A DNA stretch of 64,000 nt from Terrabacter tumescens (lineage in GTDB: Bacteria; Actinomycetota; Actinomycetes; Actinomycetales; Dermatophilaceae). Numbering within the stretch: position 1 is the first letter of the stretch; each line of letters begins with the position of its first letter. Of this stretch, positions 1 to 64,000 are shown in pieces. Both the position numbers and the translations under genes were made by a program. Below the pieces are notes generated by a model. That model saw nothing but the letters and a program-made list of their open reading frames with translations, did no database searches and had not been told where the DNA came from. Location: contig NZ_BMNZ01000003.1 in NCBI RefSeq assembly GCF_014646815.1, positions 434,001 to 498,000 on the forward strand. Reading direction: 5' to 3'.

Positions 1-706
1 ACAGACCGTTGGCGATGCCGTTGCCGACGATCACCTGCTGCCACAGCGGCTGGGTGTCGAAGTCGGGGTGGTCCGGCTCCGAGCCGATGGCCGTGGGGTA
101 GCACAGCACCTCGGCGCCGCCGAGGGAGTAGAGCCGCGCGACCTCGGGGAACCACTCGTCCCAGCAGGTCGGCAGACCGAGCCGCAGCGAGGGGTCCTCG
201 AGGGCCACCACGGGGTACGCGTCGTCGGCCGGACCGGGACGGAAGTACTTGTCCTCGTAGTAGCCGGCCGTGACCGGGATGTGGGTCTTGCGGGTGCGGG
301 CCACGACCTCGCCGGACGGCGCCACGACGACGGCGGTGTTGAAGCCGAGGCCGTCGCCCTGCTCAGCACGCTCGTAGAGCGAGGCGTGCACGTGGACCCC
401 GAAGTCGCGGGCGGCGGCGCGCGCGAAGGTGACCGTCGGGCCGGACTCGAGGTCCTCCGCCGTCGCCGACGGGGTGCCCTCGGGGAGGGTGTCGGCCGGG
501 TAGCGCGAGAGCGTCAGCTCGGGCAGGAACACGATCGCGGCCCCCGCCTCGGCCGCGGTGCGGATGCCGTCCCGGAGCGTCTCGACGAGCTCAGCGGGGT
601 CGTCGACCCATTCGTGCTGGACGAGCGCGACGCGCACGGGTGGCGCCTGCGGCTGGTCGACGCGTGCGAGGGACTCTGGGACGCCATTGGCCTGGATGAG
701 CTTCAC
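1..706 (-). CDS. Nitrilase-superfamily amidase, N-carbamoylputrescine amidase-like (3' end cut by window edge)
   Basis: This is a carbon-nitrogen hydrolase, probably cytoplasmic, that would hydrolyse a C-N bond in a small amide or carbamoyl compound. The reverse-strand translation shows the full catalytic triad: Glu63 in FLPEL, Lys140 in TRKTHIP and Cys181 in PTCWDEWFPE. The CWDEWFPE block and the following GAEVLCYPTAIGSEP resemble N-carbamoylputrescine amidases (AguB), but substrate cannot be settled from motifs. About 235 residues are visible and the C-terminal 50-60 of a typical 290 lie outside the window. The GTG at 706 is chosen because a CATACT hexamer sits exactly 7 nt upstream, as in a leaderless promoter. 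A GTG at 637 (MRVALVQ) matches the family N-terminus better and is a real alternative. Confidence 0.88.
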   Translation of the reverse strand, partial: MKLIQANGVPESLARVDQPQAPPVRVALVQHEWVDDPAELVETLRDGIRTAAEAGAAIVFLPELTLSRYPADTLPEGTPSATAEDLESGPTVTFARAAARDFGVHVHASLYERAEQGDGLGFNTAVVVAPSGEVVARTRKTHIPVTAGYYEDKYFRPGPADDAYPVVALEDPSLRLGLPTCWDEWFPEVARLYSLGGAEVLCYPTAIGSEPDHPDFDTQPLWQQVIVGNGIANGL

Positions 707-839
707 AGCGTGCAGTATGCACCCACGGGAGCTCACGGCCCTGGCGGGCCTGCGCCCCCGTGAACCCCCGAAAACCACCCGGGGCCGCGGCTCCGTGGAC
801 CGTGGAACCGCGGCCGACCGAGGGTGGGTCTGGGCCGAC

Positions 840-1607
840 TCAGTAGGCGGAGAGCTCGCTGACGAGCCAGCGGTCGCCGACCTTGCGCATGGTCGCGATC
901 ACCCGGTTCTGGTCGATGGCCGGGGCCTGCTGGGCCTTCGTCGTCGTGGCCTGGTTGACGAACGCCATGACCCGCACCGTGGTCCCCTCGCCGCCGTCGC
1001 CGGTGGCGTCCATGACGCCGGCGTCGTAGACCTTCGCCTGGACGGTTGCGTCGTTCTTGACGGCCATGGGCTTGATGTCCGTGGCCGCGACCTTGGTGAA
1101 CTGGTCCCGGAAGGGGGAGGTCAGCTGCGGGGTCACCTCATCGACGTGCTTGTCGAAGGACGCACCGCTGTAGCTGAGAAGGCTCTCGAGCGTCGTCCGC
1201 GCCGAGCCGACGGCCGCGGTGCGGTCACCGTCGCCCACGTTCGGGCGCAGGGCGTAGACGAGGGAGCCGACGAGCGCCGCGAGCGCCAGGGTGGCCGCGA
1301 TGGCGGAGACCCACAGGCCCGCCGACGTGCGTGGCGCCTTCTCCTCCGACGTGGCTGACGGGGCTGACGGGGCTGACGGGGCTGACGGGGCTGACGTGCG
1401 GGCGCTGTCGTCGAGATCGCGGTCGACGGCGAGCGCGTCCACGACGGCCTCGTCGACGTCGTCACGCTCCCCCGCGGTCGGATGCTCGACGACCATGGTC
1501 GAGGAGGGCCCGCCCGTGGCGGGGGTGCGGCGACGGGCGCCTGCCACGCGCTTGTTGCGGCCCCCGGCCGGGGCGGCGGGGCGGCGGGGATCAGCTGACG
1601 AAGTCAA
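840..1607 (-). CDS. Mce-associated membrane protein (second of two)
   Basis: This 255-residue protein ends the mce operon. It has a long low-complexity cytoplasmic N-terminus, one membrane helix at about residues 98-120, and an extracytoplasmic C-terminal domain ending in KVGDRWLVSELSAY, which is the usual pattern of actinobacterial Mce-associated (Mas) proteins. Residues 72-85 are a Ser-Ala-Pro repeat encoded by a 9-bp tandem repeat near 1361-1393. The TTG start at 1607 is preceded by GGAAGGTGAG at good spacing and overlaps the stop of the preceding gene by 17 nt. Mas proteins are thought to stabilise Mce complexes; the specific partner is inferred from operon position only. Confidence 0.85.
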   Translation of the reverse strand: MTSSADPRRPAAPAGGRNKRVAGARRRTPATGGPSSTMVVEHPTAGERDDVDEAVVDALAVDRDLDDSARTSAPSAPSAPSAPSATSEEKAPRTSAGLWVSAIAATLALAALVGSLVYALRPNVGDGDRTAAVGSARTTLESLLSYSGASFDKHVDEVTPQLTSPFRDQFTKVAATDIKPMAVKNDATVQAKVYDAGVMDATGDGGEGTTVRVMAFVNQATTTKAQQAPAIDQNRVIATMRKVGDRWLVSELSAY

Positions 1608-2244
1608 GGGTGCTCACCTTCCAGGCGTCGCCGACCTTCACGAGGTCGAGCCGGAGCCGGTACGTCTTCTTCTCCGCCGTGGGGGTGGAGGCGTTGGAGG
1701 TCGGGGCCACGACCCCGACGATGACCTTGGCGGAGTCGTCGTCGCTCGAGACGAGCGAGGCCTCGGCGCGCTCGACCGTCGAGACGGTCTTGTTGGCGGT
1801 GACGACGGGCTTCAGCTGCGCCAGCGTCGAGGCGTACTCCTTCTGGAACGCGCCGGTGGACTCGGCGAGCACGCGCTTGGTGTCGGCGTCGAAGGTCGCG
1901 GCGTTCATCGTCACGAAGTTGACGGCGATCTGCTTGCCGGCGGCCAGGGCCGCGGCGCCGTTGTCGACCTCGCGCTGCTGCTGCCACGCCGTCCGGCCGA
2001 GGGTGGCCGCGACGGCGACCGCGGCGAGCAGGAGCACCGCGGTGACGGCCCACAGCAGGCGCGGGGTGGGACGCCACGTGCGGACACCCTTGAGGCCCGC
2101 ACGTGGCGCATCGCGGGGACCGGACCCCTCCACGGCATCGGCGGCGTCCACACCGGGGGAGTCGGCGTGGGGGTCCTGGTGTGCGGAGGGCTCGGGCGAC
2201 CGCGAGGGCCGCTCTGCCTCCGAGCGGGTGGTGACCATCGTCAT
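1591..2244 (-). CDS. Mce-associated membrane protein (first of two)
   Basis: This 217-residue protein has the same architecture as its downstream neighbour: a charged, Pro-rich N-terminus, one membrane helix at about residues 62-84, and a periplasm-facing domain ending in KVGDAWKVSTLDFVS. The matching C-terminal pattern (K-V-G-D-x-W) in both proteins suggests they are paralogues. The ATG at 2244 is preferred because GGAAGGAAA lies 7 nt upstream; a GTG at 2265 would add seven residues and start just 3 nt after mceF. The protein probably assists assembly or stability of the Mce lipid-transfer machine. Confidence 0.85.
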   Translation of the reverse strand: MTMVTTRSEAERPSRSPEPSAHQDPHADSPGVDAADAVEGSGPRDAPRAGLKGVRTWRPTPRLLWAVTAVLLLAAVAVAATLGRTAWQQQREVDNGAAALAAGKQIAVNFVTMNAATFDADTKRVLAESTGAFQKEYASTLAQLKPVVTANKTVSTVERAEASLVSSDDDSAKVIVGVVAPTSNASTPTAEKKTYRLRLDLVKVGDAWKVSTLDFVS

Positions 2245-2268
2245 CGAGGGGTTTCCTTCCGTCACCGG

Positions 2269-3564
2269 CTAGCGGAGCGCCTCCTGCATCATCCAGAGCC
2301 AGCTCGTGCCGTTGTCGGTCCGTGCGTCACCGGTCGGAGCGACCGGCGACTGTACGGACAACGACGAGGGGCTGCCCGAGGTCACGGCCCGGTTGCCGAG
2401 AGCCACGGGGGTCGCTCCGAAGGCCATCGGGTAGCTCTGGCCGCTCTGGCCCCCGCGGGTCGGCTTGGGGGCGTTCTGCGCGCCCCGGACGTTGACCCCC
2501 GAGCCGCGCGAGGCGGCGCAGTGGGCGTCGAGGTTGACCGGGGGCAGGCCGCTGGTGCGGTGCGGGTCGATCTTGGTGGTGCCCTCGTAGCCGGCCTCGC
2601 AGGCCTTGGGGTCATCGACGTTGAGGACCAGACCGAAGTGGGCGGTGCCGTCTCCCGGCACCACCGAGAAGCCACCCGTGACGACGTCGGGGTAGGTGAC
2701 GAGCAGCTGCTCGATGCCGTCGAGGCGAGCCGTCGTCACGTTGCCGATGGTGATGAAGTTGGCGAGGAGCGCCGCCAGGCTCTGCTTGTTCTCGGAGATG
2801 AGGGCGTCGAGCTGCTCGACCGCGACCGAGCCCCGGTCCAGGACGACGCGCAGGTCGGGGTCTGCCTCGCGCAGCGCGCTGGCGACGTTCGCGAAGCCGG
2901 ACACGCTGGTGCGGATGTCGTCCCCGCTCTTGACCTGGGTGTCGAGCACGATCCGCCCGTCGTCGATGAGACGGGTGGTCTCCGGCAGCGCCTCGGAGGC
3001 GGCGGCGGTCAGGGAGTTGCCCGAGTCGATGAGCCGCTGCAGGTCGGAACCACCGCCCTTGAAGGCCTCGGCGAGCTCGTCCACGGAGGTCACGAGCGCG
3101 TCGCGAGGCACGGACGACACGGTGTCGTCGACGTGCTGCAGCAGCTGGTCGATGCGGAGCGGGAAGGCTGTGCGGGCTCGCGGGATGACGTCACCGGCTG
3201 CGAGGAACGGGGCGCGTGAGGTGCGCGGCTGGAGGTCGAGGTACTGCTCCCCCACCGCGGAGCGGTTCTCGACGACGGCCGAGGTGTCCTTCGGGATCTC
3301 GGTGCCGCGGTCGAGCCTCGCGTCGACGGCGACGCCGTTGCCGGACAGGCGCAGCGCCTCCACCTTGCCGACCGTCACCCCGCGGTAGGTCACCTCCGCG
3401 CCGACGAAGATGCCGCCGGACTGTGCGAGGTCCGCGGACACGACGTAGCTTCCGCCGGCGATCTTGTCGGTGAGGCCGACGTAGTTGGCCGACAGGATGG
3501 CCACGAGCGTGACGGACAGCAGGGCGAAGGCAGCGAGCTGGAGCCGGACGGTGCGGGTGATCAT
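2269..3564 (-). CDS. mceF: MCE-family protein, MceF-type
   Basis: This is the sixth MCE protein of the operon, 431 residues. It has an N-terminal membrane anchor (about 7-27), an MCE domain (about 38-112, with the typical GxxVTYRGVTVGKVEAL segment), a long helical region, and a Ser/Pro-rich C-terminus. MCE proteins form hetero-hexameric channels or tunnels across the envelope that move lipids or sterols; that role is known from mycobacterial and proteobacterial homologues. The ATG overlaps the mceE stop as ATGA, so translation is coupled. Only the linked ATPase and permease genes tie it to transport, and the lipid imported is not predictable. Confidence 0.93.
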   Translation of the reverse strand: MITRTVRLQLAAFALLSVTLVAILSANYVGLTDKIAGGSYVVSADLAQSGGIFVGAEVTYRGVTVGKVEALRLSGNGVAVDARLDRGTEIPKDTSAVVENRSAVGEQYLDLQPRTSRAPFLAAGDVIPRARTAFPLRIDQLLQHVDDTVSSVPRDALVTSVDELAEAFKGGGSDLQRLIDSGNSLTAAASEALPETTRLIDDGRIVLDTQVKSGDDIRTSVSGFANVASALREADPDLRVVLDRGSVAVEQLDALISENKQSLAALLANFITIGNVTTARLDGIEQLLVTYPDVVTGGFSVVPGDGTAHFGLVLNVDDPKACEAGYEGTTKIDPHRTSGLPPVNLDAHCAASRGSGVNVRGAQNAPKPTRGGQSGQSYPMAFGATPVALGNRAVTSGSPSSLSVQSPVAPTGDARTDNGTSWLWMMQEALR

Positions 3565-4835
3565 CGGGAGCCTCCCGTCGGGAAGAGCGTGGACCAGGAC
3601 ACCGCGTCGGCACCGTCGGCGCCCGAAGCACCGGGCCGGCTCGAGCCGAGCAGGCCGCCGGGCAGGGTCGTGGGCAGCGGCACGCCCGGCACCGAGGGCA
3701 GGCTGACGCTGGGGAGCGGGACGGACGGCACGGGCACCGACGGCAGCGGGACCGAGGGCAGCTGGACGCCGGGGATGCTCGGAAGCTTCGGGAGCTTCGC
3801 GACGCCCAGGTTCCCGGCGATCGTGTCGAGGTTGGTGTCGAGGGTCGCCCAGAGGTTGGTGAAGTCGCCCTTGATGGTGCTCTGGGCGTTGTTCGGGAAG
3901 GGATAGGTCAGGAGCAGCTGGTAGCTCTTCGGCAGGTCGTCGCCGGCCTTGTTGAGCTGGCGCAGGATCGGGCTGATCGCGCGGAGATTGGCCTCGAGGT
4001 CGGCACGCGACCCACGGATGACGCGGGTGCCGACCTCGCCGAGGTCGCGCAGGGCGGTGAGCATCGCCGTGAGCTGCCGGCGCTGGTCGGCGAGGATCTT
4101 CAGGCCCTTGGGCAGCTCGTCGAGGGCCGCGGCGATCTTGGCCTGGTTGCTCGCCAGGGTCGAGGAGAGCCGGTCGATGCTGTCGATGGCCCGGACGATC
4201 TCGCCCTTCTGGGCGTCCAGTCCCCCGACGAAGGTGTTGAGCTGTGTGACGAGGTCCTTGACGTCGCCGGTGCGCCCGCGGAGGGCGTTGTTGAGCTCGG
4301 CCTCGATCGTCTTCAGCTGTGCGACGCCGCCGCCGTTGAGCAGCAGGGACATCGCGCCGAGGACCTCTTCCACCTCGGGGTTACGGCTCGTGCGCGAGAG
4401 CGGGATGCGGTCGCCCTGCCCGAGCCGACCCTGGGCAGGCGCGTCGGTCGGGGGCGCCAGGGCGACGTACTTCTCGCCGAGCAGCGAGGTCTGCTTGAGC
4501 TCGGCGGTGGCGTTGTCGGGCAGGACCACGTTGCCGGGGATGCGCAACCGCACCGTCGCGGTCCAGCCCGTCACCTGGATGTCCTCGACCTGGCCGACGG
4601 TGACCTGGTTGACCTTCACCGACGACTGGGGCACGAGGTCGAGCACGTCGGCGAACTCGGCGGTCACGGTGTACGAGTCGTCACCGGTGCCGGCACCACC
4701 GGGCAGCGGCAGGTCGTACGCACTGCACCCCGAGACCCCTACGAAGGTCACAAGGCTGAGCGCGACTGCCACCACGCGGGTCTTCCTTGGGGGGGTCACG
4801 GGGGGCGTGGCCCCCCGTGGGTCGGCATACGTCAT
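3561..4835 (-). CDS. mceE: MCE-family lipoprotein, MceE-type
   Basis: This 424-residue protein is the lipoprotein subunit of the Mce complex. A signal peptide ends in a lipobox, VGVSGC, with the lipidated Cys at residue 37. The MCE domain spans about 50-125 (VKVNQVTVGQVEDI). A coiled region follows, then a striking C-terminal stretch of degenerate PSVP repeats at roughly 350-395. MceE is the canonical lipoprotein position in mce operons. The ATG at 4835 has GGAGG at ideal spacing and overlaps the previous stop as ATGA. An in-frame extension upstream to 5033 is open but has no signal-like sequence and is rejected. Confidence 0.94.
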   Translation of the reverse strand: MTYADPRGATPPVTPPRKTRVVAVALSLVTFVGVSGCSAYDLPLPGGAGTGDDSYTVTAEFADVLDLVPQSSVKVNQVTVGQVEDIQVTGWTATVRLRIPGNVVLPDNATAELKQTSLLGEKYVALAPPTDAPAQGRLGQGDRIPLSRTSRNPEVEEVLGAMSLLLNGGGVAQLKTIEAELNNALRGRTGDVKDLVTQLNTFVGGLDAQKGEIVRAIDSIDRLSSTLASNQAKIAAALDELPKGLKILADQRRQLTAMLTALRDLGEVGTRVIRGSRADLEANLRAISPILRQLNKAGDDLPKSYQLLLTYPFPNNAQSTIKGDFTNLWATLDTNLDTIAGNLGVAKLPKLPSIPGVQLPSVPLPSVPVPSVPLPSVSLPSVPGVPLPTTLPGGLLGSSRPGASGADGADAVSWSTLFPTGGSR

Positions 4836-6049
4836 CGGGATCCTCCGAGCAGTCCACCGAGCGTGGGGTCGGCGCCGCGCAGGTCCACGAGGCCGCTCGG
4901 CTGCGGGGTGCCTTGCAGCGCAGCGCCGTTCGGCAGCGACGGCAGGGTGGGCAGCTTGAGCAGCAGCGCCTTCTTGAGCGCGTCGCACAGCTTGGTGTTC
5001 CCGGTCCGGGTGGGGCCGGTCAGGATCGAGCACATGAGCAGCAACGGGTCGTCGAGCCCCTTGGCGTTGTTGCGCGTGTCCAGCGTGCCGGTCTGGGGGT
5101 GGTACGCGTTCTGGAGGTTCGACAGGGCCACCGGCGCGTTCTCGAGGACCTGGGCGAGCGCCTGGCGGTTCTTGGCGATCGTCCCGGTGACGGCCACGGC
5201 GCGGTCGAGGTCGCTCTTGAGCAGGGCGCGGTTGTCGGACACGAAGCCGGACACCTCGTCGACGGCGACACCGAGGCTCTCGAGCGTCGCCTTGAGGTTC
5301 TCGCGCTCCTCGCTCAGCTGCGTGGCGACGGTCGCGAGGTCGGAGTTGAGCCGGCGCACCTGGCCGTTGTTGGTCGCGAGCATCGAGGTGAAGGACTGGA
5401 GGTTCTTCACCGTGCCGAAGAGGTCGTCGCGGCTGCCCGACAGGGTCGACAGGGCGGTCGACAGGTCGTGCACCGTGCCGTTGATCTTGTCGCCGTTGCC
5501 GTCGAGGTTGGCCGCGGAGGTGCGCAGCAGATCGTTGAGGGCACCGTCCTTGTTGGCGCCGTCAGGGCCGAGGGCGACCATGAGGTCGTCGAGGCTCTGC
5601 GACACGCGGTCGAGCTCGACGGGAACCGCCGTGCGCGACATGGGGATTCGCGTCCCGACCGCGAGTGCGGGGCCGGCCTTGTAGACGGGCAGCAGCTGGA
5701 CGTAACGGTCCGAGACGAGGGACGGCGCGACGATGGCAGCCTGCGCCGAGGCCGGCACGCGGTACTTGTCGTCGTAGCTGAAGGTGACGTGCACGTGGTC
5801 GCCCTCGGGGGTCACGCTGTCGACCTGACCGACCTTGACGCCGAGGATGCGGACGTCGGAACCGGGGTAGAGCCCGACGGCGCGCGTGAAGTCGGCGCTC
5901 ACCGACGTCTGGGCCTGCCGCGGCCAGAACACGATGCCGGCGGCGACGAGCGCGACGACGACGAGGGTTGTGACGAGCTTGCCGAGGACGGTCACGGGGG
6001 CGTGCAGCCGGCCGAACGGCATACGGCCTGAGCTCTCGCGGGCAGGCAT
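4832..6049 (-). CDS. mceD: MCE-family protein, MceD-type
   Basis: This 405-residue Mce subunit has an N-terminal membrane helix (about 18-42), an MCE domain (VGLYPGSDVRILGVKVGQVDSV) and a long helical tail with two Cys residues near the C-terminus (CSILTGP and KLCDALKK). The ATG at 6049 overlaps the mceC stop as TGATG and is preceded by GGAGGTGG, so this start is well supported. It would form part of the same hetero-oligomeric lipid channel as its neighbours. Substrate unknown. Confidence 0.93.
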   Translation of the reverse strand: MPARESSGRMPFGRLHAPVTVLGKLVTTLVVVALVAAGIVFWPRQAQTSVSADFTRAVGLYPGSDVRILGVKVGQVDSVTPEGDHVHVTFSYDDKYRVPASAQAAIVAPSLVSDRYVQLLPVYKAGPALAVGTRIPMSRTAVPVELDRVSQSLDDLMVALGPDGANKDGALNDLLRTSAANLDGNGDKINGTVHDLSTALSTLSGSRDDLFGTVKNLQSFTSMLATNNGQVRRLNSDLATVATQLSEERENLKATLESLGVAVDEVSGFVSDNRALLKSDLDRAVAVTGTIAKNRQALAQVLENAPVALSNLQNAYHPQTGTLDTRNNAKGLDDPLLLMCSILTGPTRTGNTKLCDALKKALLLKLPTLPSLPNGAALQGTPQPSGLVDLRGADPTLGGLLGGSR

Positions 6050-7080
6050 CAGCGACCACCTCCGGAGGTGCCGGGAAGGAGCAGGTCGGGCAGCTTGGTG
6101 CCCGGGAGGGCGAGACCGGGGGTGCCCACGGGGACGACCAAGTTGGAGACCCACGTGTCGAACCAGCGCCCGGTGCCGAGGGTGTTGGCGTAGACCCGCG
6201 TGAACGGGCCCATGGCCTGGATCGTCTTCTCGAGGTCCGCGTCGTGCTTCTGCAGCAGCGCCAGCGTCTTGTCGAGCTCGGCGAGCGCCGGCTTCAGCTG
6301 CGCCCGGTTGTCACGGGCGAGGCCGGTCAGCTGCTTTGACAGCGCCGAGGTGTTGCGGAACAGCGTGCGGATGTCGTCGCGGCGCTTGACGAGCTCGACC
6401 ATGAGCAGGTCGGCGTCCTTGATGAGGGTGCTCACCTGCTCGTTGCGGCTGCGCACGAGTCCGCTGACGCTGTTGGCGCGCTTGAGCAGCGAGCCCAGCT
6501 CGGCGTCGCGGCTGGCCACCGTGCGCGAGAGGCGGGAGAGGCCGTCGAGCGTGGCCCTGACGTACTGCGGGCTGTCCTTGAACTCGGTCGCGATGACGCT
6601 GAGGGACTTGGCGAGCTGGTCGGTGTCGATGCGCTCGGTCGTCGTCGTGAGGTCCTGGAAGGCGTTGATGACGTCGTAGGAGCTGACCGTGCGCGTGACG
6701 GGGATCTGCGCACCGGCCTCGAGCTGGCCCTGGCCCTTGGGGTCGAGGGCGACGTACTTCTCGCCGAGGATCGTCTTCATCCGGACCGAGGCACCGGTCT
6801 GGGGCCCGAAGCTCGCGTCCTCGGTGATGGTGAAGTCGACGCGGACGTGGCCCTCCTCGAGGTCGACCCCGGTCACCTTGCCGACCTTGACGCCCGCGAT
6901 GCGCACGTCGTCGTCGGGCTTGATGCCACCGGCCTCGGAGAAGGCGGCGCTGTAGTCCGTGCCCCCGCCGATGACCGGCAGGTTCGAGGCGTTGAACGCC
7001 AGGTAGAGCACCACGGCGATGACGAGCAGGCCGATCGCACCGATCGGGACCGGGTTGCGCTCTCGGAAGGGGATGCTCAC
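6049..7080 (-). CDS. mceC: MCE-family protein, MceC-type
   Basis: This 343-residue Mce subunit has a short cytoplasmic head, one membrane helix (about 12-30), and an MCE domain with IKPDDDVRIAGVKVGKVTGV. Helical repeats follow, and the C-terminus is Pro/Gly-rich. The GTG start at 7080 overlaps the mceB stop as GTGA, a typical coupled start in this operon. It is expected to sit in the cytoplasmic membrane with its bulk outside and to oligomerise with the other five MCE proteins. Confidence 0.93.
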   Translation of the reverse strand: MSIPFRERNPVPIGAIGLLVIAVVLYLAFNASNLPVIGGGTDYSAAFSEAGGIKPDDDVRIAGVKVGKVTGVDLEEGHVRVDFTITEDASFGPQTGASVRMKTILGEKYVALDPKGQGQLEAGAQIPVTRTVSSYDVINAFQDLTTTTERIDTDQLAKSLSVIATEFKDSPQYVRATLDGLSRLSRTVASRDAELGSLLKRANSVSGLVRSRNEQVSTLIKDADLLMVELVKRRDDIRTLFRNTSALSKQLTGLARDNRAQLKPALAELDKTLALLQKHDADLEKTIQAMGPFTRVYANTLGTGRWFDTWVSNLVVPVGTPGLALPGTKLPDLLLPGTSGGGR

Positions 7081-8108
7081 GACTGGCACCTCGCAGACGA
7101 CACGTCGTAGGTGGGGGTCACACCGGGCAGGAGCGGGCTCAACGCGTCGAACTTGCAGAGGTAGAAGTTGAACCACGAGCCGTACGTCGCGGTGCGCGTC
7201 AGGGTGGTGATCCGGTTCGGAGCGCCCGTGATGAAGTCCTCGAACTCCTTGACGTTGGCCGGCTTGTTGAGGGTCGTCGCGAGGGTGCGCAGCTGGGCGA
7301 CGTCGTCCTTGATGAGCGGGCGCGTGGAGACGAGCAGGTCAGCCGTCTCGGCGGACAGCGTGTTGATGCCGGACAGGGAGCGACCGATCGTCTCGCGGTC
7401 GGCGGCGAGGCCGCTGGTGAAGCGCTGCAGCTGGTCGATGAGCGAGAGCAGCTGCTGGTCGTGCGCGTCGACGGTGCCGAGCACGGTGTTGAGGTTGTCG
7501 ACGGTGCGACCGATCACGGCGTCGCGGTCGGCGATCGCGGAGGTCAGGCTGGCCGTCTTGGCGAGGAGCGTGTTCACGTCGCCGCCCTCCCCCTGCAGGG
7601 TCTGGATGAGCAGGCCCGACAGCTCGTTGACATCGCTCGGCGACAGCGCGGCGAAGAGCGGCTTGAAACCGTTGAAGAGCACCGTGAGGTCGAGCGCCGG
7701 GTGGGTGCGCGACAGCGGGATGGTCGAGCCGTCGGCGAGGGGCGCGGGGGCTCCGGCGCCCTGGGTCAGGGCGAGGTAGCGCTGGCCGACGAGGTTGCGG
7801 TACTTGACCGTCACCTCGGTACCCTGGGTGAGGACGGAGCTCTTGAGGACCGAGAAGTCGATCTGGGCCGTCGCGCCGTCGGACGTCGACCCCGGGGCGA
7901 CGCGCACGTCGGTGACCTCGCCGACCCGCACGCCGGCGATGCGGACGTCCTGGCCGGGGATGACGCCCGTCGCGTCGCTGACGTCGGCCGTGTAGGTCGC
8001 CTTGGACCCGAGCTGGATGTTGGCGATGGTCAGCGCGAGGATGCTCGTCGCGAAGAGCGTGACCGCCGCGAAGGCGATGAGCTTGATGAGTGAGCCCTTG
8101 ACCTTCAT
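7077..8108 (-). CDS. mceB: MCE-family protein, MceB-type
   Basis: This 343-residue Mce subunit begins with a basic MKVKGSLIK head followed by a membrane helix to about residue 30. An MCE domain with VIPGQDVRIAGVRVGEVTDV comes next, followed by a long helical domain. The ATG at 8108 overlaps the mceA stop as ATGA. Length and order (second MCE gene) fit MceB. It works with the YrbE permeases and the ATPase upstream in lipid uptake. Confidence 0.93.
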   Translation of the reverse strand: MKVKGSLIKLIAFAAVTLFATSILALTIANIQLGSKATYTADVSDATGVIPGQDVRIAGVRVGEVTDVRVAPGSTSDGATAQIDFSVLKSSVLTQGTEVTVKYRNLVGQRYLALTQGAGAPAPLADGSTIPLSRTHPALDLTVLFNGFKPLFAALSPSDVNELSGLLIQTLQGEGGDVNTLLAKTASLTSAIADRDAVIGRTVDNLNTVLGTVDAHDQQLLSLIDQLQRFTSGLAADRETIGRSLSGINTLSAETADLLVSTRPLIKDDVAQLRTLATTLNKPANVKEFEDFITGAPNRITTLTRTATYGSWFNFYLCKFDALSPLLPGVTPTYDVSSARCQS

Positions 8109-9472
8109 CGGGTGCTCACCACCGTGCCGCGCATCATGGGTCCGGCGAGCAGGGTCTGGATGCCGCTCGAGCCGTCGTCCGCGAGCTGCCCGTTGCGGGC
8201 GAGGAGCGCTCCGACGACGCGCTGCTCCTCGGCGGTGCCGGCGCTGCCGGAGTCCGCCGCGGAGGTGTTGCCGAGGAGCGCCTGGGGCAGGGCGGAGAAG
8301 GGCTGCGCGTTGCTGGCCGGCTGGGTGCCGTCGTCGAAGTGGTTGCCCTTGAAGGGGTTTGCCTGCGAACCGTTCGGTGTCGGCAGCCCGTAGCAGTGGG
8401 GTCCGCGCTTGTCGTCCCAGCGCGGCTCCTCGCCGGGGCGGTAGGGCTGCCGGGGAGGCACGACCTCGAGGGTGATGTGGAAGGTGCCACCGGAGAAGGC
8501 CGCGTTGGCGCGCGGGAGCCAGTTGACGAGGCCCGAGGCGACGCACGGGTAGATGGGTGAGTACTCCGCGAGCAGCTGCAGGGTGGGCTTGCTGACCTGC
8601 CCGACCTGGATGATGCGCTGCTCGTTGTCGCGCAGGAAGCCGGCGGCCTCGTTGGCGAAGCCCGCCGTGCCGACGAGGAAGGCCGCGAGCTGCTGGTCCT
8701 TCTCGACGATGGTCTTGTTAGTGACGCGCAGGGACTCGGTGAGCCGGAAGAAGTCGGGGGCGACACCGGCGTAGAGGTCGGCCGTGTCGGCGAGGAGGGA
8801 GATGTCGCGCTGGATCGTCGGCATGCTCGGGTTGAGAGCCTTGAGGTAGCGGTCGACGAGCACGAGGTTGCGGCCGATCTGGTCGCCCCTGCCGTCGAGG
8901 GTGGTCGACAGCGCGTTGAGCGTCGTGGCCAGCTTGGCCGGCTGGACGGTGCGCAGCAGCGGGTAGAGGTTGTCGAGGACCGTCTCGAGCTCGATCGAGA
9001 CCTTGCTGCGGTCCTGCGGGATGACGTCGCCGGCCCGGATCGGCCGGGCCGGGGTGGCCGCCGTCACGAGGTCGACGTAGCGCTCCCCGAAGAGGGTCTT
9101 GGGCAGCAGCCGCGCGCTGACGTTGGACGGGATCCGGGCGACCTCGTCGGGCTGCAGGGCCAGCTCGAGCCGGGCGCCGGTCGGGGTGGCGTCGATGCGG
9201 CGCACCTCGCCGACGAGCAGGCCCCGCAGCTTGACGTCGGAGCTCTCCTGGAGCTGGCTGCCGAGGCGGTCCGTCTCGAGGGTCACGAGGACGACGGGCG
9301 TGAAGCGCTTCTGGAACGACGCGATGGCGAGGCCCACGAGCAGGGCCAGCACGAGCAGGAAGACGAGGCCGTATGCCTTCTGTCCCAAGCGCTTGCGCGT
9401 GTGCTGAGTGAGCGGCCCGGGCGTCGACTGGGTCGTGACGTCCGTGACGGCGTCGGTGGGCGGGGCGGTCAT
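8105..9472 (-). CDS. mceA: MCE-family protein, MceA-type
   Basis: This is the first and longest of the MCE genes in transcription order after the permeases, 455 residues. It has a Thr/Pro-rich cytoplasmic N-terminus, a membrane helix (about 34-52), an MCE domain (SSDVKLRGLLVGEVRRI), then the extended helical domain. A Cys-containing segment (YPCVASGL and GPHCYGLPTPNG) follows, of the sort common in actinobacterial MceA proteins. The ATG overlaps the upstream permease stop as ATGA. It is a structural subunit of the envelope lipid-transfer channel. Confidence 0.93.
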   Translation of the reverse strand: MTAPPTDAVTDVTTQSTPGPLTQHTRKRLGQKAYGLVFLLVLALLVGLAIASFQKRFTPVVLVTLETDRLGSQLQESSDVKLRGLLVGEVRRIDATPTGARLELALQPDEVARIPSNVSARLLPKTLFGERYVDLVTAATPARPIRAGDVIPQDRSKVSIELETVLDNLYPLLRTVQPAKLATTLNALSTTLDGRGDQIGRNLVLVDRYLKALNPSMPTIQRDISLLADTADLYAGVAPDFFRLTESLRVTNKTIVEKDQQLAAFLVGTAGFANEAAGFLRDNEQRIIQVGQVSKPTLQLLAEYSPIYPCVASGLVNWLPRANAAFSGGTFHITLEVVPPRQPYRPGEEPRWDDKRGPHCYGLPTPNGSQANPFKGNHFDDGTQPASNAQPFSALPQALLGNTSAADSGSAGTAEEQRVVGALLARNGQLADDGSSGIQTLLAGPMMRGTVVSTR

Positions 9473-10335
9473 CCGGCGATCCTCACGCTCGTCGTGGCGC
9501 CCCAGATGGCGAGGGACAGGAAGAAGTCGACGATGTTGATGGCGACGATCGACGTGCGCACGGCAGTCCCGACTGCGACGCCGACCCCGGCCGGGCCGCC
9601 CGAGGCGGTGTAGCCGTAGTAGCAGTGGATGAGGATGATGACGACGGCGAAGACCATGACCTTCGCGAACGACCAGAACACGTCACCCGGTGGCAGGAAC
9701 AGGTGGAAGTAGTGGTCGTAGGTGCCTTCGGACTGGCCGAAGTACGCCGTCGAGATGAAGCGCGTCGCCGCATACGAGCTGAGCAGTCCGAGGACGTAGA
9801 GCGGGATGACGGCGATGAAGCCGGCGATCATGCGGGTCGTCACGAGGAAGGGCAATGACGGGATGCCCATGACCTCGAGGGCGTCGACCTCCTCGGAGAT
9901 GCGCATGGCCCCGAGCTGGGCGGTGAAGCCGCACCCGACGGTCGCTGCGAGCGCCAGCCCTGCCACGAGCGGGGCGATCTCGCGGGTGTTGAGGTAGGCG
10001 GAGAAGAAGCCGGTGAAGGCTCCGGTGCCCAGCTGCTCGAGCGAGGAGTAGCCCTGCAGGCCGACCTCGGTGCCGGTGAAGAAGGCGAGGAAGGCGATGA
10101 CGCCGACCGTGCCGCCGATGACCGACAGGGCGCCGGTGCCGAGGGAGACCTCGGCGAGCAGCCGGATGACCTCCTTCTTGTAGCGCCGCAGGGTGCGGCC
10201 GCTCCACGCGAGCGAGCGCACGTAGAAGCGCATCTGCTCGCCGAGGGAGTCGAGGGCCCGGGAGGGCCCCGAGGCGAGGTCGAGCAACCGCTCCGCGCTC
10301 GCGCTGCGGCTGGGCTTCTGGGTCTTGGTCGCCAT
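9469..10335 (-). CDS. MlaE/YrbE-family permease, second subunit
   Basis: This 288-residue integral membrane protein of the MlaE/YrbE family is half of the permease dimer of the Mce importer. Five or so hydrophobic helices are visible. The family EExDALEVMGIPSLPFLVTTR segment, which contacts the ATPase, lies near the middle, preceded by GFTAQLGAMRISEEV. The ATG at 10335 has GAGGAG upstream; an in-frame extension upstream reads as Ser/Arg junk and is rejected. Ten nt separate it from the first permease gene. Confidence 0.94.
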   Translation of the reverse strand: MATKTQKPSRSASAERLLDLASGPSRALDSLGEQMRFYVRSLAWSGRTLRRYKKEVIRLLAEVSLGTGALSVIGGTVGVIAFLAFFTGTEVGLQGYSSLEQLGTGAFTGFFSAYLNTREIAPLVAGLALAATVGCGFTAQLGAMRISEEVDALEVMGIPSLPFLVTTRMIAGFIAVIPLYVLGLLSSYAATRFISTAYFGQSEGTYDHYFHLFLPPGDVFWSFAKVMVFAVVIILIHCYYGYTASGGPAGVGVAVGTAVRTSIVAINIVDFFLSLAIWGATTSVRIAG

Positions 10336-10345
10336 CGTCGGCTCC

Positions 10346-11116
10346 TCAGATCTTCTGCGGGACGACTTGGAAGTACACGGCCGTGATGACGAAGTTGACG
10401 ACGAAGAGCAGCATGAAGGTGATGACGACGCTCTGGTTGACCGCGTCACCGACGCCCTTCGGCCCACCGCCGGCGCCCAGCCCCTTGAAGGCCGCCACCA
10501 CGGCGGCGATCGCCCCGAAGATCAGCGCCTTGATCTCGGCGGTCCAGAGGTCCGGCAGCTGTGCGAGCGCGGTGAAGCTCGCGATGTAGGCGCCCGGCGT
10601 GCCGCCCTGGACGATGACGTTGAAGACGTAGCCGCCGACGACGCCGACCACCGAGACGAGGCCGTTGAGCAGCACCGCGACGAGCATCGAGGCCAGGACG
10701 CGCGGCACGACGAGGCGCTGGATCGGGCTGATGCCGAGCACCTCCATGGCGTCGATCTCCTCACGGATCTTGCGGGACCCGAGGTCGGCGCAGATGGCGG
10801 AGCCGCCGGCCCCCGCGATGAGCAGGGCGGTGACGATCGGGCTCGCCTCGCGGAGGACGGCAAGGACGCTCGCGGCCCCGGTGTAGGACTGGGCGCCGAG
10901 CTGTCGGGTCAGCGTGCCGAGCTGCAGGGCGATGACCGCCCCGAAGGGGATCGACACGAGGGCGGTCGGCAGGATCGTGACGCTCGCGATGAACCAGGCC
11001 TGCTGGATGAACTCCTTGACCTGGAACGGCCGCTTGGGCAGCGCCCGGAACACGTCGAGCGCGAGCGCGAAGAGCGAGCCGGACTGGCGCAGGACGCCGG
11101 TGAGGGGTGCGGCCAC
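10346..11116 (-). CDS. MlaE/YrbE-family permease, first subunit
   Basis: This 256-residue permease subunit is paired with the gene that follows it. The family signature is clear: GGSAICADLGSRKIREEIDA followed by MEVLGISPIQRLVVPRVLA. Several membrane helices follow, with a conserved Gly-rich segment (FKGLGAGGGPKGVG). The GTG at 11116 starts 1 nt after the ATPase stop and is preceded by GGAGG within the end of the ATPase gene. The upstream in-frame extension into the ATPase gene is an artefact. Confidence 0.93.
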   Translation of the reverse strand: MAAPLTGVLRQSGSLFALALDVFRALPKRPFQVKEFIQQAWFIASVTILPTALVSIPFGAVIALQLGTLTRQLGAQSYTGAASVLAVLREASPIVTALLIAGAGGSAICADLGSRKIREEIDAMEVLGISPIQRLVVPRVLASMLVAVLLNGLVSVVGVVGGYVFNVIVQGGTPGAYIASFTALAQLPDLWTAEIKALIFGAIAAVVAAFKGLGAGGGPKGVGDAVNQSVVITFMLLFVVNFVITAVYFQVVPQKI

Positions 11117-11117
11117 G

Positions 11118-12086
11118 TCAGCCCACCTCCACCCGGACACCGGGGATGCCGGCGTTGCGCGACTCGAACGACCCGGGCGGCGGCGTGACGCCGTTGTCGC
11201 GGCACCACGCGCCGGCGGGGCGCTCGGCGCGGCGGGGCTGACCGTCGCTCGTCGCGAGCTGGAGGGCGATCGGCGGCAGGGGCGGCAGCTCCTGGCCGGA
11301 CTCGGCGGCGAGCTCGTCGGCGTCCTTCTCCTCCGACATGCCGATCGGGCCGATCGTCTGCGCGTTGAGGAACTGGCGCACGACCGGCTCCTCGGAGCTG
11401 AGCAGCATCTCGCGCGGACCGAACATGGCGAGGTGCTTGTGGTAGAGCAGGCCGATGTTGTCCGGCACCGTGCGGGCCGTGTTGATGTCGTGCGTGACGA
11501 TGAGGAACGTCGCGTCGATCTGCGCGTTGAGGTCGACGAAGAGCTGGTTGATGTAGCTGGTGCGCACCGGGTCGAGGCCCGAGTCCGGCTCGTCGATGAG
11601 CAGGATCTCGGGGTCGAGCACGAGGGCGCGGGCGAGGCCGGCACGCTTGCGCATGCCGCCGGAGATCTCGCCGGGGAGCTTGCCCTCGGCGCCGGAGAGG
11701 CCGACGAGCTCCATCTTCTCGGTGACGATCCGCCTGATCTCGGCCTCGGTCTTCTTCGTGTGCTCGCGCAGCGGGAAGGCGACGTTGTCGTAGAGGGTCA
11801 TCGAGCCGAAGAGCGCGCCGTCCTGGAAGAGGACGCCGAAGAGCTTGCGCACCTCGTAGAGGTCGGCCTCACGCAGGCGCGTCAGGTCCCGACCGTTGAT
11901 GACGATCGACCCGGCATCCGGCTTGAGCAGCCCGACGAGCGTCTTGAGGAACACCGACTTGCCCGTGCCCGAGGGCCCGAGCATGACGGAGATCTCCCCC
12001 GCGGGAAGCGTGAGGGTCACGTCCCGCCAGATCGTCTGCGAACCGAAGGTCTTGGTCAGACCTGTGACCGCGATCTCCACACCCAT
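11118..12086 (-). CDS. mkl: Mce/Mla-type ABC transporter ATPase (Mkl/MlaF-like)
   Basis: This 322-residue ATPase powers the Mce importer. Motifs are intact: Walker A GPSGTGKS (37-44), Q-loop Gln88, signature ISGGMRKR (141-148), Walker B ILLIDEP (161-167), D-loop SGLDP, and switch His199. The M-R-K-R after the signature is typical of the MlaF/Mkl branch. A C-terminal tail of about 100 residues beyond the core probably binds the permease or regulatory partners. In M. tuberculosis mkl stands alone between rplL and rpoB; here it heads the whole mce operon, still close to rplJ-rplL. Upstream is a 150-bp divergent promoter region shared with the DUF4178 gene. Confidence 0.95.
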   Translation of the reverse strand: MGVEIAVTGLTKTFGSQTIWRDVTLTLPAGEISVMLGPSGTGKSVFLKTLVGLLKPDAGSIVINGRDLTRLREADLYEVRKLFGVLFQDGALFGSMTLYDNVAFPLREHTKKTEAEIRRIVTEKMELVGLSGAEGKLPGEISGGMRKRAGLARALVLDPEILLIDEPDSGLDPVRTSYINQLFVDLNAQIDATFLIVTHDINTARTVPDNIGLLYHKHLAMFGPREMLLSSEEPVVRQFLNAQTIGPIGMSEEKDADELAAESGQELPPLPPIALQLATSDGQPRRAERPAGAWCRDNGVTPPPGSFESRNAGIPGVRVEVG

Positions 12087-12236
12087 GTGGCATCCACCTA
12101 TGTCTTCCTGGCCGTCTCGACTCGGCTACGGGGGAAACGACAGGGCGGCACGGAAGTTACGCGCGGGTTCGGTTCGGCGGGCTCGGACGCGCTCGCCTGA
12201 CTACCCTGTGGGAACCGTGTGAACGAGGAGGGGTGC

Positions 12237-12767
12237 ATGCGCGCAGAACTGCGGCCGTCACAGGTCGCACCGGGGGCTGTGCTCGAGCTCGAGGGTCGCC
12301 AGCGCCGCGTCATCGGCAGCCTGCACTTCGTCATGGACGGCACGCAGTGGCGCGAGCACTGCGTGCAGACCTCGCCCGGCCCGAAGGAGTGGCTCTCGAT
12401 CCGCCCCCGGGGCGGGGTGACGGTCGTGCACTGGACGCCGCGCTATGACCTCTTCGGCGAGCCCGACCCGGCGGGGGTCACGATGGACGGGAGCTCGTGG
12501 ACCCTCGACAGCTCCGGGCACGCCACGTACACCGCCACGGGCGACACGGGCACCGGCCCGAGCGGGTCGTGCGACTTCGTCGAGTACGTCGAGGACGTCG
12601 AGGCCGTCGGGGCCGTCGGGACCGGGGCAGCCGACGGGTCCGAGCGGGTCGGCCGGCTGCTCGTCTTCGAGAGCTTCGACGGCGGGGTGTGGGAGGTCAG
12701 CATCGGCCGCCGCCTGGCCCCGGGGGCGGTGCGCGGCTACCGGGGCAGCGCCAGAACCAGCGCCTGA
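12237..12767 (+). CDS. DUF4178-domain protein
   Basis: This 176-residue soluble protein matches the DUF4178 pattern: an N-terminal strand with a conserved glycine turn (LELEGRQRRVIGSLHF), WREHCV, EWLSIR, and a C-terminal VFESFDGGVWEVSIGRRL. The function of DUF4178 is not established; members often lie near membrane-stress or polyamine genes in other bacteria, and nothing here narrows that down. The ATG at 12237 has GAGGAGG at good spacing. The GTG at 12219 is in frame, but using it would place the ribosome site inside the gene. Confidence 0.75.
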   Translation: MRAELRPSQVAPGAVLELEGRQRRVIGSLHFVMDGTQWREHCVQTSPGPKEWLSIRPRGGVTVVHWTPRYDLFGEPDPAGVTMDGSSWTLDSSGHATYTATGDTGTGPSGSCDFVEYVEDVEAVGAVGTGAADGSERVGRLLVFESFDGGVWEVSIGRRLAPGAVRGYRGSARTSA

Positions 12768-12774
12768 CGCACTC

Positions 12775-13908
12775 TCAGCGGTGGGTGCCGGTGACGTCGT
12801 GGCTCACGTCGTCACCGTCGACGCGGAGGGTGACGGCGGCGACGCGCTCGCTCCCCTCGACCTCGCCGAGGCGCCCGAGCACCTCCGCCAGGCGCCCGAA
12901 CGTCTCCTGCGTCGGGACCGGCGCCTGCCCGTCGGCGTTGCCCGACAGGCCCGTCAGTCGAAGGTCCGGGTCGATCGTGAGCGCGGCCGTCATGCGCTGG
13001 ACGGGCGCGCCGCGCTGCTCCTCGATGCCCTGGCGCAACGTCCGGGCGAGGTCGTCGAGGACCTCCGAGGACGTATGCCGGGTGGTGGCCTCGGCGCCGA
13101 CCGCGGCCGCGGGCCCGGTCCCGAGCGTGGGCTCGGTCAGGGTCTCGGGCAGGGTCTCGGTCTCGGTCTGGATCACCGGGAGGGGCTCAGGCGCAGCCTC
13201 GGACGACGGCTGCGGCACCGAGTCGGCCACTGGTTCGGGCGCGGGCTCGGGTTCGGTTGCGGCAGAGGGCTGCCCACTCGGGGCCGCCGGCGCGGCGTCG
13301 GCACGCGGCGCGTGCCCCTCGCTGAGGAAGCCGATGCCGGCGAACTCGATCTTGCCGAAGTCGACCTCGGCGTCGCGGGCGAGGGAGTTGTCGATGACGT
13401 ACGCGAGGTTGACGGCGAGGTCGGTCATGCCGGGGTGCAGCTGCTGGCCGACGAAGCGCGCGCAGAGGAGCAGGGCGTGCACGCGCACCATGGTGCGGCC
13501 CTTGCGGTCCTGCACCTGCTGGTCCGCCTCGACCCGGCCAAGGTCGAAGCCCTCGCCCGGGTAGAAGTGCAGCGGCCGGTCGAGCACGAGGAGGGAGTAG
13601 TCCGGACGGTCGGAGCCCGGGATGAGGCGGTAGAGCTCGCCGTTGAGGGGCAGCTGCCACTCGAGCTCCGGAGCGGCCGTGTCGAAGTGGGTGACGCAGA
13701 CGAGGGGGCCGTAGCGGCCCATCGGGCCGGGCCCGGCCGGCGCGGCCGGCGCGGGAGCCGAGGGCCCCGAGGTCGCAGGCGCAGGAGCAGCGGTCGCCGT
13801 CGGTGCAGGCACCGGCACGGGCGGCACCGGCGGAGCGCCACCGGCGTCCGGGCCGGCCGTCCCCGCGTGGTCAGCATCCGGCTTGAAGGTGCGCGACAGC
13901 CATCCCAT
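12775..13908 (-). CDS. Unrecognised 377-residue protein with Ala/Pro-rich linkers
   Basis: I do not recognise this protein. After a basic start (MGWLSRTFKP) there is an Ala/Pro/Gly-rich stretch to about residue 65, then a folded segment of about 140 residues. That segment contains WQLPLNGELYRLIPG, DYSLLVLDRPLHFYPGEGFD and VDFGKIEFAGIGFLSEG. A second Ala/Pro/Glu-rich linker follows, then a C-terminal folded piece. No signal peptide or membrane helix is visible. A TAGGTT hexamer lies 6 nt upstream of the ATG, consistent with a leaderless transcript. It converges with the DUF4178 gene, separated by 7 nt. Confidence 0.7.
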   Translation of the reverse strand: MGWLSRTFKPDADHAGTAGPDAGGAPPVPPVPVPAPTATAAPAPATSGPSAPAPAAPAGPGPMGRYGPLVCVTHFDTAAPELEWQLPLNGELYRLIPGSDRPDYSLLVLDRPLHFYPGEGFDLGRVEADQQVQDRKGRTMVRVHALLLCARFVGQQLHPGMTDLAVNLAYVIDNSLARDAEVDFGKIEFAGIGFLSEGHAPRADAAPAAPSGQPSAATEPEPAPEPVADSVPQPSSEAAPEPLPVIQTETETLPETLTEPTLGTGPAAAVGAEATTRHTSSEVLDDLARTLRQGIEEQRGAPVQRMTAALTIDPDLRLTGLSGNADGQAPVPTQETFGRLAEVLGRLGEVEGSERVAAVTLRVDGDDVSHDVTGTHR

Positions 13909-14078
13909 GCGGCAAACCTACCGGGAGCCCCTCGCAGAACCGGCGGGGCGTCGCCGCAACACCTCGGGAGTGTCGACGGCGTCCGGGTGTCTCGGCACCC
14001 GGACAGGGGCGCGCCCGACCGGGCGACACGGCATACGACCTCGTCTCGCCCGGGACGCGCAGTGCGACGGGTCGTGGT

Positions 14079-14084
14079 TACGGT
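14079..14084 (+). promoter_or_regulatory. Probable leaderless -10 element of the dehydrogenase-aminotransferase operon
   Basis: TACGGT ends 6 nt before the GTG at 14091, the geometry of actinobacterial leaderless promoters. No clear -35 is seen and there is no ribosome-binding site, which favours the leaderless reading. Confidence 0.5.
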
Positions 14085-14090
14085 GGTCCG

Positions 14091-15482
14091 GTGACGACAG
14101 TGAGCAAAGACGCTCCCGACCTGCAGGCCCTCGACGGGCTGGCCGGGTCCTTGACGCCCGGGGCCCTGCTGACCGAGCCGGACAGCGTTGCCGCCTACCG
14201 CTTCGACTACACGGCTGACGCCGGAGCCGGTATGCCGCTCGCCGTGGTGCGCGCGTCGAGCGCGGCCGACGTGCAGGCCACCGTGCGCTGGGCCGGCGAG
14301 CACGGCGTCCCCGTCGTGCCACGCGGCGCGGGCAGCGGCCTCTCGGGCGGCTCGAACGCGATCGATGGCTGCATCGTGCTCAGCCTCGACCGGATGCGGG
14401 CCGTCGAGATCGACCCGGCCACGCGCACGGCCGTCGTCGAGGCGGGCGCGCTCAACGTCGAGGTCAAGCAGGCGGCGGCCGAGCACGGCCTCTGGTACCC
14501 GCCCGACCCGTCGTCGTTCGAGATCTGCTCGATCGGGGGCAACGTCGCGACCAACGCCGGCGGCCTCTGCTGCGTCAAGTACGGCGTCACCACCGACTAC
14601 GTGCTCGGGCTCGACGTCGTCCTCGCCGACGGCACGCTCGTGCACCTCGGTGGGCAGCGGGTCAAGGACACCGCGGGCCTGTCGCTCGTCAAGCTGTTCG
14701 TCGGCAGCGAGGGCACGCTCGGCGTCGTGACGCGGGCGACGCTGCGCCTCGTGCCGGCCCAGGCGCCGCCCGCCACGCTGGTCGCGACCTTCGACACGGT
14801 CGAGGACGCCGCCCGGGTCGTCGTCGCCGTGGGCAACACGCTGCGGGCCTCGATGATGGAGCTGATGGACCGGACCTCGGTCAACGCCGTCGAGGACCAC
14901 CGCAGCATGGGCCTGGACCGGGAGGCCGGGGCGATGCTGCTCGCCCAGTCCGACGCACCGGGCGCCGCGCGCGGCGAGGAGATCGCCGCGATGGAGCGCC
15001 TGTGCGAGGCCGGGGGCGCCCGCGAGTGCTTTACGACGACCGATGCCGCCGAGGGCGAGCTGTTCGTCGCCGCACGCCGTGCCGCCATCGTCGCCATCGA
15101 GCGGCGCGGCGCGATCATGCTCGAGGACGTCGGCGTGCCCGTGCCGCGCCTGCCCGACCTGCTGACCGGCATCGCCGAGATCTCGCGCCGACACGACGTC
15201 GAGATCCCGGTCGTCGCCCACGCGGGTGACGGCAACACCCACCCCGTCATCGTCTATCCCGCGGGCGACGCCGCAGCGAAGGACCGTGCGACGCAGGCGT
15301 TCTCGGAGGTCATGAGTCTCGCCATCGGGCTCGGCGGCACCATCACCGGCGAGCATGGCATCGGGCGCCTCAAGCGGGCCGCCCTCCCCGAGCAGCTCGG
15401 GCCCGACGTCATGGCCCTCACCCACCGCATCAAGCAGGCCCTCGACCCGCAGGGCATCCTCAACCCCGGAGCAGGATTCTGA
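14091..15482 (+). CDS. FAD-linked oxidase, glycolate/D-lactate dehydrogenase type (GlcD-like)
   Basis: This 463-residue flavoprotein oxidises an alpha-hydroxy acid, most likely glycolate or D-lactate, to the keto acid. The FAD-binding-4 domain is at about 45-185 with RGAGSGLSGG (78-87) and the EICSIGGNVATNAGGLCCVK block. The C-terminal FAD-oxidase domain carries HAGDGNTHP (377-385) and GEHGIG (420-425), the metal and substrate site. It overlaps the next gene, a glyoxylate-type aminotransferase, by 1 nt (TGATG). That neighbour makes glycolate to glyoxylate the more attractive reaction, since the product would be aminated to glycine; this is inference. Confidence 0.9.
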   Translation: MTTVSKDAPDLQALDGLAGSLTPGALLTEPDSVAAYRFDYTADAGAGMPLAVVRASSAADVQATVRWAGEHGVPVVPRGAGSGLSGGSNAIDGCIVLSLDRMRAVEIDPATRTAVVEAGALNVEVKQAAAEHGLWYPPDPSSFEICSIGGNVATNAGGLCCVKYGVTTDYVLGLDVVLADGTLVHLGGQRVKDTAGLSLVKLFVGSEGTLGVVTRATLRLVPAQAPPATLVATFDTVEDAARVVVAVGNTLRASMMELMDRTSVNAVEDHRSMGLDREAGAMLLAQSDAPGAARGEEIAAMERLCEAGGARECFTTTDAAEGELFVAARRAAIVAIERRGAIMLEDVGVPVPRLPDLLTGIAEISRRHDVEIPVVAHAGDGNTHPVIVYPAGDAAAKDRATQAFSEVMSLAIGLGGTITGEHGIGRLKRAALPEQLGPDVMALTHRIKQALDPQGILNPGAGF

Positions 15483-16606
15483 TGACCACTCCCCCCGCGA
15501 CCACCCGCCGCCCCATCGCCGAGCGACACCTCTTCGGCCCCGGACCCTGCAACCCCTACCCCGAGGCGACACTCGCGCTCGCGGCGCCGCTCCTCGGGCA
15601 CCTCGACCCGGACTTCCTCGCGATCATGGACGAGACGTGCGACCTGCTGCGCCACGTCTGGGGCACCGACAACCGCCGCACCCTGCCACTCTCGGCCACG
15701 GGCTCGGCCGGCATGGAGGCCGCCTTCGTCAACACCGTCTCCCCCGGCGACGTCGTCGTCGTCGCGGTCAACGGCCTCTTCGGCGAGCGCATGGTCGACG
15801 TCGCGGGACGCCACGGCGCCGAGGTGGTCCGGGTCGACCACGAGTGGGGCACGCCGGTCGACGCCGAGCGCGTGGCCGCCGCTCACCCGTCACCGAAGAT
15901 CATCGCCGCCGTCCACGCCGAGACCTCGACCGGCGTGCGGTCCGACATCGCCGCGCTCGGCGCCCTCAAGGGCGACGCGCTGCTGCTCGTCGACGCCGTG
16001 ACGAGCATCGGCGGAATCGAGCTGCGCGCCGACGACTGGGGCATCGACATCGGCTACGCCGGCACCCAGAAGTGCCTCGGCGTCGCCCCGGGCCTCGCGC
16101 CCTTCACCATCAGCGACCGGGCCTTTGAGCGCCGGGTGGAGAAGCCGACGTCGTGGTACCTCGACCTCGGCCTGCTCGGCGGCTACGTCGGCGAGGCCTC
16201 CGGGGCCGGCAAGCGCACCTACCACCACACCGCCCCGACCGCGATGGTCGTCAGCCTCCACGCCGGCCTGCAGCGCATCGCCGACGAGGGCCTCGAGAAG
16301 GTCTGGGACCGCCACGCCGAGGCCGGACGCCTCCTGCAGGACGGCCTCGAGAAGATGGGCCTCGAGCTCTTCGCCGCCGAGGGCTCGCGCCTGCCCGAGC
16401 TGACGACGGTCCGCGTCCCCGACGGCGTCGACTCGGCCGCCGTCCGCGCCTACCTGCTCGAGCGCCACGACCTCGAGATCGGGGCCGGCGTGGGCGAGTT
16501 CGCCTCGACCGTCTGGCGCATCGGCCTCATGGGCCACAACGCCCGGCCCGACCGCGTCGCCCTCGTCCTCGCCGCCCTCGAAGACGCCCTCGCCCACGCC
16601 GCCTGA
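15482..16606 (+). CDS. PLP-dependent aminotransferase class V, alanine/serine-glyoxylate type
   Basis: This 374-residue cytoplasmic aminotransferase belongs to the AGXT/SGAT family. LFGPGPCNPYP near the N-terminus, SATGSAGMEA (71-80), HAETSTGV (145-152), DAVTSIGG and the PLP-lysine block AGTQKCLG (Lys197) are all family features. The C-terminal arginine in TVWRIGLMGHNA would hold the substrate carboxylate. Coupled to a glycolate-type dehydrogenase, it likely converts glyoxylate to glycine with alanine or serine as donor. Serine-pyruvate or phosphonopyruvate-related substrates remain possible. Immediately downstream lies a pair of strong hairpin repeats. Confidence 0.9.
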   Translation: MTTPPATTRRPIAERHLFGPGPCNPYPEATLALAAPLLGHLDPDFLAIMDETCDLLRHVWGTDNRRTLPLSATGSAGMEAAFVNTVSPGDVVVVAVNGLFGERMVDVAGRHGAEVVRVDHEWGTPVDAERVAAAHPSPKIIAAVHAETSTGVRSDIAALGALKGDALLLVDAVTSIGGIELRADDWGIDIGYAGTQKCLGVAPGLAPFTISDRAFERRVEKPTSWYLDLGLLGGYVGEASGAGKRTYHHTAPTAMVVSLHAGLQRIADEGLEKVWDRHAEAGRLLQDGLEKMGLELFAAEGSRLPELTTVRVPDGVDSAAVRAYLLERHDLEIGAGVGEFASTVWRIGLMGHNARPDRVALVLAALEDALAHAA

Positions 16607-16620
16607 CTGCCTCCGCGACC

Positions 16621-16740
16621 GTCGGAAAGTGGGCACTCGACGTGAGGAGTCGAGTGCCCACTTTCCGACGTGGGGAACTGGGCACTCGACGTGAGCAGTC
16701 GAGTGCCCACTTTCCGACGTGGGGAACTGAGCACTCGAGG
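16621..16740. repeat. Tandem palindromic intergenic repeat (hairpin units)
   Basis: A perfect 21-bp inverted repeat occupies 16621-16641 and 16649-16669 with a 7-nt loop. A second unit shares the word GGGCACTCGAC at about 16679-16690, with its partner arm at 16698-16715. A third, truncated start follows at 16716-16738. The unit period is 49 bp. There is no T-tract, so this is a repeat element that might also stop transcription of the aminotransferase gene by pausing or Rho, not a standard terminator. Confidence 0.8.
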
Positions 16741-16761
16741 GGAGGGCGCGGGGGGTGGCGG

Positions 16762-16841
16762 TGGGAGCGGCATCGACGGCGGGCGCTTCCGCTGGGACCG
16801 AGCGTCCCGGCATATGCCCGCCGTCGCTCCACGCCGCGAGC
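16762..16841. repeat. Dispersed intergenic repeat, copy A
   Basis: About 80 bp shared with 23010-23091. The core at 16801-16841 matches 23051-23091 at 38 of 41 positions, and both copies also share the opening TGGGAGCGGCATCG. It lies in the 396-bp gap between the aminotransferase and rplL, where I see no gene. Confidence 0.75.
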
Positions 16842-17002
16842 GCCGTCGCGCCCCGCGACCGCGACTCAGCCACACGACCGCCAGCGGCCGTGCGGCCGCG
16901 ACGCAGCCCCGCACGCGTGAGCGGGCAAGCGAAAGGCGGGCCCGACCAGAGGTCGGACCCGCCTTCGCGGTAGAGCAGTGATCCCGGCTGAGCCGGGTCA
17001 GA

Positions 17003-17389
17003 TCACTTGAGCTCGACGGTCGCGCCAGCGCCCTCGAGCTGCTCCTTGGCCTTCTCGGCCGCAGCCTTGTCGACACCCTCGAGAACGGGCTTGGGGGCGC
17101 CGTCGACGAGGTCCTTGGCCTCCTTGAGGCCGAGGCTCGTGAGCGCGCGGACCTCCTTGATGACCTGGATCTTCTTGTCGCCGGCGGCGGTGAGAACGAC
17201 GTCGAACGAGTCCTTCTCCTCCTCCTCGACGGCGGCAGCGCCACCGGCACCGGCCGCGGGAGCGGCGGCGACGGGGGCAGCGGCGGTGACCTCGAAGGTC
17301 TCCTCGAACTGCTTCACGAACTCCGAGAGCTCGATGAGGGTCATCTCCTTGAAGGCGTCAAGGAGCTCGTCGGTGCTGAGCTTCGCCAT
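17003..17389 (-). CDS. rplL: 50S ribosomal protein L7/L12
   Basis: This 128-residue acidic stalk protein recruits translation factors to the ribosome. It has the N-terminal dimerisation helices (residues 1-35), the Ala/Gly/Pro-rich hinge (38-55), and the C-terminal factor-binding domain with [20 protein letters not shown] and DLVDGAPK. It lies 66 nt downstream of rplJ in the same orientation, so the two are surely cotranscribed. Unusually for many bacteria, no rpoB follows; the gene instead faces the convergent aminotransferase gene across repeat DNA. Confidence 0.98.
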
Positions 17390-17455
17390 GATGGCTTCCT
17401 TCCTGTTACTTGCCGTGAGTGGCTGTTTGATGAATCGAGCGGGCGCCGGAGGGCG

Positions 17456-18040
17456 TCAGCTCTCGTCGCCACCCTCGGCGACGTCGGTGGTTGCCTCGGC
17501 GGCCGGAGCCTCCGTGGCGGGGCCCTGCTCCTCGCGCTTCTGGCGCAGAGCCTCGACCACACGGGCCGTCTGCGACAGAGGAGCGACGAAGAGGTAGGCG
17601 GCCTTGGTGAGGGAGCCCTTCATGGCGCCCGCAAGCTTGGCCAGCAGAACCTCGCGGGACTCGAGGTCCGCGAGCTTCGTGATCTCCTCGGGGGACAAGG
17701 TCTTGCCGTCGAGGACGCCAGCCTTGATCACGAGGAGGGGGTGTGCCTTGGCGAAGTCACGCAGACCCTTGGCCGCCTCGACCGGGTCACCGGTGATGAA
17801 GGCGATGGCCGACGGGCCCTGGAGGTGGCCGTCGAAGGCCGTGATACCGGCCTCCTTGGCGGCGCGCTCCGTGAGCGTGTTCTTGACCACGGCGTAGGTG
17901 GCGTGTTCCCGGATCGAGCTGCGCAGCTGCGAGAGCTGGGCCACGGTCAGACCGCGGTACTCGGTGAGAACGGCCGCACCGGACTCACGGAACTTGTCCG
18001 TGATCTCGGCAATGGCAACGTCCTTCTCGGTGTTCGCCAT
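17456..18040 (-). CDS. rplJ: 50S ribosomal protein L10
   Basis: This 194-residue L10 protein forms the base of the L7/L12 stalk and also autoregulates its own mRNA. Conserved segments include [30 protein letters not shown] and [12 protein letters not shown]; the C-terminal L12-binding helix ([15 protein letters not shown]-like) is followed by an acidic tail. The ATG at 18040 has AAGGAGG at ideal spacing. The preceding leader carries mutually exclusive hairpins consistent with L10 control. Confidence 0.97.
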
Positions 18041-18095
18041 CTGGGCCTCCTTCCCTTGCGTGGTGCCGCCGGGCGAGGATCCGAAGGGCCTGCAC

Positions 18096-18240
18096 GAGAA
18101 AGAGCCCCGGCGCAGGGCGCTCGGGGCTCGCAGCGACATACACGAGGTATGCCGTGGGGCTGAGTGTCCTGCGCTGGCTGCCCACAACACGTGCGGGACC
18201 TTCGGGAGATCGTGGTTGCCCACGCCCTCCAACCGGCGGT
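18096..18240 (-). ncRNA. Probable L10 autoregulatory leader with terminator/antiterminator switch
   Basis: Read on the minus strand, the rplJ leader contains a hairpin with arms GAGCCCCG and CGGGGCTC (plus-strand 18122-18129 and 18102-18109), followed by TTTCTC at 18096-18101; this resembles an intrinsic terminator. The word GCGCAGG (18168-18174) can instead pair with CCTGCGC (18110-18116) inside the terminator loop. An upstream CCGAAGG...GCAGCCAGCGCAGGA segment resembles the L10(L12)4-binding kink-turn region of known L10 leaders. The structure is my reading, not a computed fold. Confidence 0.6.
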
Positions 18241-18400
18241 CATTGGTCGTGGACCAGAGTACGGGCAAGGTCCCTCGACGGCCAAATCGAGGTGGGCACC
18301 CCTTGTCTCCGGCACTCGACGGCCCCTCGCCGGCCTGCACCGCGGCGGGTCAGGCGCCTGGTCCCCCACCGCACAGGGTACGTGTCCTACCGTGACACCC

Positions 18401-19348
18401 ATGGCGAGTGGCAGCGCAAGGCGGAGAGCGACCCCTGCCCAGCGGCAGGCGATCCGTCGCCGCCGCTCGTGGGCGGCCCTGGCCGTCATCGTGTGCATCG
18501 CCGCGGACATCTGGTCCGTGTCGTGGGCCGGCGCCGGTGAGCCGGTGACCGAGAGCGTGCTGTCGCGCGCGTCCCGGGTGGCTCAGGCTGTCGGACGCGC
18601 TCCGGCGGTCTCGATCGACCAGATCGAGCGGGTGCCCGACGCGCAGACGGACTCGCAGACGGACTTGCAGACCGACCCCTGGACCAACCCGCAGGACGGC
18701 CGCACCACCTCGAGTGGGTCAGGCGCAACGCCTCCCGCCACGCCGGCCGCGGGCACCGGCGACGGCAAGGACGACAAGGGCGCGGTCATCGAGTCCGGCT
18801 CCGGCCGGTTCACGGTCGTCGCCATGCCGGCCAAGGCTCTGCGCCCCGCCCCGGCCGACGGACGCACCGTCCGCTACACGGTCGAGCTCGAGGGAGGCGT
18901 CGACATCCGCGCCGAGGACTTCGCCACGACGGTGGGGACGGTGCTCACCGACCCGCGCGGGTGGCAGGCCAAGGACGGCGTCCGCTTCGTCAACGTCTCC
19001 CCCGCCGACGCAGCCAAGGGCGCGACCGTCGACCTGCACATCGCCCTCGCCAGCCCCGACACGACCGACAAGCTATGCGCGCCGCTGGAGACCCGAGGAC
19101 AGGTCAGCTGCCACAACTCCGGCCGCGTCGTGCTCAACCTGCGCCGGTGGGTGCTGGGGGCCGAGGCCTACGGCAGCGACGTGGCGCAGTACCGGATCTA
19201 CCTCGTCAACCACGAGGTCGGCCACGGGATCGGTCACGCCCACGCCTACTGCGGCGGCAAGGGCAAGGTCGCCCCGGTGATGATGCAGCAGACCTACGGC
19301 CTCAAGGGCTGCACCGCCTGGCCGTGGCCGACCGCCAAGCCGGCCTGA
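18401..19348 (+). CDS. DUF3152 membrane-anchored zincin-like protein
   Basis: This 315-residue protein has a basic head, a signal anchor at about 23-42, a variable Gln/Thr/Asp-rich linker, and a C-terminal DUF3152 domain. It contains the metalloprotease-like motif HEVGHGIGHAH (271-281) and Cys residues that could form disulphides (KLCAPLE, QVSCHN, AYCGG, GCTAW). The domain would face outside the membrane. HExxH plus a third His (here H-E-V-G-H-G-I-G-H) is typical of zinc peptidases, but DUF3152 has no established substrate. TACCGT lies 7 nt before the ATG, suggesting a leaderless transcript. It is divergent from rplJ. Confidence 0.8.
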   Translation: MASGSARRRATPAQRQAIRRRRSWAALAVIVCIAADIWSVSWAGAGEPVTESVLSRASRVAQAVGRAPAVSIDQIERVPDAQTDSQTDLQTDPWTNPQDGRTTSSGSGATPPATPAAGTGDGKDDKGAVIESGSGRFTVVAMPAKALRPAPADGRTVRYTVELEGGVDIRAEDFATTVGTVLTDPRGWQAKDGVRFVNVSPADAAKGATVDLHIALASPDTTDKLCAPLETRGQVSCHNSGRVVLNLRRWVLGAEAYGSDVAQYRIYLVNHEVGHGIGHAHAYCGGKGKVAPVMMQQTYGLKGCTAWPWPTAKPA

Positions 19349-19388
19349 CCGGCTGCACCACCCCGTCAGCGCACCCTCGCACGCCCGC

Positions 19389-19426
19389 AGCAGTGGCCGC
19401 GGACCTCTCGGTCCGCGGCCACTGCT
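19389..19426. terminator. Bidirectional hairpin terminator between convergent genes
   Basis: A perfect 17-bp stem (19389-19405 with 19410-19426) with a TCTC loop sits between the DUF3152 stop and the stop of the secreted protein on the other strand. There is no long T-tract, so termination strength is inferred from the stem. Confidence 0.7.
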
Positions 19427-19489
19427 CTCAGCCCATCCGGCCGGCCGCCGGGCTCGACCGGCGGACCTTCCCGCCCCTCCTGACCCGGG

Positions 19490-20746
19490 TCAGAGCAGGG
19501 TCGTCGCCGAGGCACCGACCCGGATGACCGAGCCGGTCGGGAGCGAGCCGAAGGCGCGGTTCGTGACGATCTCGACCATCACCACGTCGACGGACTTCGA
19601 GGTGCGCACGACCTTGTGCAGCGTGACGCGCCCCAGCCCGGGCACCGTGATGACGGTGTTGGGCTTGACCGAGGACGAGATGGCCGGCAGGCCGACGATG
19701 CGCAGGCCGACGAAGCGCGAGCGGTCGGTGACGACGGGCACTGCGCCCGGGGCGGCCTGGGAGACGGACGTGTCGGCGATGACGGCGTCGGCGCTGATGA
19801 GTCCGCCGAGCACCCGCGGTCCGGCGATGGTGTTCTTCACGGACGAGCTGCGCGTGAGCGTCGTGACCTTCGAGAGCACCTCGGTCGTCGTCGTACCGGT
19901 CGACACGAGCCCGGGGACACCAGCCGTGGCGAGGGTGGCCTTGCCGGAGCCACCGGTGCAGGGCGGGTAGGCCAGCGCGGTGCGGCTCGTCGCGACGGCC
20001 CCGTTGGCGAGGGTCGCGGACGTGGCGTAGCCGGCCCCGCTGACGAGGCCGAGGATCGGTCGCGACAGCGTCGTGCGGGAGACCCCGACGTCGATGCGCG
20101 AGCCGATCGGCAGTCCGAGCGAGTTCTTGCCGGTGACCACGACGCGCAGGGCGACGGTGCTGACCTGGAGGTCGTTGCCGACCACGGCCTTGGTCTGCTG
20201 GTTGAGGTAGACCGTCGCGAGCGCGGCGCCGGTGGAGGTCTTCAGGGAGATGGCGGAATTCGGGGCCGGGACGGCATTGAGCGCGCGGCCGCCGACCTTG
20301 AGGCCGACGAGCTGGGACTGGTTGCCGCCGGTCAGTGCACCGGCGGTGCTGCGGGCCGCGGAGCTCGTCGAGGTGACGGCGTCGGCCCGCACGAGCCCGC
20401 CCAGCAGGTTGACGCCGGACGTCGTCGAGGAGGCGCGGCTGGAGTGTCCGCTCGCCGACTTGGCCGACGAGGCGCTCGTACGGGTGACCCCGACCGAGGC
20501 CGCGGCCGGGACGTTGACCGCGGCGGTCGACCCGGTGACGGTGCGGCCGAACGCCGTCGTGCACCCGATGGCCGCGAGGGCGGTCGGTCCGGAGCGCGCC
20601 AGTCCGCCGACGACCACGTAGGTGCCATAGGCCGAGGCGGAGACGCCGGTGCTGGCCGTCGCTGCCGTGGCCGGTGTGGCGCTGATGGGAACGGCCAGTC
20701 CTGCGACGGCCGCTGCGGACAGTACTGCCGTGAGCTTCCTGATCAT
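19490..20746 (-). CDS. Secreted protein with duplicated choice-of-anchor-P-like domain
   Basis: This 418-residue protein has a clear signal peptide (to about residue 29, ATPATA-A) and no other membrane helix. Two similar halves each contain a GL(V/I)xADAV segment followed by (L/F)VGL(K/R)(V/I)xG, then Thr/Ser-rich beta-strand-like sequence with long hydrophobic-alternating stretches. This fits the choice-of-anchor-P family, extracellular beta proteins of unknown role. No LPxTG sorting signal or C-terminal membrane anchor is present, so it is probably released or held by another partner. AGGAGC precedes the ATG. Confidence 0.65.
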   Translation of the reverse strand: MIRKLTAVLSAAAVAGLAVPISATPATAATASTGVSASAYGTYVVVGGLARSGPTALAAIGCTTAFGRTVTGSTAAVNVPAAASVGVTRTSASSAKSASGHSSRASSTTSGVNLLGGLVRADAVTSTSSAARSTAGALTGGNQSQLVGLKVGGRALNAVPAPNSAISLKTSTGAALATVYLNQQTKAVVGNDLQVSTVALRVVVTGKNSLGLPIGSRIDVGVSRTTLSRPILGLVSGAGYATSATLANGAVATSRTALAYPPCTGGSGKATLATAGVPGLVSTGTTTTEVLSKVTTLTRSSSVKNTIAGPRVLGGLISADAVIADTSVSQAAPGAVPVVTDRSRFVGLRIVGLPAISSSVKPNTVITVPGLGRVTLHKVVRTSKSVDVVMVEIVTNRAFGSLPTGSVIRVGASATTLL

Positions 20747-20914
20747 GTCGGTGGTGCTCCTGTCATCGATGCCCTGCTCATCGATCCCCTGACCGATGTA
20801 CCACGGACAACGAGGCAGGTCCTCGGCGTGTTACGCGGCGAATGCGAGAAAGGTCGACCCTGTGTGGTAGTGGGGGTATTTGCCCCTTCAACGACCGTCC
20901 GACGACGCGCACGG

Positions 20915-20948
20915 CGAGAGGCCGGCCCCGTCGAGGGCCGGCCTCTCG
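20915..20948. terminator. Hairpin downstream of gamma-glutamyltransferase
   Basis: A 14-bp perfect stem (20915-20928 with 20935-20948) and a 6-nt loop lie 31 bp past the ggt stop on the minus strand. It probably terminates ggt. The remaining 230-bp gap holds the promoter region of the next secreted protein gene; no other gene is visible. Confidence 0.6.
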
Positions 20949-20979
20949 TGCTGTCCTCTGGCGTCGCCGTCGTCCGCCC

Positions 20980-22863
20980 TCAGCGGGGATGGACGACCAT
21001 GGCCGACCCACCGCCGCGTCGGGTCGGCTCGGCGGCCGCCTCGAACAGGCCCTGGCCGAGGCTGCGGATCGCCGTCACCGCGCCGATCTCGTTGGGCGTG
21101 CCGGCCGAGGCTAGCTTGTGGCCCATGGCCGTCAGGGCTGCTCCGGTCGGGCCGCCGAGGATGGCCGGCTCGGCTCCCTCGCTCGCCCCGTTGCGGGAGC
21201 TGAGGCGCGGGGCCGCAATGGCGTCGACCAGCGACAGGTTGCGGTCGAGGTAGCCGAGGATCGTCTGCGACACCGACGTGATGATCGTCGCGCCACCGGG
21301 CGAGCCCACGGCCAGGAACGGCTTGCCGCCGTCGAGCAGGATGGTCGGGCTCATCGAGGACCGGGGCCGCTTGCCGGGGCCGGGGAGGTTCGGGTCCGGC
21401 ACGTCGGCCGTCAGCGGCGTGAAGTTGAAGTCGGTGAGCTCGTTGTTGAGCAGGAAGCCGTAGCCCGGGACGGTGATGCCCGAGCCACCCGTCTGCTCGA
21501 TCGTCAGGGTGTAGGACGCGACGTTGCCCCAGCGGTCGGTGGCGGTCAGGTGCGAGGTCGACTGCCCCTCGTAGGGCTCCTTCTGGGCGATCGTGCCGGG
21601 AGCACACGAGGTGTAGGAGCCGTCGGGCGAGCCGAACGGGATCGGTCGCGGCTGCGCCTTCATGGGGTCGAACAGGCAGGCCCGCTCGGCCGCGAAGGCC
21701 GGGTCGGTCAGCTCCTTGACCGGCACGCCGGGCACGTCACCGACCCAGCGGTTGCGGTCGGCGAAGGCTGTGGCCGACGCCTCGGAGAACCGGTGGAGGT
21801 AGTCGACGTCGGACAGCGCCGAGGTCTTGACGCCGGTGCGGTCCTCGTAGGCCTGGATGAGGCCCAGGATCTCGGCCACGGCGATGCCGCCGGAGCTCGG
21901 GACCGGCATGCCGTAGACGTCGTAGCCCTTGTACTGCGAGTGGATGGGGGCCTTGGTCAGGGCGCGGTAGGCCCTGAGGTCGGACATCGTCATCTGCCCA
22001 CCCATGACGGAGGCGCCCGGCGTGGTGTGCGGGGCGCGCGACTCGGCCACGATCGCCTGGCCGAGCCGGCCGGCATACAACGCCTGGGTGCCCTGCGTGC
22101 GCAGCGTGAGGTACGCCTTGGCCATGTCGGGGTTGGTGAAGACCGAGCCGACCGCGGGCGCCTTGCCGTCACGCAGGAAGACCTTGGCCGTGGCGGGGAA
22201 GACCGAGAAGCGCGCAGCGTTGGCCGTCGTCTGGTCGGCGAAGGTCTGGTCGACGACGAAGCCCTTCTCGGCGAGACGCTCGGCAGGCTTCAGCGCCGCG
22301 TTGAGCGAGAGCGTGCCGTGGTCGCGCAGCGCCTTGGCCCACAGCGCCGGCGTCCCGGGCACCCCGATCGACAACCCCGAGTTGACGACGGTGTTGAAGT
22401 TCATCGCCGACCCGTCAGGGTTGCGGAACGTGTTCTCCGTGAACGTCGCCGGCGCCGTCTCGCGACCGTCGATCGTCGTGACATGTCTGGTGCGGGCGTC
22501 GTAGTAGACGAGGAACCCGCCGCCGCCGATGCCGGCGCTGTAGGGCTCCGTGACGCCGAGCGCCGCCGCCGTCGCGACGGCCGCGTCGGCCGCGTTGCCC
22601 CCGCGGGCCAGCACGTCGATGCCGACCTGGGAGGCATCACGGTCGACCGAGCTGACAGCGCCTCCCGATCCGGTCATCACCGCCGTCTTGGGCAGCGGGG
22701 TGGGCTTGCCGTGCCAGCCGTGGTCCCGCGCCGGTGCGGCCGCGGGCACAGCAGAGGGTTGGGCCCCGGCCGTCGCCGGCAGCAGTGAGAGCGGGAGTCC
22801 GACGACGAGAGCGCCGAGGACCCAGCGTGAACGTGTCGTGGTGCGTGCGCTGTGACGACTCAT
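20980..22863 (-). CDS. ggt: Gamma-glutamyltransferase, secreted
   Basis: This 627-residue precursor cleaves glutathione and other gamma-glutamyl compounds outside the membrane, or transfers the gamma-glutamyl group. It has a signal peptide (about 1-34), the N-terminal nucleophile fold with GGNAADAAVA and GVTEPYSAGIGGGGF, and the autoprocessing site before Thr436 in GQS-TSHLTATDRWGN. Conserved Arg/Ser substrate residues (RPRSSMSPT) and GSPGGATIITSVSQ follow. The ATG at 22863 has TACGGT exactly 6 nt upstream, supporting a leaderless start; the long open extension upstream runs into a dispersed repeat and is rejected. Confidence 0.93.
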   Translation of the reverse strand: MSRHSARTTTRSRWVLGALVVGLPLSLLPATAGAQPSAVPAAAPARDHGWHGKPTPLPKTAVMTGSGGAVSSVDRDASQVGIDVLARGGNAADAAVATAAALGVTEPYSAGIGGGGFLVYYDARTRHVTTIDGRETAPATFTENTFRNPDGSAMNFNTVVNSGLSIGVPGTPALWAKALRDHGTLSLNAALKPAERLAEKGFVVDQTFADQTTANAARFSVFPATAKVFLRDGKAPAVGSVFTNPDMAKAYLTLRTQGTQALYAGRLGQAIVAESRAPHTTPGASVMGGQMTMSDLRAYRALTKAPIHSQYKGYDVYGMPVPSSGGIAVAEILGLIQAYEDRTGVKTSALSDVDYLHRFSEASATAFADRNRWVGDVPGVPVKELTDPAFAAERACLFDPMKAQPRPIPFGSPDGSYTSCAPGTIAQKEPYEGQSTSHLTATDRWGNVASYTLTIEQTGGSGITVPGYGFLLNNELTDFNFTPLTADVPDPNLPGPGKRPRSSMSPTILLDGGKPFLAVGSPGGATIITSVSQTILGYLDRNLSLVDAIAAPRLSSRNGASEGAEPAILGGPTGAALTAMGHKLASAGTPNEIGAVTAIRSLGQGLFEAAAEPTRRGGGSAMVVHPR

Positions 22864-23009
22864 CTTTCGACCGTACTGGGGCGTCACGGACCCCGCCCGA
22901 CGAAATCCCCCGCGCCCGACGGAGCGCTCGCTCGACTGGGGCGGAGCGCTCACTCGAGACCAGGAGCGAGCGGGAGCGCGGTGACCACGAGCGACGCGGC
23001 GCGCGTTGC

Positions 23010-23091
23010 TGGGAGCGGCATCGGCGACGGGCAGCGTGTCCCGAGAAGCCAGCGTGCCGGCATACGCCCGTCGTCGCTCCACGCCGCGAGC
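23010..23091. repeat. Dispersed intergenic repeat, copy B
   Basis: This copy lies in the 323-bp gap between ggt and rplA and matches copy A at 16762-16841. The conserved block CCGGCATACGCCCG is followed by TCGCTCCACGCCGCGAGC. Nothing else is seen in the gap apart from GC-rich GAGCG-type repeats near 22919-22990 and the rplA terminator. Confidence 0.75.
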
Positions 23092-23131
23092 AGTGACGAG
23101 CGCCGTGGCGTGCACCCAGCCACGAACACGG

Positions 23132-23168
23132 CGAGAACCCGCCACCCCCAGGGGGTGACGGGCTCTCG
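23132..23168 (-). terminator. rplA terminator hairpin
   Basis: A 17-position stem (23132-23148 with 23152-23168, two mismatches) built around CACCCCC and GGGGGTG, ending 18 nt before the rplA stop on the plus-strand scale. It probably ends the rplK-rplA transcript. Confidence 0.6.
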
Positions 23169-23186
23169 ACTGCGTGGGTCAGGCGA

Positions 23187-23903
23187 TCAGGCCTGGTCCT
23201 CCTCGGCGAGGAGGTTGCGCGTCTTGGAGAAGTCGAGCGGGATGCCCGGGCCCATCGTCGTGCTGACGGTGGCCTTCTCGATGTAGCGGCCCTTGGAGCT
23301 GGCCGGCTTCAGACGCAGGATCTCCTCGAGCGCGGCGGCGTAGTTCTCGACGAGCTTGGCCTCGTCGAAGGAGGCCTTGCCGATGATGAAGTGGAGGTTC
23401 GCGTGCTTGTCGACGCGGAACTCGATCTTGCCGCCCTTGATGTCGGCGACGGCCTTGGCGACGTCCATCGTCACGGTGCCGGTCTTCGGGTTGGGCATGA
23501 GGCCACGCGGGCCGAGCACCTTGCCGAGTCGACCGACCTTGCCCATGAGGTCAGGGGTGGCGACGACGGCGTCGAAGTCCAGCCAGCCGCCCTGGACCTT
23601 CTCGAGCAGGTCGTCGGAACCGACGTGGTCGGCGCCGGCCTCGCGGGCGGCCTCGGCCTTGTCGCCGTTGGCGAAGACGAGGACGCGGGCGGTCTTGCCC
23701 GTGCCGTGCGGCAGGTTGACCGTGCCGCGGACGGCCTGGTCGGCCTTGCGGGGGTCGACGCCGAGGCGCATGGCGACCTCGACGGTCTCGTCGTACTTGG
23801 CCTTGGCGGTCTGCTTGGCGACGCGGACGGCCTCGAGCGGGGCGTAGACCTTGCCCGGCGTGACGAGCTCGGCTGCGGCGCGGTAGTTCTTGCTGCGCTT
23901 CAT
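23187..23903 (-). CDS. rplA: 50S ribosomal protein L1
   Basis: This 238-residue L1 protein binds 23S rRNA at the mobile L1 stalk by the E site and, in many bacteria, represses its own operon. Diagnostic features are [14 protein letters not shown], the [25 protein letters not shown] region, [16 protein letters not shown] and [18 protein letters not shown]. The ATG at 23903 has AAGGAG upstream. It lies 152 nt downstream of rplK on the same strand. Confidence 0.98.
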
Positions 23904-24055
23904 GGAACTGCTCCTTGCGTTTTCGTGGAGTCGTGGTGCGACCGTGCGCTGGTCTCCCACGGGGGCTTCGCGGCCGTATGCCGTGTGCCCCGGTTCGGGG
24001 GTGGCCCGCCCTCACGCGGAGGGCGGGCTCCCGAAGCTTCGGCGACCCGGGCTGC

Positions 24056-24487
24056 TCAGAGCTCGGTGTCGATGCCCATCGAGCGAGCGGTGCCGGCGAT
24101 GATGCGCGCCGCCATCTCCTCGTCGTTGGCGTTGAGGTCTTCCATCTTCTGACGGGCGATCTCGAGGACCTGGTCGCGCGAGAGCTTGGCGACCTTGGTC
24201 TTGTGCGGCTCGCCGGAACCCTTGGCGACGCCGGCGGCCTTCTTGATGAGCTCGGCGGCCGGCGGGGTCTTCGTCACGAAGGTGAACGAGCGGTCCTCGT
24301 AGACCGTGATCTCGACCGGGATGACGTTGCCGCGCTGGGACTCCGTCGCGGCGTTGTACGCCTTGACGAACTCCATGATGTTGACGCCGTGCTGACCGAG
24401 GGCCGGGCCGACGGGCGGGGCGGGGGTGGCCTGACCGGCCTGGATCTGCAGCTTGATGAAGCCGGAGACCTTCTTCTTGGGGGGCAT
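24056..24487 (-). CDS. rplK: 50S ribosomal protein L11
   Basis: This 143-residue L11 protein forms the GTPase-associated centre with the L10-L12 stalk. The N-terminal Pro-rich signature [23 protein letters not shown] is reduced here to the visible [18 protein letters not shown] core, and the C-terminal rRNA-binding domain carries [18 protein letters not shown] and [11 protein letters not shown]. The ATG at 24487 starts MPPKKKVSG. It sits 95 nt after nusG, in the normal actinobacterial order secE-nusG-rplK-rplA. Confidence 0.98.
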
Positions 24488-24582
24488 GGATGCCTACCTT
24501 CTTCGTTGTGGACCGACGCCGTGGGCGATGACCCGGTTGCATGCCGGTGCGGGGTGCCGCACCGAACGTGGTGGGACCTTGC

Positions 24583-25461
24583 TCAGATCTTGGCGACCTG
24601 GGCGAAGGAGAGCTCGACCGGGGTCTCCCGGCCGAAGATCGAGACGAGCACCTTGAGCTTCTGCGTGTCGGTGTTGATCTCGGAGATCGTGGCGGGAAGG
24701 GTCTCGAAGGGCCCCTCCATGACGGTGACGGACTCGCCGACCTCGAAGTCGACGACGCGGACATCCTTCGGGGCGCCCGAGCCGGAGGCGGCAGCGGCGC
24801 CGTCGGCGCCGGCAGCGGCCTCGAACGTCGGGGCGAGCATCGTGAAGACCTCGTCGATCGAGAGCGGCACGGGCTGGTGGGCGTTGCCGACGAAGCCGGT
24901 GACACCCGGCGTGTGGCGCACGGCGCCCCAGCTCTCGTCGGTGAGGTCCATGCGGACGAGGACGTAGCCGGGCATCCGGACGCGACGGACCTGCTTCTTC
25001 TGGCCGTTCTTGATCTCGGTGACCTCCTCCATGGGGACCTCGATCTCGAAGATGAAGTCCTCCATGTTGAGGGTCTGGATGCGCGTCTCGAGGTTGGCCT
25101 TCACGCGGTTCTCGTAGCCCGCGTAGGAGTGGATGACGAACCAGTCGCCGAAGCGGCTGCGCAGGTCGGCCTTGAAGTCGGCGACCGGGTCGCCGCTGCC
25201 CTGGGCGACCGGCTCGGCGGTCTCGCCGGCGTCGTCGCCCTCGGAGCTCTCGTCCTCGGTGGCCTCGGTGGCCTCGGTGGCGTCGGAGTCCTCGGCGGAC
25301 GCATCGGCCTCGAGCTCGTCGGTCGCGTCGGAGTCGGTGTCCTCAGCACCCGACTCGACGTCGGACGCCGCGAGCTCGTCGGTCTCGACCGCGGGGTCGA
25401 CGACGTCGCTCTCGGTGCTCTCGCCGTTCGGGGCGCCCTCGTGGGCGAACTGCTCGGACAC
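24583..25461 (-). CDS. nusG: Transcription termination/antitermination protein NusG
   Basis: NusG binds RNA polymerase and couples it to Rho or the ribosome. This 292-residue protein has an acidic Asp/Glu/Ala-rich N-terminal extension of about 95 residues, which contains a [12 protein letters not shown] repeat and is common in actinobacterial NusG. The NGN domain ([20 protein letters not shown] to [13 protein letters not shown]) has a short Ala/Gly insertion after it, and the KOW domain follows ([20 protein letters not shown]). The GTG at 25461 is preferred for its position after AAGGAAG/TAGGTC; an upstream in-frame GTG at 25515 would add 18 residues. Confidence 0.97.
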
Positions 25462-25543
25462 GCTCTGACCTACTTCCTTGCTCGTGGACCAGCCGGTAGG
25501 GGCTGGCGGTGACATCCCGTGAAGCGGGGCGCCGTCTCGTGCG

Positions 25544-25813
25544 TCAGGTTGCCGAGCCCGTGAAGGCCCAGGAGATCAGCCGGCTCAGACCGAAGTCGAG
25601 CCCTGACACGAGGGCCATCATGATCACGACGAACACGACCACCACGGTCGTGTAGCGCACGAGCTCGGGACCCGTCGGCCGCACGACCTTGCGCAGCTCG
25701 TCGAGGATCTGGCGCACGAAGAGGCTGATCGCGCCGAAGAGACGCGACACCGGGTTGCCGCCGCGAGCCTTGTCGGCACGGCCGGACCCGCGCTTGGCGC
25801 TCGTCTCGGTCAC
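25544..25813 (-). CDS. secE: Preprotein translocase subunit SecE
   Basis: SecE is the small essential subunit that clamps SecY in the protein-export channel. This 89-residue protein has the conserved amphipathic helix [21 protein letters not shown] followed by a single membrane helix (about 55-75, [19 protein letters not shown]). The GTG start at 25813 has AGAAGGA upstream. Position between tRNA-Trp and nusG matches the standard actinobacterial order. Confidence 0.97.
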
Positions 25814-25925
25814 GATTCCTTCTTTCTGCCTGGGTGTCGGCCCGCGACAGCAGCCCGCCGCGTGTCATCCACGCTGGGCCATAGTCGCGTGCCGCCTTGC
25901 ACGACGACCACATCACTGGGATGCG

Positions 25926-25998
25926 CAGGGCAAGAGGGACTCGAACCCCCAACCGCTGGTTTTGGAGACCAGTGCTCTACCAATTGAGCTATTGCCCT
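25926..25998 (-). tRNA. tRNA-Trp (CCA anticodon)
   Basis: The reverse strand folds as a 73-nt tRNA. The acceptor AGGGCAA pairs with TTGCCCT, the D-arm begins TAGCTC, the anticodon stem is CTGGT/ACCAG around CTCCAAA (anticodon CCA), and the T-arm is GGGGG-TTCGAGT-CCCTC. The discriminator is G and the 3' CCA is not encoded. It sits just upstream of secE, as in other actinobacteria. Confidence 0.96.
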
Positions 25999-26070
25999 TC
26001 GCCGCGGACGTTGGGTGTCCACGGCGGGACGGCATGCGTCAGCATGGCCAGCGAAGCCGTCCGAGGGACG

Positions 26071-26076
26071 ATCATA
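26071..26076 (-). promoter_or_regulatory. Possible -10 element upstream of tRNA-Trp/secE
   Basis: TATGAT on the minus strand, preceded by CG, stands out in this GC-rich region 73 nt before the tRNA-Trp 5' end. A matching -35 at 17 nt (CGCGTT) is poor, so this is tentative. Confidence 0.35.
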
Positions 26077-26278
26077 CGGGACGGATGCGCTGCAACGCGA
26101 ACCGACCACGTGGACCCACCCGAGCAGGAGTGCAGGGGTCGGCCCGACCGCCTCGTCCACCCTACGCCGCAGGCTCCGCGCCGCCACCCCGTCGGGAGCG
26201 CGCGCCCGCCTGGAGGCCGGCGACCCGGCATACGGACTCGGCCGCCCGGGAGGGCTGACGCAGTGGCAGGATCGAGAC

Positions 26279-27664
26279 GTGACGAACCCGCGCACCCCCC
26301 TTGCGTCCCTGTCCGACGACGACCTGGCCGGCTTCCTCGCCGAGCAGCAGTCCGCCTACGAGGCCCTCAAGGCCCGCGGGCTCAAGCTCGACCTGACGCG
26401 CGGCAAGCCGTCGGCGGCGCAGCTGGACCTGTCCGACGACCTGCTCCACCTGCCGACGACGACGAAGGACCGCGCTGGCGTCGACGTGCGCAACTACGGC
26501 GGTCTCGAGGGCCTCCCCGAGCTGCGCGAGATGTTCGCCGAGCTGCTCTGGGTCGAGCCCTCGCAGGTCGTCGCGGGCGGCAACTCCAGCCTGACGATGA
26601 TGTACAGCACCATCGTCGACTTCCTGCTCTTCGGCGGCGTCGAGTCCCCGCGCCCGTGGAGCCAGGAGGAGAAGGTCCGCTTCATCTGCCCCGTGCCCGG
26701 CTACGACCGGCACTTCTCCATGCTCGCCTCGTTCGGCATCGAGATGGTGACCGTCGACATGCACGAGGACGGCCCGGACATCGCCGCCGTCGAGGCGCTC
26801 GTCAAGGACGACCCGAGCGTCAAGGGCATTTGGATCGTGCCGACCTACGCCAACCCCTCCGGCGCCGTCGTGTCGCAGGAGATCGCCGCGCGGCTCGCCG
26901 CCATGCCGACCGCGGCCCCCGACTTCACGATCTTCTGGGACAACGCGTACGCCTTCCACCACCTCACCGAGGACGAGGCCAAGAGCGCCGACATCCTCAG
27001 CCTGGCGGCGGCCTCGGGGCACCCGAACCGCCCGATCATGTTCGCCTCGACCTCGAAGATCACCTTCGCCGGCGCCGGCGTGGCCGTGCTCGCGGCCAGC
27101 CAGGCCAACGTCACGTGGTACCTCGGGCACCTCGCCATGGGCTCCATCGGCCCCGACAAGGTCAACCACCTGCGCCACGTCGAGTTCTTCCGCGACGCCG
27201 ACGGCGTGCGGGCGCACATGCGCAAGCACCGCGAGATCATCGCGCCGAAGTTCGCGGCGGTCGACGAGGCGCTGACCAGCGGCCTCGCCGGTCTCGAGGT
27301 CGCCGAGTGGAGCCACCCGACCGGCGGCTACTTCGTCAACCTCGACGTGCTCGACGGCACCGCCTCGCGCGTCGTCGCCCTGGCCAAGGAGGCCGGCATC
27401 GCCCTGACGCCCGCCGGCGCGTCCTTCCCCCTGGGACAGGACCCTCGCGACCGCAACATCCGCCTCGCCCCGACCTTCCCGGTGCTCGACGAGGTGCGCA
27501 CGGCCATGGCCGGCGTCGCGACGTGCGTCGCCCTCGCCGCCGCCGAGAAGCTGACGCAGGACCGCGCTGCCCGGGTAGGGGCAGAGGGCGACGGCGACAC
27601 GCCGCCCGCACAGGACGCCACGAACACCGCCATGAACACCGCCACCGAAGGAGCCTCGCGATGA
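26279..27664 (+). CDS. PLP-dependent aminotransferase class I, MocR-like aspartate aminotransferase family
   Basis: This 461-residue fold-type-I aminotransferase lacks any DNA-binding domain. Key sites are NYGGLEGLPELREMF, VAGGNSSLTMMYST for the PLP phosphate, FWDNAYAFHHL (Asp221 and Asn222), and the PLP-lysine Lys260 in FASTSKITFAGAG. The C-terminal Arg in RNIRLAPTFP binds the substrate carboxylate. This pattern fits the Asp-aminotransferase/MocR-like family (PF12897-type). The last 35 residues are low-complexity. GTG at 26279 has CAGGAT 6 nt upstream, a possible leaderless start. It overlaps the next gene as ATGA, so the two are coupled. Confidence 0.88.
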   Translation: MTNPRTPLASLSDDDLAGFLAEQQSAYEALKARGLKLDLTRGKPSAAQLDLSDDLLHLPTTTKDRAGVDVRNYGGLEGLPELREMFAELLWVEPSQVVAGGNSSLTMMYSTIVDFLLFGGVESPRPWSQEEKVRFICPVPGYDRHFSMLASFGIEMVTVDMHEDGPDIAAVEALVKDDPSVKGIWIVPTYANPSGAVVSQEIAARLAAMPTAAPDFTIFWDNAYAFHHLTEDEAKSADILSLAAASGHPNRPIMFASTSKITFAGAGVAVLAASQANVTWYLGHLAMGSIGPDKVNHLRHVEFFRDADGVRAHMRKHREIIAPKFAAVDEALTSGLAGLEVAEWSHPTGGYFVNLDVLDGTASRVVALAKEAGIALTPAGASFPLGQDPRDRNIRLAPTFPVLDEVRTAMAGVATCVALAAAEKLTQDRAARVGAEGDGDTPPAQDATNTAMNTATEGASR

Positions 27665-28182
27665 GCGACACCGGTCCCAACGAGAACATCTCCGACGACC
27701 TGACGACCTACAGCGTCGACGACGAGGACCAGCTCCAGCCCGAGGACACCCTCGACGACGGCGACCTCGAGGACGTGCTCGACCGCGGCTACTCCCCCAA
27801 CGACCGCCCGCAGGGCGTCACGGCGCACGGCACGACCGCCTACGAGGAGTCCCTCGACGAGACCATCGACGAGCGCATCCGCCAGGAGGTGCCCGACCCC
27901 AACTCGGCCTACGGCGCGCCCGACAACGAGAGCGGCCTCGACGACGACCGGGTCGGCGGCGACGACCCCGACTCCATCGACGCCGAGGACGACTGGCTCG
28001 GTGACAACGAGGTGGGCGACGCCCGCGCGGGCCGTCTCGTCGCGGACGACGAGGGCGCCCACGAGGACGACGAGAAGCAGGTGTGGGCCAGCGACGTGGG
28101 CGTCGACGGGGCCGGCGCCTCGGCCGAGGAGGCCGCCATGCACGTCGTCGACGAGATCGCCTCCGATCCCGACGAGGACTGA
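27661..28182 (+). CDS. Acidic DUF5709-type protein
   Basis: This 173-residue, very acidic protein (many Asp/Glu, few hydrophobics) contains SVDDEDQLQPEDTL, DVLDRGYSPNDRPQG, ESLDETIDERIRQEVPDP and a C-terminal SAEEAAMHVVDEI. This matches the DUF5709 family of actinobacteria, whose role is unknown; the composition suggests a largely disordered cytoplasmic protein. It overlaps the aminotransferase gene as ATGA. A strong hairpin terminator follows. Confidence 0.75.
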   Translation: MSDTGPNENISDDLTTYSVDDEDQLQPEDTLDDGDLEDVLDRGYSPNDRPQGVTAHGTTAYEESLDETIDERIRQEVPDPNSAYGAPDNESGLDDDRVGGDDPDSIDAEDDWLGDNEVGDARAGRLVADDEGAHEDDEKQVWASDVGVDGAGASAEEAAMHVVDEIASDPDED

Positions 28183-28219
28183 GAGTCCTCGGGGCGGCAC
28201 GGTCCCCGACGAGACGACG

Positions 28220-28255
28220 AGAGGCCACGGCCGGCGCCAGCCGGCCGTGGCCTCT
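28220..28255 (+). terminator. Terminator of the aminotransferase-DUF5709 operon
   Basis: A 16-bp perfect stem (28220-28235 with 28240-28255) built on AGGCCACGGCCGG and followed by TTCGC. It ends 38 bp after the DUF5709 stop begins and before the adenosine deaminase start. Confidence 0.75.
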
Positions 28256-28310
28256 TCGCACCCGCCCGGCCCCTCGGCGCGCACCGGGGCCGGGTGACAC
28301 ACTGACCCGC

Positions 28311-29339
28311 ATGACGCGCTCGGTGCAGGACCTGCCCAAGGCCCACCTGCACCTCCACTTCACCGGGTCGATGCGGGTCGGGACGGTGCGCGAGCTCGCC
28401 GCCACGCACGGCATCCGCCTCCCGGACGCCCTCGTCTCGGAGTGGCCGCCCCGGCTGGCCAAGGCCACCGACGAGCGCGGCTGGTTCCGCTTCCAGCGGC
28501 TCTACGACGCCGCGCGGGCGTGCGTGCGCAGCGAGGAGGACATGCGCCGGATCGTGCGCGAGGCCGCCGCCGACGACGTCGCCGAGGGCTCGCGCTGGCT
28601 CGAGCTCCAGGTCGACCCGACGTCGTACGCCCCGTTCGTCGGCGGCATCACACCGGCTCTCGAGATCGTGCTCGACGAGGCCCGCAAGGTGTCCGCATCG
28701 GGCGAGATCGGCGTCGCCGTCGTCGTCGCGGCCAGCCGCATGCGCCACCCCCTCGAGGCCCGGACGCTCGCGCGCCTCGCCGCCCACCACGCCGGTGACG
28801 AGGCCGGCGACGTCGTCGGCTTCGGCCTGTCCAACGACGAGCGACGCGGGGCGGTGGCCGACTTCGCGCCGGCCTTCGCCATCGCCCGTCGGGCCGGCCT
28901 CGCCCTCGTGCCGCACGGCGGTGAGCTGCTCGGCGCCCAGTCGGTCATGGAGACGCTCGAGCACCTCGACCCCGACCGCATCGGCCACGGCGTGCGTAGC
29001 GTCGAGGACCCGCAGGTGCTCGACGCCGTCGCCGAGGCGGGCGTGACCCTCGAGGTGTGTCCCGGCAGCAACGTCGCGCTCGGGGTCTACGCCGCGGCCG
29101 GCGAGGTGCCGCTGCGCCGGATCATCGAGGCCGGCGTTCCCGTCGCCCTCGGGGCCGACGACCCGCTGCTCTTCGGCTCGCGCCTCGTGGCGCAGTACGC
29201 CGCGGCCCGCGACCTCGGCCTCGACGACGCGGAGCTGGCCCGGCTCGCCCGCGGCTCCCTCGAGGGCAGTCGTATGCCGTCGGCCCTGCGCCGCGCGGCG
29301 CTGGCCGACGTGGACGCCTGGCTCGACACCCCAGCCTGA
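28311..29339 (+). CDS. add: Adenosine deaminase family protein
   Basis: This 342-residue zinc amidohydrolase probably converts adenosine to inosine for purine salvage. Metal and catalytic residues are present: HLHLHFTG (His12, His14), HGGE (202-205, with the catalytic Glu), RIGHG (His226), and ADDPLLF (Asp283, Asp284). The last site reads GADDP where many family members have S/TDDP. Aminodeoxyfutalosine or other adenosine-like substrates cannot be excluded. CACACT sits 7 nt before the ATG, suggesting leaderless initiation. Neighbours give no pathway clue. Confidence 0.88.
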   Translation: MTRSVQDLPKAHLHLHFTGSMRVGTVRELAATHGIRLPDALVSEWPPRLAKATDERGWFRFQRLYDAARACVRSEEDMRRIVREAAADDVAEGSRWLELQVDPTSYAPFVGGITPALEIVLDEARKVSASGEIGVAVVVAASRMRHPLEARTLARLAAHHAGDEAGDVVGFGLSNDERRGAVADFAPAFAIARRAGLALVPHGGELLGAQSVMETLEHLDPDRIGHGVRSVEDPQVLDAVAEAGVTLEVCPGSNVALGVYAAAGEVPLRRIIEAGVPVALGADDPLLFGSRLVAQYAAARDLGLDDAELARLARGSLEGSRMPSALRRAALADVDAWLDTPA

Positions 29340-29486
29340 GCTCGGCGTGAGACGGACCACACGCCGGACCGGGCCGTACCCGGACACAACGGACGCCGTC
29401 CTCGGGGTGCCACGGGGCCGCGCCCGCGTCGCGGCGGTCCACCGGGTTTGCTGATCCTCGGTGCGCCCGGTCATGCTGGTGGGGAC

Positions 29487-30194
29487 ATGAAGACTTCTGC
29501 CGCCATCACCGCACGCCCATCGACCGCCCCTCGAGCCCGTCTGCGACGCCTCGCCGTCGCCGGTCTCGTCGCCCCAGTCGTCGCGCTCGCAGCGTGCAGC
29601 GGCGAGGCCGCCGTCACCGCCGACCCGACCGCACCGGCCGGCGCCACCACGACGAGCCCGAGCTCGCCCGCCACGACCTCGGCCCAGCCGACGACGACGG
29701 CGCCCACGACCTCGGCCACGACCTCGGCCACGACCGACGCGCCCCCGACCGACAAGGTGTCGTACACCTCGGTCAAGGCCGTCATCAAGGACCCCGACCT
29801 CGGACACACGATCACCGCGGTCCGGGTCGCCCGGCACCTCAAGTGGCCGAGCGGGCAGCCGGTGGGTGCCGAGCAGTTCGAGATCGTCGGCGTGCGCCTG
29901 ACCGCCTCGGCCGGGTCGCGCTACTCCGCCTCGGTCGACCCGTCGATGTTCTCGCTCATCGCCGCCGACCCCAAGCAGACGGTCACGCCGACGAGCGAGT
30001 TCACCAAGCGCTGGAACGCCATCCCGCTGAAGTCCGCCAAGCGGTCGACGACGACGAGCGGCTGGGTGTTCTTCAAGGTCAACCGCGGTACGACGAGCGC
30101 GCTGCGCCTCGCCTTCAACCGGCCGGCCTACCAGGTGAGCACGACCGACAAGAACATCGGCGCCAAGACCTTCTCCGTCGTCCTGACGAAGTAG
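29487..30194 (+). CDS. Lipoprotein with Ig-like (DUF4352-like) C-terminal domain
   Basis: This 235-residue protein has an Arg-rich signal peptide with a lipobox VALAAC (Cys near residue 37), a long Thr/Ser/Ala/Pro linker (to about residue 90), and a C-terminal beta-rich domain. That domain contains HTITAVRVARHLKWPSG, EQFEIVGVRLTA and GWVFFKVNRGTTSALRLAF. The layout is that of DUF4352-type extracellular Ig-like lipoproteins; binding partner unknown. A terminator follows at 30218. Confidence 0.72.
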   Translation: MKTSAAITARPSTAPRARLRRLAVAGLVAPVVALAACSGEAAVTADPTAPAGATTTSPSSPATTSAQPTTTAPTTSATTSATTDAPPTDKVSYTSVKAVIKDPDLGHTITAVRVARHLKWPSGQPVGAEQFEIVGVRLTASAGSRYSASVDPSMFSLIAADPKQTVTPTSEFTKRWNAIPLKSAKRSTTTSGWVFFKVNRGTTSALRLAFNRPAYQVSTTDKNIGAKTFSVVLTK

Positions 30195-30217
30195 CGGCTG
30201 CGCGCCGCCTCAGACGG

Positions 30218-30249
30218 AAGGCCCCGGTTCCCAACGGAACCGGGGCCTT
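30218..30249. terminator. Hairpin terminator between lipoprotein gene and murB
   Basis: A perfect 14-bp stem (30218-30231 with 30236-30249) with a CAAC loop, beginning AAGGCC and ending GGCCTT. It lies between convergent genes and can serve both. Confidence 0.75.
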
Positions 30250-30282
30250 GCGCGTGCGCGGGGTGAGGCGTCGGGTCGCGCG

Positions 30283-31356
30283 TCAGAGCTGCTCGCCGAC
30301 GATGACCGGCTCGTTGACGAGGGTGACGCCGAAGGTGTCACGGACCCCGTCGCGCACCTGGCGGGCGAGGGCCAGCACGTCGGAGGTCGTGGCGCCGCCG
30401 CGGTTGGTGACGGCCAGCGTGTGCTTCGTCGACAGGGCGGCCGGTGCGGGCAGCCCGAAGCCCTTGGTGAAGCCGGCGTGGTCGATGAGCCAGGCCGCGC
30501 TGGTCTTGACCCGGCCGTCGGGCTCGGCGAAGCGCGGGGGTGTCGGCCCCTCCCACCCCAGCCGCTCCCCCACCCGCTCGACGAGGGCGTCGAACTCGTG
30601 GCGGCTGAGGATCGGGTTGGTGAAGAACGAGCCGCACGACCAGGTGTCGGGGTCGGCGTCGTCGAGCACCATGCCGCGGGAGCGGCGCTGCTCGAGGACC
30701 GCCTCGCGGGCGTCGGAGAGGGGGACGCGCGTGCCGAGCTCGACGTCCAGGCCCTTCGCCAGGGCGGCATACGCGATCGGGCGACTGAGGTCGGCGACCT
30801 CGAACTGGAAGAGCACGTCAAGCACCACGTAGCGCGAGTGGCCCTTGAAGCGGGAGTGGCGGTAGGTGAAGGCGCAGTCGGCATTCATGAACGTGCGCAC
30901 GGCCTGCTCCTGCCGGTCCCACGTGCGCACCTGGGCGATGGACTGCGAGACGTCCTGGCCGTAGGCGCCGACGTTCTGGATCGGGGTGGCGCCGGTGCGC
31001 CCGGGGATGCCGCTCAGCGCCTCGACACCGGCCCAGCCCTCCGCGACCGCGCGCGCCACGACGTCGTCCCACACCTCGCCCGCTGCGACCCGCACCACGG
31101 CTCCGCCGCAGTAGTCGGCGGACTCCGGCTCGATGCCCGACGTCGTGACGTGCACGACCGTGCCCTCGAAGCCGTCGTCGGACACGATCAGGTTGGAGCC
31201 GCCGGAGACGACGAGCAGCGGCTCGTCGGCGTCGTCGACCTCCCGCACCGCGTCGACGAGCTCGTCGGTGGTCGAGACGGTGACGAGCCGGGCCGCCGGA
31301 CCGCCGACGCGCATCGTCGTCAGCGTGGAGAGGGGGACGTCGTGTTGCTCGCGCAC
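30283..31356 (-). CDS. murB: UDP-N-acetylmuramate dehydrogenase
   Basis: MurB reduces UDP-GlcNAc-enolpyruvate to UDP-MurNAc with NADPH and FAD in peptidoglycan synthesis. This 357-residue enzyme shows TTMRVGGPA, SGGSNLIV (51-58), SGIPGRTGATPIQNVGAYGQ, YRHSRFK and the catalytic-serine segment SCGSFFTNPI. The type I-style insert and the C-terminal NRGGATTSDVLALARQV are present. The GTG at 31356 follows the MaoC stop by 16 nt, so murB is probably last in the hadA-hadB-murB unit, as in other actinobacteria. Confidence 0.96.
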   Translation of the reverse strand: MREQHDVPLSTLTTMRVGGPAARLVTVSTTDELVDAVREVDDADEPLLVVSGGSNLIVSDDGFEGTVVHVTTSGIEPESADYCGGAVVRVAAGEVWDDVVARAVAEGWAGVEALSGIPGRTGATPIQNVGAYGQDVSQSIAQVRTWDRQEQAVRTFMNADCAFTYRHSRFKGHSRYVVLDVLFQFEVADLSRPIAYAALAKGLDVELGTRVPLSDAREAVLEQRRSRGMVLDDADPDTWSCGSFFTNPILSRHEFDALVERVGERLGWEGPTPPRFAEPDGRVKTSAAWLIDHAGFTKGFGLPAPAALSTKHTLAVTNRGGATTSDVLALARQVRDGVRDTFGVTLVNEPVIVGEQL

Positions 31357-31372
31357 GAGTGGGCCGGTCCGG

Positions 31373-31828
31373 TCAGTCCAGGAGGACGACGGCGAGGGCG
31401 CGGCCGAGGACCTTCTCGCCGCCCGCGGTCGCGGTCAGCTCGACGGTGACCCGCTTGGTCTCGGGGTCGGCGGCCTTGACGACGCCGGACACCTCGATGT
31501 CGGCTCCGGTCTCGTAGGGCACGACGACCGGCTTGGTGAAGCGCACGCCGTACTCGACGACGCGACCGGCGTCGCCGGCCCAGTCGGTGACGAGGGTGAC
31601 GGCCGAGCCCATCGTGAACATGCCGTGGGCGATGACGTCGGGCAGCCCGACCTCCTTGGCGAACCGCTCGTCCCAGTGGATCCGGTTGCGGTCGAGCGAG
31701 GCCCCGGCGTATTGCACCAGGCGGGCGCGGTCGACGTGGACGGTGCGCGGAGGCAGGGCGTCGCCGACCGAGACGCTGTCGAAGGCGCGCACCTCGGTGG
31801 CTGCCGGGGTGCTGGACTGGGCGGACAT
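31373..31828 (-). CDS. MaoC-like hydratase/dehydratase (HadB-type)
   Basis: This 151-residue hot-dog-fold enzyme probably dehydrates 3-hydroxyacyl thioesters. The catalytic pattern is D-x-N-x-I-H-W-D in LDRNRIHWDERFAKEVG, with IAHGMFTMG following. It overlaps hadA as TGATG and has GAGGAGG upstream of ATG 31828; a GTG at 31831 is an equally close alternative. In mycobacteria the homologous HadB pairs with HadA in FAS-II; here it may serve general fatty-acid metabolism, since mycolate synthesis should not be assumed. Confidence 0.9.
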   Translation of the reverse strand: MSAQSSTPAATEVRAFDSVSVGDALPPRTVHVDRARLVQYAGASLDRNRIHWDERFAKEVGLPDVIAHGMFTMGSAVTLVTDWAGDAGRVVEYGVRFTKPVVVPYETGADIEVSGVVKAADPETKRVTVELTATAGGEKVLGRALAVVLLD

Positions 31829-32274
31829 CACTCGCCTCCTCGGATGACGATGGTCGACGTGGCCGTGCAGACGGCCTCGCCCTGCTCGGTGGCGAGCTCG
31901 GTGCGGGTGGTCACCATGGCGTGGCCGCCGGCCTCGCGGACGGTGTCGACGTGCAGGGTGCCGACGACGGCGTCACCGGCCGTGAGCGGCCGGTGGTGGG
32001 TGAAGCGCTGCTCGCCGTGGACGACCCGCGAGAAGTCGATGCCGGCCTCGGGGTCGCTGATCAGCTGCGCGTCGCACTGCTGGGCGATGAGCACCGCGAA
32101 CGTCGGCGGCGCGATGACGTCGGCGTAGCCGCGCACGCGCGCCACCTCGGCGTCGACGTGCACCGGGTCGGACGAGCCGACCGCCTCGGCGAACTCGCGG
32201 ATCTTGGCGACACTGACCCGATAGGTCTCGGTGGGCGGGTAGACCCGGCCCTGGAAGTCTGCGTTCACCGGCAT
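31828..32274 (-). CDS. MaoC-like dehydratase, HadA-type (N-terminal FAS1-like/UPF0336)
   Basis: This 148-residue protein is the partner of the next gene. It starts MPVNADFQGRVYPPTETYRVS and carries IREFAEAVGSSDPVHVD and VIAPPTFAVLI, typical of the FAS1-like dehydratase family. It lacks the D-x-N-x-I-H-W catalytic box and probably supplies the substrate-binding subunit. TAGGGT ends exactly 6 nt before the ATG, so the message is likely leaderless. It heads the hadA-hadB-murB unit. Confidence 0.9.
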   Translation of the reverse strand: MPVNADFQGRVYPPTETYRVSVAKIREFAEAVGSSDPVHVDAEVARVRGYADVIAPPTFAVLIAQQCDAQLISDPEAGIDFSRVVHGEQRFTHHRPLTAGDAVVGTLHVDTVREAGGHAMVTTRTELATEQGEAVCTATSTIVIRGGE

Positions 32275-32280
32275 ACCGGC

Positions 32281-32286
32281 ACCCTA
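32281..32286 (-). promoter_or_regulatory. Probable leaderless -10 element of hadA
   Basis: TAGGGT on the minus strand is followed by 6 nt and the ATG of hadA at 32274. No ribosome-binding site is seen. Confidence 0.5.
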
Positions 32287-32405
32287 TCGACCGACGCCGA
32301 CGCGGGCCCGCGCTGCCCACCACGGGTGGGCGCGACCGGCGCAGGGCCGGGAACGACGACGCTCCCCCGGCCACAGGCCGAGGGAGCATCGAGGTGGAGC
32401 TGGGT

Positions 32406-32576
32406 TCAGCGGGTCTCGCGGTGCTCCGTGTGCTTGCCGCACTTCGGGCAGAACTTGTTCATCGCGAGACGGTCGGGGTTGTTCCGACGGTTCTTCTTGG
32501 TGATGTAGTTGCGGTCCTTGCAGTCCACACACGCCATCGTGATCTTCGGACGGACGTCGCTGCTCTTGCTGGCCAC
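32406..32576 (-). CDS. rpmG: 50S ribosomal protein L33 (zinc-binding form)
   Basis: This 56-residue ribosomal protein retains the zinc ribbon: Cys16-x2-Cys19 (CVDC) and Cys43-x2-Cys46 (CPKC), so it is the C+ paralogue. [16 protein letters not shown] is the usual core. The GTG at 32576 begins [10 protein letters not shown]; the in-frame extension upstream is not supported by the family length. It follows tRNA-Thr and tRNA-Met on the same strand and may be cotranscribed with them. Confidence 0.96.
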
Positions 32577-32746
32577 GGCAACCTGCTCTTTCGGGAACGT
32601 ACTTGGGTGTTCGGTCGTCTTGCGACGGGTGTCGCGCGGCGCGTCACGCGTTCCGGGCGGCATCCCCGGGGTGACACGCAGGCGCGACGTCCAAGGTTAC
32701 GCGACACCCCGATGATTCCAAAAATCGAAGCGGATGCGCGCGGAAG

Positions 32747-32823
32747 TGGTAGCGGGAGCGGGGCTCGATCCCGCGACCTCACGATTATGAGTCGTGCGCT
32801 CTAACCAGCTGAGCTACCCCGCC
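32747..32823 (-). tRNA. tRNA-Met (CAT anticodon, elongator type)
   Basis: The reverse strand gives acceptor GGCGGGG pairing with TCCCGCT, D-arm GCTCAGCTGG, anticodon stem CACGA/TCGTG around CTCATAA, and T-arm GCGGG-ATCGAGC-CCCGC. The G1:U72 and G7:U66 wobble ends are notable. Discriminator A and CCA are encoded (32747-32749), unlike the other two tRNAs here. A paired acceptor end argues against the initiator. Confidence 0.94.
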
Positions 32824-32884
32824 ATGGGCTGTCGTCCTCCGGCCCTGTCGCAACTGCGACACGGGCCGGAGACCGACCGACCAG

Positions 32885-32957
32885 AGCCCCAATAGGGAAT
32901 CGAACCCTAGACCTTTTCCTTACCATGGAAACGCTCTGCCGACTGAGCTATTGGGGC
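32885..32957 (-). tRNA. tRNA-Thr (GGT anticodon)
   Basis: The reverse strand folds with acceptor GCCCCAA/TTGGGGC, D-arm TAGCTCAGTCGG, anticodon stem TTTCC/GGAAA around ATGGTAA (anticodon GGT), and T-arm TAGGG-TTCGATT-CCCTA. The discriminator is T; CCA is not encoded. A possible promoter -10, TAGTCT, lies at 33019-33024 on the minus strand. Confidence 0.95.
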
Positions 32958-33226
32958 ACGGCCGACCCGGTGAAAACGTCTCGAGAACGCCTTCAGGTCG
33001 ACCTGTTGTGCGACGGCGAGACTACACGTTCCGCGGCGCGGATACGAAATCGACCCCGATCCACGCGAGGTCCCGGTGTCGCGGCACGGCGGCTGGGAGG
33101 ATCGGCCCATGAGCGAGTCGCCGTCGCCGGACGAGCAGGAGCGCCAACAGCCCGTCGGGGCTCCCCCCGGCCCGCACGGGGCCGCGGACGCCCGAGCCGT
33201 CCGGGGAACCCACTGCCGTCGTCGAC

Positions 33227-34396
33227 GTGCGGGTCCGCTTCGACCGGCAGAGCGTGTGGCGCGCCGGCTGGACGCTCGTCGGTGTCGTGGCCCTCGCGGC
33301 CCTCGGCAAGTGGGTGCTCGACGACGGCGGCACCGTGATCTTCACCCTCGTCATGTCGATGCTCGCGGCCATCGCCATGGAGCCCGCGGTCGCCCGGCTG
33401 TCGCGGCGGATGCGGCGCGGTCTCGCGACGTTCATCGTGATGTTCGGCGTGATCCTCTTCTTCGTCGTCTTCCTCATCGCCTTCGGGCAGCTGCTCGCCG
33501 AGCAGCTCGGGACCCTCGTGCGCGCGGTGCCCGACCTGCTGCGACACGTCACGACATGGGCCGCCGAGCAGTTCGGGATGTCGCTCGACTACACGACGAT
33601 CCTGGGGCAGCTCGGCATCGGCACGTCGGTGCTGACGTCGGCCGCGCAGAGCATCGCCGGCGGGCTGGTGGGTGCGCTGGCCACGGTGCTCGGGGCGGCC
33701 TTCAGCAGCCTGACGTTCGCCTTCTTCACCTTCTACCTCTCGGCCGACCAGCCGAGGCTGCGTCGCTGGGTCGCCCGCCTCGCGCCGCCCCACCGCCAGG
33801 AGATGCTGACGACCGCCTGGGAGCTGGCCATCATCAAGACGGGCGGCTACGTGTCGGCGCGGCTCGTCCTGGCCGCCATCTGCGGCGGGCTCTCGGCGGC
33901 GTTCATGCTCGTCATCGGCATGCCCTACTGGCTGGCACTCGGCATCTGGACCGGTGTCGTGGCGCAGTTCGTGCCGACGGTCGGGACCTACATCGCGATC
34001 GCCCTGCCCGTCTTCGTCGGGCTCGTCGGCCCCCAGCCGTGGCAGGGCGTGGCCATGCTCGCCTTCGCTCTCGTCTACCAGCAGGTCGAGAACCTCACCC
34101 TCGAGCCGCGGATCTCGGCTCAGGCGGTCAACGTCCATCCCGCGGTGTCGTTCGCCGCGGTGCTCTTCGGGGCCGCGCTCTTCGGGGTCGGCGGCGCGTT
34201 CGTCGCCGTCCCCGTGGCCGCCCTCCTGCTCGCGCTCTTCGAGATCTACTCCCGCACGTACGAGCTGACGCCGGAGCTCGCGGCGACCCAGCCCGGCGAG
34301 CGGCCCCCGTCTGACGAGACGGACGATTCGGAGGGCGCCGTGGCCTCGGGCCGCCGGCTCGCCGAGCGGGTGCGTCGACGGCTGCAGCGCGACTGA
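33227..34396 (+). CDS. AI-2E family membrane transporter-like protein (apparent 5' frameshift)
   Basis: This protein of 389 residues as drawn has the 7-8 membrane helices and the C-terminal signature of the AI-2E/PerM family (GMPYWLALGIWTGVVAQFVP, QQVENLTLEPRI). Family members include sodium/proton antiporters and putative exporters; a role in quorum sensing should not be assumed. The start is uncertain. The GTG at 33227 has no ribosome site. A better ATG at 33109 (MSESPSPDEQERQQPVGAPPG, with an AGGAT element 6 nt upstream) lies in a different frame by one base. Dropping one C from the C6 run at 33163-33168 would join them into a normal hydrophilic N-terminus. Confidence 0.85.
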   Translation: MRVRFDRQSVWRAGWTLVGVVALAALGKWVLDDGGTVIFTLVMSMLAAIAMEPAVARLSRRMRRGLATFIVMFGVILFFVVFLIAFGQLLAEQLGTLVRAVPDLLRHVTTWAAEQFGMSLDYTTILGQLGIGTSVLTSAAQSIAGGLVGALATVLGAAFSSLTFAFFTFYLSADQPRLRRWVARLAPPHRQEMLTTAWELAIIKTGGYVSARLVLAAICGGLSAAFMLVIGMPYWLALGIWTGVVAQFVPTVGTYIAIALPVFVGLVGPQPWQGVAMLAFALVYQQVENLTLEPRISAQAVNVHPAVSFAAVLFGAALFGVGGAFVAVPVAALLLALFEIYSRTYELTPELAATQPGERPPSDETDDSEGAVASGRRLAERVRRRLQRD

Positions 34397-34421
34397 CGAT
34401 CCGGCCCCGCCCGCCCGTGCC

Positions 34422-35315
34422 TCAGTCGCCGGCGTCGTGGGCGTCGAGCGCCTTCCGGGCCGCCGCCTCCTCCTGCTCACGTCGATCGCGTATGCCGTGT
34501 GCCTCGTCGAGCTCGCCGGTCACCTTCTCGAGGCGGGCCCTCGCGGTCGCCAGCCGTCGTTCGAGGTCGGCGATGCCCTCGGTGACCTCCTCCTGACGGG
34601 CGGTCAGGACCGCGACCTGACGGTCGGCGGCCCTCAGCTCGGCACGGGCCGCGTCGACGGCCGACTGCAGCCGGGTCCGCTCGGCCGTGCGCCTGCTGCG
34701 GCGCCGCTCCTCGAGGTCGACCGGGTCACCGCCCCCGCCGGGGAGCACGGACAGGGACGGGCGCGAGGGCCCGTCGCCGTCACCCGCGTCGTCGGCGTCG
34801 CTGGCGTCGCCCAGGGCGACGACGTCCGCGACGTCGACGGAGCCGAACCCGGAGTAGCTGAGGGCCTTGACGAGTGCGCCGGTGAGGACCGAGGCCTCCG
34901 CGTCCTCGTCCGCGATGAGCGCCGTCAGGGTCTCGCGCACCTCCTGGGCGACACCCGCACCGAGCCGCTGTCCCTCCTCGGCAGCGACCTCGGCGATGCG
35001 GTCGGCGAGGGCGTCGACGCGCCTGGCCCGCTCCCGGCCGAGCACCCGGAGCTGGTCGGCGTCGAGGGTGCGCTGCGCCTCACGGAGCAGATCGGCGAAG
35101 GCGCGCAGCTCGTCGACCTCGTCGCCGTGCTCGCGGACGAAGTGGTTGACCGCCCACGCGGCCACCGTCGGCTTGCGCAGCGCGCCGATCGACGTGGCCA
35201 GGGACTTCTCTCCGGCGGCCCTGGCCTCCGCCACCAGCTCGGCACGCAGCGGCGTGAAGCGGGCGGGCGGGACGGCATACAGCTGCTCGACGGCGGCGCG
35301 CAGGTGCAGGATCAC
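34422..35315 (-). CDS. Unrecognised coiled-coil protein
   Basis: I do not recognise a family with known function. The 297-residue protein has a helical N-terminal half with RKPTVAAWAVNHFVREHGDEV and GAGVAQEVRETLTALIADED. An acidic Gly/Asp linker follows, then a C-terminal coiled coil of about 110 residues rich in Arg, Glu, Ala and Gln (heptad-like AADRQVAVLTARQEEVTEG). No signal peptide or membrane helix is present. The GTG at 35315 is chosen because GGGAGG lies 8 nt upstream; a TTG at 35333 would place that site within the gene. Confidence 0.7.
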   Translation of the reverse strand: MILHLRAAVEQLYAVPPARFTPLRAELVAEARAAGEKSLATSIGALRKPTVAAWAVNHFVREHGDEVDELRAFADLLREAQRTLDADQLRVLGRERARRVDALADRIAEVAAEEGQRLGAGVAQEVRETLTALIADEDAEASVLTGALVKALSYSGFGSVDVADVVALGDASDADDAGDGDGPSRPSLSVLPGGGGDPVDLEERRRSRRTAERTRLQSAVDAARAELRAADRQVAVLTARQEEVTEGIADLERRLATARARLEKVTGELDEAHGIRDRREQEEAAARKALDAHDAGD

Positions 35316-35374
35316 CCGTGCATCCTCCCGCAAACCCGCTGGTGCGGCCCGCTGCGGAGCGGCAGGCTGGGCAG

Positions 35375-36196
35375 GTGATCTGGATCTGTGCCACGTGCGC
35401 CGTGGAGACCGACGACCTGCCCACGCCTCCGGACGCCTGCGCCGTCTGCGAGGACGAGCGACAGTGGGTGCCTGCGGGCGGCCAGCGCTGGACGACGCTC
35501 GAGGAGCTGCGCGAGGCCGGGACCCGGATCACCGTCGAGCAGGTCGAGACGGACCTCTGGGGGCTGCGCGCCGACCCGGAGGTCGGCATCGGTCAGCAGA
35601 CCATGGTCGTCCGGGTGCCCGAGGGCGTGCTGCTCTTCGACTGCGTCGGCTACGTCGACGACGAGGCTCTCGAGCTCGTGCGGTCGCTGGGACCGACGCT
35701 GGCCGTGGCCGCCAGCCACCCGCACATGTACGGCGTGCAGACCGAGTGGGCCCGGGCGCTCGGTGACGTGCCGGTGCTCGTGGCGGCCGCGGACGGTGAG
35801 TGGGTGCGCCGCCGCGACCCCCGCGTCGAGCTCTACGACGACCGCCGCGAGGTGGCGCCGGGCCTGACCCTGCACCGCGTCGGCGGGCACTTCCGCGGCC
35901 AGGCCGTGGTCGAGTGGACAGCCGGGGCGGATGGGCGCGGCGTGCTGCTCGCGGGCGACGCCGTCTTTCCCAACCCGGACCGTCGCTCGGTCAGCTTCAT
36001 GAGGAGCTACCCGAATCGGATCCCCTTGTCGGGCAACGTGGTCCAGCGAATTGCCGGCCAGCTCGAGGGGCTGCACTTCGACCGTCTCTACAACAACTTC
36101 GGCGCCGTCGTGCCGGCGGACGCCAAGGCCGTGCTGCGCCGCTCGGCGGACCGCCACGCGGCGTGGACGCGCGGGGACTTCGACCACCTGACCTGA
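35375..36196 (+). CDS. Metallo-beta-lactamase-like protein with N-terminal zinc ribbon
   Basis: This 273-residue protein begins with a C-x2-C...C-x2-C zinc ribbon (Cys5, 8, 22, 25) and continues as an MBL-like fold: QTMVVRVPEGVLLFDCVGYVD, AASHPHMYG, RVGGHFRGQAVVEW and GVLLAGDAVFPNPD. The usual metal motif HxHxDH is replaced by HPHMYG, which lacks the Asp and final His, while the downstream GGHF His and GDAVF Asp are kept. Metal content and catalysis are therefore doubtful or altered. CAGGCT lies 6 nt before the GTG. Possible role: a metal-dependent hydrolase or a binding protein. Confidence 0.8.
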   Translation: MIWICATCAVETDDLPTPPDACAVCEDERQWVPAGGQRWTTLEELREAGTRITVEQVETDLWGLRADPEVGIGQQTMVVRVPEGVLLFDCVGYVDDEALELVRSLGPTLAVAASHPHMYGVQTEWARALGDVPVLVAAADGEWVRRRDPRVELYDDRREVAPGLTLHRVGGHFRGQAVVEWTAGADGRGVLLAGDAVFPNPDRRSVSFMRSYPNRIPLSGNVVQRIAGQLEGLHFDRLYNNFGAVVPADAKAVLRRSADRHAAWTRGDFDHLT

Positions 36197-36216
36197 CGCC
36201 ACTGGGCCCCCTTGGA

Positions 36217-36260
36217 CTCACCCGGCGCTCACCCGGCGCTCACCCGGCGCTCAACCGGCG
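36217..36260. repeat. 11-bp tandem repeat, four copies
   Basis: CTCACCCGGCG is repeated three times exactly (36217-36249) and once with one change (36250-36260). The last copy contains the stop codon of the convergent Tudor-like gene, so the array marks the end of that gene. Confidence 0.85.
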
Positions 36261-36454
36261 TCGAGCGAGGACTCCTTGTGGGCCGCCTGGGCGCCGGTCT
36301 TGCTCGACTCGACGATCCAGTACGGCTCGTCGCCGGACGCGTTGAACTTCTGCCCGTCGAAGGTGAACTCCTTGACCCGCTTCTCCACGGCCTTGCCCGT
36401 GGTGCGGCCCTGGGACGTGTTCCAGTGGACGGTGTCGCCCTTGCTGATCGCCAT
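36251..36454 (-). CDS. Hypervirulence-associated Tudor-like protein (DUF2945)
   Basis: This 67-residue protein begins MAISKGDTVHWNTSQGRTTG and continues with the beta-barrel pattern of DUF2945: KAVEKRVKEFTF, QKFNASGDEPYWIVES. These small proteins are common in bacteria and fungi, and their ligand is not established. The ATG at 36454 fits the family start, with a weak purine-rich sequence upstream. It is divergent from the repeat-peptide gene at 36564. Confidence 0.82.
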   Translation of the reverse strand: MAISKGDTVHWNTSQGRTTGKAVEKRVKEFTFDGQKFNASGDEPYWIVESSKTGAQAAHKESSLDAG

Positions 36455-36563
36455 GGACTGATCCCAACACGACACGGCGACCTGTGCCAGAGGCGGTGCC
36501 AGCGGGTAGGTCAACGGGGACGGCGTCGTCCGGCGCCGCTGCACACCCCGTGGAGGAGAAGCG

Positions 36564-36782
36564 ATGAGCGACAACCCGCTGGACCCTGTGAGCGACCCGA
36601 CGACCGAAGGGCCCGCCGACGGCGGCGCTGACACGAGCAGCCAGGACGGCGGCGCTGACGGCGGCGCCGACGCCTCGGGCACCGAAGGCACCGAGGGCCC
36701 CGCCGACGGCGGCGCCGACACGAGCAGCCACGACGGCGGCGCTGACGGCGGGGCCGGAGCGGACCCGACCAGCTCCATCTGA
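36564..36782 (+). CDS. 72-residue DGGAD-repeat peptide coupled to a JmjC/cupin oxygenase
   Basis: This small protein is unrecognised. After MSDNPLDPVSDP it contains two near-identical 22-residue blocks (residues 14-35 and 43-64) that differ only at Gln27/His56. Each carries DGGAD motifs; there are five in all. The rest is Thr/Ser/Asp/Pro, with no Cys, Lys, Arg or aromatic residue and no signal peptide. GGAGGAGAAG precedes the ATG, so it is well translated. Its stop overlaps the start of the JmjC-type oxygenase as TGATG. The layout suggests a peptide substrate, such as a RiPP-like precursor, but an unstructured spacer or accessory role is also possible. Confidence 0.75.
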   Translation: MSDNPLDPVSDPTTEGPADGGADTSSQDGGADGGADASGTEGTEGPADGGADTSSHDGGADGGAGADPTSSI

Positions 36783-38029
36783 TGTCCGCTGGCACGACGA
36801 GCCGAGCGTCCACCCCGACCGGTGGGCGCTCGGCGCTCGGGCGTCTGGTCCCCTTCGACGCCGACGAGTTCGCGCAGGAGCACTGGGCGCGCTCGCCCGT
36901 GGTGACGCGGGCCGCCGACCTGCCCGGCGACCTGCTCGAGCTGTTCGGTGAGGACTCCGTCGACGAGCTCGTCTCGCGGCGCGGCCTCCGGGCACCCTTC
37001 CTCCGGGTCGCGCAGGACGGTCGGACGCTCGGCGACCGCGAATTCACCCAGGGCGGCGGCGTCGGCGCGTCGGTCGCCGACCAGGTCAGCGACGACAAGC
37101 TGCTGCACCTCTTCACCGGCGGGGCGACCATCGTCCTGCAGGGGCTGCACCGCACCTGGGGACCGCTCGTCGACTTCACCCAGCAGCTCGCGGCGGAGCT
37201 CGGGCACCCCGTCCAGGCCAACGCCTACGTCACCCCGAGCCAGAACACCGGCTTCAGCGACCACTACGACGTCCACGACGTCTTCGTGCTGCAGATGGCC
37301 GGCGAGAAGCGTTGGCGCGTCAGGCCGCCCGTACGTCCCGCACCCCTGCGCAACGAGCCGTGGACCGACCACCGCGCCGAGGTCGAGGAGGCCTCGCAGC
37401 GCGCGCCCGAGCGCGAGTTCACCCTCGGGCCCGGCGACGTGCTCTACCTCCCCCGCGGCTGGATCCACTCGGCGACCGCCCTCGGCGGCGTCAGCACCCA
37501 CCTGACCCTCGGGGTCCACGTCTGGACCCGCCGCCACGTCGCGGACGAGCTCGTCTCGATAGCCCTGGCGTCTATGAGCCGCGACGAGCGGGTGCGGGCC
37601 TCGCTCGACGTGGCACCGACCGGCTTCGACCACGACGCCCTCACCCCCGACGTCGAGCTCGTCCGGGCCGCGCTCGTGCGGGCACTGGGCGAGATCGAGC
37701 CGGCAGAGGTCGTCGACGCGCTCGAGCTGCGTGCCCGGGGCACGCAGCGGCCGTCGCCCATCGGACCTCTGGCGCAGGTGGCCGCTGCGGAATCACTGAC
37801 GTCCGACACCCTGCTCACCCTGCGACCGCACGTCGCAGCCCGCCTGGTGCCTGCCGGCGACGGCTCGGCGACCCTGCGCAGCCGACTGGCCGACTTCCCC
37901 GTCGAGCGGCACCACGTCGGCACGTTCGTGGCCCTCATCGCTGACGGCGTGCTGCGCGCCGACATGGTGGGGCTGGACCTCGCCCGGCAGCTCATGCTCG
38001 CCGGCCTGCTCGTCGTCGCCGAGAACTGA
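36782..38029 (+). CDS. JmjC/cupin-4 family 2-oxoglutarate-dependent oxygenase
   Basis: This 415-residue enzyme resembles the bacterial ribosomal-oxygenase/YcfD (RoxA) group, which hydroxylates protein side chains using Fe(II), O2 and 2-oxoglutarate. The iron triad is intact: His161-x-Asp163 in GFSDHYDVHDVFVLQ and His229 in LPRGWIHSATA. Lys176/Arg177 in MAGEKRWRV may contact 2-oxoglutarate. A C-terminal winged-helix-like dimerisation part of about 130 residues follows. YcfD targets ribosomal protein L16; here the translationally coupled DGGAD peptide is an alternative candidate substrate. This is inference from position only. Confidence 0.85.
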   Translation: MSAGTTSRASTPTGGRSALGRLVPFDADEFAQEHWARSPVVTRAADLPGDLLELFGEDSVDELVSRRGLRAPFLRVAQDGRTLGDREFTQGGGVGASVADQVSDDKLLHLFTGGATIVLQGLHRTWGPLVDFTQQLAAELGHPVQANAYVTPSQNTGFSDHYDVHDVFVLQMAGEKRWRVRPPVRPAPLRNEPWTDHRAEVEEASQRAPEREFTLGPGDVLYLPRGWIHSATALGGVSTHLTLGVHVWTRRHVADELVSIALASMSRDERVRASLDVAPTGFDHDALTPDVELVRAALVRALGEIEPAEVVDALELRARGTQRPSPIGPLAQVAAAESLTSDTLLTLRPHVAARLVPAGDGSATLRSRLADFPVERHHVGTFVALIADGVLRADMVGLDLARQLMLAGLLVVAEN

Positions 38030-38040
38030 CAGCGGGCGGT

Positions 38041-38163
38041 CACACGCGGCCTCTCGACAGTTGAAGAGGGGCCACACGTGGCCTCTCGACGGTTGAAGAG
38101 GGGCCACACGTGGCCTCTCGACGGTTCAAGAGGGGCCACACGTGGCCTCTCGACGGTTGAAGG
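38041..38163. repeat. 32-bp tandem repeat array with internal palindromes
   Basis: Four units of 32 bp start at 38041, 38073, 38105 and 38137. Each unit boundary holds GGCCACACGTGGCC, a 6-bp inverted pair around AC that can extend to about 10 bp with one G-U. There are no unique spacers, so this is not CRISPR. It fills the gap between the oxygenase stop and the convergent metal-receptor gene, and the hairpins may act as a terminator. Confidence 0.9.
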
Positions 38164-38185
38164 CCGCTGCTGCGTGGTGGGTCGG

Positions 38186-38941
38186 TCAGGGGGTGACTGC
38201 GGCGGTGAGGGCCGCTCGGGCGCCGACGAGGCTGGGGCCGTACCAGGTGAGCAGCCGGCCGCTGACGAGGGCCGTGCGCGCGTGAGCGAACGCCTCGGGC
38301 CCGTCGTCGGCCGTGAAGACGTAGGGCTCGTCGGGCAGCAGCACCGTGACGCCGTCCCGGTCGAGGTCGGACACCTCGACGTGCGGGTAGCGCTCGGCCG
38401 AGTCGGCGAGCACGTTGCGCCAGCCGAGCCGGGCAACGAGGTCGCCGGTGAACGTGTCGCGCCCGACGGCCATCCAGGGGTCGCGCCAGATCGCCACGGC
38501 GACATCGATGCTGGGCTCCGGCACCGGGCCACCCCACTCCGCCCGCGCGGACTCGAGCCACCCCGGAGTACCCAGCTGGAGGACCTCGGCGAACAGCCGC
38601 TCGAGCGAGTCGAGCGCAGCGGGCACCGTCTCGATGTCCGTCACCCAGACGGGTATGCCGTCGGCCCGCAGCCGCCTCACATCCAGCTCGCGGTTCTCCT
38701 CCTTGTTCGCGACGACGAGGTCGGGCCCCAGCGCCCGGATCGCAGCGAGGTCGGGGTTCTTCGTGCCCCGAACCCTGGGCACCGCAAGCCCGCTCGGGTG
38801 CGTGCACCAGTCCGTGGCCCCGACCAGCCGTTCCGGGCACGTGGTCGCCAGCGCCTCGGTGATCGACGGCACCAGCGACACGACCCGGCGGGGCGCGCTC
38901 GGGAGGGACACGGCATACGCAAGGTCGTCGTCCAGCGTCAT
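38186..38941 (-). CDS. Helical-backbone metal receptor-like protein (BtuF-like, no signal peptide)
   Basis: This 251-residue protein matches the periplasmic-binding helical-backbone family (cobalamin or siderophore receptors): RRVVSLVPSITEALAT, VGATDWCTHP, GTKNPDLAAIRALGPDLVVANKEEN and VTVLLPDEPYVF. However, it starts directly with MTLDDDLAYAV and has no signal peptide or lipobox. Such cytoplasmic relatives exist in actinobacteria and their role is unclear. No transporter genes lie nearby. The ATG at 38941 is preferred; a TTG four codons upstream is in frame. Confidence 0.75.
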   Translation of the reverse strand: MTLDDDLAYAVSLPSAPRRVVSLVPSITEALATTCPERLVGATDWCTHPSGLAVPRVRGTKNPDLAAIRALGPDLVVANKEENRELDVRRLRADGIPVWVTDIETVPAALDSLERLFAEVLQLGTPGWLESARAEWGGPVPEPSIDVAVAIWRDPWMAVGRDTFTGDLVARLGWRNVLADSAERYPHVEVSDLDRDGVTVLLPDEPYVFTADDGPEAFAHARTALVSGRLLTWYGPSLVGARAALTAAVTP

Positions 38942-39017
38942 CCGTAGAGCCAACCACGCGGGTCGTTCGAGGGCACTCGGGGGCGCAGGCCGCCCGCGGC
39001 CGTGAACCCCCGAGCGT

Positions 39018-42000
39018 TCAGACGTTGCGGCGGTACTGGCCGCCGACCTCGAAGAAGGCCTCGGTCACCTGCTGGAGCGAGCACACCCGCGCCGCCCGCA
39101 TGAGGACGTCGAAGACGTTGCCTCCCTCGATCGCGACCGCCTTGAGCTCTTCGAGCGCCGCCGTCGCCTCGACCTCGTGCTCCTTGCGGAACGCGCGGAC
39201 TCGCGACAGCTGGCCCTGCTTCTCCTCCTCGGTGCCGCGGGCGAGCACGACCTTGCGCGGCACCTCACCCTCGTGCGGGTTGCGGAAGGTGTTGACGCCG
39301 ATGATCGGCAGGCTGCCGTCGTGCTTACGGTGCTCGTAGAGCATCGACTCGTCCTGGATGCGACCGCGCTGGTAGCCGGTCTCCATGGCGCCGAGCACGC
39401 CGCCGCGCTCGGTGATGCGGTCGAACTCCTTGAGCACCGCGGCCTCGACGAGGTCGGTGAGCTCGTCGATGACGAAGGAGCCCTGGAGCGGGTTCTCGTT
39501 CATCGCCAGGCCCCACTCGCGGTTGATGATGAGCTGGATGGCGAGCGCGCGACGCACCGACTCCTCCGACGGCGTGGTCACGGCCTCGTCGAAAGCGTTG
39601 GTGTGCAGAGAGTTCGCGTTGTCGTAGATCGCGATGAGCGCCTGCAGCGTCGTGCGGATGTCGTTGAAGTCCATCTCCTGCGCGTGGAGGCTGCGCCCCG
39701 ACGTCTGCACGTGGTACTTCAGCTTCTGCGACCGCTCTCCCGCGCCGTAGCGCTCCTTCATCGCGACGGCCCAGATGCGACGGGCGACCCGGCCGAGCAC
39801 GGAGTACTCGGGGTCCATGCCGTTGCTGAAGAAGAAGGACAGGTTGGGGGCGAAGTCGTCGACGGCCATGCCGCGCGCGAGGTAGCTCTCGACGTAGGTG
39901 AAGCCGTTGGCGAGGGTGAACGCGAGCTGGCTGATGGGGTTGGCCCCGGCCTCGGCGATGTGGTAGCCCGAGATCGACACGGAGTAGAAGTTGCGCACCT
40001 GGTGCTCGATGAACCACTCCTGGATGTCGGCCATCATCTTGAGCGAGAACTCGGTGCTGAAGATGCAGGTGTTCTGGCCCTGGTCCTCCTTGAGGATGTC
40101 GGCCTGCACCGTGCCGCGCACGTTGGCGAGGGCGTATGCCGCGAGCTCCTTGCGCTCGGCCTCGCCCGGCTCCCGGCCCTCCCGCGCCCGGAAGGCGTCG
40201 ACCTGCTGGTCGATGGCGGTGTTGAGGAAGAAGGCGAGGATCGTCGGCGCGGGACCGTTGATCGTCATCGAGACCGACGTCGTGGGCGACACGAGGTCGA
40301 ACCCGTCGTAGAGCGCCTTCATGTCGTCGAGCGTCGCGATCGAGACGCCCGAGGTGCCGACCTTGCCGTAGACGTCGGGGCGCGGGTCGGGGTCGCGACT
40401 GTAGAGGGTCACGGAGTCGAACGCCGTGGACAGGCGGGTGGCCGGCTGACCCTCCGAGAGCAGCTTGAAGCGGCGGTTGGTGCGGAAGGGGTCACCCTCG
40501 CCGGCGAACATGCGAGCGGGGTCCTCACCCTCGCGCTTGAACGGGAAGACGCCGGCCGTGAACGGGAAGTAGCCGGGGAGGTTCTCGCGGCGCAGGAAGC
40601 TGACGAGCTCGCCGTGGTCGCGGTAGCGCGGGAGGGAGACGCGCGGGATCTTGTTGCCCGACAACGACTCTCGAGTCAGGACGTTGCGGATCTCCTTGTC
40701 ACGGATGCGCACGACCTGCTCGTCGCCGGAGTAGGACGCGACGACCGAGGGCCACGCGGACAGCGCGCCGGCGACCTCGGACGGGACGTCGGTGCGGGCC
40801 TCGTCGAGGAGGGCCTCGACGGCCTCGACCGCGCTCGCGGCGCTGCCGACCTCGTCGGCCGCTGCGGCAGAGGCGAGCTCGCCGCGCACGGACTCGAGGC
40901 GCTGCACGCGACTGGCCGCAGCGGCATACCGCTCCGTCGCCTCGTGGTAGCCGCGCACCGTGTCGCTGATATCGGCGAGGTAGCGCACGCGGGACGCGGG
41001 CACGATGGTCGCGATGCGCGTGGACTGCTTGGTGGCGACGTGCGGCAGGACGCCCTCACCGACGGGCATCCCCTTGTCGGACAAGAGGTCTCGCAGCTGC
41101 TGGTAGAGCGCGGTGACGCCGTCGTCGTTGAAGGTGGCGGCAGACGTGCCGTAGACGGGCATGTCGGCGGGCCCCTTGCCGAAGGCCTCGCGGTTGCGCA
41201 CCATCTGGCGGCCGACGTCACGCAGGGCGTCCTCGGCGCCGCGCCGCTCGAACTTGTTGATGGCGACGACATCGGCGCGGTCGAGCATGTCGATCTTCTC
41301 GAGCTGGCTGCTGGCGCCGAACTCCGGCGTCATGACGTAGAGCGAGACGTCGGCGAAGTCGACGATGGCCGCGTCGCCCTGACCGATGCCGGGCGTCTCG
41401 AGGATGACGAGGTCGAAGCCGGCGGCGCGGACGATGTCGAGGACGTCGTCGAGGTGCGTCGGGACCTGGGAGCCGCCGCGCGTCGCGAGGCTGCGGAAGA
41501 ATACGCGGTCGCCGTCGAGCGAGCTCATCCGGATGCGGTCGCCGAGCAGGGCGCCGCCACCGCGGCTGCGGGTGGGGTCGATGGCGAGGACGGCGACGCG
41601 GAGCTTGTCCTGCTGGTCGAGGCGCAGACGTCGGATCAGCTCGTCGGTGAGGCTCGACTTGCCCGAGCCTCCGGTGCCGGTGATGCCGAGGACGGGCACG
41701 CGACGGCGGCCTGCGGCCTCGCGGATGCGGGTCAGGGTCGGCTCGTCGAGGTCGCCCTCCTGGGCGCCGGTGATGGCCCGCGCGACGGCCGCGCGCTCTC
41801 CCGCGAGGACGGCCTCGACCGACGCGGCGGCGGTCTCCCAGGGGTCGAAGTCGCAGTCGGCGACGACGGTGTTGATCATGCCGGCGAGGCCGAGCCGCTG
41901 GCCGTCCTCGGGGCTGAAGATCGTGACGCCGGACTCGCGCAGCCGCGCGATCTCCTCGGGGACGATGACGCCGCCACCACCACCGACGACGCGGATGTGG

Positions 42001-42287
42001 CCGGCGCCGTTCTCCTTGAGCAGCTGCACGAGGTACTCGAAGTACTCGACGTGCCCACCCTGGTAGGAGCTGACCGCGACGCCCTGCACGTCCTCCTCGA
42101 TCGCTGCGTCGACGACCTCCTGGACCGAGCGGTTGTGCCCGAGGTGGATGACCTCGGCGCCCTGCGTCTGCATGATGCGCCGCATGATGTTGATCGAGGC
42201 GTCGTGGCCGTCGAAGAGGCTGCTCGCGGTGACGAGCCGGACGTGGTGGGTCGGCTGGTGCAGGTCGCGCTGCGGTGCGTCAGACAT
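39018..42287 (-). CDS. icmF: Fused isobutyryl-CoA mutase (IcmF)
   Basis: This 1089-residue fusion interconverts isobutyryl-CoA and n-butyryl-CoA with coenzyme B12. The order of domains is B12-binding (Asp26-x-His28 in SLFDGHDASIN), MeaB-like G-protein chaperone (P-loop GTGGSGKSS near 204-212), then the large TIM-barrel mutase domain. The mutase substrate region reads LPGYFPFTAGVFPFKR, as in IcmF rather than methylmalonyl-CoA mutase; related substrates such as pivalyl-CoA are possible. The ATG at 42287 has TACTAT 6 nt upstream and TTGACG 18 nt further, so the message is leaderless. A MarR gene is divergent. Confidence 0.95.
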   Translation of the reverse strand: MSDAPQRDLHQPTHHVRLVTASSLFDGHDASINIMRRIMQTQGAEVIHLGHNRSVQEVVDAAIEEDVQGVAVSSYQGGHVEYFEYLVQLLKENGAGHIRVVGGGGGVIVPEEIARLRESGVTIFSPEDGQRLGLAGMINTVVADCDFDPWETAAASVEAVLAGERAAVARAITGAQEGDLDEPTLTRIREAAGRRRVPVLGITGTGGSGKSSLTDELIRRLRLDQQDKLRVAVLAIDPTRSRGGGALLGDRIRMSSLDGDRVFFRSLATRGGSQVPTHLDDVLDIVRAAGFDLVILETPGIGQGDAAIVDFADVSLYVMTPEFGASSQLEKIDMLDRADVVAINKFERRGAEDALRDVGRQMVRNREAFGKGPADMPVYGTSAATFNDDGVTALYQQLRDLLSDKGMPVGEGVLPHVATKQSTRIATIVPASRVRYLADISDTVRGYHEATERYAAAASRVQRLESVRGELASAAAADEVGSAASAVEAVEALLDEARTDVPSEVAGALSAWPSVVASYSGDEQVVRIRDKEIRNVLTRESLSGNKIPRVSLPRYRDHGELVSFLRRENLPGYFPFTAGVFPFKREGEDPARMFAGEGDPFRTNRRFKLLSEGQPATRLSTAFDSVTLYSRDPDPRPDVYGKVGTSGVSIATLDDMKALYDGFDLVSPTTSVSMTINGPAPTILAFFLNTAIDQQVDAFRAREGREPGEAERKELAAYALANVRGTVQADILKEDQGQNTCIFSTEFSLKMMADIQEWFIEHQVRNFYSVSISGYHIAEAGANPISQLAFTLANGFTYVESYLARGMAVDDFAPNLSFFFSNGMDPEYSVLGRVARRIWAVAMKERYGAGERSQKLKYHVQTSGRSLHAQEMDFNDIRTTLQALIAIYDNANSLHTNAFDEAVTTPSEESVRRALAIQLIINREWGLAMNENPLQGSFVIDELTDLVEAAVLKEFDRITERGGVLGAMETGYQRGRIQDESMLYEHRKHDGSLPIIGVNTFRNPHEGEVPRKVVLARGTEEEKQGQLSRVRAFRKEHEVEATAALEELKAVAIEGGNVFDVLMRAARVCSLQQVTEAFFEVGGQYRRNV

Positions 42288-42293
42288 GAGAAA

Positions 42294-42323
42294 ATAGTAG
42301 GACTTCCTACTAATGGACGTCAA
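42294..42323 (-). promoter_or_regulatory. icmF promoter with MarR-type palindromic operator
   Basis: On the minus strand, TTGACG (42318-42323) and TACTAT (42294-42299) are separated by 18 nt, and 6 nt separate the -10 from the icmF ATG. The palindrome TAGTAGGA-CT-TCCTACTA (42295-42312) covers the spacer and the -10. The divergent MarR gene at 42350 has its own TACGAT at 42338-42343, so it may be autoregulated. Confidence 0.7.
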
Positions 42324-42349
42324 CGCACCGGCGAACCTACGATGTCGCC

Positions 42350-42946
42350 ATGAGTGCTCAGACCGACACGACCGCCGCTGCGGGCAGCCCGAGCGGCAGC
42401 GACGCCACGGGGCCGGTGGCCTCCGCCACCGGCGTGGGTTCGGGCGTCGGGTCGGGTCTCGGCTTCGACCCGATCGCCCGGGCCCGTGAGCAGTGGGTGG
42501 AGCAGGGCTGGGAGCCCGCCGCCGACGGCATGGCCGCCATCACCTCGCTCATGCGGGCGCACCAGATCGTCTTGGCCCGGGTCGAGGCGACCCTCAAGCC
42601 GCTCGGCGTCACCTTCGCGCGCTACGAGGTGCTCATGCTGCTGTGGTTCAGCCGGCGCGGGTCGCTGCCGATGAAGGTCATCGGCAGCCGCCTGCAGGTG
42701 CACCCGACGAGCGTCACCAACGCCGTCGACCGACTCGAGGACGCCGGCCTCGTGATGCGCCGGGCCCATCCGGAGGACCGGCGGGCCATGCTCGTGTCGC
42801 TGACCCCCTCGGGACGTGCGCTCGCCGAGCGGGCCACGACCGCGCTCAACACCGAGGTGTTCGAGCAGCCCGACCTCGACACGGAGGACGCGCAGTCGCT
42901 CGTCGACGTGCTGACCCGCCTGCGGCGCAGCGCCGGCGACTTCTGA
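42350..42946 (+). CDS. MarR-family regulator, probable controller of icmF
   Basis: This 198-residue regulator has a Gly/Ser-rich N-terminal tail (to about residue 45) and then a MarR winged helix: LKPLGVTFARYEVLMLLWFSRRG, SLPMKVIGSRLQVHPTSVTNAVDRLEDAGLV (recognition helix) and the wing RRAHPEDRRAMLVSLT. It likely binds the palindrome at 42295-42312 and responds to a CoA or fatty-acid ligand, as in related MarR proteins; the ligand is unknown. TACGAT is 6 nt before the ATG, suggesting a leaderless transcript. Confidence 0.88.
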   Translation: MSAQTDTTAAAGSPSGSDATGPVASATGVGSGVGSGLGFDPIARAREQWVEQGWEPAADGMAAITSLMRAHQIVLARVEATLKPLGVTFARYEVLMLLWFSRRGSLPMKVIGSRLQVHPTSVTNAVDRLEDAGLVMRRAHPEDRRAMLVSLTPSGRALAERATTALNTEVFEQPDLDTEDAQSLVDVLTRLRRSAGDF

Positions 42947-42984
42947 GCGACCCCGGGGCCGCGAACGACGGTCCGCTCCGCCGG

Positions 42985-43179
42985 CTACTCGCCCTGGTGC
43001 TGGTCGAGCAGGGCCCAGATCTCGTTCTCGGGATAGCGGCGGTGCCCGCCGAGCGTGCGTCGGGCGTTGAGCTTGCCGGAACGGGCCCAGCGGCTGACCG
43101 TCTTGGGGTCGACGCGGAAGATCGTGGCAACCTCCGCCGGAGTCAGGAGTCTCTCGACCACTGCGTTGTCCGTGTCCAT
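42985..43179 (-). CDS. bldC: BldC-type small MerR-like DNA-binding protein
   Basis: BldC is a short MerR-family protein that binds DNA cooperatively and controls development and other genes in actinobacteria. This 64-residue protein has the family core LLTPAEVATIFRVDPKTVSRWARSGKLNARRTLGGHRRYPENE, with no ligand domain. The ATG at 43179 begins MDTDNAVVER. A promoter (TTGATT-17-TACCGT, minus strand) and a hairpin in the leader lie upstream. Confidence 0.95.
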   Translation of the reverse strand: MDTDNAVVERLLTPAEVATIFRVDPKTVSRWARSGKLNARRTLGGHRRYPENEIWALLDQHQGE

Positions 43180-43222
43180 GTGAGCCGCCTTGCCGAACGC
43201 AGCGCTGGATGGAGGGGATTCT

Positions 43223-43256
43223 CGGACCCGGGGCTGGCTGCTCAACCCCGGGTCCG
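43223..43256. other. Hairpin in the bldC 5' leader
   Basis: An 11-bp perfect stem (43223-43233 with 43246-43256, CGGACCCGGGG type) lies in the region between the bldC promoter and ATG. It could pause transcription or shape translation of bldC; no known riboswitch pattern is recognised. Confidence 0.5.
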
Positions 43257-43306
43257 ACGGATCTGCGGACCAGCCTCGCAGCGCGTCCGTGTTGCCGCTG
43301 TCCCTC

Positions 43307-43335
43307 ACGGTACGGGCAGTTCGTTTGACAATCAA
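43307..43335 (-). promoter_or_regulatory. Candidate bldC promoter
   Basis: On the minus strand, TTGATT (43330-43335) and TACCGT (43307-43312) are separated by exactly 17 nt. The predicted transcript would have a leader of about 120 nt before the bldC ATG. Confidence 0.5.
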
Positions 43336-43377
43336 GCGATCAGCCCAGCGAGCGACCTGGGTCACTAGGTTGGTGGG

Positions 43378-43857
43378 ATGAGCCCGTCCGCTGCTTCTCG
43401 TGATGCCGCGACCGCTGCCCTGCGCGAGCTGATCCTCGCCGGCGAGCGCTACCGAATCGCCGTTGCCACCCACCTCGACCTGACGGTCAACGAGAGTCGC
43501 GCCATCAGCCACCTGATGGCCCGCGGCCCCATGGGGCAGACGGATCTCGCGACCGCCCTGGGTCTGACGACGAGCTCGACCACGACGCTCGTCGACCGTC
43601 TCGAGCAGCGCGGCATGGTCGCCCGCGTGCCCGACCCGCACGACCGCCGCCGGAGCACTGTCGAGATCCCCGACTCGGGCGTGCGGCGCCTCAACGAGGT
43701 GCGGGACTGGATGCCGCACGCCTTCGACGCCCTGGGCTCGGACGAGCTGTCCCGCGTGGCCGAGCTGCTCGTCACGATCGCGGGGTCACTGCGCGACGTG
43801 ACGAGCGACATCGAGGCGAACCAGCCCTCGACCCCGGGCCACCGCCGGCGCCACTGA
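43378..43857 (+). CDS. MarR-family transcriptional regulator
   Basis: This 159-residue protein is a compact MarR: LDLTVNESRAISHLMARG, MGQTDLATALGLTTSSTTTLVDRLEQRGMV (recognition helix) and RVPDPHDRRRSTVEIP (wing). It lacks the long tail of the other MarR near 42350 and differs from it in sequence, so it is not a recent duplicate. Its target is not evident; the neighbours are bldC (divergent) and a convergent oxidase gene. TAGGTT ends 6 nt before the ATG, consistent with leaderless initiation. Confidence 0.85.
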   Translation: MSPSAASRDAATAALRELILAGERYRIAVATHLDLTVNESRAISHLMARGPMGQTDLATALGLTTSSTTTLVDRLEQRGMVARVPDPHDRRRSTVEIPDSGVRRLNEVRDWMPHAFDALGSDELSRVAELLVTIAGSLRDVTSDIEANQPSTPGHRRRH

Positions 43858-43901
43858 GCGGCACCGCCCATCGGTCGAGCGCGCTGCGCGCTGCTCGTCA
43901 G

Positions 43902-45146
43902 TCAACCGAGCACGCGGTCGAGGAAGGCGTTGCCGAAGACGCGGTCGGGGTCGACACGCTCGCGCAGCGCCCGGAAGTCGGGCAGGCGCGGGTAGAGCGG
44001 CTCGAGCTCGCGCACCCCGGCGGTGAAGCACTTGCCCCAGTGCGGACGCGCCCCGAGCGGCAGCAGGGCCTCCTCGAGGACGGGCAGGACGGCATACACC
44101 CGCTCGGGGTCGAGCAGCCAGGTGAAGTGCAGGCCGAGCGCGTCGTGGCCGTAGGAGCTGCTCAGCCAGTGCCCGTCGGCCGCGACCGTGCGCAGCTCGC
44201 CCACCTGGAGCACGGGCGCGAGCCGGCCACCCAGGGCGCGCAGGCGCTCGACGGCGAGGAGGGCGTGCTCGCGCGGCACGAGGTACTCGCTCTGCAGCTC
44301 CGCGCCGCGACTCGGCGTGAACTCCATCCGGAAGTGCGGCAACCGGTCGAGCCAGGGTCCGGGGACGCCGCCCTGCTGCGTCACCGACTCCGTGGCACCG
44401 CCCTCGAGCATGTGCATCGTCGTCGTCGCACGCAGCGCGCCCCGGAGCTCGGCCGCGGCCTCGTCCGCGCGGCTCTTGAGCCACACCTGGTCGATGCCGG
44501 CGTCGCCCCAGTGGGTGAAGAGGCTGACGCTGTAGGCGCTGGCCAGGACGGTGTCGAGGCCTGCCGCGAGGTCGTCCCACGACAGGCCGGTCCAGACGTC
44601 CTGGCGCACGTCGTAGGTGGGCTCGACCTCGAGCGTCACCGCGGTGACCACACCGAGGGCCCCGAGGGACACGACGCTGCCCTCGAAGTCGGCGTCCCCG
44701 CGACTGACCGTGCGCACGTCGCCGTCCGGCCCGACGATGTCGAGGGAGGTGACGGCCGTTGCGAGAGAACCGTTCTCGACACCGGAGCCGTGGGTGCCGG
44801 TGGCGACGGCACCCGCTACCGAGATGTGCGGCAGCGAGGCGAGGTTGCCCAGCGCCCAACCGGCCGCGTGGAGCCGGGTCGCGACGTCGCCGTATGCGGC
44901 CCGGCCCGTCACGCGGGCGGTGCGGGCCGTGGTGTCGACCTCGACCGTCGTCGGCAGGTCGACGAGGGAGACGAGGACGCCGTCGTCGTTGTCGGTGATG
45001 TCGGTCAGGTCCGTGAAGCTGTGTCGCGACCCGAGCGCGCGCACGCGCGGCGCCGCCGCGACGACCTCCTGCAGGTGCTCCACCGAACGGACCCTCTCGA
45101 TGCGTGCTCGGTAGGTGTGGCTGCCCGCCCAGTTCGTCTCCGCCAT
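43902..45146 (-). CDS. FAD-dependent alditol/aldonolactone oxidase-like protein (AldO type)
   Basis: This 414-residue flavoprotein belongs to the VAO family of alditol and sugar-lactone oxidases. RVRALGSRHSFTDLTD near residue 40, ATGTHGSG in the FAD region, and the C-terminal RPHWGKCFT are typical of Streptomyces AldO and arabinono-lactone oxidases. Its length matches AldO (about 418). It follows araA by 36 nt on the same strand, so it probably ends the arabinose operon and may oxidise arabinitol, another alditol or an arabinose-derived lactone with O2. That substrate is inference. Confidence 0.85.
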   Translation of the reverse strand: MAETNWAGSHTYRARIERVRSVEHLQEVVAAAPRVRALGSRHSFTDLTDITDNDDGVLVSLVDLPTTVEVDTTARTARVTGRAAYGDVATRLHAAGWALGNLASLPHISVAGAVATGTHGSGVENGSLATAVTSLDIVGPDGDVRTVSRGDADFEGSVVSLGALGVVTAVTLEVEPTYDVRQDVWTGLSWDDLAAGLDTVLASAYSVSLFTHWGDAGIDQVWLKSRADEAAAELRGALRATTTMHMLEGGATESVTQQGGVPGPWLDRLPHFRMEFTPSRGAELQSEYLVPREHALLAVERLRALGGRLAPVLQVGELRTVAADGHWLSSSYGHDALGLHFTWLLDPERVYAVLPVLEEALLPLGARPHWGKCFTAGVRELEPLYPRLPDFRALRERVDPDRVFGNAFLDRVLG

Positions 45147-45182
45147 CGGGTCAGTCTGCCCTCCGGTGGACCGGTCCCGCCG

Positions 45183-46697
45183 TCACAGGCGCGCGGCGAG
45201 ACGGTGGTAGGCCGCGCTCCAGCGCAGCTCCTGGCGCAGGCTCTCGGGGGTGGTGCCGGCGTCGATGACGACGAGCTCGGTCGAGATCATCTCGGCCAGG
45301 TCGCGGAACTCGTCGGTGCCGATGGCGGTCGACAGGACCGTGTGGTGCGGGCCGCCCGCGAGCAGCCACGACTCGGCCGAGGTCGTAAGGGTCGGCTTGG
45401 GCTCCCATACGGCGCACGCGACGGGCAGTCGCGGCAGCTCCTCGTCGGGCTCGACGACGTCGATCTCGTTGAGGGTCAGTCGGAACCGGCCGCCGAGGTC
45501 GCTCATGCCGACGACGACACCGGGGCCGGGGGCGGCCGTGAACTTCAGGCGCACGGGGTCCTCACGTCCGCCGATGCTGAGCGGGTGGATCTCGAGGCTC
45601 GGCTGCCGACCGGCGATGGACGGGCAGACCTCGAGCATGTGCGCCCCGAGGATCTTCTCCTCCCCCGGCACCAGGTGGTACGTGTAGTCCTCCATGAAGC
45701 TCGTGCCGCCGGGCCGGCCCTGCGCCATGGCCTTCGCCGTGCGCAGCAGCACCGAGGTCTTCCAGTCGCCCTCGCCGCCGAAGCCGTAGCCGTCGGCCAT
45801 GAGCCGCTGGACGGCGAGGCCAGGCAGCTGGCGCAGGCCGCCGAGGTCCTCGAAGTTGGTCGTGAACGCCCGGAACCCGCCGTCGGAGAGGAAGGTCCGC
45901 AGACCGGCCTCGATGCGCGCGCCGTAGCGCAGCGACGCGTGACGGTCACCGCCGCGGCGCAGCTCGGGCACGACGGCATAGGCCTGCTCGTACTCCGCGA
46001 CGAGAGTGTCGACCTCGGCGTCGGAGACGGCGTCGACGACCTCGACCAGCTCGCCCACGCCGTAGGTGTTGACCGAGACCCCGAAGCGCAGCTGGGCCTC
46101 GACCTTGTCGCCCTCGGTCACCGCGACGTCGCGCATGTTGTCGCCGAAGCGGGCCAGCCGCAGGGTTCTCAGCTCCGAGACGCCGGCGGCGGCCCGGCCC
46201 CATGTGCCGATGCGCTCGAGGACCGCGGGGTTGCTCACGTGGCCGGCGACCACCTTGCGCGCGATGCCGAGTCGCGCTCCGACGAAAGCGAACTCGCGAT
46301 CGCCGTGCGCGGCCTGGTTGAGGTTCATGAAGTCCATGTCGATGCTCGACCACGGAAGCTCAGCGCCGGCCTGGGTGTGCAGGTGCAGCATCGGCTTGCG
46401 GAGGGCGTCGAGCCCGGTGATCCACATCTTCGCCGGGGAGAAGGTGTGCATCCACGTGATGACGCCGATGCAGTCGGAGCTTGCGTTGGCCTCGAGGATC
46501 GCGGCGTGGATCGCGGCCGAGTCGGCGAGGATCGGCTTCCACACGACCCGGGCGGGCAGCACGCCGCTCGCGTCGATCTCCTTGGCGATGGTCTGGGACT
46601 GGTCGGCCACCTGACGCAGGGTCTCCTCGCCGTAGAGGTGCTGGCTGCCGGTGAGGAACCAGACCTCGCGCTGCTCGGGAGTGGGGCTAGTGGTCAT
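45183..46697 (-). CDS. araA: L-arabinose isomerase
   Basis: AraA converts L-arabinose to L-ribulose using Mn2+. This 504-residue protein starts [17 protein letters not shown], and shows [36 protein letters not shown] and [14 protein letters not shown] (metal-binding Glu). The length is the family norm. The ATG overlaps the araD stop as ATGA, so it is translated in the same unit. It is the third enzyme gene of the operon. Confidence 0.97.
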
Positions 46698-47380
46698 CGG
46701 TTGTCCTTCTGTCCGTAGACGTTCTGGTAGCGGTCGAAGAGCGAGTCGACGTCGGTGGGCTCGATGCGGATGGGCTCGCCGAGCTGGCGGGCGATGTGGA
46801 CGGTGCGGGCGACGTCCTCGCACATGACTGCCGCCTTGACGGCCGAGCGTGCGTCCTTGCCGATGGTGAAGACGCCGTGCTGCTTCATGAGGACGGCGGC
46901 CGAGCGAGAGGCGGTCAGGGTCTCGACGATGCCGCGCCCGATCGAGTCATCGCCGATGAGAGCGAATGGGCCGACGGGGATCTCGCCCCCGAACTCGTCG
47001 GCCTGCATCGTCAGGGCGCACGGGATCGCCTCGCCCCGGCTGGCCCACGCCGTCGCATACGTCGAGTGCGTGTGCACGACGCCCCCGACGTGGGGCATCT
47101 GCCGGTAGACGTAGGCCTGGGCGTCGGTGTCGGAGGACGGCGCGTGTTCGCCCTCGAGGACGCGGCCGTGCAGGTCGCAGAGCACCATGTTCTCGGGCGT
47201 CAGGTCGTCGTAGGACACCCCGCTCGGCTTGATGACCATGAGGTCGCGATCCGGCACGCGGGCCGAGACGTTGCCGGCTGTCCAGATCACGAGCTGGTAG
47301 CGGGTCAGCTCGGCATGAAGCGCGCAGACCTCGTGACGCAGGGAGGTGATGGTTGCGTTCACATCGGTGGACAAGCTCAC
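46694..47380 (-). CDS. araD: L-ribulose-5-phosphate 4-epimerase
   Basis: AraD interconverts L-ribulose-5-phosphate and D-xylulose-5-phosphate, feeding the pentose phosphate pathway. This 228-residue class II aldolase-like enzyme has [20 protein letters not shown], the zinc site [11 protein letters not shown] (His103, His105) and [10 protein letters not shown]. The GTG at 47380 overlaps the araB stop as GTGA. Confidence 0.96.
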
Positions 47381-49131
47381 GCAGCCTCACCGCCTGCACT
47401 GGCCTCCTGGCCAGTCGTCGGGACCGGCTCGGCAGGGTGTGACTTGGCGGCGATCGCCTTGCGGCGCAGTGCTTTCAGTCGCCTCATGACGTCGTTGCCC
47501 CGGCGGCCGAAGTGGTCGTGCAGGCGGACGTACTCCTCGAAGAGCGGGTCGTATGCCGCTGCGTCGGCCTCGTCGGGCACGTACGCCGCGCGCTCGACCC
47601 GTCCCATGCGGCCCGCTGCCGTGGCCACGTCGGGGTAGGCACCGGCCGCGACGGCGGCGTGGATCGCGGAGCCCAGGGCCGGGCCCTGCGCCGACCCGAT
47701 GACCGACAGCGGCATGCGGGTCACGTCGGCGTAGATCTGCATGAGCAGGCGGTTCTTCGCCAGACCACCCGCGATGACGAGCTCGGTCACCGGCACGCCG
47801 GCGTCGCGGAAGGCCTCGAGGATGACGCGTGTGCCGAAGGCCGTCGACTCGAGCAGCGCGCGGTAGGTGTCCTCCGGCCGCGTGGCGAGGGTCTGGCCCA
47901 CGACGAGCCCGGACAGCTCGTGGTCGACAAGCATCGAGCGGTTGCCGCTGTGCCAGTCGAGCGCGACGAGTCCGTGCTCTGCGACCGCTTGCGCGCTCGC
48001 CCTCTCGGTGAGCAGCTCGTGCACCGACAGGCCGCGCCGCTCTGCCTCGGCCGCATAGTCGGCCGGCACCGCAGTCCGGGTGAACCAGCCGAAGATGTCG
48101 CCGACGCCCGACTGCCCGGCCTCGTAGCCGTAGAGGCCCGCCACGATGCCGCCGTCGACCACGCCGCACATGCCCGGCACCTCACGCAACACGTCACTGC
48201 TCATGACGTGACACGTCGAGGTGCCCATGATCGCCACCATCTGACCCGGCGCGGTGGCCTGCGCCGCGGGTGCCGTGACGTGCGCGTCGACGTTGCCGAC
48301 GGCGACGGCGATGCCCTCTCGGAGTCCCGTCCATGCCGCAGCCTCGGCGGTCAGCGTGCCTGCGACAGATCCGAGCTCGCCGATCTGGTGGTCGAGCTTG
48401 TCGTCGACGAACGACGCGAAGGAGGGGTTGAGGGCGGCGAGGAAGTCGCGCGAGGGGTAGGCGCCGTCCTGCCGGATGCCCTTGTAGCCGGCCGTGCACG
48501 CGTTGCGCACGTAGGCGCCGCACAGCTGCCACACGATCCAGTCGGCCGCCTCGACCCACCGCGCCGTCGCGGCATACACCTCAGGGTCCTCCTCGAGCAC
48601 CTGCAGCGCCTTGGCGAACTCCCACTCCGAGCTGATGAGGCCGCCGTAGCGAGCCAGCCATGACTCGCCTCGCTCGGCGGCGAGTGCGTTGATCCGGTCC
48701 GCCTGGCCCTGCGCCGCGTGGTGTCGCCACAGCTTCACCCAGGCGTGGGGGCGCTGCTCCCAGCCGGGCACCTCGCACAGGGGCACCCCCTCGGCGCTCG
48801 TCGGCAGGACGGTGCAGGCCGTGAAGTCGGTGGCGATGCCGATGACGTCGGCCGGGTCGATGCCGGCTGCCGCCACCGCCGCCGGCACCGCGTGGCGGAG
48901 CACGTCCCGGTAGTCCTGCGGCACCTGGAGCGCCCACTCCGGCGGCAGTGACGCGCCTCCGTCGACCGGGACGTGGTCGGTCACGACGGCGTGGGCGTAA
49001 TCGTGCACCGCCGAACCGAGCTCGGCGCCGTCGGACACCCGGACGACGAGGGCTCTCCCCGAGAGAGTCCCGTAGTCGACGCCGACGACGTACTGCGGGG
49101 TGTGGGCGGCGGCGGTGGCGGCCTCGGTCAT
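47377..49131 (-). CDS. araB: Ribulokinase
   Basis: AraB phosphorylates L-ribulose with ATP. This 584-residue FGGY-family kinase has the N-terminal VGVDYGTLSGRALVV, CEVPGWEQRPHAWVKLWRHH, TAGYKGIRQDG and C-terminal VIAGGLAKNRLLMQIYAD. The last 60 residues are a charged extension. ATG 49131 overlaps the LacI regulator stop as ATGA. Confidence 0.96.
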   Translation of the reverse strand: MTEAATAAAHTPQYVVGVDYGTLSGRALVVRVSDGAELGSAVHDYAHAVVTDHVPVDGGASLPPEWALQVPQDYRDVLRHAVPAAVAAAGIDPADVIGIATDFTACTVLPTSAEGVPLCEVPGWEQRPHAWVKLWRHHAAQGQADRINALAAERGESWLARYGGLISSEWEFAKALQVLEEDPEVYAATARWVEAADWIVWQLCGAYVRNACTAGYKGIRQDGAYPSRDFLAALNPSFASFVDDKLDHQIGELGSVAGTLTAEAAAWTGLREGIAVAVGNVDAHVTAPAAQATAPGQMVAIMGTSTCHVMSSDVLREVPGMCGVVDGGIVAGLYGYEAGQSGVGDIFGWFTRTAVPADYAAEAERRGLSVHELLTERASAQAVAEHGLVALDWHSGNRSMLVDHELSGLVVGQTLATRPEDTYRALLESTAFGTRVILEAFRDAGVPVTELVIAGGLAKNRLLMQIYADVTRMPLSVIGSAQGPALGSAIHAAVAAGAYPDVATAAGRMGRVERAAYVPDEADAAAYDPLFEEYVRLHDHFGRRGNDVMRRLKALRRKAIAAKSHPAEPVPTTGQEASAGGEAA

Positions 49132-50168
49132 GTGGCTCTGCTCCTGGTCTGGCCGGGCGGCGCGGTGCTCGCCCGGACGATGAGTTCGGGGTCGATGAGG
49201 CTGGGGACCTGGTCCGTGTCAGCCGTGTCACCGGAGATCGCCGCGGTCAGCATCGCGATCGCCTCGCGGCCGATGGCGGCGAAGTCCTGGCGCACGGTCG
49301 TCAGCGGTGGGATGAGATAGGCGGCCTCGGGGACGTCGTCGAAGCCGACGACGCTGACGTCGTCGGGAACCGACCGGCCCGCCTCGTGGAGGGCACGCAG
49401 CACACCGATGGCCATCTGGTCGTTCGCCGCGAAGACGGCTGTCACGTCGGCGTTCTCGGCAAGAGCCAGGCCTGCGCGATACCCGCTCTCGGCAGACCAG
49501 TCGCCAGGGACGGGTTCCATCGGCCGGTGCCCAGCGGTCACCATCTCGGTGCGCCAGCCGTCGAGCCGCGCACGGGACTCCGCCCAGTCCAGCGGGCCGG
49601 TCACGTGGGCCACCTCGACGTGACCGAGGTCAAGGAGATGACGCGTCGCGAGACGCGCACCGGCGACGTTGTCGACGCCGACGGTGCGACGCGCGCGGGT
49701 CAGATCACCCTCGACGATGACGAAGGGCAGCCGCGCGCTGCGCGAGCGCGCGACCTCGAGCGCCTCGTCGTGGCCGGCGATGACGACGATCCCCTCGACG
49801 GCCAGGCGGTCGAGGTGGTCGACGGCCGCGTCGAAGCCCTCGCGCGTCATCTCGGCGAGCGAGACCGACGAGGCGAAGAAGCCGGCCTCGCGCGCGGCGG
49901 TGTTGACCGTGCGGTGCACACTCGTCGGACCGAACAGCGTCGAGGCGGTCGTGATGATCCCGATCGTCGCCGACCGTCCGCGCACGAGGGTGCGCGCCGC
50001 CGTGTTGGGGCGGTAGCCGAGGCGTTCGATCGCCTGGAGCACGCGGTCGCGTGTCTCGGGACGGATGCTGGAGGCGCCGTTGATGACGCGCGAGACCGTC
50101 TGGTGCGAGACGCCGGCCAGCCGGGCTACGTCCTGCATCACGGGGGCGCGTGACGCGGTGTCGCTCAC
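49128..50168 (-). CDS. LacI-family regulator of the arabinose locus
   Basis: This 346-residue repressor has an N-terminal HTH (MQDVARLAGVSHQTVSRVIN with hinge helix SIRPETRDRVLQAIERLGYRPN) and a periplasmic-binding-like effector domain (VDNVAGARLATRHLLDLGH, VFAANDQMAIGVLRAL, SVVGFDDVPEAAYLIPPLTTV). It lies between the permease and kinase genes, with GTG 50168 overlapping the permease stop and GAGGAGG upstream. The two 19-bp inverted sites at 55148-55238 are likely its operators, and arabinose or a derivative the inducer. Confidence 0.92.
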   Translation of the reverse strand: MSDTASRAPVMQDVARLAGVSHQTVSRVINGASSIRPETRDRVLQAIERLGYRPNTAARTLVRGRSATIGIITTASTLFGPTSVHRTVNTAAREAGFFASSVSLAEMTREGFDAAVDHLDRLAVEGIVVIAGHDEALEVARSRSARLPFVIVEGDLTRARRTVGVDNVAGARLATRHLLDLGHVEVAHVTGPLDWAESRARLDGWRTEMVTAGHRPMEPVPGDWSAESGYRAGLALAENADVTAVFAANDQMAIGVLRALHEAGRSVPDDVSVVGFDDVPEAAYLIPPLTTVRQDFAAIGREAIAMLTAAISGDTADTDQVPSLIDPELIVRASTAPPGQTRSRAT

Positions 50169-51178
50169 GCGTTCCTCCTCGTGAACAGCCTCTGCATCAC
50201 GATGAAGAGCAGCAGCAGGGTTCCGATCGCGATCTTTGTCCACCATGAGCTCAGCGTGCCTTGGAAGGAGATCAGCGTCTGGATGACACCCAGGACGAGC
50301 ACCCCGAGAAGCGATCCGAGGACGTAGCCGACCCCGCCGGAGAGCAGCGTGCCGCCGATGACGACCGAGGCGATCGCGTCGAGCTCCATCCCCACGGCGT
50401 GCAGCCCGTAGCCCGAGAGCATGTAGACGGAGAAGAGCAGCCCCGCGATCGAGGCGCACAGCCCACTGATGGCATATGCCATGACCTTGACGCGCGCGAC
50501 CGGCAGCCCCATGAGGGTGGCCGAGCTCTCGCTGCCGCCGATGGCGTAGATGGTGCGGCCGAAGCGCGTGCGGTGGAGCACCCAGGCGGCGACCGCGACG
50601 ATGACCAGCGCGATGACGACGCTCCACGTGATGGTGACGCCGCCGGGCAGGTCGATGGTCCCGGTGGCGAGGGCCCGGAAGAAGGGGTCCTTGATGGAGA
50701 TGGACTCGACACCGATGACGAAGCAGAGGCCGCGGGCCAGGAACATGCCCGCGAGCGTGACGATGAACGGCTGCAGCTCGAAGTGGTGGATGACGAGTCC
50801 CATGACGACGCCGAGTCCGGTCCCGACCGCCAGGACGAGCAGGATGACGACGGGTGCCGGGAGTCCGGCGCGCAAGGTGGCAGCCGCGACCATCGTCGAC
50901 AGGGCGACGACGGCGCCCACCGACAGGTCGATGCCGCCGGTGAGGATGACGAAGGTCATGCCGACGGCCAGGACGATGAGGAAGGCGTTGTCGATGAACA
51001 GGTTGGCGAAGACCTGTCCCGACGTGAAGCCCTCGTAACGCACCGAGCCCACGCCGAAGAGCAGGACGAAGAGCACGAAGGTCGAGACGACGGGCAGGAC
51101 GCGACCCGGGACGACCGGGCGGCGCCGGGAGGACTGCTCCGGGAGCGTGTCCGGCCGGGTGGGGACGGTCGTGGTCAT
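50165..51178 (-). CDS. Sugar ABC transporter permease, second (YjfF/AraH-like)
   Basis: This 337-residue permease has 8-10 membrane helices and the ribose-type signature VILTGGIDLSVGAVVALSTM, with MGLPVARVKVMAYAISGLCASIAG. It is the second half of the importer. ATG 51178 overlaps the first permease stop as ATGA. A long open extension further upstream crosses the first permease gene in another frame and is rejected. Confidence 0.93.
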   Translation of the reverse strand: MTTTVPTRPDTLPEQSSRRRPVVPGRVLPVVSTFVLFVLLFGVGSVRYEGFTSGQVFANLFIDNAFLIVLAVGMTFVILTGGIDLSVGAVVALSTMVAAATLRAGLPAPVVILLVLAVGTGLGVVMGLVIHHFELQPFIVTLAGMFLARGLCFVIGVESISIKDPFFRALATGTIDLPGGVTITWSVVIALVIVAVAAWVLHRTRFGRTIYAIGGSESSATLMGLPVARVKVMAYAISGLCASIAGLLFSVYMLSGYGLHAVGMELDAIASVVIGGTLLSGGVGYVLGSLLGVLVLGVIQTLISFQGTLSSWWTKIAIGTLLLLFIVMQRLFTRRNA

Positions 51179-52325
51179 GACTGGGCCACCTTCTGCTTCG
51201 GAGCGGTTGCGTCGTGGGCGACCGGCTCGGTCCCGAAGGTCGCGTCCGACGCCCTGGGTCGGGTCGGCGGCGTGGTCTCGGCCGTCGCCGGGGGGCGCCG
51301 CCGGCGCGTGAAGCGCTCGCGGACCTTCGGGGCCTGGAGCAGGCACACCGCGATGACGACGACCGCCTTGAAGACGAGCGTCACCTCGGGGGCGATGCCC
51401 ATCGAGTAGACCGTCGTCGTCAGCGTCTGGATGATGAGCGCACCGACCAGCGTGCCGGAGAGCGAGTACTTGCCGCCCGCGAGCGAGGACCCACCGATGA
51501 CGACGGCGAGGATGGCGTCCATCTCGATCCACAGCCCGGCGTTGTTGGCGTCGGCGGCGCTGACGTTGGAGCTGATCATCAGGCCGGCGACACCCGCACA
51601 GAGAGCCGCGAAGACGTAGACGGTCCAGATGATCGTGCGCGAGCGCAGACCGGCGAGGCGGCTCGCCTCGGGGTTGATGCCGACGGACTCGATGAGCAGT
51701 CCGAGTGCCGTGCGGCGGGTCACCAGGGCGACGGCGGCGAGCGCGGCGAGGGCGATGAGGATGGAGATCGGGAAGAGCAGGAAGCCGGCGCCGATCTCGG
51801 CGAAGAAGTCGTTGCGCACCGTGATGATCTGACCGTCGGTCACGAGCATGGCGATGCCCCGGCCGGCGGTCATGAGCACGAGCGTGGCGATGATCGGTTG
51901 GATGCCGAGCAGGGCGACGAGGAAGCCGTTCCAGAGCCCGAGCACGAGGCAGAGCACGAGGGCGAGGGCGATCCCCTTGAGGGCCGCTGCCGGACTCGTC
52001 GGGTCGGCGGACCCGAGGATCGTCGTGCACGCGACCGCTCCGGAGATCGCCGCCACGGCTCCGACCGAGAGGTCGATGCCACGCGTCGCGATGACGAGGG
52101 TCATGCCGAGGGCGATGAGCAGCGTCGGTGCGCCGTTCTTGAGGATGTCGACGAGGCTGCCGTAGAGGTGGCCGTCCTGCAGTCGGACCTCGACGAAGCC
52201 GGGGTTGCGCACGGCGTTGGCGAGGACGAGTGCCACGAGCGCCACGAGGGGCCAGAGCAGCCGGCTGCCCCGCGCCCTCTCGAGCAGTCCCGGGCCGTGG
52301 GTGGTCGGGGCCGCCTGGGCGCTGG

Positions 52326-52329
<4 letters not shown>
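51175..52329 (-). CDS. Sugar ABC transporter permease, first (YtfT-like)
   Basis: This 384-residue permease has the core signature VIATRGIDLSVGAVAAISGAV and GLRSRTIIWTVYVFAALCAG, with a C-terminal charged Pro-rich tail of about 45 residues. Its ATG overlaps the ATPase stop as ATGA. Together with the next gene it makes a two-permease importer like the galactofuranose/arabinose Ytf or Yjf systems. Confidence 0.93.
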
Positions 52330-53930
<1,601 letters not shown>

Positions 53931-53969
53931 GACGTCCTGTCCTTCGCTTCCGAGTGTGGGGTGGGACGA

Positions 53970-54001
53970 CCCCCGCCACCACACCCGGAGGGTGGCGGGG
54001 G
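53970..54001 (-). terminator. Attenuator-like hairpin between binding protein and ATPase genes
   Basis: An 11-bp stem CCCCCGCCACC/GGTGGCGGGGG (53970-53980 with 53991-54001) lies in the only long gap of the operon. Hairpins here commonly lower expression of the membrane genes relative to the binding protein, which is needed in excess. Confidence 0.6.
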
Positions 54002-54062
54002 CCGTCGATCAGTGAGACGGGCGGTCCGGCGTGTGGACCGCTGTGCGCCTCGGCGGGAGGGC

Positions 54063-55052
54063 TCAGTACTTGCGCTGCGGGAGCGCGGCCTTGGCCTGCT
54101 CCTGCGTGAAGGCGGTCTCCTCCGTGACGACGCGCTCAGGCACCGACTCGCCGGCGACGACCTTCTTGGCGAGGTCCATGAGCTGGTCACCGAGGAGCGG
54201 GCTGCACTCGACGATGTAGTTGATCTTGCCGTCGGCCAGGGCCTGCATGCCGTCGTGCACCGCGTCGACCGTGATGATCTTGATGTCCTTGCCCGGCACC
54301 TTGCCGGCGGCCTCGATGGCCTCGATGGCGCCGAGACCCATGTCGTCGTTGTGGGCGTAGACGACATCGATCTTCGGGTTGGACTTCAGGAACGCCTCCA
54401 TGACCTGCTTGCCGCCCGATCGGGTGAAGTCACCGGTCTGGGAAGCGATGACCTTGATCTGCGGAGCCGCCTTGATCGCCTCGGCGAAGCCCTCCTTGCG
54501 GTCGATCGCCGGAGCGGCGCCCGTCGTGCCCTGCAGCTCGACGACGTCGACCTCGCTCTTGCCCTGGCTGTCCTTGACGAGCCAGTCGCCGGCCTTCTTG
54601 CCCTCGGCGATGAAGTCGGAGCCGAGGAAGGTCTTGTAGAGCGTCTTGTCCTCGGAGTCGACCGCCCGGTCGGTCAAAATGACGGGGATGTTGGCGCGCT
54701 TGGCCTCGAGCAGGACGGTGTCCCAGCCGGTCTCGACGACCGGACTGAAGGCGATGACGTCGACCTTCTGCTGGATGTAGCTGCGGATCGCCTTGATCTG
54801 GTTCTCCTGCTTCTGCTGCGCGTCGGAGAACTTCAGCTCGACGCCGGCGCTCTTGGCCGACTCCTGGACGCTCTTGGTGTTCGCGGTGCGCCAGCCGCTC
54901 TCGGCGCCCACCTGGGAGAACCCCATGACGATCGCCTTGCCGCCCGCGGCGCCACCTGATGCGCCGGGCGTGGCGGCGCTGCTGCTGCCGCACGCGGACA
55001 GGGCCACGAGCGCCACGGCACTGACGGCCACCGGAAGGATCTTGTTCAGCAC
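54063..55052 (-). CDS. Sugar ABC transporter substrate-binding lipoprotein (YtfQ-like)
   Basis: This 329-residue ribose-type periplasmic binding protein has a lipobox ALVALSAC (Cys near 21). The mature fold runs IVMGFSQVGAESGWRTANT, FSDAQQKQENQIKAIRSYIQQKVDVIAFSPVVETGWD, GTTGAAPAIDRKEGF and VYAHNDDMGLGAIEAIEAAG. YtfQ binds galactofuranose and related pentoses; in this context arabinose is most likely. The GTG at 55052 has GGAGGAAG upstream. It heads the operon and would be the most expressed component. Confidence 0.93.
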   Translation of the reverse strand: MLNKILPVAVSAVALVALSACGSSSAATPGASGGAAGGKAIVMGFSQVGAESGWRTANTKSVQESAKSAGVELKFSDAQQKQENQIKAIRSYIQQKVDVIAFSPVVETGWDTVLLEAKRANIPVILTDRAVDSEDKTLYKTFLGSDFIAEGKKAGDWLVKDSQGKSEVDVVELQGTTGAAPAIDRKEGFAEAIKAAPQIKVIASQTGDFTRSGGKQVMEAFLKSNPKIDVVYAHNDDMGLGAIEAIEAAGKVPGKDIKIITVDAVHDGMQALADGKINYIVECSPLLGDQLMDLAKKVVAGESVPERVVTEETAFTQEQAKAALPQRKY

Positions 55053-55147
55053 TGGACTTCCTCCATGTTCTCGGACGCCGTCGTTGGCGCCGTGATGCGG
55101 CCGATCTCCTCGTCCGCCGTGACCGTCAGGTCACTTGAGGCAAGAGT

Positions 55148-55166
55148 GTGAGCGTTAACATCGCAC
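55148..55166. promoter_or_regulatory. LacI-type operator O1
   Basis: GTGAGCGTTAACATCGCAC lies upstream of the importer operon. Its reverse complement matches O2 at 18 of 19 positions; the core resembles a LacI-family TGTTANCG palindrome. Confidence 0.7.
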
Positions 55167-55201
55167 CCCGTCAACCCCCGGACCGAATCTTTCTCGAAGG
55201 C

Positions 55202-55238
55202 TTGACCGTCATGGGCGAAGTGCTATGTTAACGCTCAC
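55202..55238 (+). promoter_or_regulatory. Arabinofuranosidase promoter with operator O2
   Basis: TTGACC (55202-55207) and TATGTT (55224-55229) are 16 nt apart. Operator O2 (55220-55238) overlaps the -10, so a bound LacI regulator would block RNA polymerase. O1 and O2 are 72 bp centre to centre, in opposite orientation, which would allow looping across the divergent promoters. Confidence 0.7.
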
Positions 55239-55338
55239 TTTCGTGAGCGGGGCTGCTCCGGACCGGTGTCGCCCCACGCGCGGAGGACACCCGGAAGCAG
55301 TGCCAACGCCCCTTCTCTCCCCACGAAAGGCCTCTTCC

Positions 55339-57903
55339 ATGACGCATGCACGCGTCGTGGCGGGTCTGGCGACCGGCGTCCTCGGCGCCGGTCTGCTCGC
55401 CGGCCTCCCGACGGCTCACGCCGCCGGCGCCGCTGCCACCCCCGCTGCCACCCCCGCGCCCCTGACCTACTCCGTGTCCGTCGACACCTCGGCGACGGGA
55501 CCGTCCATCGACCCGTCGATGTACGGCGTGTTCTACGAGGACATCAACCGCGCCGCCGACGGCGGGCTCTATGCCGAGCTGGTGCAGAACCGCTCGTTCG
55601 AGTACTCACCGGCTGACAACCGCAGCTACACCGGTCTCACGTCGTGGTCCACCTCGGCCACGGCCGGTGGGACCGGGAGCGTGACCACCGTCGACGACGC
55701 TGCGCGCCTGGGCGAGCGCAACCGCACCTACCTGCGGCTCACCCTGGCCAACCCGACCGGAGGCACATTCGGCGTCAGCAACGCCGGCTACAACACCGGC
55801 GTCCGTCTCGAGGCCGGCACGACGTACGACTTCAGCGTCTGGGCCCGCACCGACTCCCCCACGGGCACGCCGCTGAGCGTCACGCTGCGCGACGCGGCCC
55901 GCACGACGGCATACGCCTCGCCGGCGACGGTCGCCGTCGCTGGCGACACGTGGACGAAGTACTCCGGCACCTTCGTCGCCACGGCGTCCACGACGTCCGG
56001 GCGGATCGCCGTCGAGGCCGGCGGCACCGGCACGCTGCGCCTCGACATGGTCTCGCTCTTCCCGCGCGACACCTACAAGAACCGGCCCAACGGCCTGCGC
56101 AAGGACCTCGCCGACAAGATCGCCGCGCTGCACCCCGGCTTCGTCCGCTTCCCGGGCGGCTGCCTCGTCAACACCGGCAGCATGTACTCCTACGACGCGG
56201 CGAACAGCTACCCGCGGGCCCGCAGCTACCAGTGGAAGGACACCATCGGGCCGGTCGAGCAGCGCGCGACGAACTCGAACTTCTGGGGCTACAACCAGTC
56301 CTACGGGCTCGGCTACTACGAGTACTTCCAGTTCTCCGAGGACATCGGGGCCCAGCCGGTGCCCGTCCTGCCGGCGCTCGTCACCGGGTGCGGCCAGAAC
56401 CGCGCCACCGTCGACGACGCCCTGTTGCAGCGGCACATCCAGGACGCGCTCGACCTCATCGAGTTCGCCAACGGGCCCACCACCAGCGAGTGGGGCGCCA
56501 AGCGTGCCGCCATGGGCCACCCGGCTCCCTTCGGGCTCAAGCGGGTCGCCATCGGCAACGAGGAGAACCTGCCCGACGCCTACTTCGCCAACTTCGTGAA
56601 GTTCGAGGCGGCGATCAGGGCGAAGTACCCCGACGTCACCGTCATCTCCAACTCCGGCCCGGACGACACAGGCTCGACCTTCGACACGCTGTGGAGCCTC
56701 AACAAGGCCCACGGCACCGCGATGCTCGACGAGCACTACTACAACAGCCCGGACTGGTTCCTGCAGAACAACAAGCGCTACGACGGCTACGACCGACAGG
56801 GGCCGAAGGTCTTCCTCGGTGAGTACGCCTCGCTCGACAACAAGCTGCGCAACTCGCTCGCCGAGGCCGCCTACATGACCGGGCTCGAGCGCAACGCCGA
56901 TGTCGTCAAGATGGCGTCGTACGCCCCGCTGCTCTCCAACGTCGACTACGTCCAGTGGAAGCCGGACATGATCTGGTTCGACAACGCGGCCTCGTGGGGC
57001 TCGACGAGCTATGAGATGCAGAAGCTGTTCATGAACAACGTCGGCAACCAGGTCGTCCCGAGCACCGCGACGGGTTCCGTGGCGCAGGCCAAGCCGATCA
57101 CCGGCGCCATCGGGCTCTCGACCTGGGCGACCGCCGCCAGCTTCGACGACGTCACCGTGACGGGCGCCGACGGCGGCCAGCTCTTCGCCGACGACTTCTC
57201 GGGCGACGCGTCGAAGTGGACGCCGCTCGCGGGACGCGGCGCGTGGTCGGTGCAGAACGGCGCCTACGTCCAGTCCGACACCGGCGCGCAGGACACGCTC
57301 GTGCGCGCCGGCGACGTCAGCTGGCACGACTACGACCTGCACCTGAAGGCGACGAAGACCGCTGGTGCGGAAGGCTTCCTCATCGGCTTCGGTGTCAAGG
57401 ACACGGGGAACTACTACTGGTGGAACCTCGGCGGCTGGAACAACACCCAGGGCGCGGTGGAGAAGGCCGTCGGGGGCGCGAAGCAGACGCTCCTGGCCAA
57501 GCCCAACACCATCGAGACCGGCCGCACCTACGACGTCATGGTCAAGATCCGTGGCGGGCAGGTCGAGCTCTACCTCGACGGCGTCCTCTGGGGCAGCTTC
57601 CGCGACGACGCCGTGACCGAGCCGTTCGCCCAGGTCGTCACTCGCGACGTCGCGCACCACCAGCTCATCGTCAAGGTCGTCAACGCCCAGGACGCCCCCG
57701 CCCTCACCACGGTCGACCTGCACGGCGCCCGGGTCATGGGCAAGGCTGAGATGACGGTCATCTCCGGAGACCCCGAGGCGCAGAACACCCGCACCGCCCA
57801 GCCGATCGCCCCGGTCACGACGACCGTCAAGGGCATCGACTCGACCTTCACCCGCACCTTCGAGCCGAACTCGGTGACGTTCCTCCGAGTCCAGATGAAG
57901 TAG
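55339..57903 (+). CDS. Secreted alpha-L-arabinofuranosidase, GH51, multidomain
   Basis: This 854-residue secreted enzyme removes arabinofuranose side chains from arabinan or arabinoxylan. It has a signal peptide (to about residue 28, AHA-A), a CBM4-like beta-sandwich (about 80-250), and the GH51 barrel with acid/base Glu in AIGNEENLPD and nucleophile in FLGEYASLDN. A LamG-like domain follows (LFADDFSGDASKW to IVKVVNAQDAP), then the C-terminal GH51 beta domain. A secreted, CBM-bearing GH51 is less usual than the cytoplasmic type. ATG 55339 has GAAAGG upstream. Confidence 0.9.
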   Translation: MTHARVVAGLATGVLGAGLLAGLPTAHAAGAAATPAATPAPLTYSVSVDTSATGPSIDPSMYGVFYEDINRAADGGLYAELVQNRSFEYSPADNRSYTGLTSWSTSATAGGTGSVTTVDDAARLGERNRTYLRLTLANPTGGTFGVSNAGYNTGVRLEAGTTYDFSVWARTDSPTGTPLSVTLRDAARTTAYASPATVAVAGDTWTKYSGTFVATASTTSGRIAVEAGGTGTLRLDMVSLFPRDTYKNRPNGLRKDLADKIAALHPGFVRFPGGCLVNTGSMYSYDAANSYPRARSYQWKDTIGPVEQRATNSNFWGYNQSYGLGYYEYFQFSEDIGAQPVPVLPALVTGCGQNRATVDDALLQRHIQDALDLIEFANGPTTSEWGAKRAAMGHPAPFGLKRVAIGNEENLPDAYFANFVKFEAAIRAKYPDVTVISNSGPDDTGSTFDTLWSLNKAHGTAMLDEHYYNSPDWFLQNNKRYDGYDRQGPKVFLGEYASLDNKLRNSLAEAAYMTGLERNADVVKMASYAPLLSNVDYVQWKPDMIWFDNAASWGSTSYEMQKLFMNNVGNQVVPSTATGSVAQAKPITGAIGLSTWATAASFDDVTVTGADGGQLFADDFSGDASKWTPLAGRGAWSVQNGAYVQSDTGAQDTLVRAGDVSWHDYDLHLKATKTAGAEGFLIGFGVKDTGNYYWWNLGGWNNTQGAVEKAVGGAKQTLLAKPNTIETGRTYDVMVKIRGGQVELYLDGVLWGSFRDDAVTEPFAQVVTRDVAHHQLIVKVVNAQDAPALTTVDLHGARVMGKAEMTVISGDPEAQNTRTAQPIAPVTTTVKGIDSTFTRTFEPNSVTFLRVQMK

Positions 57904-57912
57904 GAGCACGAC

Positions 57913-59391
57913 ATGACCCACTCACTCTCACGTCGCAGGCTGCTGGCAGGCGGTATCAGCGGGTTCGGCCTCGCCGCAAGCGGACTCATGCTGCCGGGAC
58001 TGACCGGACAGGCGCTCGCGGCACCGACCGCATCGCCGACGGATGCGCAGGTCTACGGCGCCCCCACCGTCAGCCCCCTCGTGTGGCAGCGGGCCGACCC
58101 CTTCGTCACCCTGCCCGTGGACGGCACGTACTACTTCACCGGGTCGGTGCCGGAGTACGACCGCATCATCGTGCGCGGCTCGAGCACCATCGCCGGGCTC
58201 GGCGCGGCACCGGAGTCGGTCGTCTGGCGCCGACCGAGCACGGGGCAGATGGGCGGTCACATCTGGGCGCCGGAGCTGCACCGCATCGACGGCCGCTGGT
58301 ACATCTACTTCGCGGCCGGAGACGCGGGCAACGTCTTCAACATCCGGATGTACGTCATGGAGTCGGCACTGGCCGACCCCCGCGAGCCCTCGGGCTGGAG
58401 CGCGCCCCGGATGATCGTCACGCCGTGGCTGTCCTTCGCCCTCGACTCGACGACGTTCGAGCACCTCGGTCGCCGCTACCTCGTCTGGGCCCAGAGCGAG
58501 CCGGAGATCGCCGTCAACACGAGCCTCTACATCGCCGAGATGGCCTCGCCCTTCGCCCTGGCGACGGCGCCGGTGCGGATCGCGACGCCGACGAAGTCGT
58601 GGGAGGTGCAGGGCTACAAGGTCAACGAGGGCCCTGCGGTGCTCGTGCGGAACGGTAGGGTCTTCATCACCTTCTCGGCCAGCGCGACCGACTCCCGCTA
58701 CTGCATGGGTCTGCTCACCGCCGATGCCCGGGCCGACCTTCTCGACGCGCGCTCCTGGAGCAAGTCCGCCGACCCGGTCTTCACGACGAACGAGCAGACG
58801 CACCAGTACGGCCCGGGCCACAACAGCTTCACCGTGGCCGAGGACGGAGTCACGGACGTCATGGTCTTCCACGCCCGCGACTACAAGGACATCGTCGGCG
58901 ACCCGCTCTACGACCCCAACCGGCACGCGCGGGCGCAGCGGCTCTACTGGCACCCCGACGGCACCCCGCTGTTCGGCGTCCCGGTCGGCGTCGGCGGCCC
59001 GATCGTGCGGCTCTCCCCGGCGGACTCGTCCTCGTCGTTCGTGCGGCACTTCGCCTACGAGCTGCGCGTCGACGCGGACGTCCGGGAGCTCGCCGACAGC
59101 CAGTTCCGTTTCGTCTCCGGGCATTCCGGCGGTGACACCGTCTCGCTGCAGTCGGTGAACTATCCGGACCGCTACGTCCGTGTCACGAGCACCGGGCTGC
59201 GCATCGACCCCGTCGAGACCACAGGGACGTATGCCGCCGAGGCGAGCTTCCAGCGCCTCCCGGGCCTCGCGAACCCCAGGGGCGTGTCACTGCGGTCGGT
59301 GGCATCGCCCGGGTCGTACCTTCGCCACGACAAGGGTCGTCTCGTCACGGGCCCCGCCTCGGGCTCGAAGTCGACCTTCTTCCTCAGCTGA
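57913..59391 (+). CDS. Secreted GH43 glycosidase with AbfB (CBM42) domain
   Basis: This 492-residue enzyme has a twin-arginine signal (SRRRLLAGG) and a five-bladed propeller GH43 domain. DPFVTLPVDGTYYFTGS supplies the base Asp, LDSTTFEHLGRRYLVWAQ the pKa-modulating Asp, and VNEGPAVL the acid Glu. A C-terminal AbfB domain binds arabinofuranose side chains (SVNYPDRYVRVT, SPGSYLRHDKGRL). It probably releases arabinose from arabinan or arabinoxylan together with the GH51 enzyme, 9 nt upstream. The exact polymer is inferred. Confidence 0.9.
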   Translation: MTHSLSRRRLLAGGISGFGLAASGLMLPGLTGQALAAPTASPTDAQVYGAPTVSPLVWQRADPFVTLPVDGTYYFTGSVPEYDRIIVRGSSTIAGLGAAPESVVWRRPSTGQMGGHIWAPELHRIDGRWYIYFAAGDAGNVFNIRMYVMESALADPREPSGWSAPRMIVTPWLSFALDSTTFEHLGRRYLVWAQSEPEIAVNTSLYIAEMASPFALATAPVRIATPTKSWEVQGYKVNEGPAVLVRNGRVFITFSASATDSRYCMGLLTADARADLLDARSWSKSADPVFTTNEQTHQYGPGHNSFTVAEDGVTDVMVFHARDYKDIVGDPLYDPNRHARAQRLYWHPDGTPLFGVPVGVGGPIVRLSPADSSSSFVRHFAYELRVDADVRELADSQFRFVSGHSGGDTVSLQSVNYPDRYVRVTSTGLRIDPVETTGTYAAEASFQRLPGLANPRGVSLRSVASPGSYLRHDKGRLVTGPASGSKSTFFLS

Positions 59392-59474
59392 ACCGCCGGC
59401 CGGCGGGCGGTCGCACCGGATACACGGTGCGGCCGCTCGCGCGGGTCGCGACCGACACCCCTCTGGAGCGCCGC

Positions 59475-60473
59475 ATGTCCCCCACTACGCCCACGTCGAT
59501 CCAGCTGCGCGCCGGCGGACTGCGGCTCGAGGTGGTGACGGCCGGAGCCGCCGTCCGTCGCCTCGTCCTGCTGGACGGGGAGGACGAGACCGACGTGGTG
59601 CTCGGCTTCGACGACGTGGCGCTCTACGGCAGCGGCCGCGACTACCTCGGCGCGACGATCGGTCGCTACGGCAACCGCCTTGCCGGGGCGCGCTTCACCC
59701 TCGACGGTGTCCAGCACCGGCTCAGCGCCAACGAGAACGGCAACACGCTGCACGGCGGCGCCGAGGGCTTCGACCGGCGTGACTGGACGGTGGTCGAGCA
59801 GGACGAGGGCCACGTGACCTTCGCGCTGCGCAGCCCGGAGGGCGACCAGGGCTTCCCCGGCACGCTCGACGTCACGGTGACCTACAGCGTCGAGCCCGGG
59901 GTCGTGCGCCTCGACTACCTCGCCACGACCGACGCCGACACGGTCGTGAGCCTGACCAACCACACGTACTTCAACCTCGACGCCGAGAGCAGCGGTCCCG
60001 TCGACGCGCACCGGCTCACCGTGTCGGCCGATGCGTTCACCCCGGTGGACGCCGGGCTCATCCCCACGGGCGAGATCCGCGACGTGAGCGGCACGCCGTT
60101 CGACCTGCGCCGGCCCACGACGATCGGCGAGCTGCTCGCCCGCGAGGACGAGCAGCTCGCTCACGCTCAGGGCCTCGACCACAACTTCATCGTGGACGGA
60201 GTGGGCCTGCGCCACGTGGCGACCCTCCACGGGACCTCGGGACGCACGCTCGAGGTCCGGAGCGACCAGCCGGGCGTGCAGGTCTACACCGGTGCCCACT
60301 TCGACGGCACGGTCGTCGGGACGTCCGGCACGGCTTACGGCCCCCGGGCGGGAATCGCCTTGGAGACACAGGCCTTTCCCGACGCGCCCAACCACCCCGG
60401 CTTCCCGTCGGCGGTCCTGCGCGCCGGCGACCGTTACGAGAGCACCACGGTCTGGCGCCTCGGTCGGGAGTGA
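59475..60473 (+). CDS. galM: Aldose 1-epimerase
   Basis: This 332-residue mutarotase interconverts alpha and beta anomers of sugars such as arabinose. Family residues are visible: YLGATIGRYGNRLAGARF, NTLHGG(A)EGFDRRDW, SLTNHTYFNLDAESSG with catalytic His, and the C-terminal ALETQAFPDAPNHPGFPS with catalytic Glu. ATG 59475 has GGAGCG upstream. It follows the GH43 gene by 83 nt and likely belongs to the arabinan-degradation unit. Confidence 0.93.
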   Translation: MSPTTPTSIQLRAGGLRLEVVTAGAAVRRLVLLDGEDETDVVLGFDDVALYGSGRDYLGATIGRYGNRLAGARFTLDGVQHRLSANENGNTLHGGAEGFDRRDWTVVEQDEGHVTFALRSPEGDQGFPGTLDVTVTYSVEPGVVRLDYLATTDADTVVSLTNHTYFNLDAESSGPVDAHRLTVSADAFTPVDAGLIPTGEIRDVSGTPFDLRRPTTIGELLAREDEQLAHAQGLDHNFIVDGVGLRHVATLHGTSGRTLEVRSDQPGVQVYTGAHFDGTVVGTSGTAYGPRAGIALETQAFPDAPNHPGFPSAVLRAGDRYESTTVWRLGRE

Positions 60474-60488
60474 CGTCTGCTCGGCGCC

Positions 60489-60815
60489 CTAGCGGCGGCG
60501 ACGGTGCGCGCGGTCCTCGTGCAGCTCCGGGTGGACGTCCTCCGGCAGCTCCTCGGGCTCGGCGCCCTCACCCGGCCGCGCCACTCCCCAGCCGTCGGCC
60601 GTGATGGTGTCGACGGGCGGGTTGCCCACGAGGTGGGAGCGTTCCGCGCCCTCGGGGTGGTCGCGCCTGGCCCGCTCGGTGTCGTCGCGGTGGGAGTTCA
60701 ACGACTCGCTCGTGTCGCGCCCCTTGCGCGCGTGCCGCGGACCCACGATGACGAGTCCGATCACGAGGATCACGACCACCGCCAGCATGACGAAGAGTCC
60801 TACACGATCACCCAT
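60489..60815 (-). CDS. Small membrane protein, MGDRVG family, paralogue 1
   Basis: This 108-residue protein is unrecognised. It has one N-terminal membrane helix (about 6-26, LFVMLAVVVILVIGLVIVG) followed by a basic, Arg/His/Glu-rich tail with a conserved LVGNPPVDT segment. It is clearly related to the next upstream gene (shared MGDRVGL, LVGNPPxDT, similar length). The tail is very charged and probably cytoplasmic. It converges with galM, 15 nt apart. Confidence 0.7.
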   Translation of the reverse strand: MGDRVGLFVMLAVVVILVIGLVIVGPRHARKGRDTSESLNSHRDDTERARRDHPEGAERSHLVGNPPVDTITADGWGVARPGEGAEPEELPEDVHPELHEDRAHRRRR

Positions 60816-60893
60816 GGCAACCTCCCGGGTCCGGTCCGCCCTGACTCGACGGTACTCCCGTGCAGGCGGATCCGGACGCGAAAGGGCCCGAGG

Positions 60894-61217
60894 TCAGGAC
60901 TGGTCGGGTGAGCCGCCCACGTCGTTGGGTCGCGCTCGCAGCGGGTCGCGCGCGTCGGCGGTCCAGCCGCCGGCCCCCGCGCCGGCGACGGCGCTGTCGT
61001 CACCCGAGGCCGAGAGCGTGTCGGTGGGCGGGTTGCCGACGAGTCGGTCGGTGTCGGGCGGCCCCACCGGCCCACCACCCGCAGCCTCGACATCGGGGTT
61101 CAGGGTCTCGTGCTCCGCGTCGCCCCGGCCGTGCCGACGTGGTCGCATGACCACCAGGATCGTCACCAGCAGGACGACGACGGCCGCCATGACGAGAAGT
61201 CCCACGCGGTCGCCCAT
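60894..61217 (-). CDS. Small membrane protein, MGDRVG family, paralogue 2
   Basis: This 107-residue protein shares the MGDRVGLLVM start, one membrane helix (about 6-25) and the LVGNPPTDT motif with its neighbour at 60489, but has a Gly/Pro/Ala-rich rather than Arg-rich middle. The two are 78 nt apart on the same strand and look like a tandem duplication. I know of no function for this pattern. Confidence 0.7.
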   Translation of the reverse strand: MGDRVGLLVMAAVVVLLVTILVVMRPRRHGRGDAEHETLNPDVEAAGGGPVGPPDTDRLVGNPPTDTLSASGDDSAVAGAGAGGWTADARDPLRARPNDVGGSPDQS

Positions 61218-61310
61218 GTCTCTCCCTCACTCGAAGTCACTGTCCCCGGGCCCGTACCCAGAGCCCGGGCGACGACACGCGGGAGCAGACCGGAGTCGAG
61301 GAGCGGCCCG

Positions 61311-61496
61311 TCAGCCGGCGCGCCGGCCCGCCTCGGCCTTGGCCACCCGGGCAGCGCGCTCGCGCTCGAGCCGGGCCTTGGGGTCGTTGCCCTCGCCGAG
61401 CTGCGCCGGGCCGAAGATCGTGAGCCCGATGAGGCGCAGCCGGTAGCCGATCCGGTAGCCGATGGACAGGCCACGGTTGGACCCTGAACGCGCCAC
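61311..61496 (-). CDS. Small basic protein divergent from OhrR-like regulator
   Basis: This 61-residue basic protein is unrecognised. It starts MARSGSNRGLSIGYRIGYRLRLIGLTIFGP, with a short amphipathic or hydrophobic stretch, then a charged helix (DPKARLERERAARVAKAE). GAGGAGACATC precedes the GTG. Its promoter region faces the OhrR-like gene and contains that regulator's likely operator, so it may be part of the same response. Confidence 0.65.
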   Translation of the reverse strand: MARSGSNRGLSIGYRIGYRLRLIGLTIFGPAQLGEGNDPKARLERERAARVAKAEAGRRAG

Positions 61497-61513
61497 GATG
61501 TCTCCTCGATTTC

Positions 61514-61540
61514 GTTAGTGCACTAACTGTTAGTGTACAC
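61514..61540. promoter_or_regulatory. OhrR-type operator, two sites
   Basis: A perfect 14-bp palindrome GTTAGTGCACTAAC (61514-61527) is followed at once by a degenerate second copy GTTAGTGTACAC (61529-61540). It lies between two divergent genes and is AT-rich against the surroundings. A MarR-type repressor dimer could bind each. Confidence 0.75.
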
Positions 61541-61576
61541 AGCAACGAGACCGCACCGGAGACGGAGGACACCGCC

Positions 61577-62074
61577 TTGGCCGCCAGCCGCCCGCCGCAG
61601 GCACCGACGAGGGCGACCGAGACGTCGCCCGGCGCGCTGCCCGACGACCTGCTCAAGCTCGACCGCCAGGTCTGCTTCGCCCTCGCCGTCGCCGCCCGCA
61701 ACGTCATCGCGCTCTACCGGCCCGTCCTCGAGCCTCTGGGCCTGACCCACCCGCAGTACCTCGTCATGCTCGCCCTCTGGGAGCGCTCGCCGCTGACCGT
61801 GCGCGAGATCGGAGGCCTGCTGAGCCTCGAGCCCGCCACGCTGTCACCGCTGCTCAAGCGACTCGAGGGCGCCGGACTCGTGACGCGCGACCGCCACCCG
61901 CTCGACGAGCGCGCCCTCGCCATCACCCTCACCGAGCGCGGACGCCGGCTGCGCGACCAGGCACTCGAGGTGCCGCCGCAGATCGTGGCGACCCTCGGCA
62001 TGGACCTCGAGGAGCTCCAGGCCCTGCACGCCTCGCTGACCCGCGTCATCGCTGCGTCGACGCCGACCCGCTAG
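61577..62074 (+). CDS. ohrR: OhrR-like MarR-family peroxide-sensing regulator
   Basis: This 165-residue regulator resembles OhrR, which represses organic-hydroperoxide resistance genes and is inactivated by oxidation of a single N-terminal cysteine. The pattern LLKLDRQVCFALAVAARNV places Cys33 at the expected sensing position, and the winged helix SPLTVREIGGLLSLEPATLSPLLKRLEGAGLV follows. TTG 61577 has GGAGGACACCGCC upstream. No ohr peroxidase gene is in the window, so the target besides its own promoter is uncertain. Confidence 0.85.
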   Translation: MAASRPPQAPTRATETSPGALPDDLLKLDRQVCFALAVAARNVIALYRPVLEPLGLTHPQYLVMLALWERSPLTVREIGGLLSLEPATLSPLLKRLEGAGLVTRDRHPLDERALAITLTERGRRLRDQALEVPPQIVATLGMDLEELQALHASLTRVIAASTPTR

Positions 62075-62235
62075 GCCCCCCGGACCAGCATCCCCACGTC
62101 AAAAGCGGCGTCGCCGCGCTCTGACAGCTCGAGCCGGTGCAGGGGTCGTGGTCGACGACGACGTGCGGGCCTGCCCCGCTCCGTTGCGCGCGACCATACG
62201 CCCGAGGCCGACAGCCTGACCACCAGCCTGAGCGT

Positions 62236-62292
62236 CTGCTGGACGTCCGCTGTGGGCTCGTTCTCAGGTGACGTCCAGCGACCGTCCAGCAG
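62236..62292 (+). promoter_or_regulatory. CGTCC direct and inverted repeats upstream of mprF/lysX-like gene
   Basis: CGTCCAGC occurs at 62272-62279 and 62283-62290, an 11-bp period as in response-regulator sites. CTGCTGGACG (62236-62245) is an inverted partner of CGTCCAGCAG (62283-62292). The rest of the 238-bp gap shows no gene. Confidence 0.45.
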
Positions 62293-62312
62293 CCGAGGGC
62301 ATCGTCTGACGC

Positions 62313-64000
62313 ATGGGCACCCGAACACTGCGTGCGCCGGCCTCGCACCGACCCGCCCGACTGCTCACCGGCCTCTACGCGCTCGCCACCCTCGTGGCGC
62401 TGCTGCTCACCCTGCTGGCCCGGGGCCGGACGCACCCGCTGCTCGCCGAGGACCTCTTCGGCCTGCTCAACGTGCCGGTGGCCCCGACCTTCGTCTCCGT
62501 CGTCGTGCTCGCTCTCGCCACACGGGCGCTGCTGGGCCGCAAGCGGATCGGGCTGTGGTTCGTCGCCGTCTTCCAGGTGCTGGGGATCTACCTCGGCTTC
62601 GTCGCCCTCGTCCCGGCGGCGCGGCTGCCCCGGACCGGGATGTGGGTCAGCCGTGGCGACCTCGGTCGCGGGCTCGACATCATCTCGACCGTCGTCGCGG
62701 CTCTTGCCCTGTGGTGGCTGTGGCGGATCCGGCACGAGTTCACCGGACGGTTGCAGCGGGGCTCGTGGGGCCTGGCGATCGCCGCCCTCGCGGTGGGCTC
62801 GGCGGTGACGCTCGGTGTGGCGTGGCTGTTGCTCGGCGCCGTCGGCGCCCCACGGTCGCAGGTCGACCCGCTCGTCGACACGGTGCTCGCGGTGTTCGGC
62901 GGCGTCAGCCGGCGCACCCTCGCACTGGTGCCGCCCTGGGTGGTCGAGGTCGTGGCGGTCTGCGCCGGCCTGACGATCCTCGCGGCCGTGACCCTCTTCC
63001 TCGCGTCGGCGCGGCCTCGCAGTCGCTGGTCGCCCGACCGCGAGGTGGCCCTGCGCGGCCTGCTCGCCCGGCACGGCTCCGACGACTCGCTCGGCTACTT
63101 CGCCACGCGCCGCGACAAGGCGTCCGTCTTCTCCCCCGACGGTCGGGCCGCCGTGACCTACCGCGTGGTCGCCGGCGTGTCCCTCGCGTCGGCCGACCCC
63201 GTCGGGCACCCGGACAGCTGGCAGCCGGCGATCGAGGCCTGGCGCGCCGAGGCCCGCGAGTTCGGCTGGGTGCCGGCGGTGCTCGGCGCCAGCGAGCGGG
63301 GTGCCAGGGCATATGCCGCGACCGGCGGCATGCGCGTGCTGCTCCTCGGCGACGAGGCGATCCTCGATCCCACGCGCTTCGACCTGCGGCGCACGTCGCT
63401 GTCGGCGGTGCGGCACTCGGTCACCCGGGCCACTCGGGCCGGGACCCAGGTGCAGGTGCGCCGTCAGCGCGAGCTGGGCGCCGACGAGCTCGCCGAGCTC
63501 ACCAACCGCGCCGAGGCGTGGCGCAGTGGCGAGACGGACCGCGGCTTCTCCATGGCCCTCGGCCGCTCGGGCGACCCCGCGGACGCCGACGTCCTGCACG
63601 TCACGGCCCATGGACCGGACGGGGCGCTCGTGGGCATCCTCTCGCTCGTGCCGTGGGGCCGCTCGGGCGTCTCCCTCGACGTCATGCGGCGCTCACCCGA
63701 TGCCCCCAACGGCGTCACCGAGCTCATGGTGAGCGAGCTCATGGACCGATCCCGCGACCTGGGCCTGCACCGGGTGTCGCTGAACTTCTGCATGTTCCGA
63801 GGCGTCTTCGAGGACGCCGAGCGCCTGGGCTCGCGGTCGCTGACCCGCGTCGGGGCGTCGGTGCTCGGGCTCTTCGACCGGATCTGGCAGCTCGAGCGGC
63901 TCTACCGCTCGAACGAGAAGTACGAGCCGGCGTGGGAGCCGCGCTTCCTCTGCTACGACGACGCGGTCTCACTGCCGCAGGTGGCCGTCGCGGCCGGAGC
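62313..64000 (+). CDS. MprF/LysX-like phosphatidylglycerol lysyltransferase (3' end beyond window)
   Basis: This protein is open for about 562 residues to the right edge. It has an N-terminal membrane region of about six helices (roughly residues 15-230), then a DUF2156/MprF catalytic domain with SPDGRAAVTYRVVAGVSLASADPVG, NGVTELMVSELM and LHRVSLNFCMFRGVF. MprF-type enzymes transfer lysine from tRNA to phosphatidylglycerol, reducing killing by cationic peptides; actinobacterial LysX carries a fused lysyl-tRNA synthetase that would lie past the edge. CATCGT is 7 nt before the ATG, and CGTCC repeats sit upstream. Confidence 0.87.
   Translation, partial: MGTRTLRAPASHRPARLLTGLYALATLVALLLTLLARGRTHPLLAEDLFGLLNVPVAPTFVSVVVLALATRALLGRKRIGLWFVAVFQVLGIYLGFVALVPAARLPRTGMWVSRGDLGRGLDIISTVVAALALWWLWRIRHEFTGRLQRGSWGLAIAALAVGSAVTLGVAWLLLGAVGAPRSQVDPLVDTVLAVFGGVSRRTLALVPPWVVEVVAVCAGLTILAAVTLFLASARPRSRWSPDREVALRGLLARHGSDDSLGYFATRRDKASVFSPDGRAAVTYRVVAGVSLASADPVGHPDSWQPAIEAWRAEAREFGWVPAVLGASERGARAYAATGGMRVLLLGDEAILDPTRFDLRRTSLSAVRHSVTRATRAGTQVQVRRQRELGADELAELTNRAEAWRSGETDRGFSMALGRSGDPADADVLHVTAHGPDGALVGILSLVPWGRSGVSLDVMRRSPDAPNGVTELMVSELMDRSRDLGLHRVSLNFCMFRGVFEDAERLGSRSLTRVGASVLGLFDRIWQLERLYRSNEKYEPAWEPRFLCYDDAVSLPQVAVAAG

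Follow-up and report, generated by a model that had tools for sequence, protein, structure and literature searches.

Does the small aspartate-rich peptide encoded directly in front of a JmjC-type oxygenase gene in Terrabacter tumescens serve as a substrate of this enzyme? The locus lies within a 64-kb stretch of DNA (64,000 nucleotides, hereafter the window), which is part of a 4.7 Mb genome. The initial annotation had described a 72-residue peptide with two 22-residue repeats and five DGGAD motifs, whose gene is fused by the sequence TGATG to that of the oxygenase, and the reading frames confirm this description, provided that overlapping DGGAD motifs are counted. The peptide gene (36564..36782, on the plus strand like all other features of the cassette) is preceded by the Shine-Dalgarno-like sequence GGAGGAGA (36552..36559), which reads as a good ribosome-binding site. 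The N-terminal stretch MSDNPLDPVSDPTT (36564..36605) is leader-like by position and is followed by repeat unit 1, EGPADGGADTSSQDGGADGGAD (36606..36671, residues 15-36), and repeat unit 2, EGPADGGADTSSHDGGADGGAG (36693..36758, residues 44-65). The peptide is acidic (pI 4.05) and has no match to a Pfam or NCBIfam family. Its stop codon TGA (36780-36782) and the ATG of the enzyme gene (36782-36784) overlap in TGATG (36780..36784), which likely couples translation of the two genes; within the genus, all 9 genomes searched have the same junction, the genome of the window among them. Upstream, a small Hva1_TUDOR protein (PF11160, 66 bits; 36254-36454, minus strand) is encoded divergently from the peptide gene, and four copies of the 11-base repeat CTCACCCGGCG lie between upstream genes at 36217-36260.

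The enzyme (36782..38029, 415 aa) is a JmjC_2 (PF08007) oxygenase that by homology should depend on Fe(II) and 2-oxoglutarate. Its profile match covers residues 142-250 (37205..37531; E 8e-28, 96.9 bits as compared to a curated cut-off of 22). The predicted iron ligands His161 and Asp163 (37262..37270) and His229 (37466..37468), which had been called an intact triad, are invariant in alignments of 19 and of 60 rows. Lys176 (37307..37309) aligns with the lysine of the GEK/GRK motif in MINA53 and NO66, which we take to be the residue that binds 2-oxoglutarate. A structure model of the enzyme (mean pLDDT 91.2) has the ribosomal oxygenases NO66, MINA53 and YcfD as its best solved matches in Foldseek and corresponds to the full-length ROX fold including the C-terminal winged helix (NO66: E 1e-23, TM 0.62), whereas FIH is much further off. 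When the C-terminal winged-helix domain (37766..38026) was modelled alone, YcfD-like and MINA53 proteins came first (E 0.017 to 0.07), followed by the RRE of PbtF (0.07), McbBCD (0.14), a RiPP heterocyclase (0.16) and ThcOx (0.27), the latter three being RRE carriers as well. These E-values are weak; RRE-bearing proteins appear among the first nine matches with E-values of 0.07 to 0.4, and unrelated proteins from 0.55 onwards. The modelled domain somewhat resembles RiPP recognition elements, which is a lead rather than a proof.

If peptide and enzyme belong together, they should recur as a pair, and a search for the same pair in other actinobacterial genomes had been proposed. Four sets of homologues were assembled: 58 relatives, 26 of which have the enzyme; 80 named loci, which ranked best among 559 relatives; 396 genomes from the phylum, of which 58 gave a match; and the PF08007 matches in 246 genomes of the class, 84 of which have a match. 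Upstream of each enzyme, a fixed rule looked for an Asp-rich reading frame of small residues with at least 12% Asp. By set, such a peptide was present at 29 of 30 (some loci being counted twice), 77 of 80, 30 of 30, 44 of 90 (PF08007, class) and 20 of 24 loci. For a non-redundant count, near-copies, X-containing rows and short weak matches were taken out beforehand, as were L248, L249, L253 and L254, where the A1 profile found no enzyme. The remaining 212 enzymes split sharply by profile score: the peptide precedes 165 of the 169 enzymes with at least 200 bits, but only 1 of the 43 below this value, and that one scores 199.9. Two of the four misses are contig ends (L259, L278), and a third (L106) lies near a contig start, with the last 18 residues of its array still visible. 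This leaves a single real miss, an enzyme without peptide in Piscicoccus (L111, identical to L020). A further locus, L069, has an assembly gap upstream and falls outside the non-redundant set. The genome harbouring the peptide-less enzyme (Piscicoccus intestinalis, G014) also encodes another enzyme, L028, which is accompanied by an array of the DGTD type.

At 385 control genes, called by a simple G+C rule, the upstream-peptide rule was satisfied four times, and none of these four peptides is repeat-like within its first 60 residues. The association is phylum-wide, and with 165 of 169 versus 4 of 385 the pairing of an Asp-rich peptide with this branch of enzymes is beyond chance. Conversely, a degenerate search of the 58 relatives for DG(G/A)ADGGA revealed arrays of at least two sites in 21 genomes, each at the enzyme, while the 32 relatives without enzyme have no such array, three of them having isolated single sites. 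The enzyme itself is patchily distributed. Genera carrying the cassette include Streptomyces, Arthrobacter, Nocardioides and Modestobacter, and variant arrays extend to further classes within the phylum; Streptomyces albidoflavus NRRL B-1271 is one of the carriers (L116). A simple test detected no natural fusion of peptide and enzyme, and no relatives were found in viral contigs. When plasmids were searched with a portion of an enzyme from Streptomyces, 17 records were returned, 16 from S. clavuligerus at 34.9% identity and one from Pseudanabaena at 28.6%. On the S. clavuligerus plasmid (L281, 5760-7155), a 48-aa Asp/Pro-containing peptide precedes the cupin-annotated enzyme relative, with an S9 peptidase and an ABC transporter nearby; the cyanobacterial relative (L282, 1-6176) lies near a LanM lanthipeptide synthetase.

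It had further been proposed to check whether the number of DGGAD units varies while the enzyme is conserved, and this is indeed the case: counting the genome of the window, nine members of the genus have 2, 3, 3, 3, 3, 5, 3, 2 and 2 complete units, whereby the five-unit array holds an ambiguous base. Comparison of units over 297 between-genome pairs, which are not independent of each other, yielded a pN/pS of 0.12, which indicates purifying selection on their protein sequence. Among 168 distinct peptides, length ranges from 51 to 202 residues and the number of Asp residues from 9 to 45; overall they consist of 30% Gly, 20% Asp and 17.5% Ala, and none contains Cys. DGGA arrays are found chiefly with a single branch of the enzyme. 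In deeper branches, the arrays are of the DGDATD or DGTD type, and the peptides of an Arsenicicoccus-type group are acidic but free of repeats. Acidic peptides without the repeats, ending like GADLDEDQSEGRGPTIEPGA, accompany the branch enzymes L071, L097 (Arsenicicoccus) and L135. Peptide type tracks the enzyme tree, three labels requiring 9 changes as compared to a mean of 67 upon shuffling, in a quick tree whose deepest split is weak and whose 141 rows are the window plus 140 of the 212 enzymes (45 of the 117 DGGA rows, picked at random, and all rows of the other groups).

Which residue might be modified? Known targets of JmjC hydroxylation include Asp, Asn, His, Lys and Arg. Counted on the longer reading frames rather than on N-terminally trimmed ones, His is absent from 49, Asn from 71 and both Lys and Arg from 89 of the 168 peptides; from residue 21 onwards, 55 lack His, 125 lack Asn and 105 lack both Lys and Arg. 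Asp is present in all 168, a result partly built in through the finder's demand for at least 12% Asp, although the finder missed only one clearly testable locus. By elimination, Asp would be the likeliest target, as it is the sole known JmjC target residue shared by all peptides. His, one of the candidates named initially, was rejected as a general target, since a residue missing from 49 peptides cannot fill this role. A leader-like motif, [DE][DEQNAS][DEQ]?[IM]x[TS], was sought in the first 32 residues and occurs in 35 of 119 DGGA peptides and in 38 of 49 others (73 of 168 in total), as compared to means of 1.5 and 1.7, respectively, and a maximum of 6 in 500 shuffles. It is degenerate in the window, in Terrabacter and in Streptomyces.

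The initial annotation had stated that no transporter or protease follows, and as tested this holds: clustering of 40 loci revealed no widely shared protease or exporter, and queries for S9 peptidase and MFS proteins matched at none of 101 loci. A loose group of ABC-ATPase-type frames, found in 6 of the 40 loci at differing places and including one frame that also matches peptidase S15, is counted as chance company, though no other group comes closer to a transporter or protease. The notion that the enzyme alone is conserved, with the neighbouring frames as its shadows, is disposed of by a cluster found in 33 of the 40 loci, which represents a Suc_Fer-like (PF06999) 2Fe-2S gene. According to tblastn, 67 of 101 loci have this gene downstream in the same orientation. 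Among non-redundant testable loci, it was detected by profile at 74 of 104 of the DGGA type and at 18 of 23 others (92 of 127), one case being confirmed by Pfam and others by PF06999 search. It is absent from 35 of the 127 testable loci and from the whole 64-kb window. The genome of the window has such a gene elsewhere, as do 42 of the 58 relatives, many of them without the enzyme. In the window, the enzyme gene is directly followed by a 32-base tandem repeat (38041-38162; 3.8 copies, 95% matches), whose 21-base core occurs at 12 sites of the genome with at most one mismatch. Further downstream, the minus strand encodes a Peripla_BP_2-like protein (38186-38953), which scores below the Pfam cut-off, has no signal peptide evident by eye and has a homologue near the cassette in Humibacillus and Intrasporangium, and then a fused protein of the B12-binding, MeaB and methylmalonyl-CoA mutase type (39018-42323), which we take to be IcmF-like.

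Cousin JmjC_2 enzymes outside the branch were inspected as well. By a fixed rule, 28 of 42 have a short Asp-containing peptide upstream, and the same rule matched at 14 of the 385 controls, whereby four start estimates were allowed per cousin enzyme and only one per control gene. Thirteen of the 14 control matches are cousin JmjC loci that had not been filtered out, meaning that the controls are not all unrelated genes. In a first cousin family (L295, L298, L300-L307), the order S9 peptidase, peptide, JmjC is kept in 10 of 10 loci, and in 9 of the 10 the stretch also includes a FhuF-type gene preceded by an iron box. Its short peptide ends like GGDSDGTDGSSDFI, and this family looks like a separate RiPP family. 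A second family has a Suc_Fer-like gene nearby in six loci (Pfam was run on two), and in a third, inspection of seven loci by eye suggests that the next gene encodes an aldo/keto reductase. Iron boxes were scored against a 19-position consensus, which we take to represent the DtxR/IdeR box; in shuffled stretches of 13 kb, chance matches reach 11 to 14 of 19. At 14 to 16 of 19, boxes lie directly before FhuF in nine cousin loci and also occur in the six loci of the second family, where they precede Suc_Fer in those cases in which positions were compared (L296, L311, L315). No box was found before the peptide-JmjC genes of the cousin loci. Likewise, none of 115 regions upstream of DGGA peptides holds a box at 14 of 19 or better, when boxes at any position are counted, 2 of 100 loci from the DGGA set have one, and none of 101 loci of this set has a match to FhuF or SIP.

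Taken together, we consider it probable, if well short of certain, that these genes form a RiPP-like cassette composed of a dedicated multi-site peptide substrate and a hydroxylating oxygenase, with Asp as the most likely target. The initial reading of a substrate with its own modifier is thereby supported as that of a dedicated pair, judging from the recurrence at 165 of 169 enzymes and the varying copy number. A gene-encoded putative precursor is linked to a modifying enzyme, as is typical of RiPPs, and the enzyme would act on this precursor. According to this proposal, the peptide would comprise a short N-terminal leader followed by the repeat array. The oxygenase would bind it, probably aided by the RRE-like winged-helix domain recognizing the leader, and its iron centre may then hydroxylate the array at many places, most likely at the beta-carbon of Asp in the D-G-G-A units. 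Coupling through TGATG would ensure that substrate and enzyme are made together. In most testable relatives, the Suc_Fer-like protein may act as redox partner and might hold the iron of the enzyme in the ferrous state through repeated turnovers; the Terrabacter group has a two-gene form without an adjoining Suc_Fer gene. At the level of sequence, firm ground is provided by the pairing, its spread, the selection on the units, the intact catalytic residues and the third gene. Further support comes from the short Asp-containing peptides of the cousin enzymes. The proposal is weakened by the fact that His or Arg, not Asp, is hydroxylated by the nearest relatives of solved structure, by the weak RRE likeness and the degenerate leader motif of the window and of Streptomyces, and by the lack of a conserved protease or exporter, the loci missing Suc_Fer and the peptide-less enzyme L111.

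Several other explanations have to be weighed against the RiPP-like reading. The peptide could be a substrate for a different chemistry, such as Gly or Ala oxidation, a desaturation, cross-link or imide at the D-G sites or, in the His-bearing subgroup, modification of His. Asp-Gly, a hot spot for succinimides, occurs 1712 times in the 168 peptides, His precedes DGGA 217 times, and the aldo/keto reductase-like gene of the third cousin group looks as if a carbonyl were made. However, to our knowledge all JmjC_2 enzymes with known action hydroxylate, and the 49 His-free peptides speak against a common role of His; we regard such chemistry as rather unlikely. Alternatively, the peptide may be a partner of the enzyme without being modified, that is, a disordered acidic metal buffer, an iron chaperone or a regulator of the oxygenase. 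Its acidity, its size range, the absence of Cys and the missing exporter and protease would fit such a role, but the leader-like motif, the RRE-like domain, the varying unit number and the precursor-like single peptides of the cousins suit a substrate better, which makes a mere partner improbable.

Closer to the enzyme's own ancestry, it might be an ordinary ribosomal-protein oxygenase preceded by an incidental reading frame or attenuator. Sequence and fold are indeed nearest to NO66, MINA53 and YcfD, but an incidental frame would hardly accompany nearly every branch enzyme with its protein sequence under purifying selection, and presence in 26 of 58 relatives is unlike a housekeeping enzyme of the ribosome, so that this explanation appears very improbable. 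A link to iron was taken seriously because of the FhuF and SIP genes and iron boxes at cousin loci: the product could be a metallophore of ribosomal origin or a store of iron, from which the reductase Suc_Fer would free the metal. Hydroxyaspartate binds Fe(III), one cousin family combines peptide and JmjC with a FhuF-type reductase and its box in 9 of 10 loci, and the Suc_Fer-type cousins have boxes in six. Against this, regulation by iron is not apparent at the DGGA loci, given the 0 of 115 upstream regions with a box, the 2 of 100 loci with a box anywhere and the lack of FhuF or SIP matches, and the cousin boxes that were checked precede the reductase gene rather than the peptide-JmjC genes; on these grounds we lowered our estimate and now give the metallophore little credence. 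A broader version, in which a phylum-wide class of ribosomal peptides is matured by stand-alone RRE-bearing JmjC_2 enzymes, the repeat branch making intracellular metal-binding poly-(beta-hydroxyaspartate) of a length set by repeat number and served by a 2Fe-2S reductase, and the short-peptide branch making iron chelators, strikes us as quite unlikely.

If the RiPP-like reading is true, the cassette would represent an unrecognised peptide-modification system common to many actinobacterial genera, and many JmjC_2 proteins of actinobacteria would modify peptides instead of acting as ribosome oxygenases. Made up of two genes, the cassette would also be a very simple system in which to study iterative hydroxylation, and possibly a route to ribosomally encoded hydroxyaspartate polymers. 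As carriers such as S. albidoflavus NRRL B-1271 can be cultured, the question is directly testable.

How does the cassette relate to known systems? In the open-licence literature, covered by title and start of abstract and with subscription journals mostly outside its range, we found no paper that describes DGGAD repeats together with a JmjC enzyme, and the pair looks like an undescribed kind of modified-peptide system. Xia et al. (JACS, 2025) reportedly describe 2-oxoglutarate-dependent macrocyclization in RiPPs, which could bear on novelty. By analogy, precedent may be seen in biphenomycin-type clusters, in which, according to the available portions of the reports, the JmjC hydroxylase BipG (PMC12707348) and the cupin oxygenase PbsQ, which hydroxylates its precursor (PMC12257519), act on RiPP precursors. 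These clusters share with the present one a JmjC- or cupin-type oxygenase working on a ribosomal precursor, but differ in that Orn within an aromatic core is the target and several partner enzymes, a TldD protease and an MFS transporter take part, while the same portions describe no repeat array (PMC12707348, PMC12257519). RRE-Finder 2025 reports PF08007 fused to an RRE-like domain in fish and algal proteins, with bacterial homologues of ~30% identity in RiPP-like contexts, and cites work on ProcM and prochlorosin; in the text available, it neither mentions DGGAD repeats nor names the system (PMC12710340). Hydroxylases of Asp, Asn and His of the FIH type have the same JmjC fold and iron triad, but their structural match is far weaker (E 4e-10 as compared to 1e-23 for NO66). 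The ribosomal oxygenases NO66, MINA53 and YcfD/RoxA share the JmjC_2 domain, the iron triad and the fold with its C-terminal winged helix, at 16 to 23% identity in the structural matches, whereas the enzyme described here is patchily distributed and tied to a gene for a repeat peptide.
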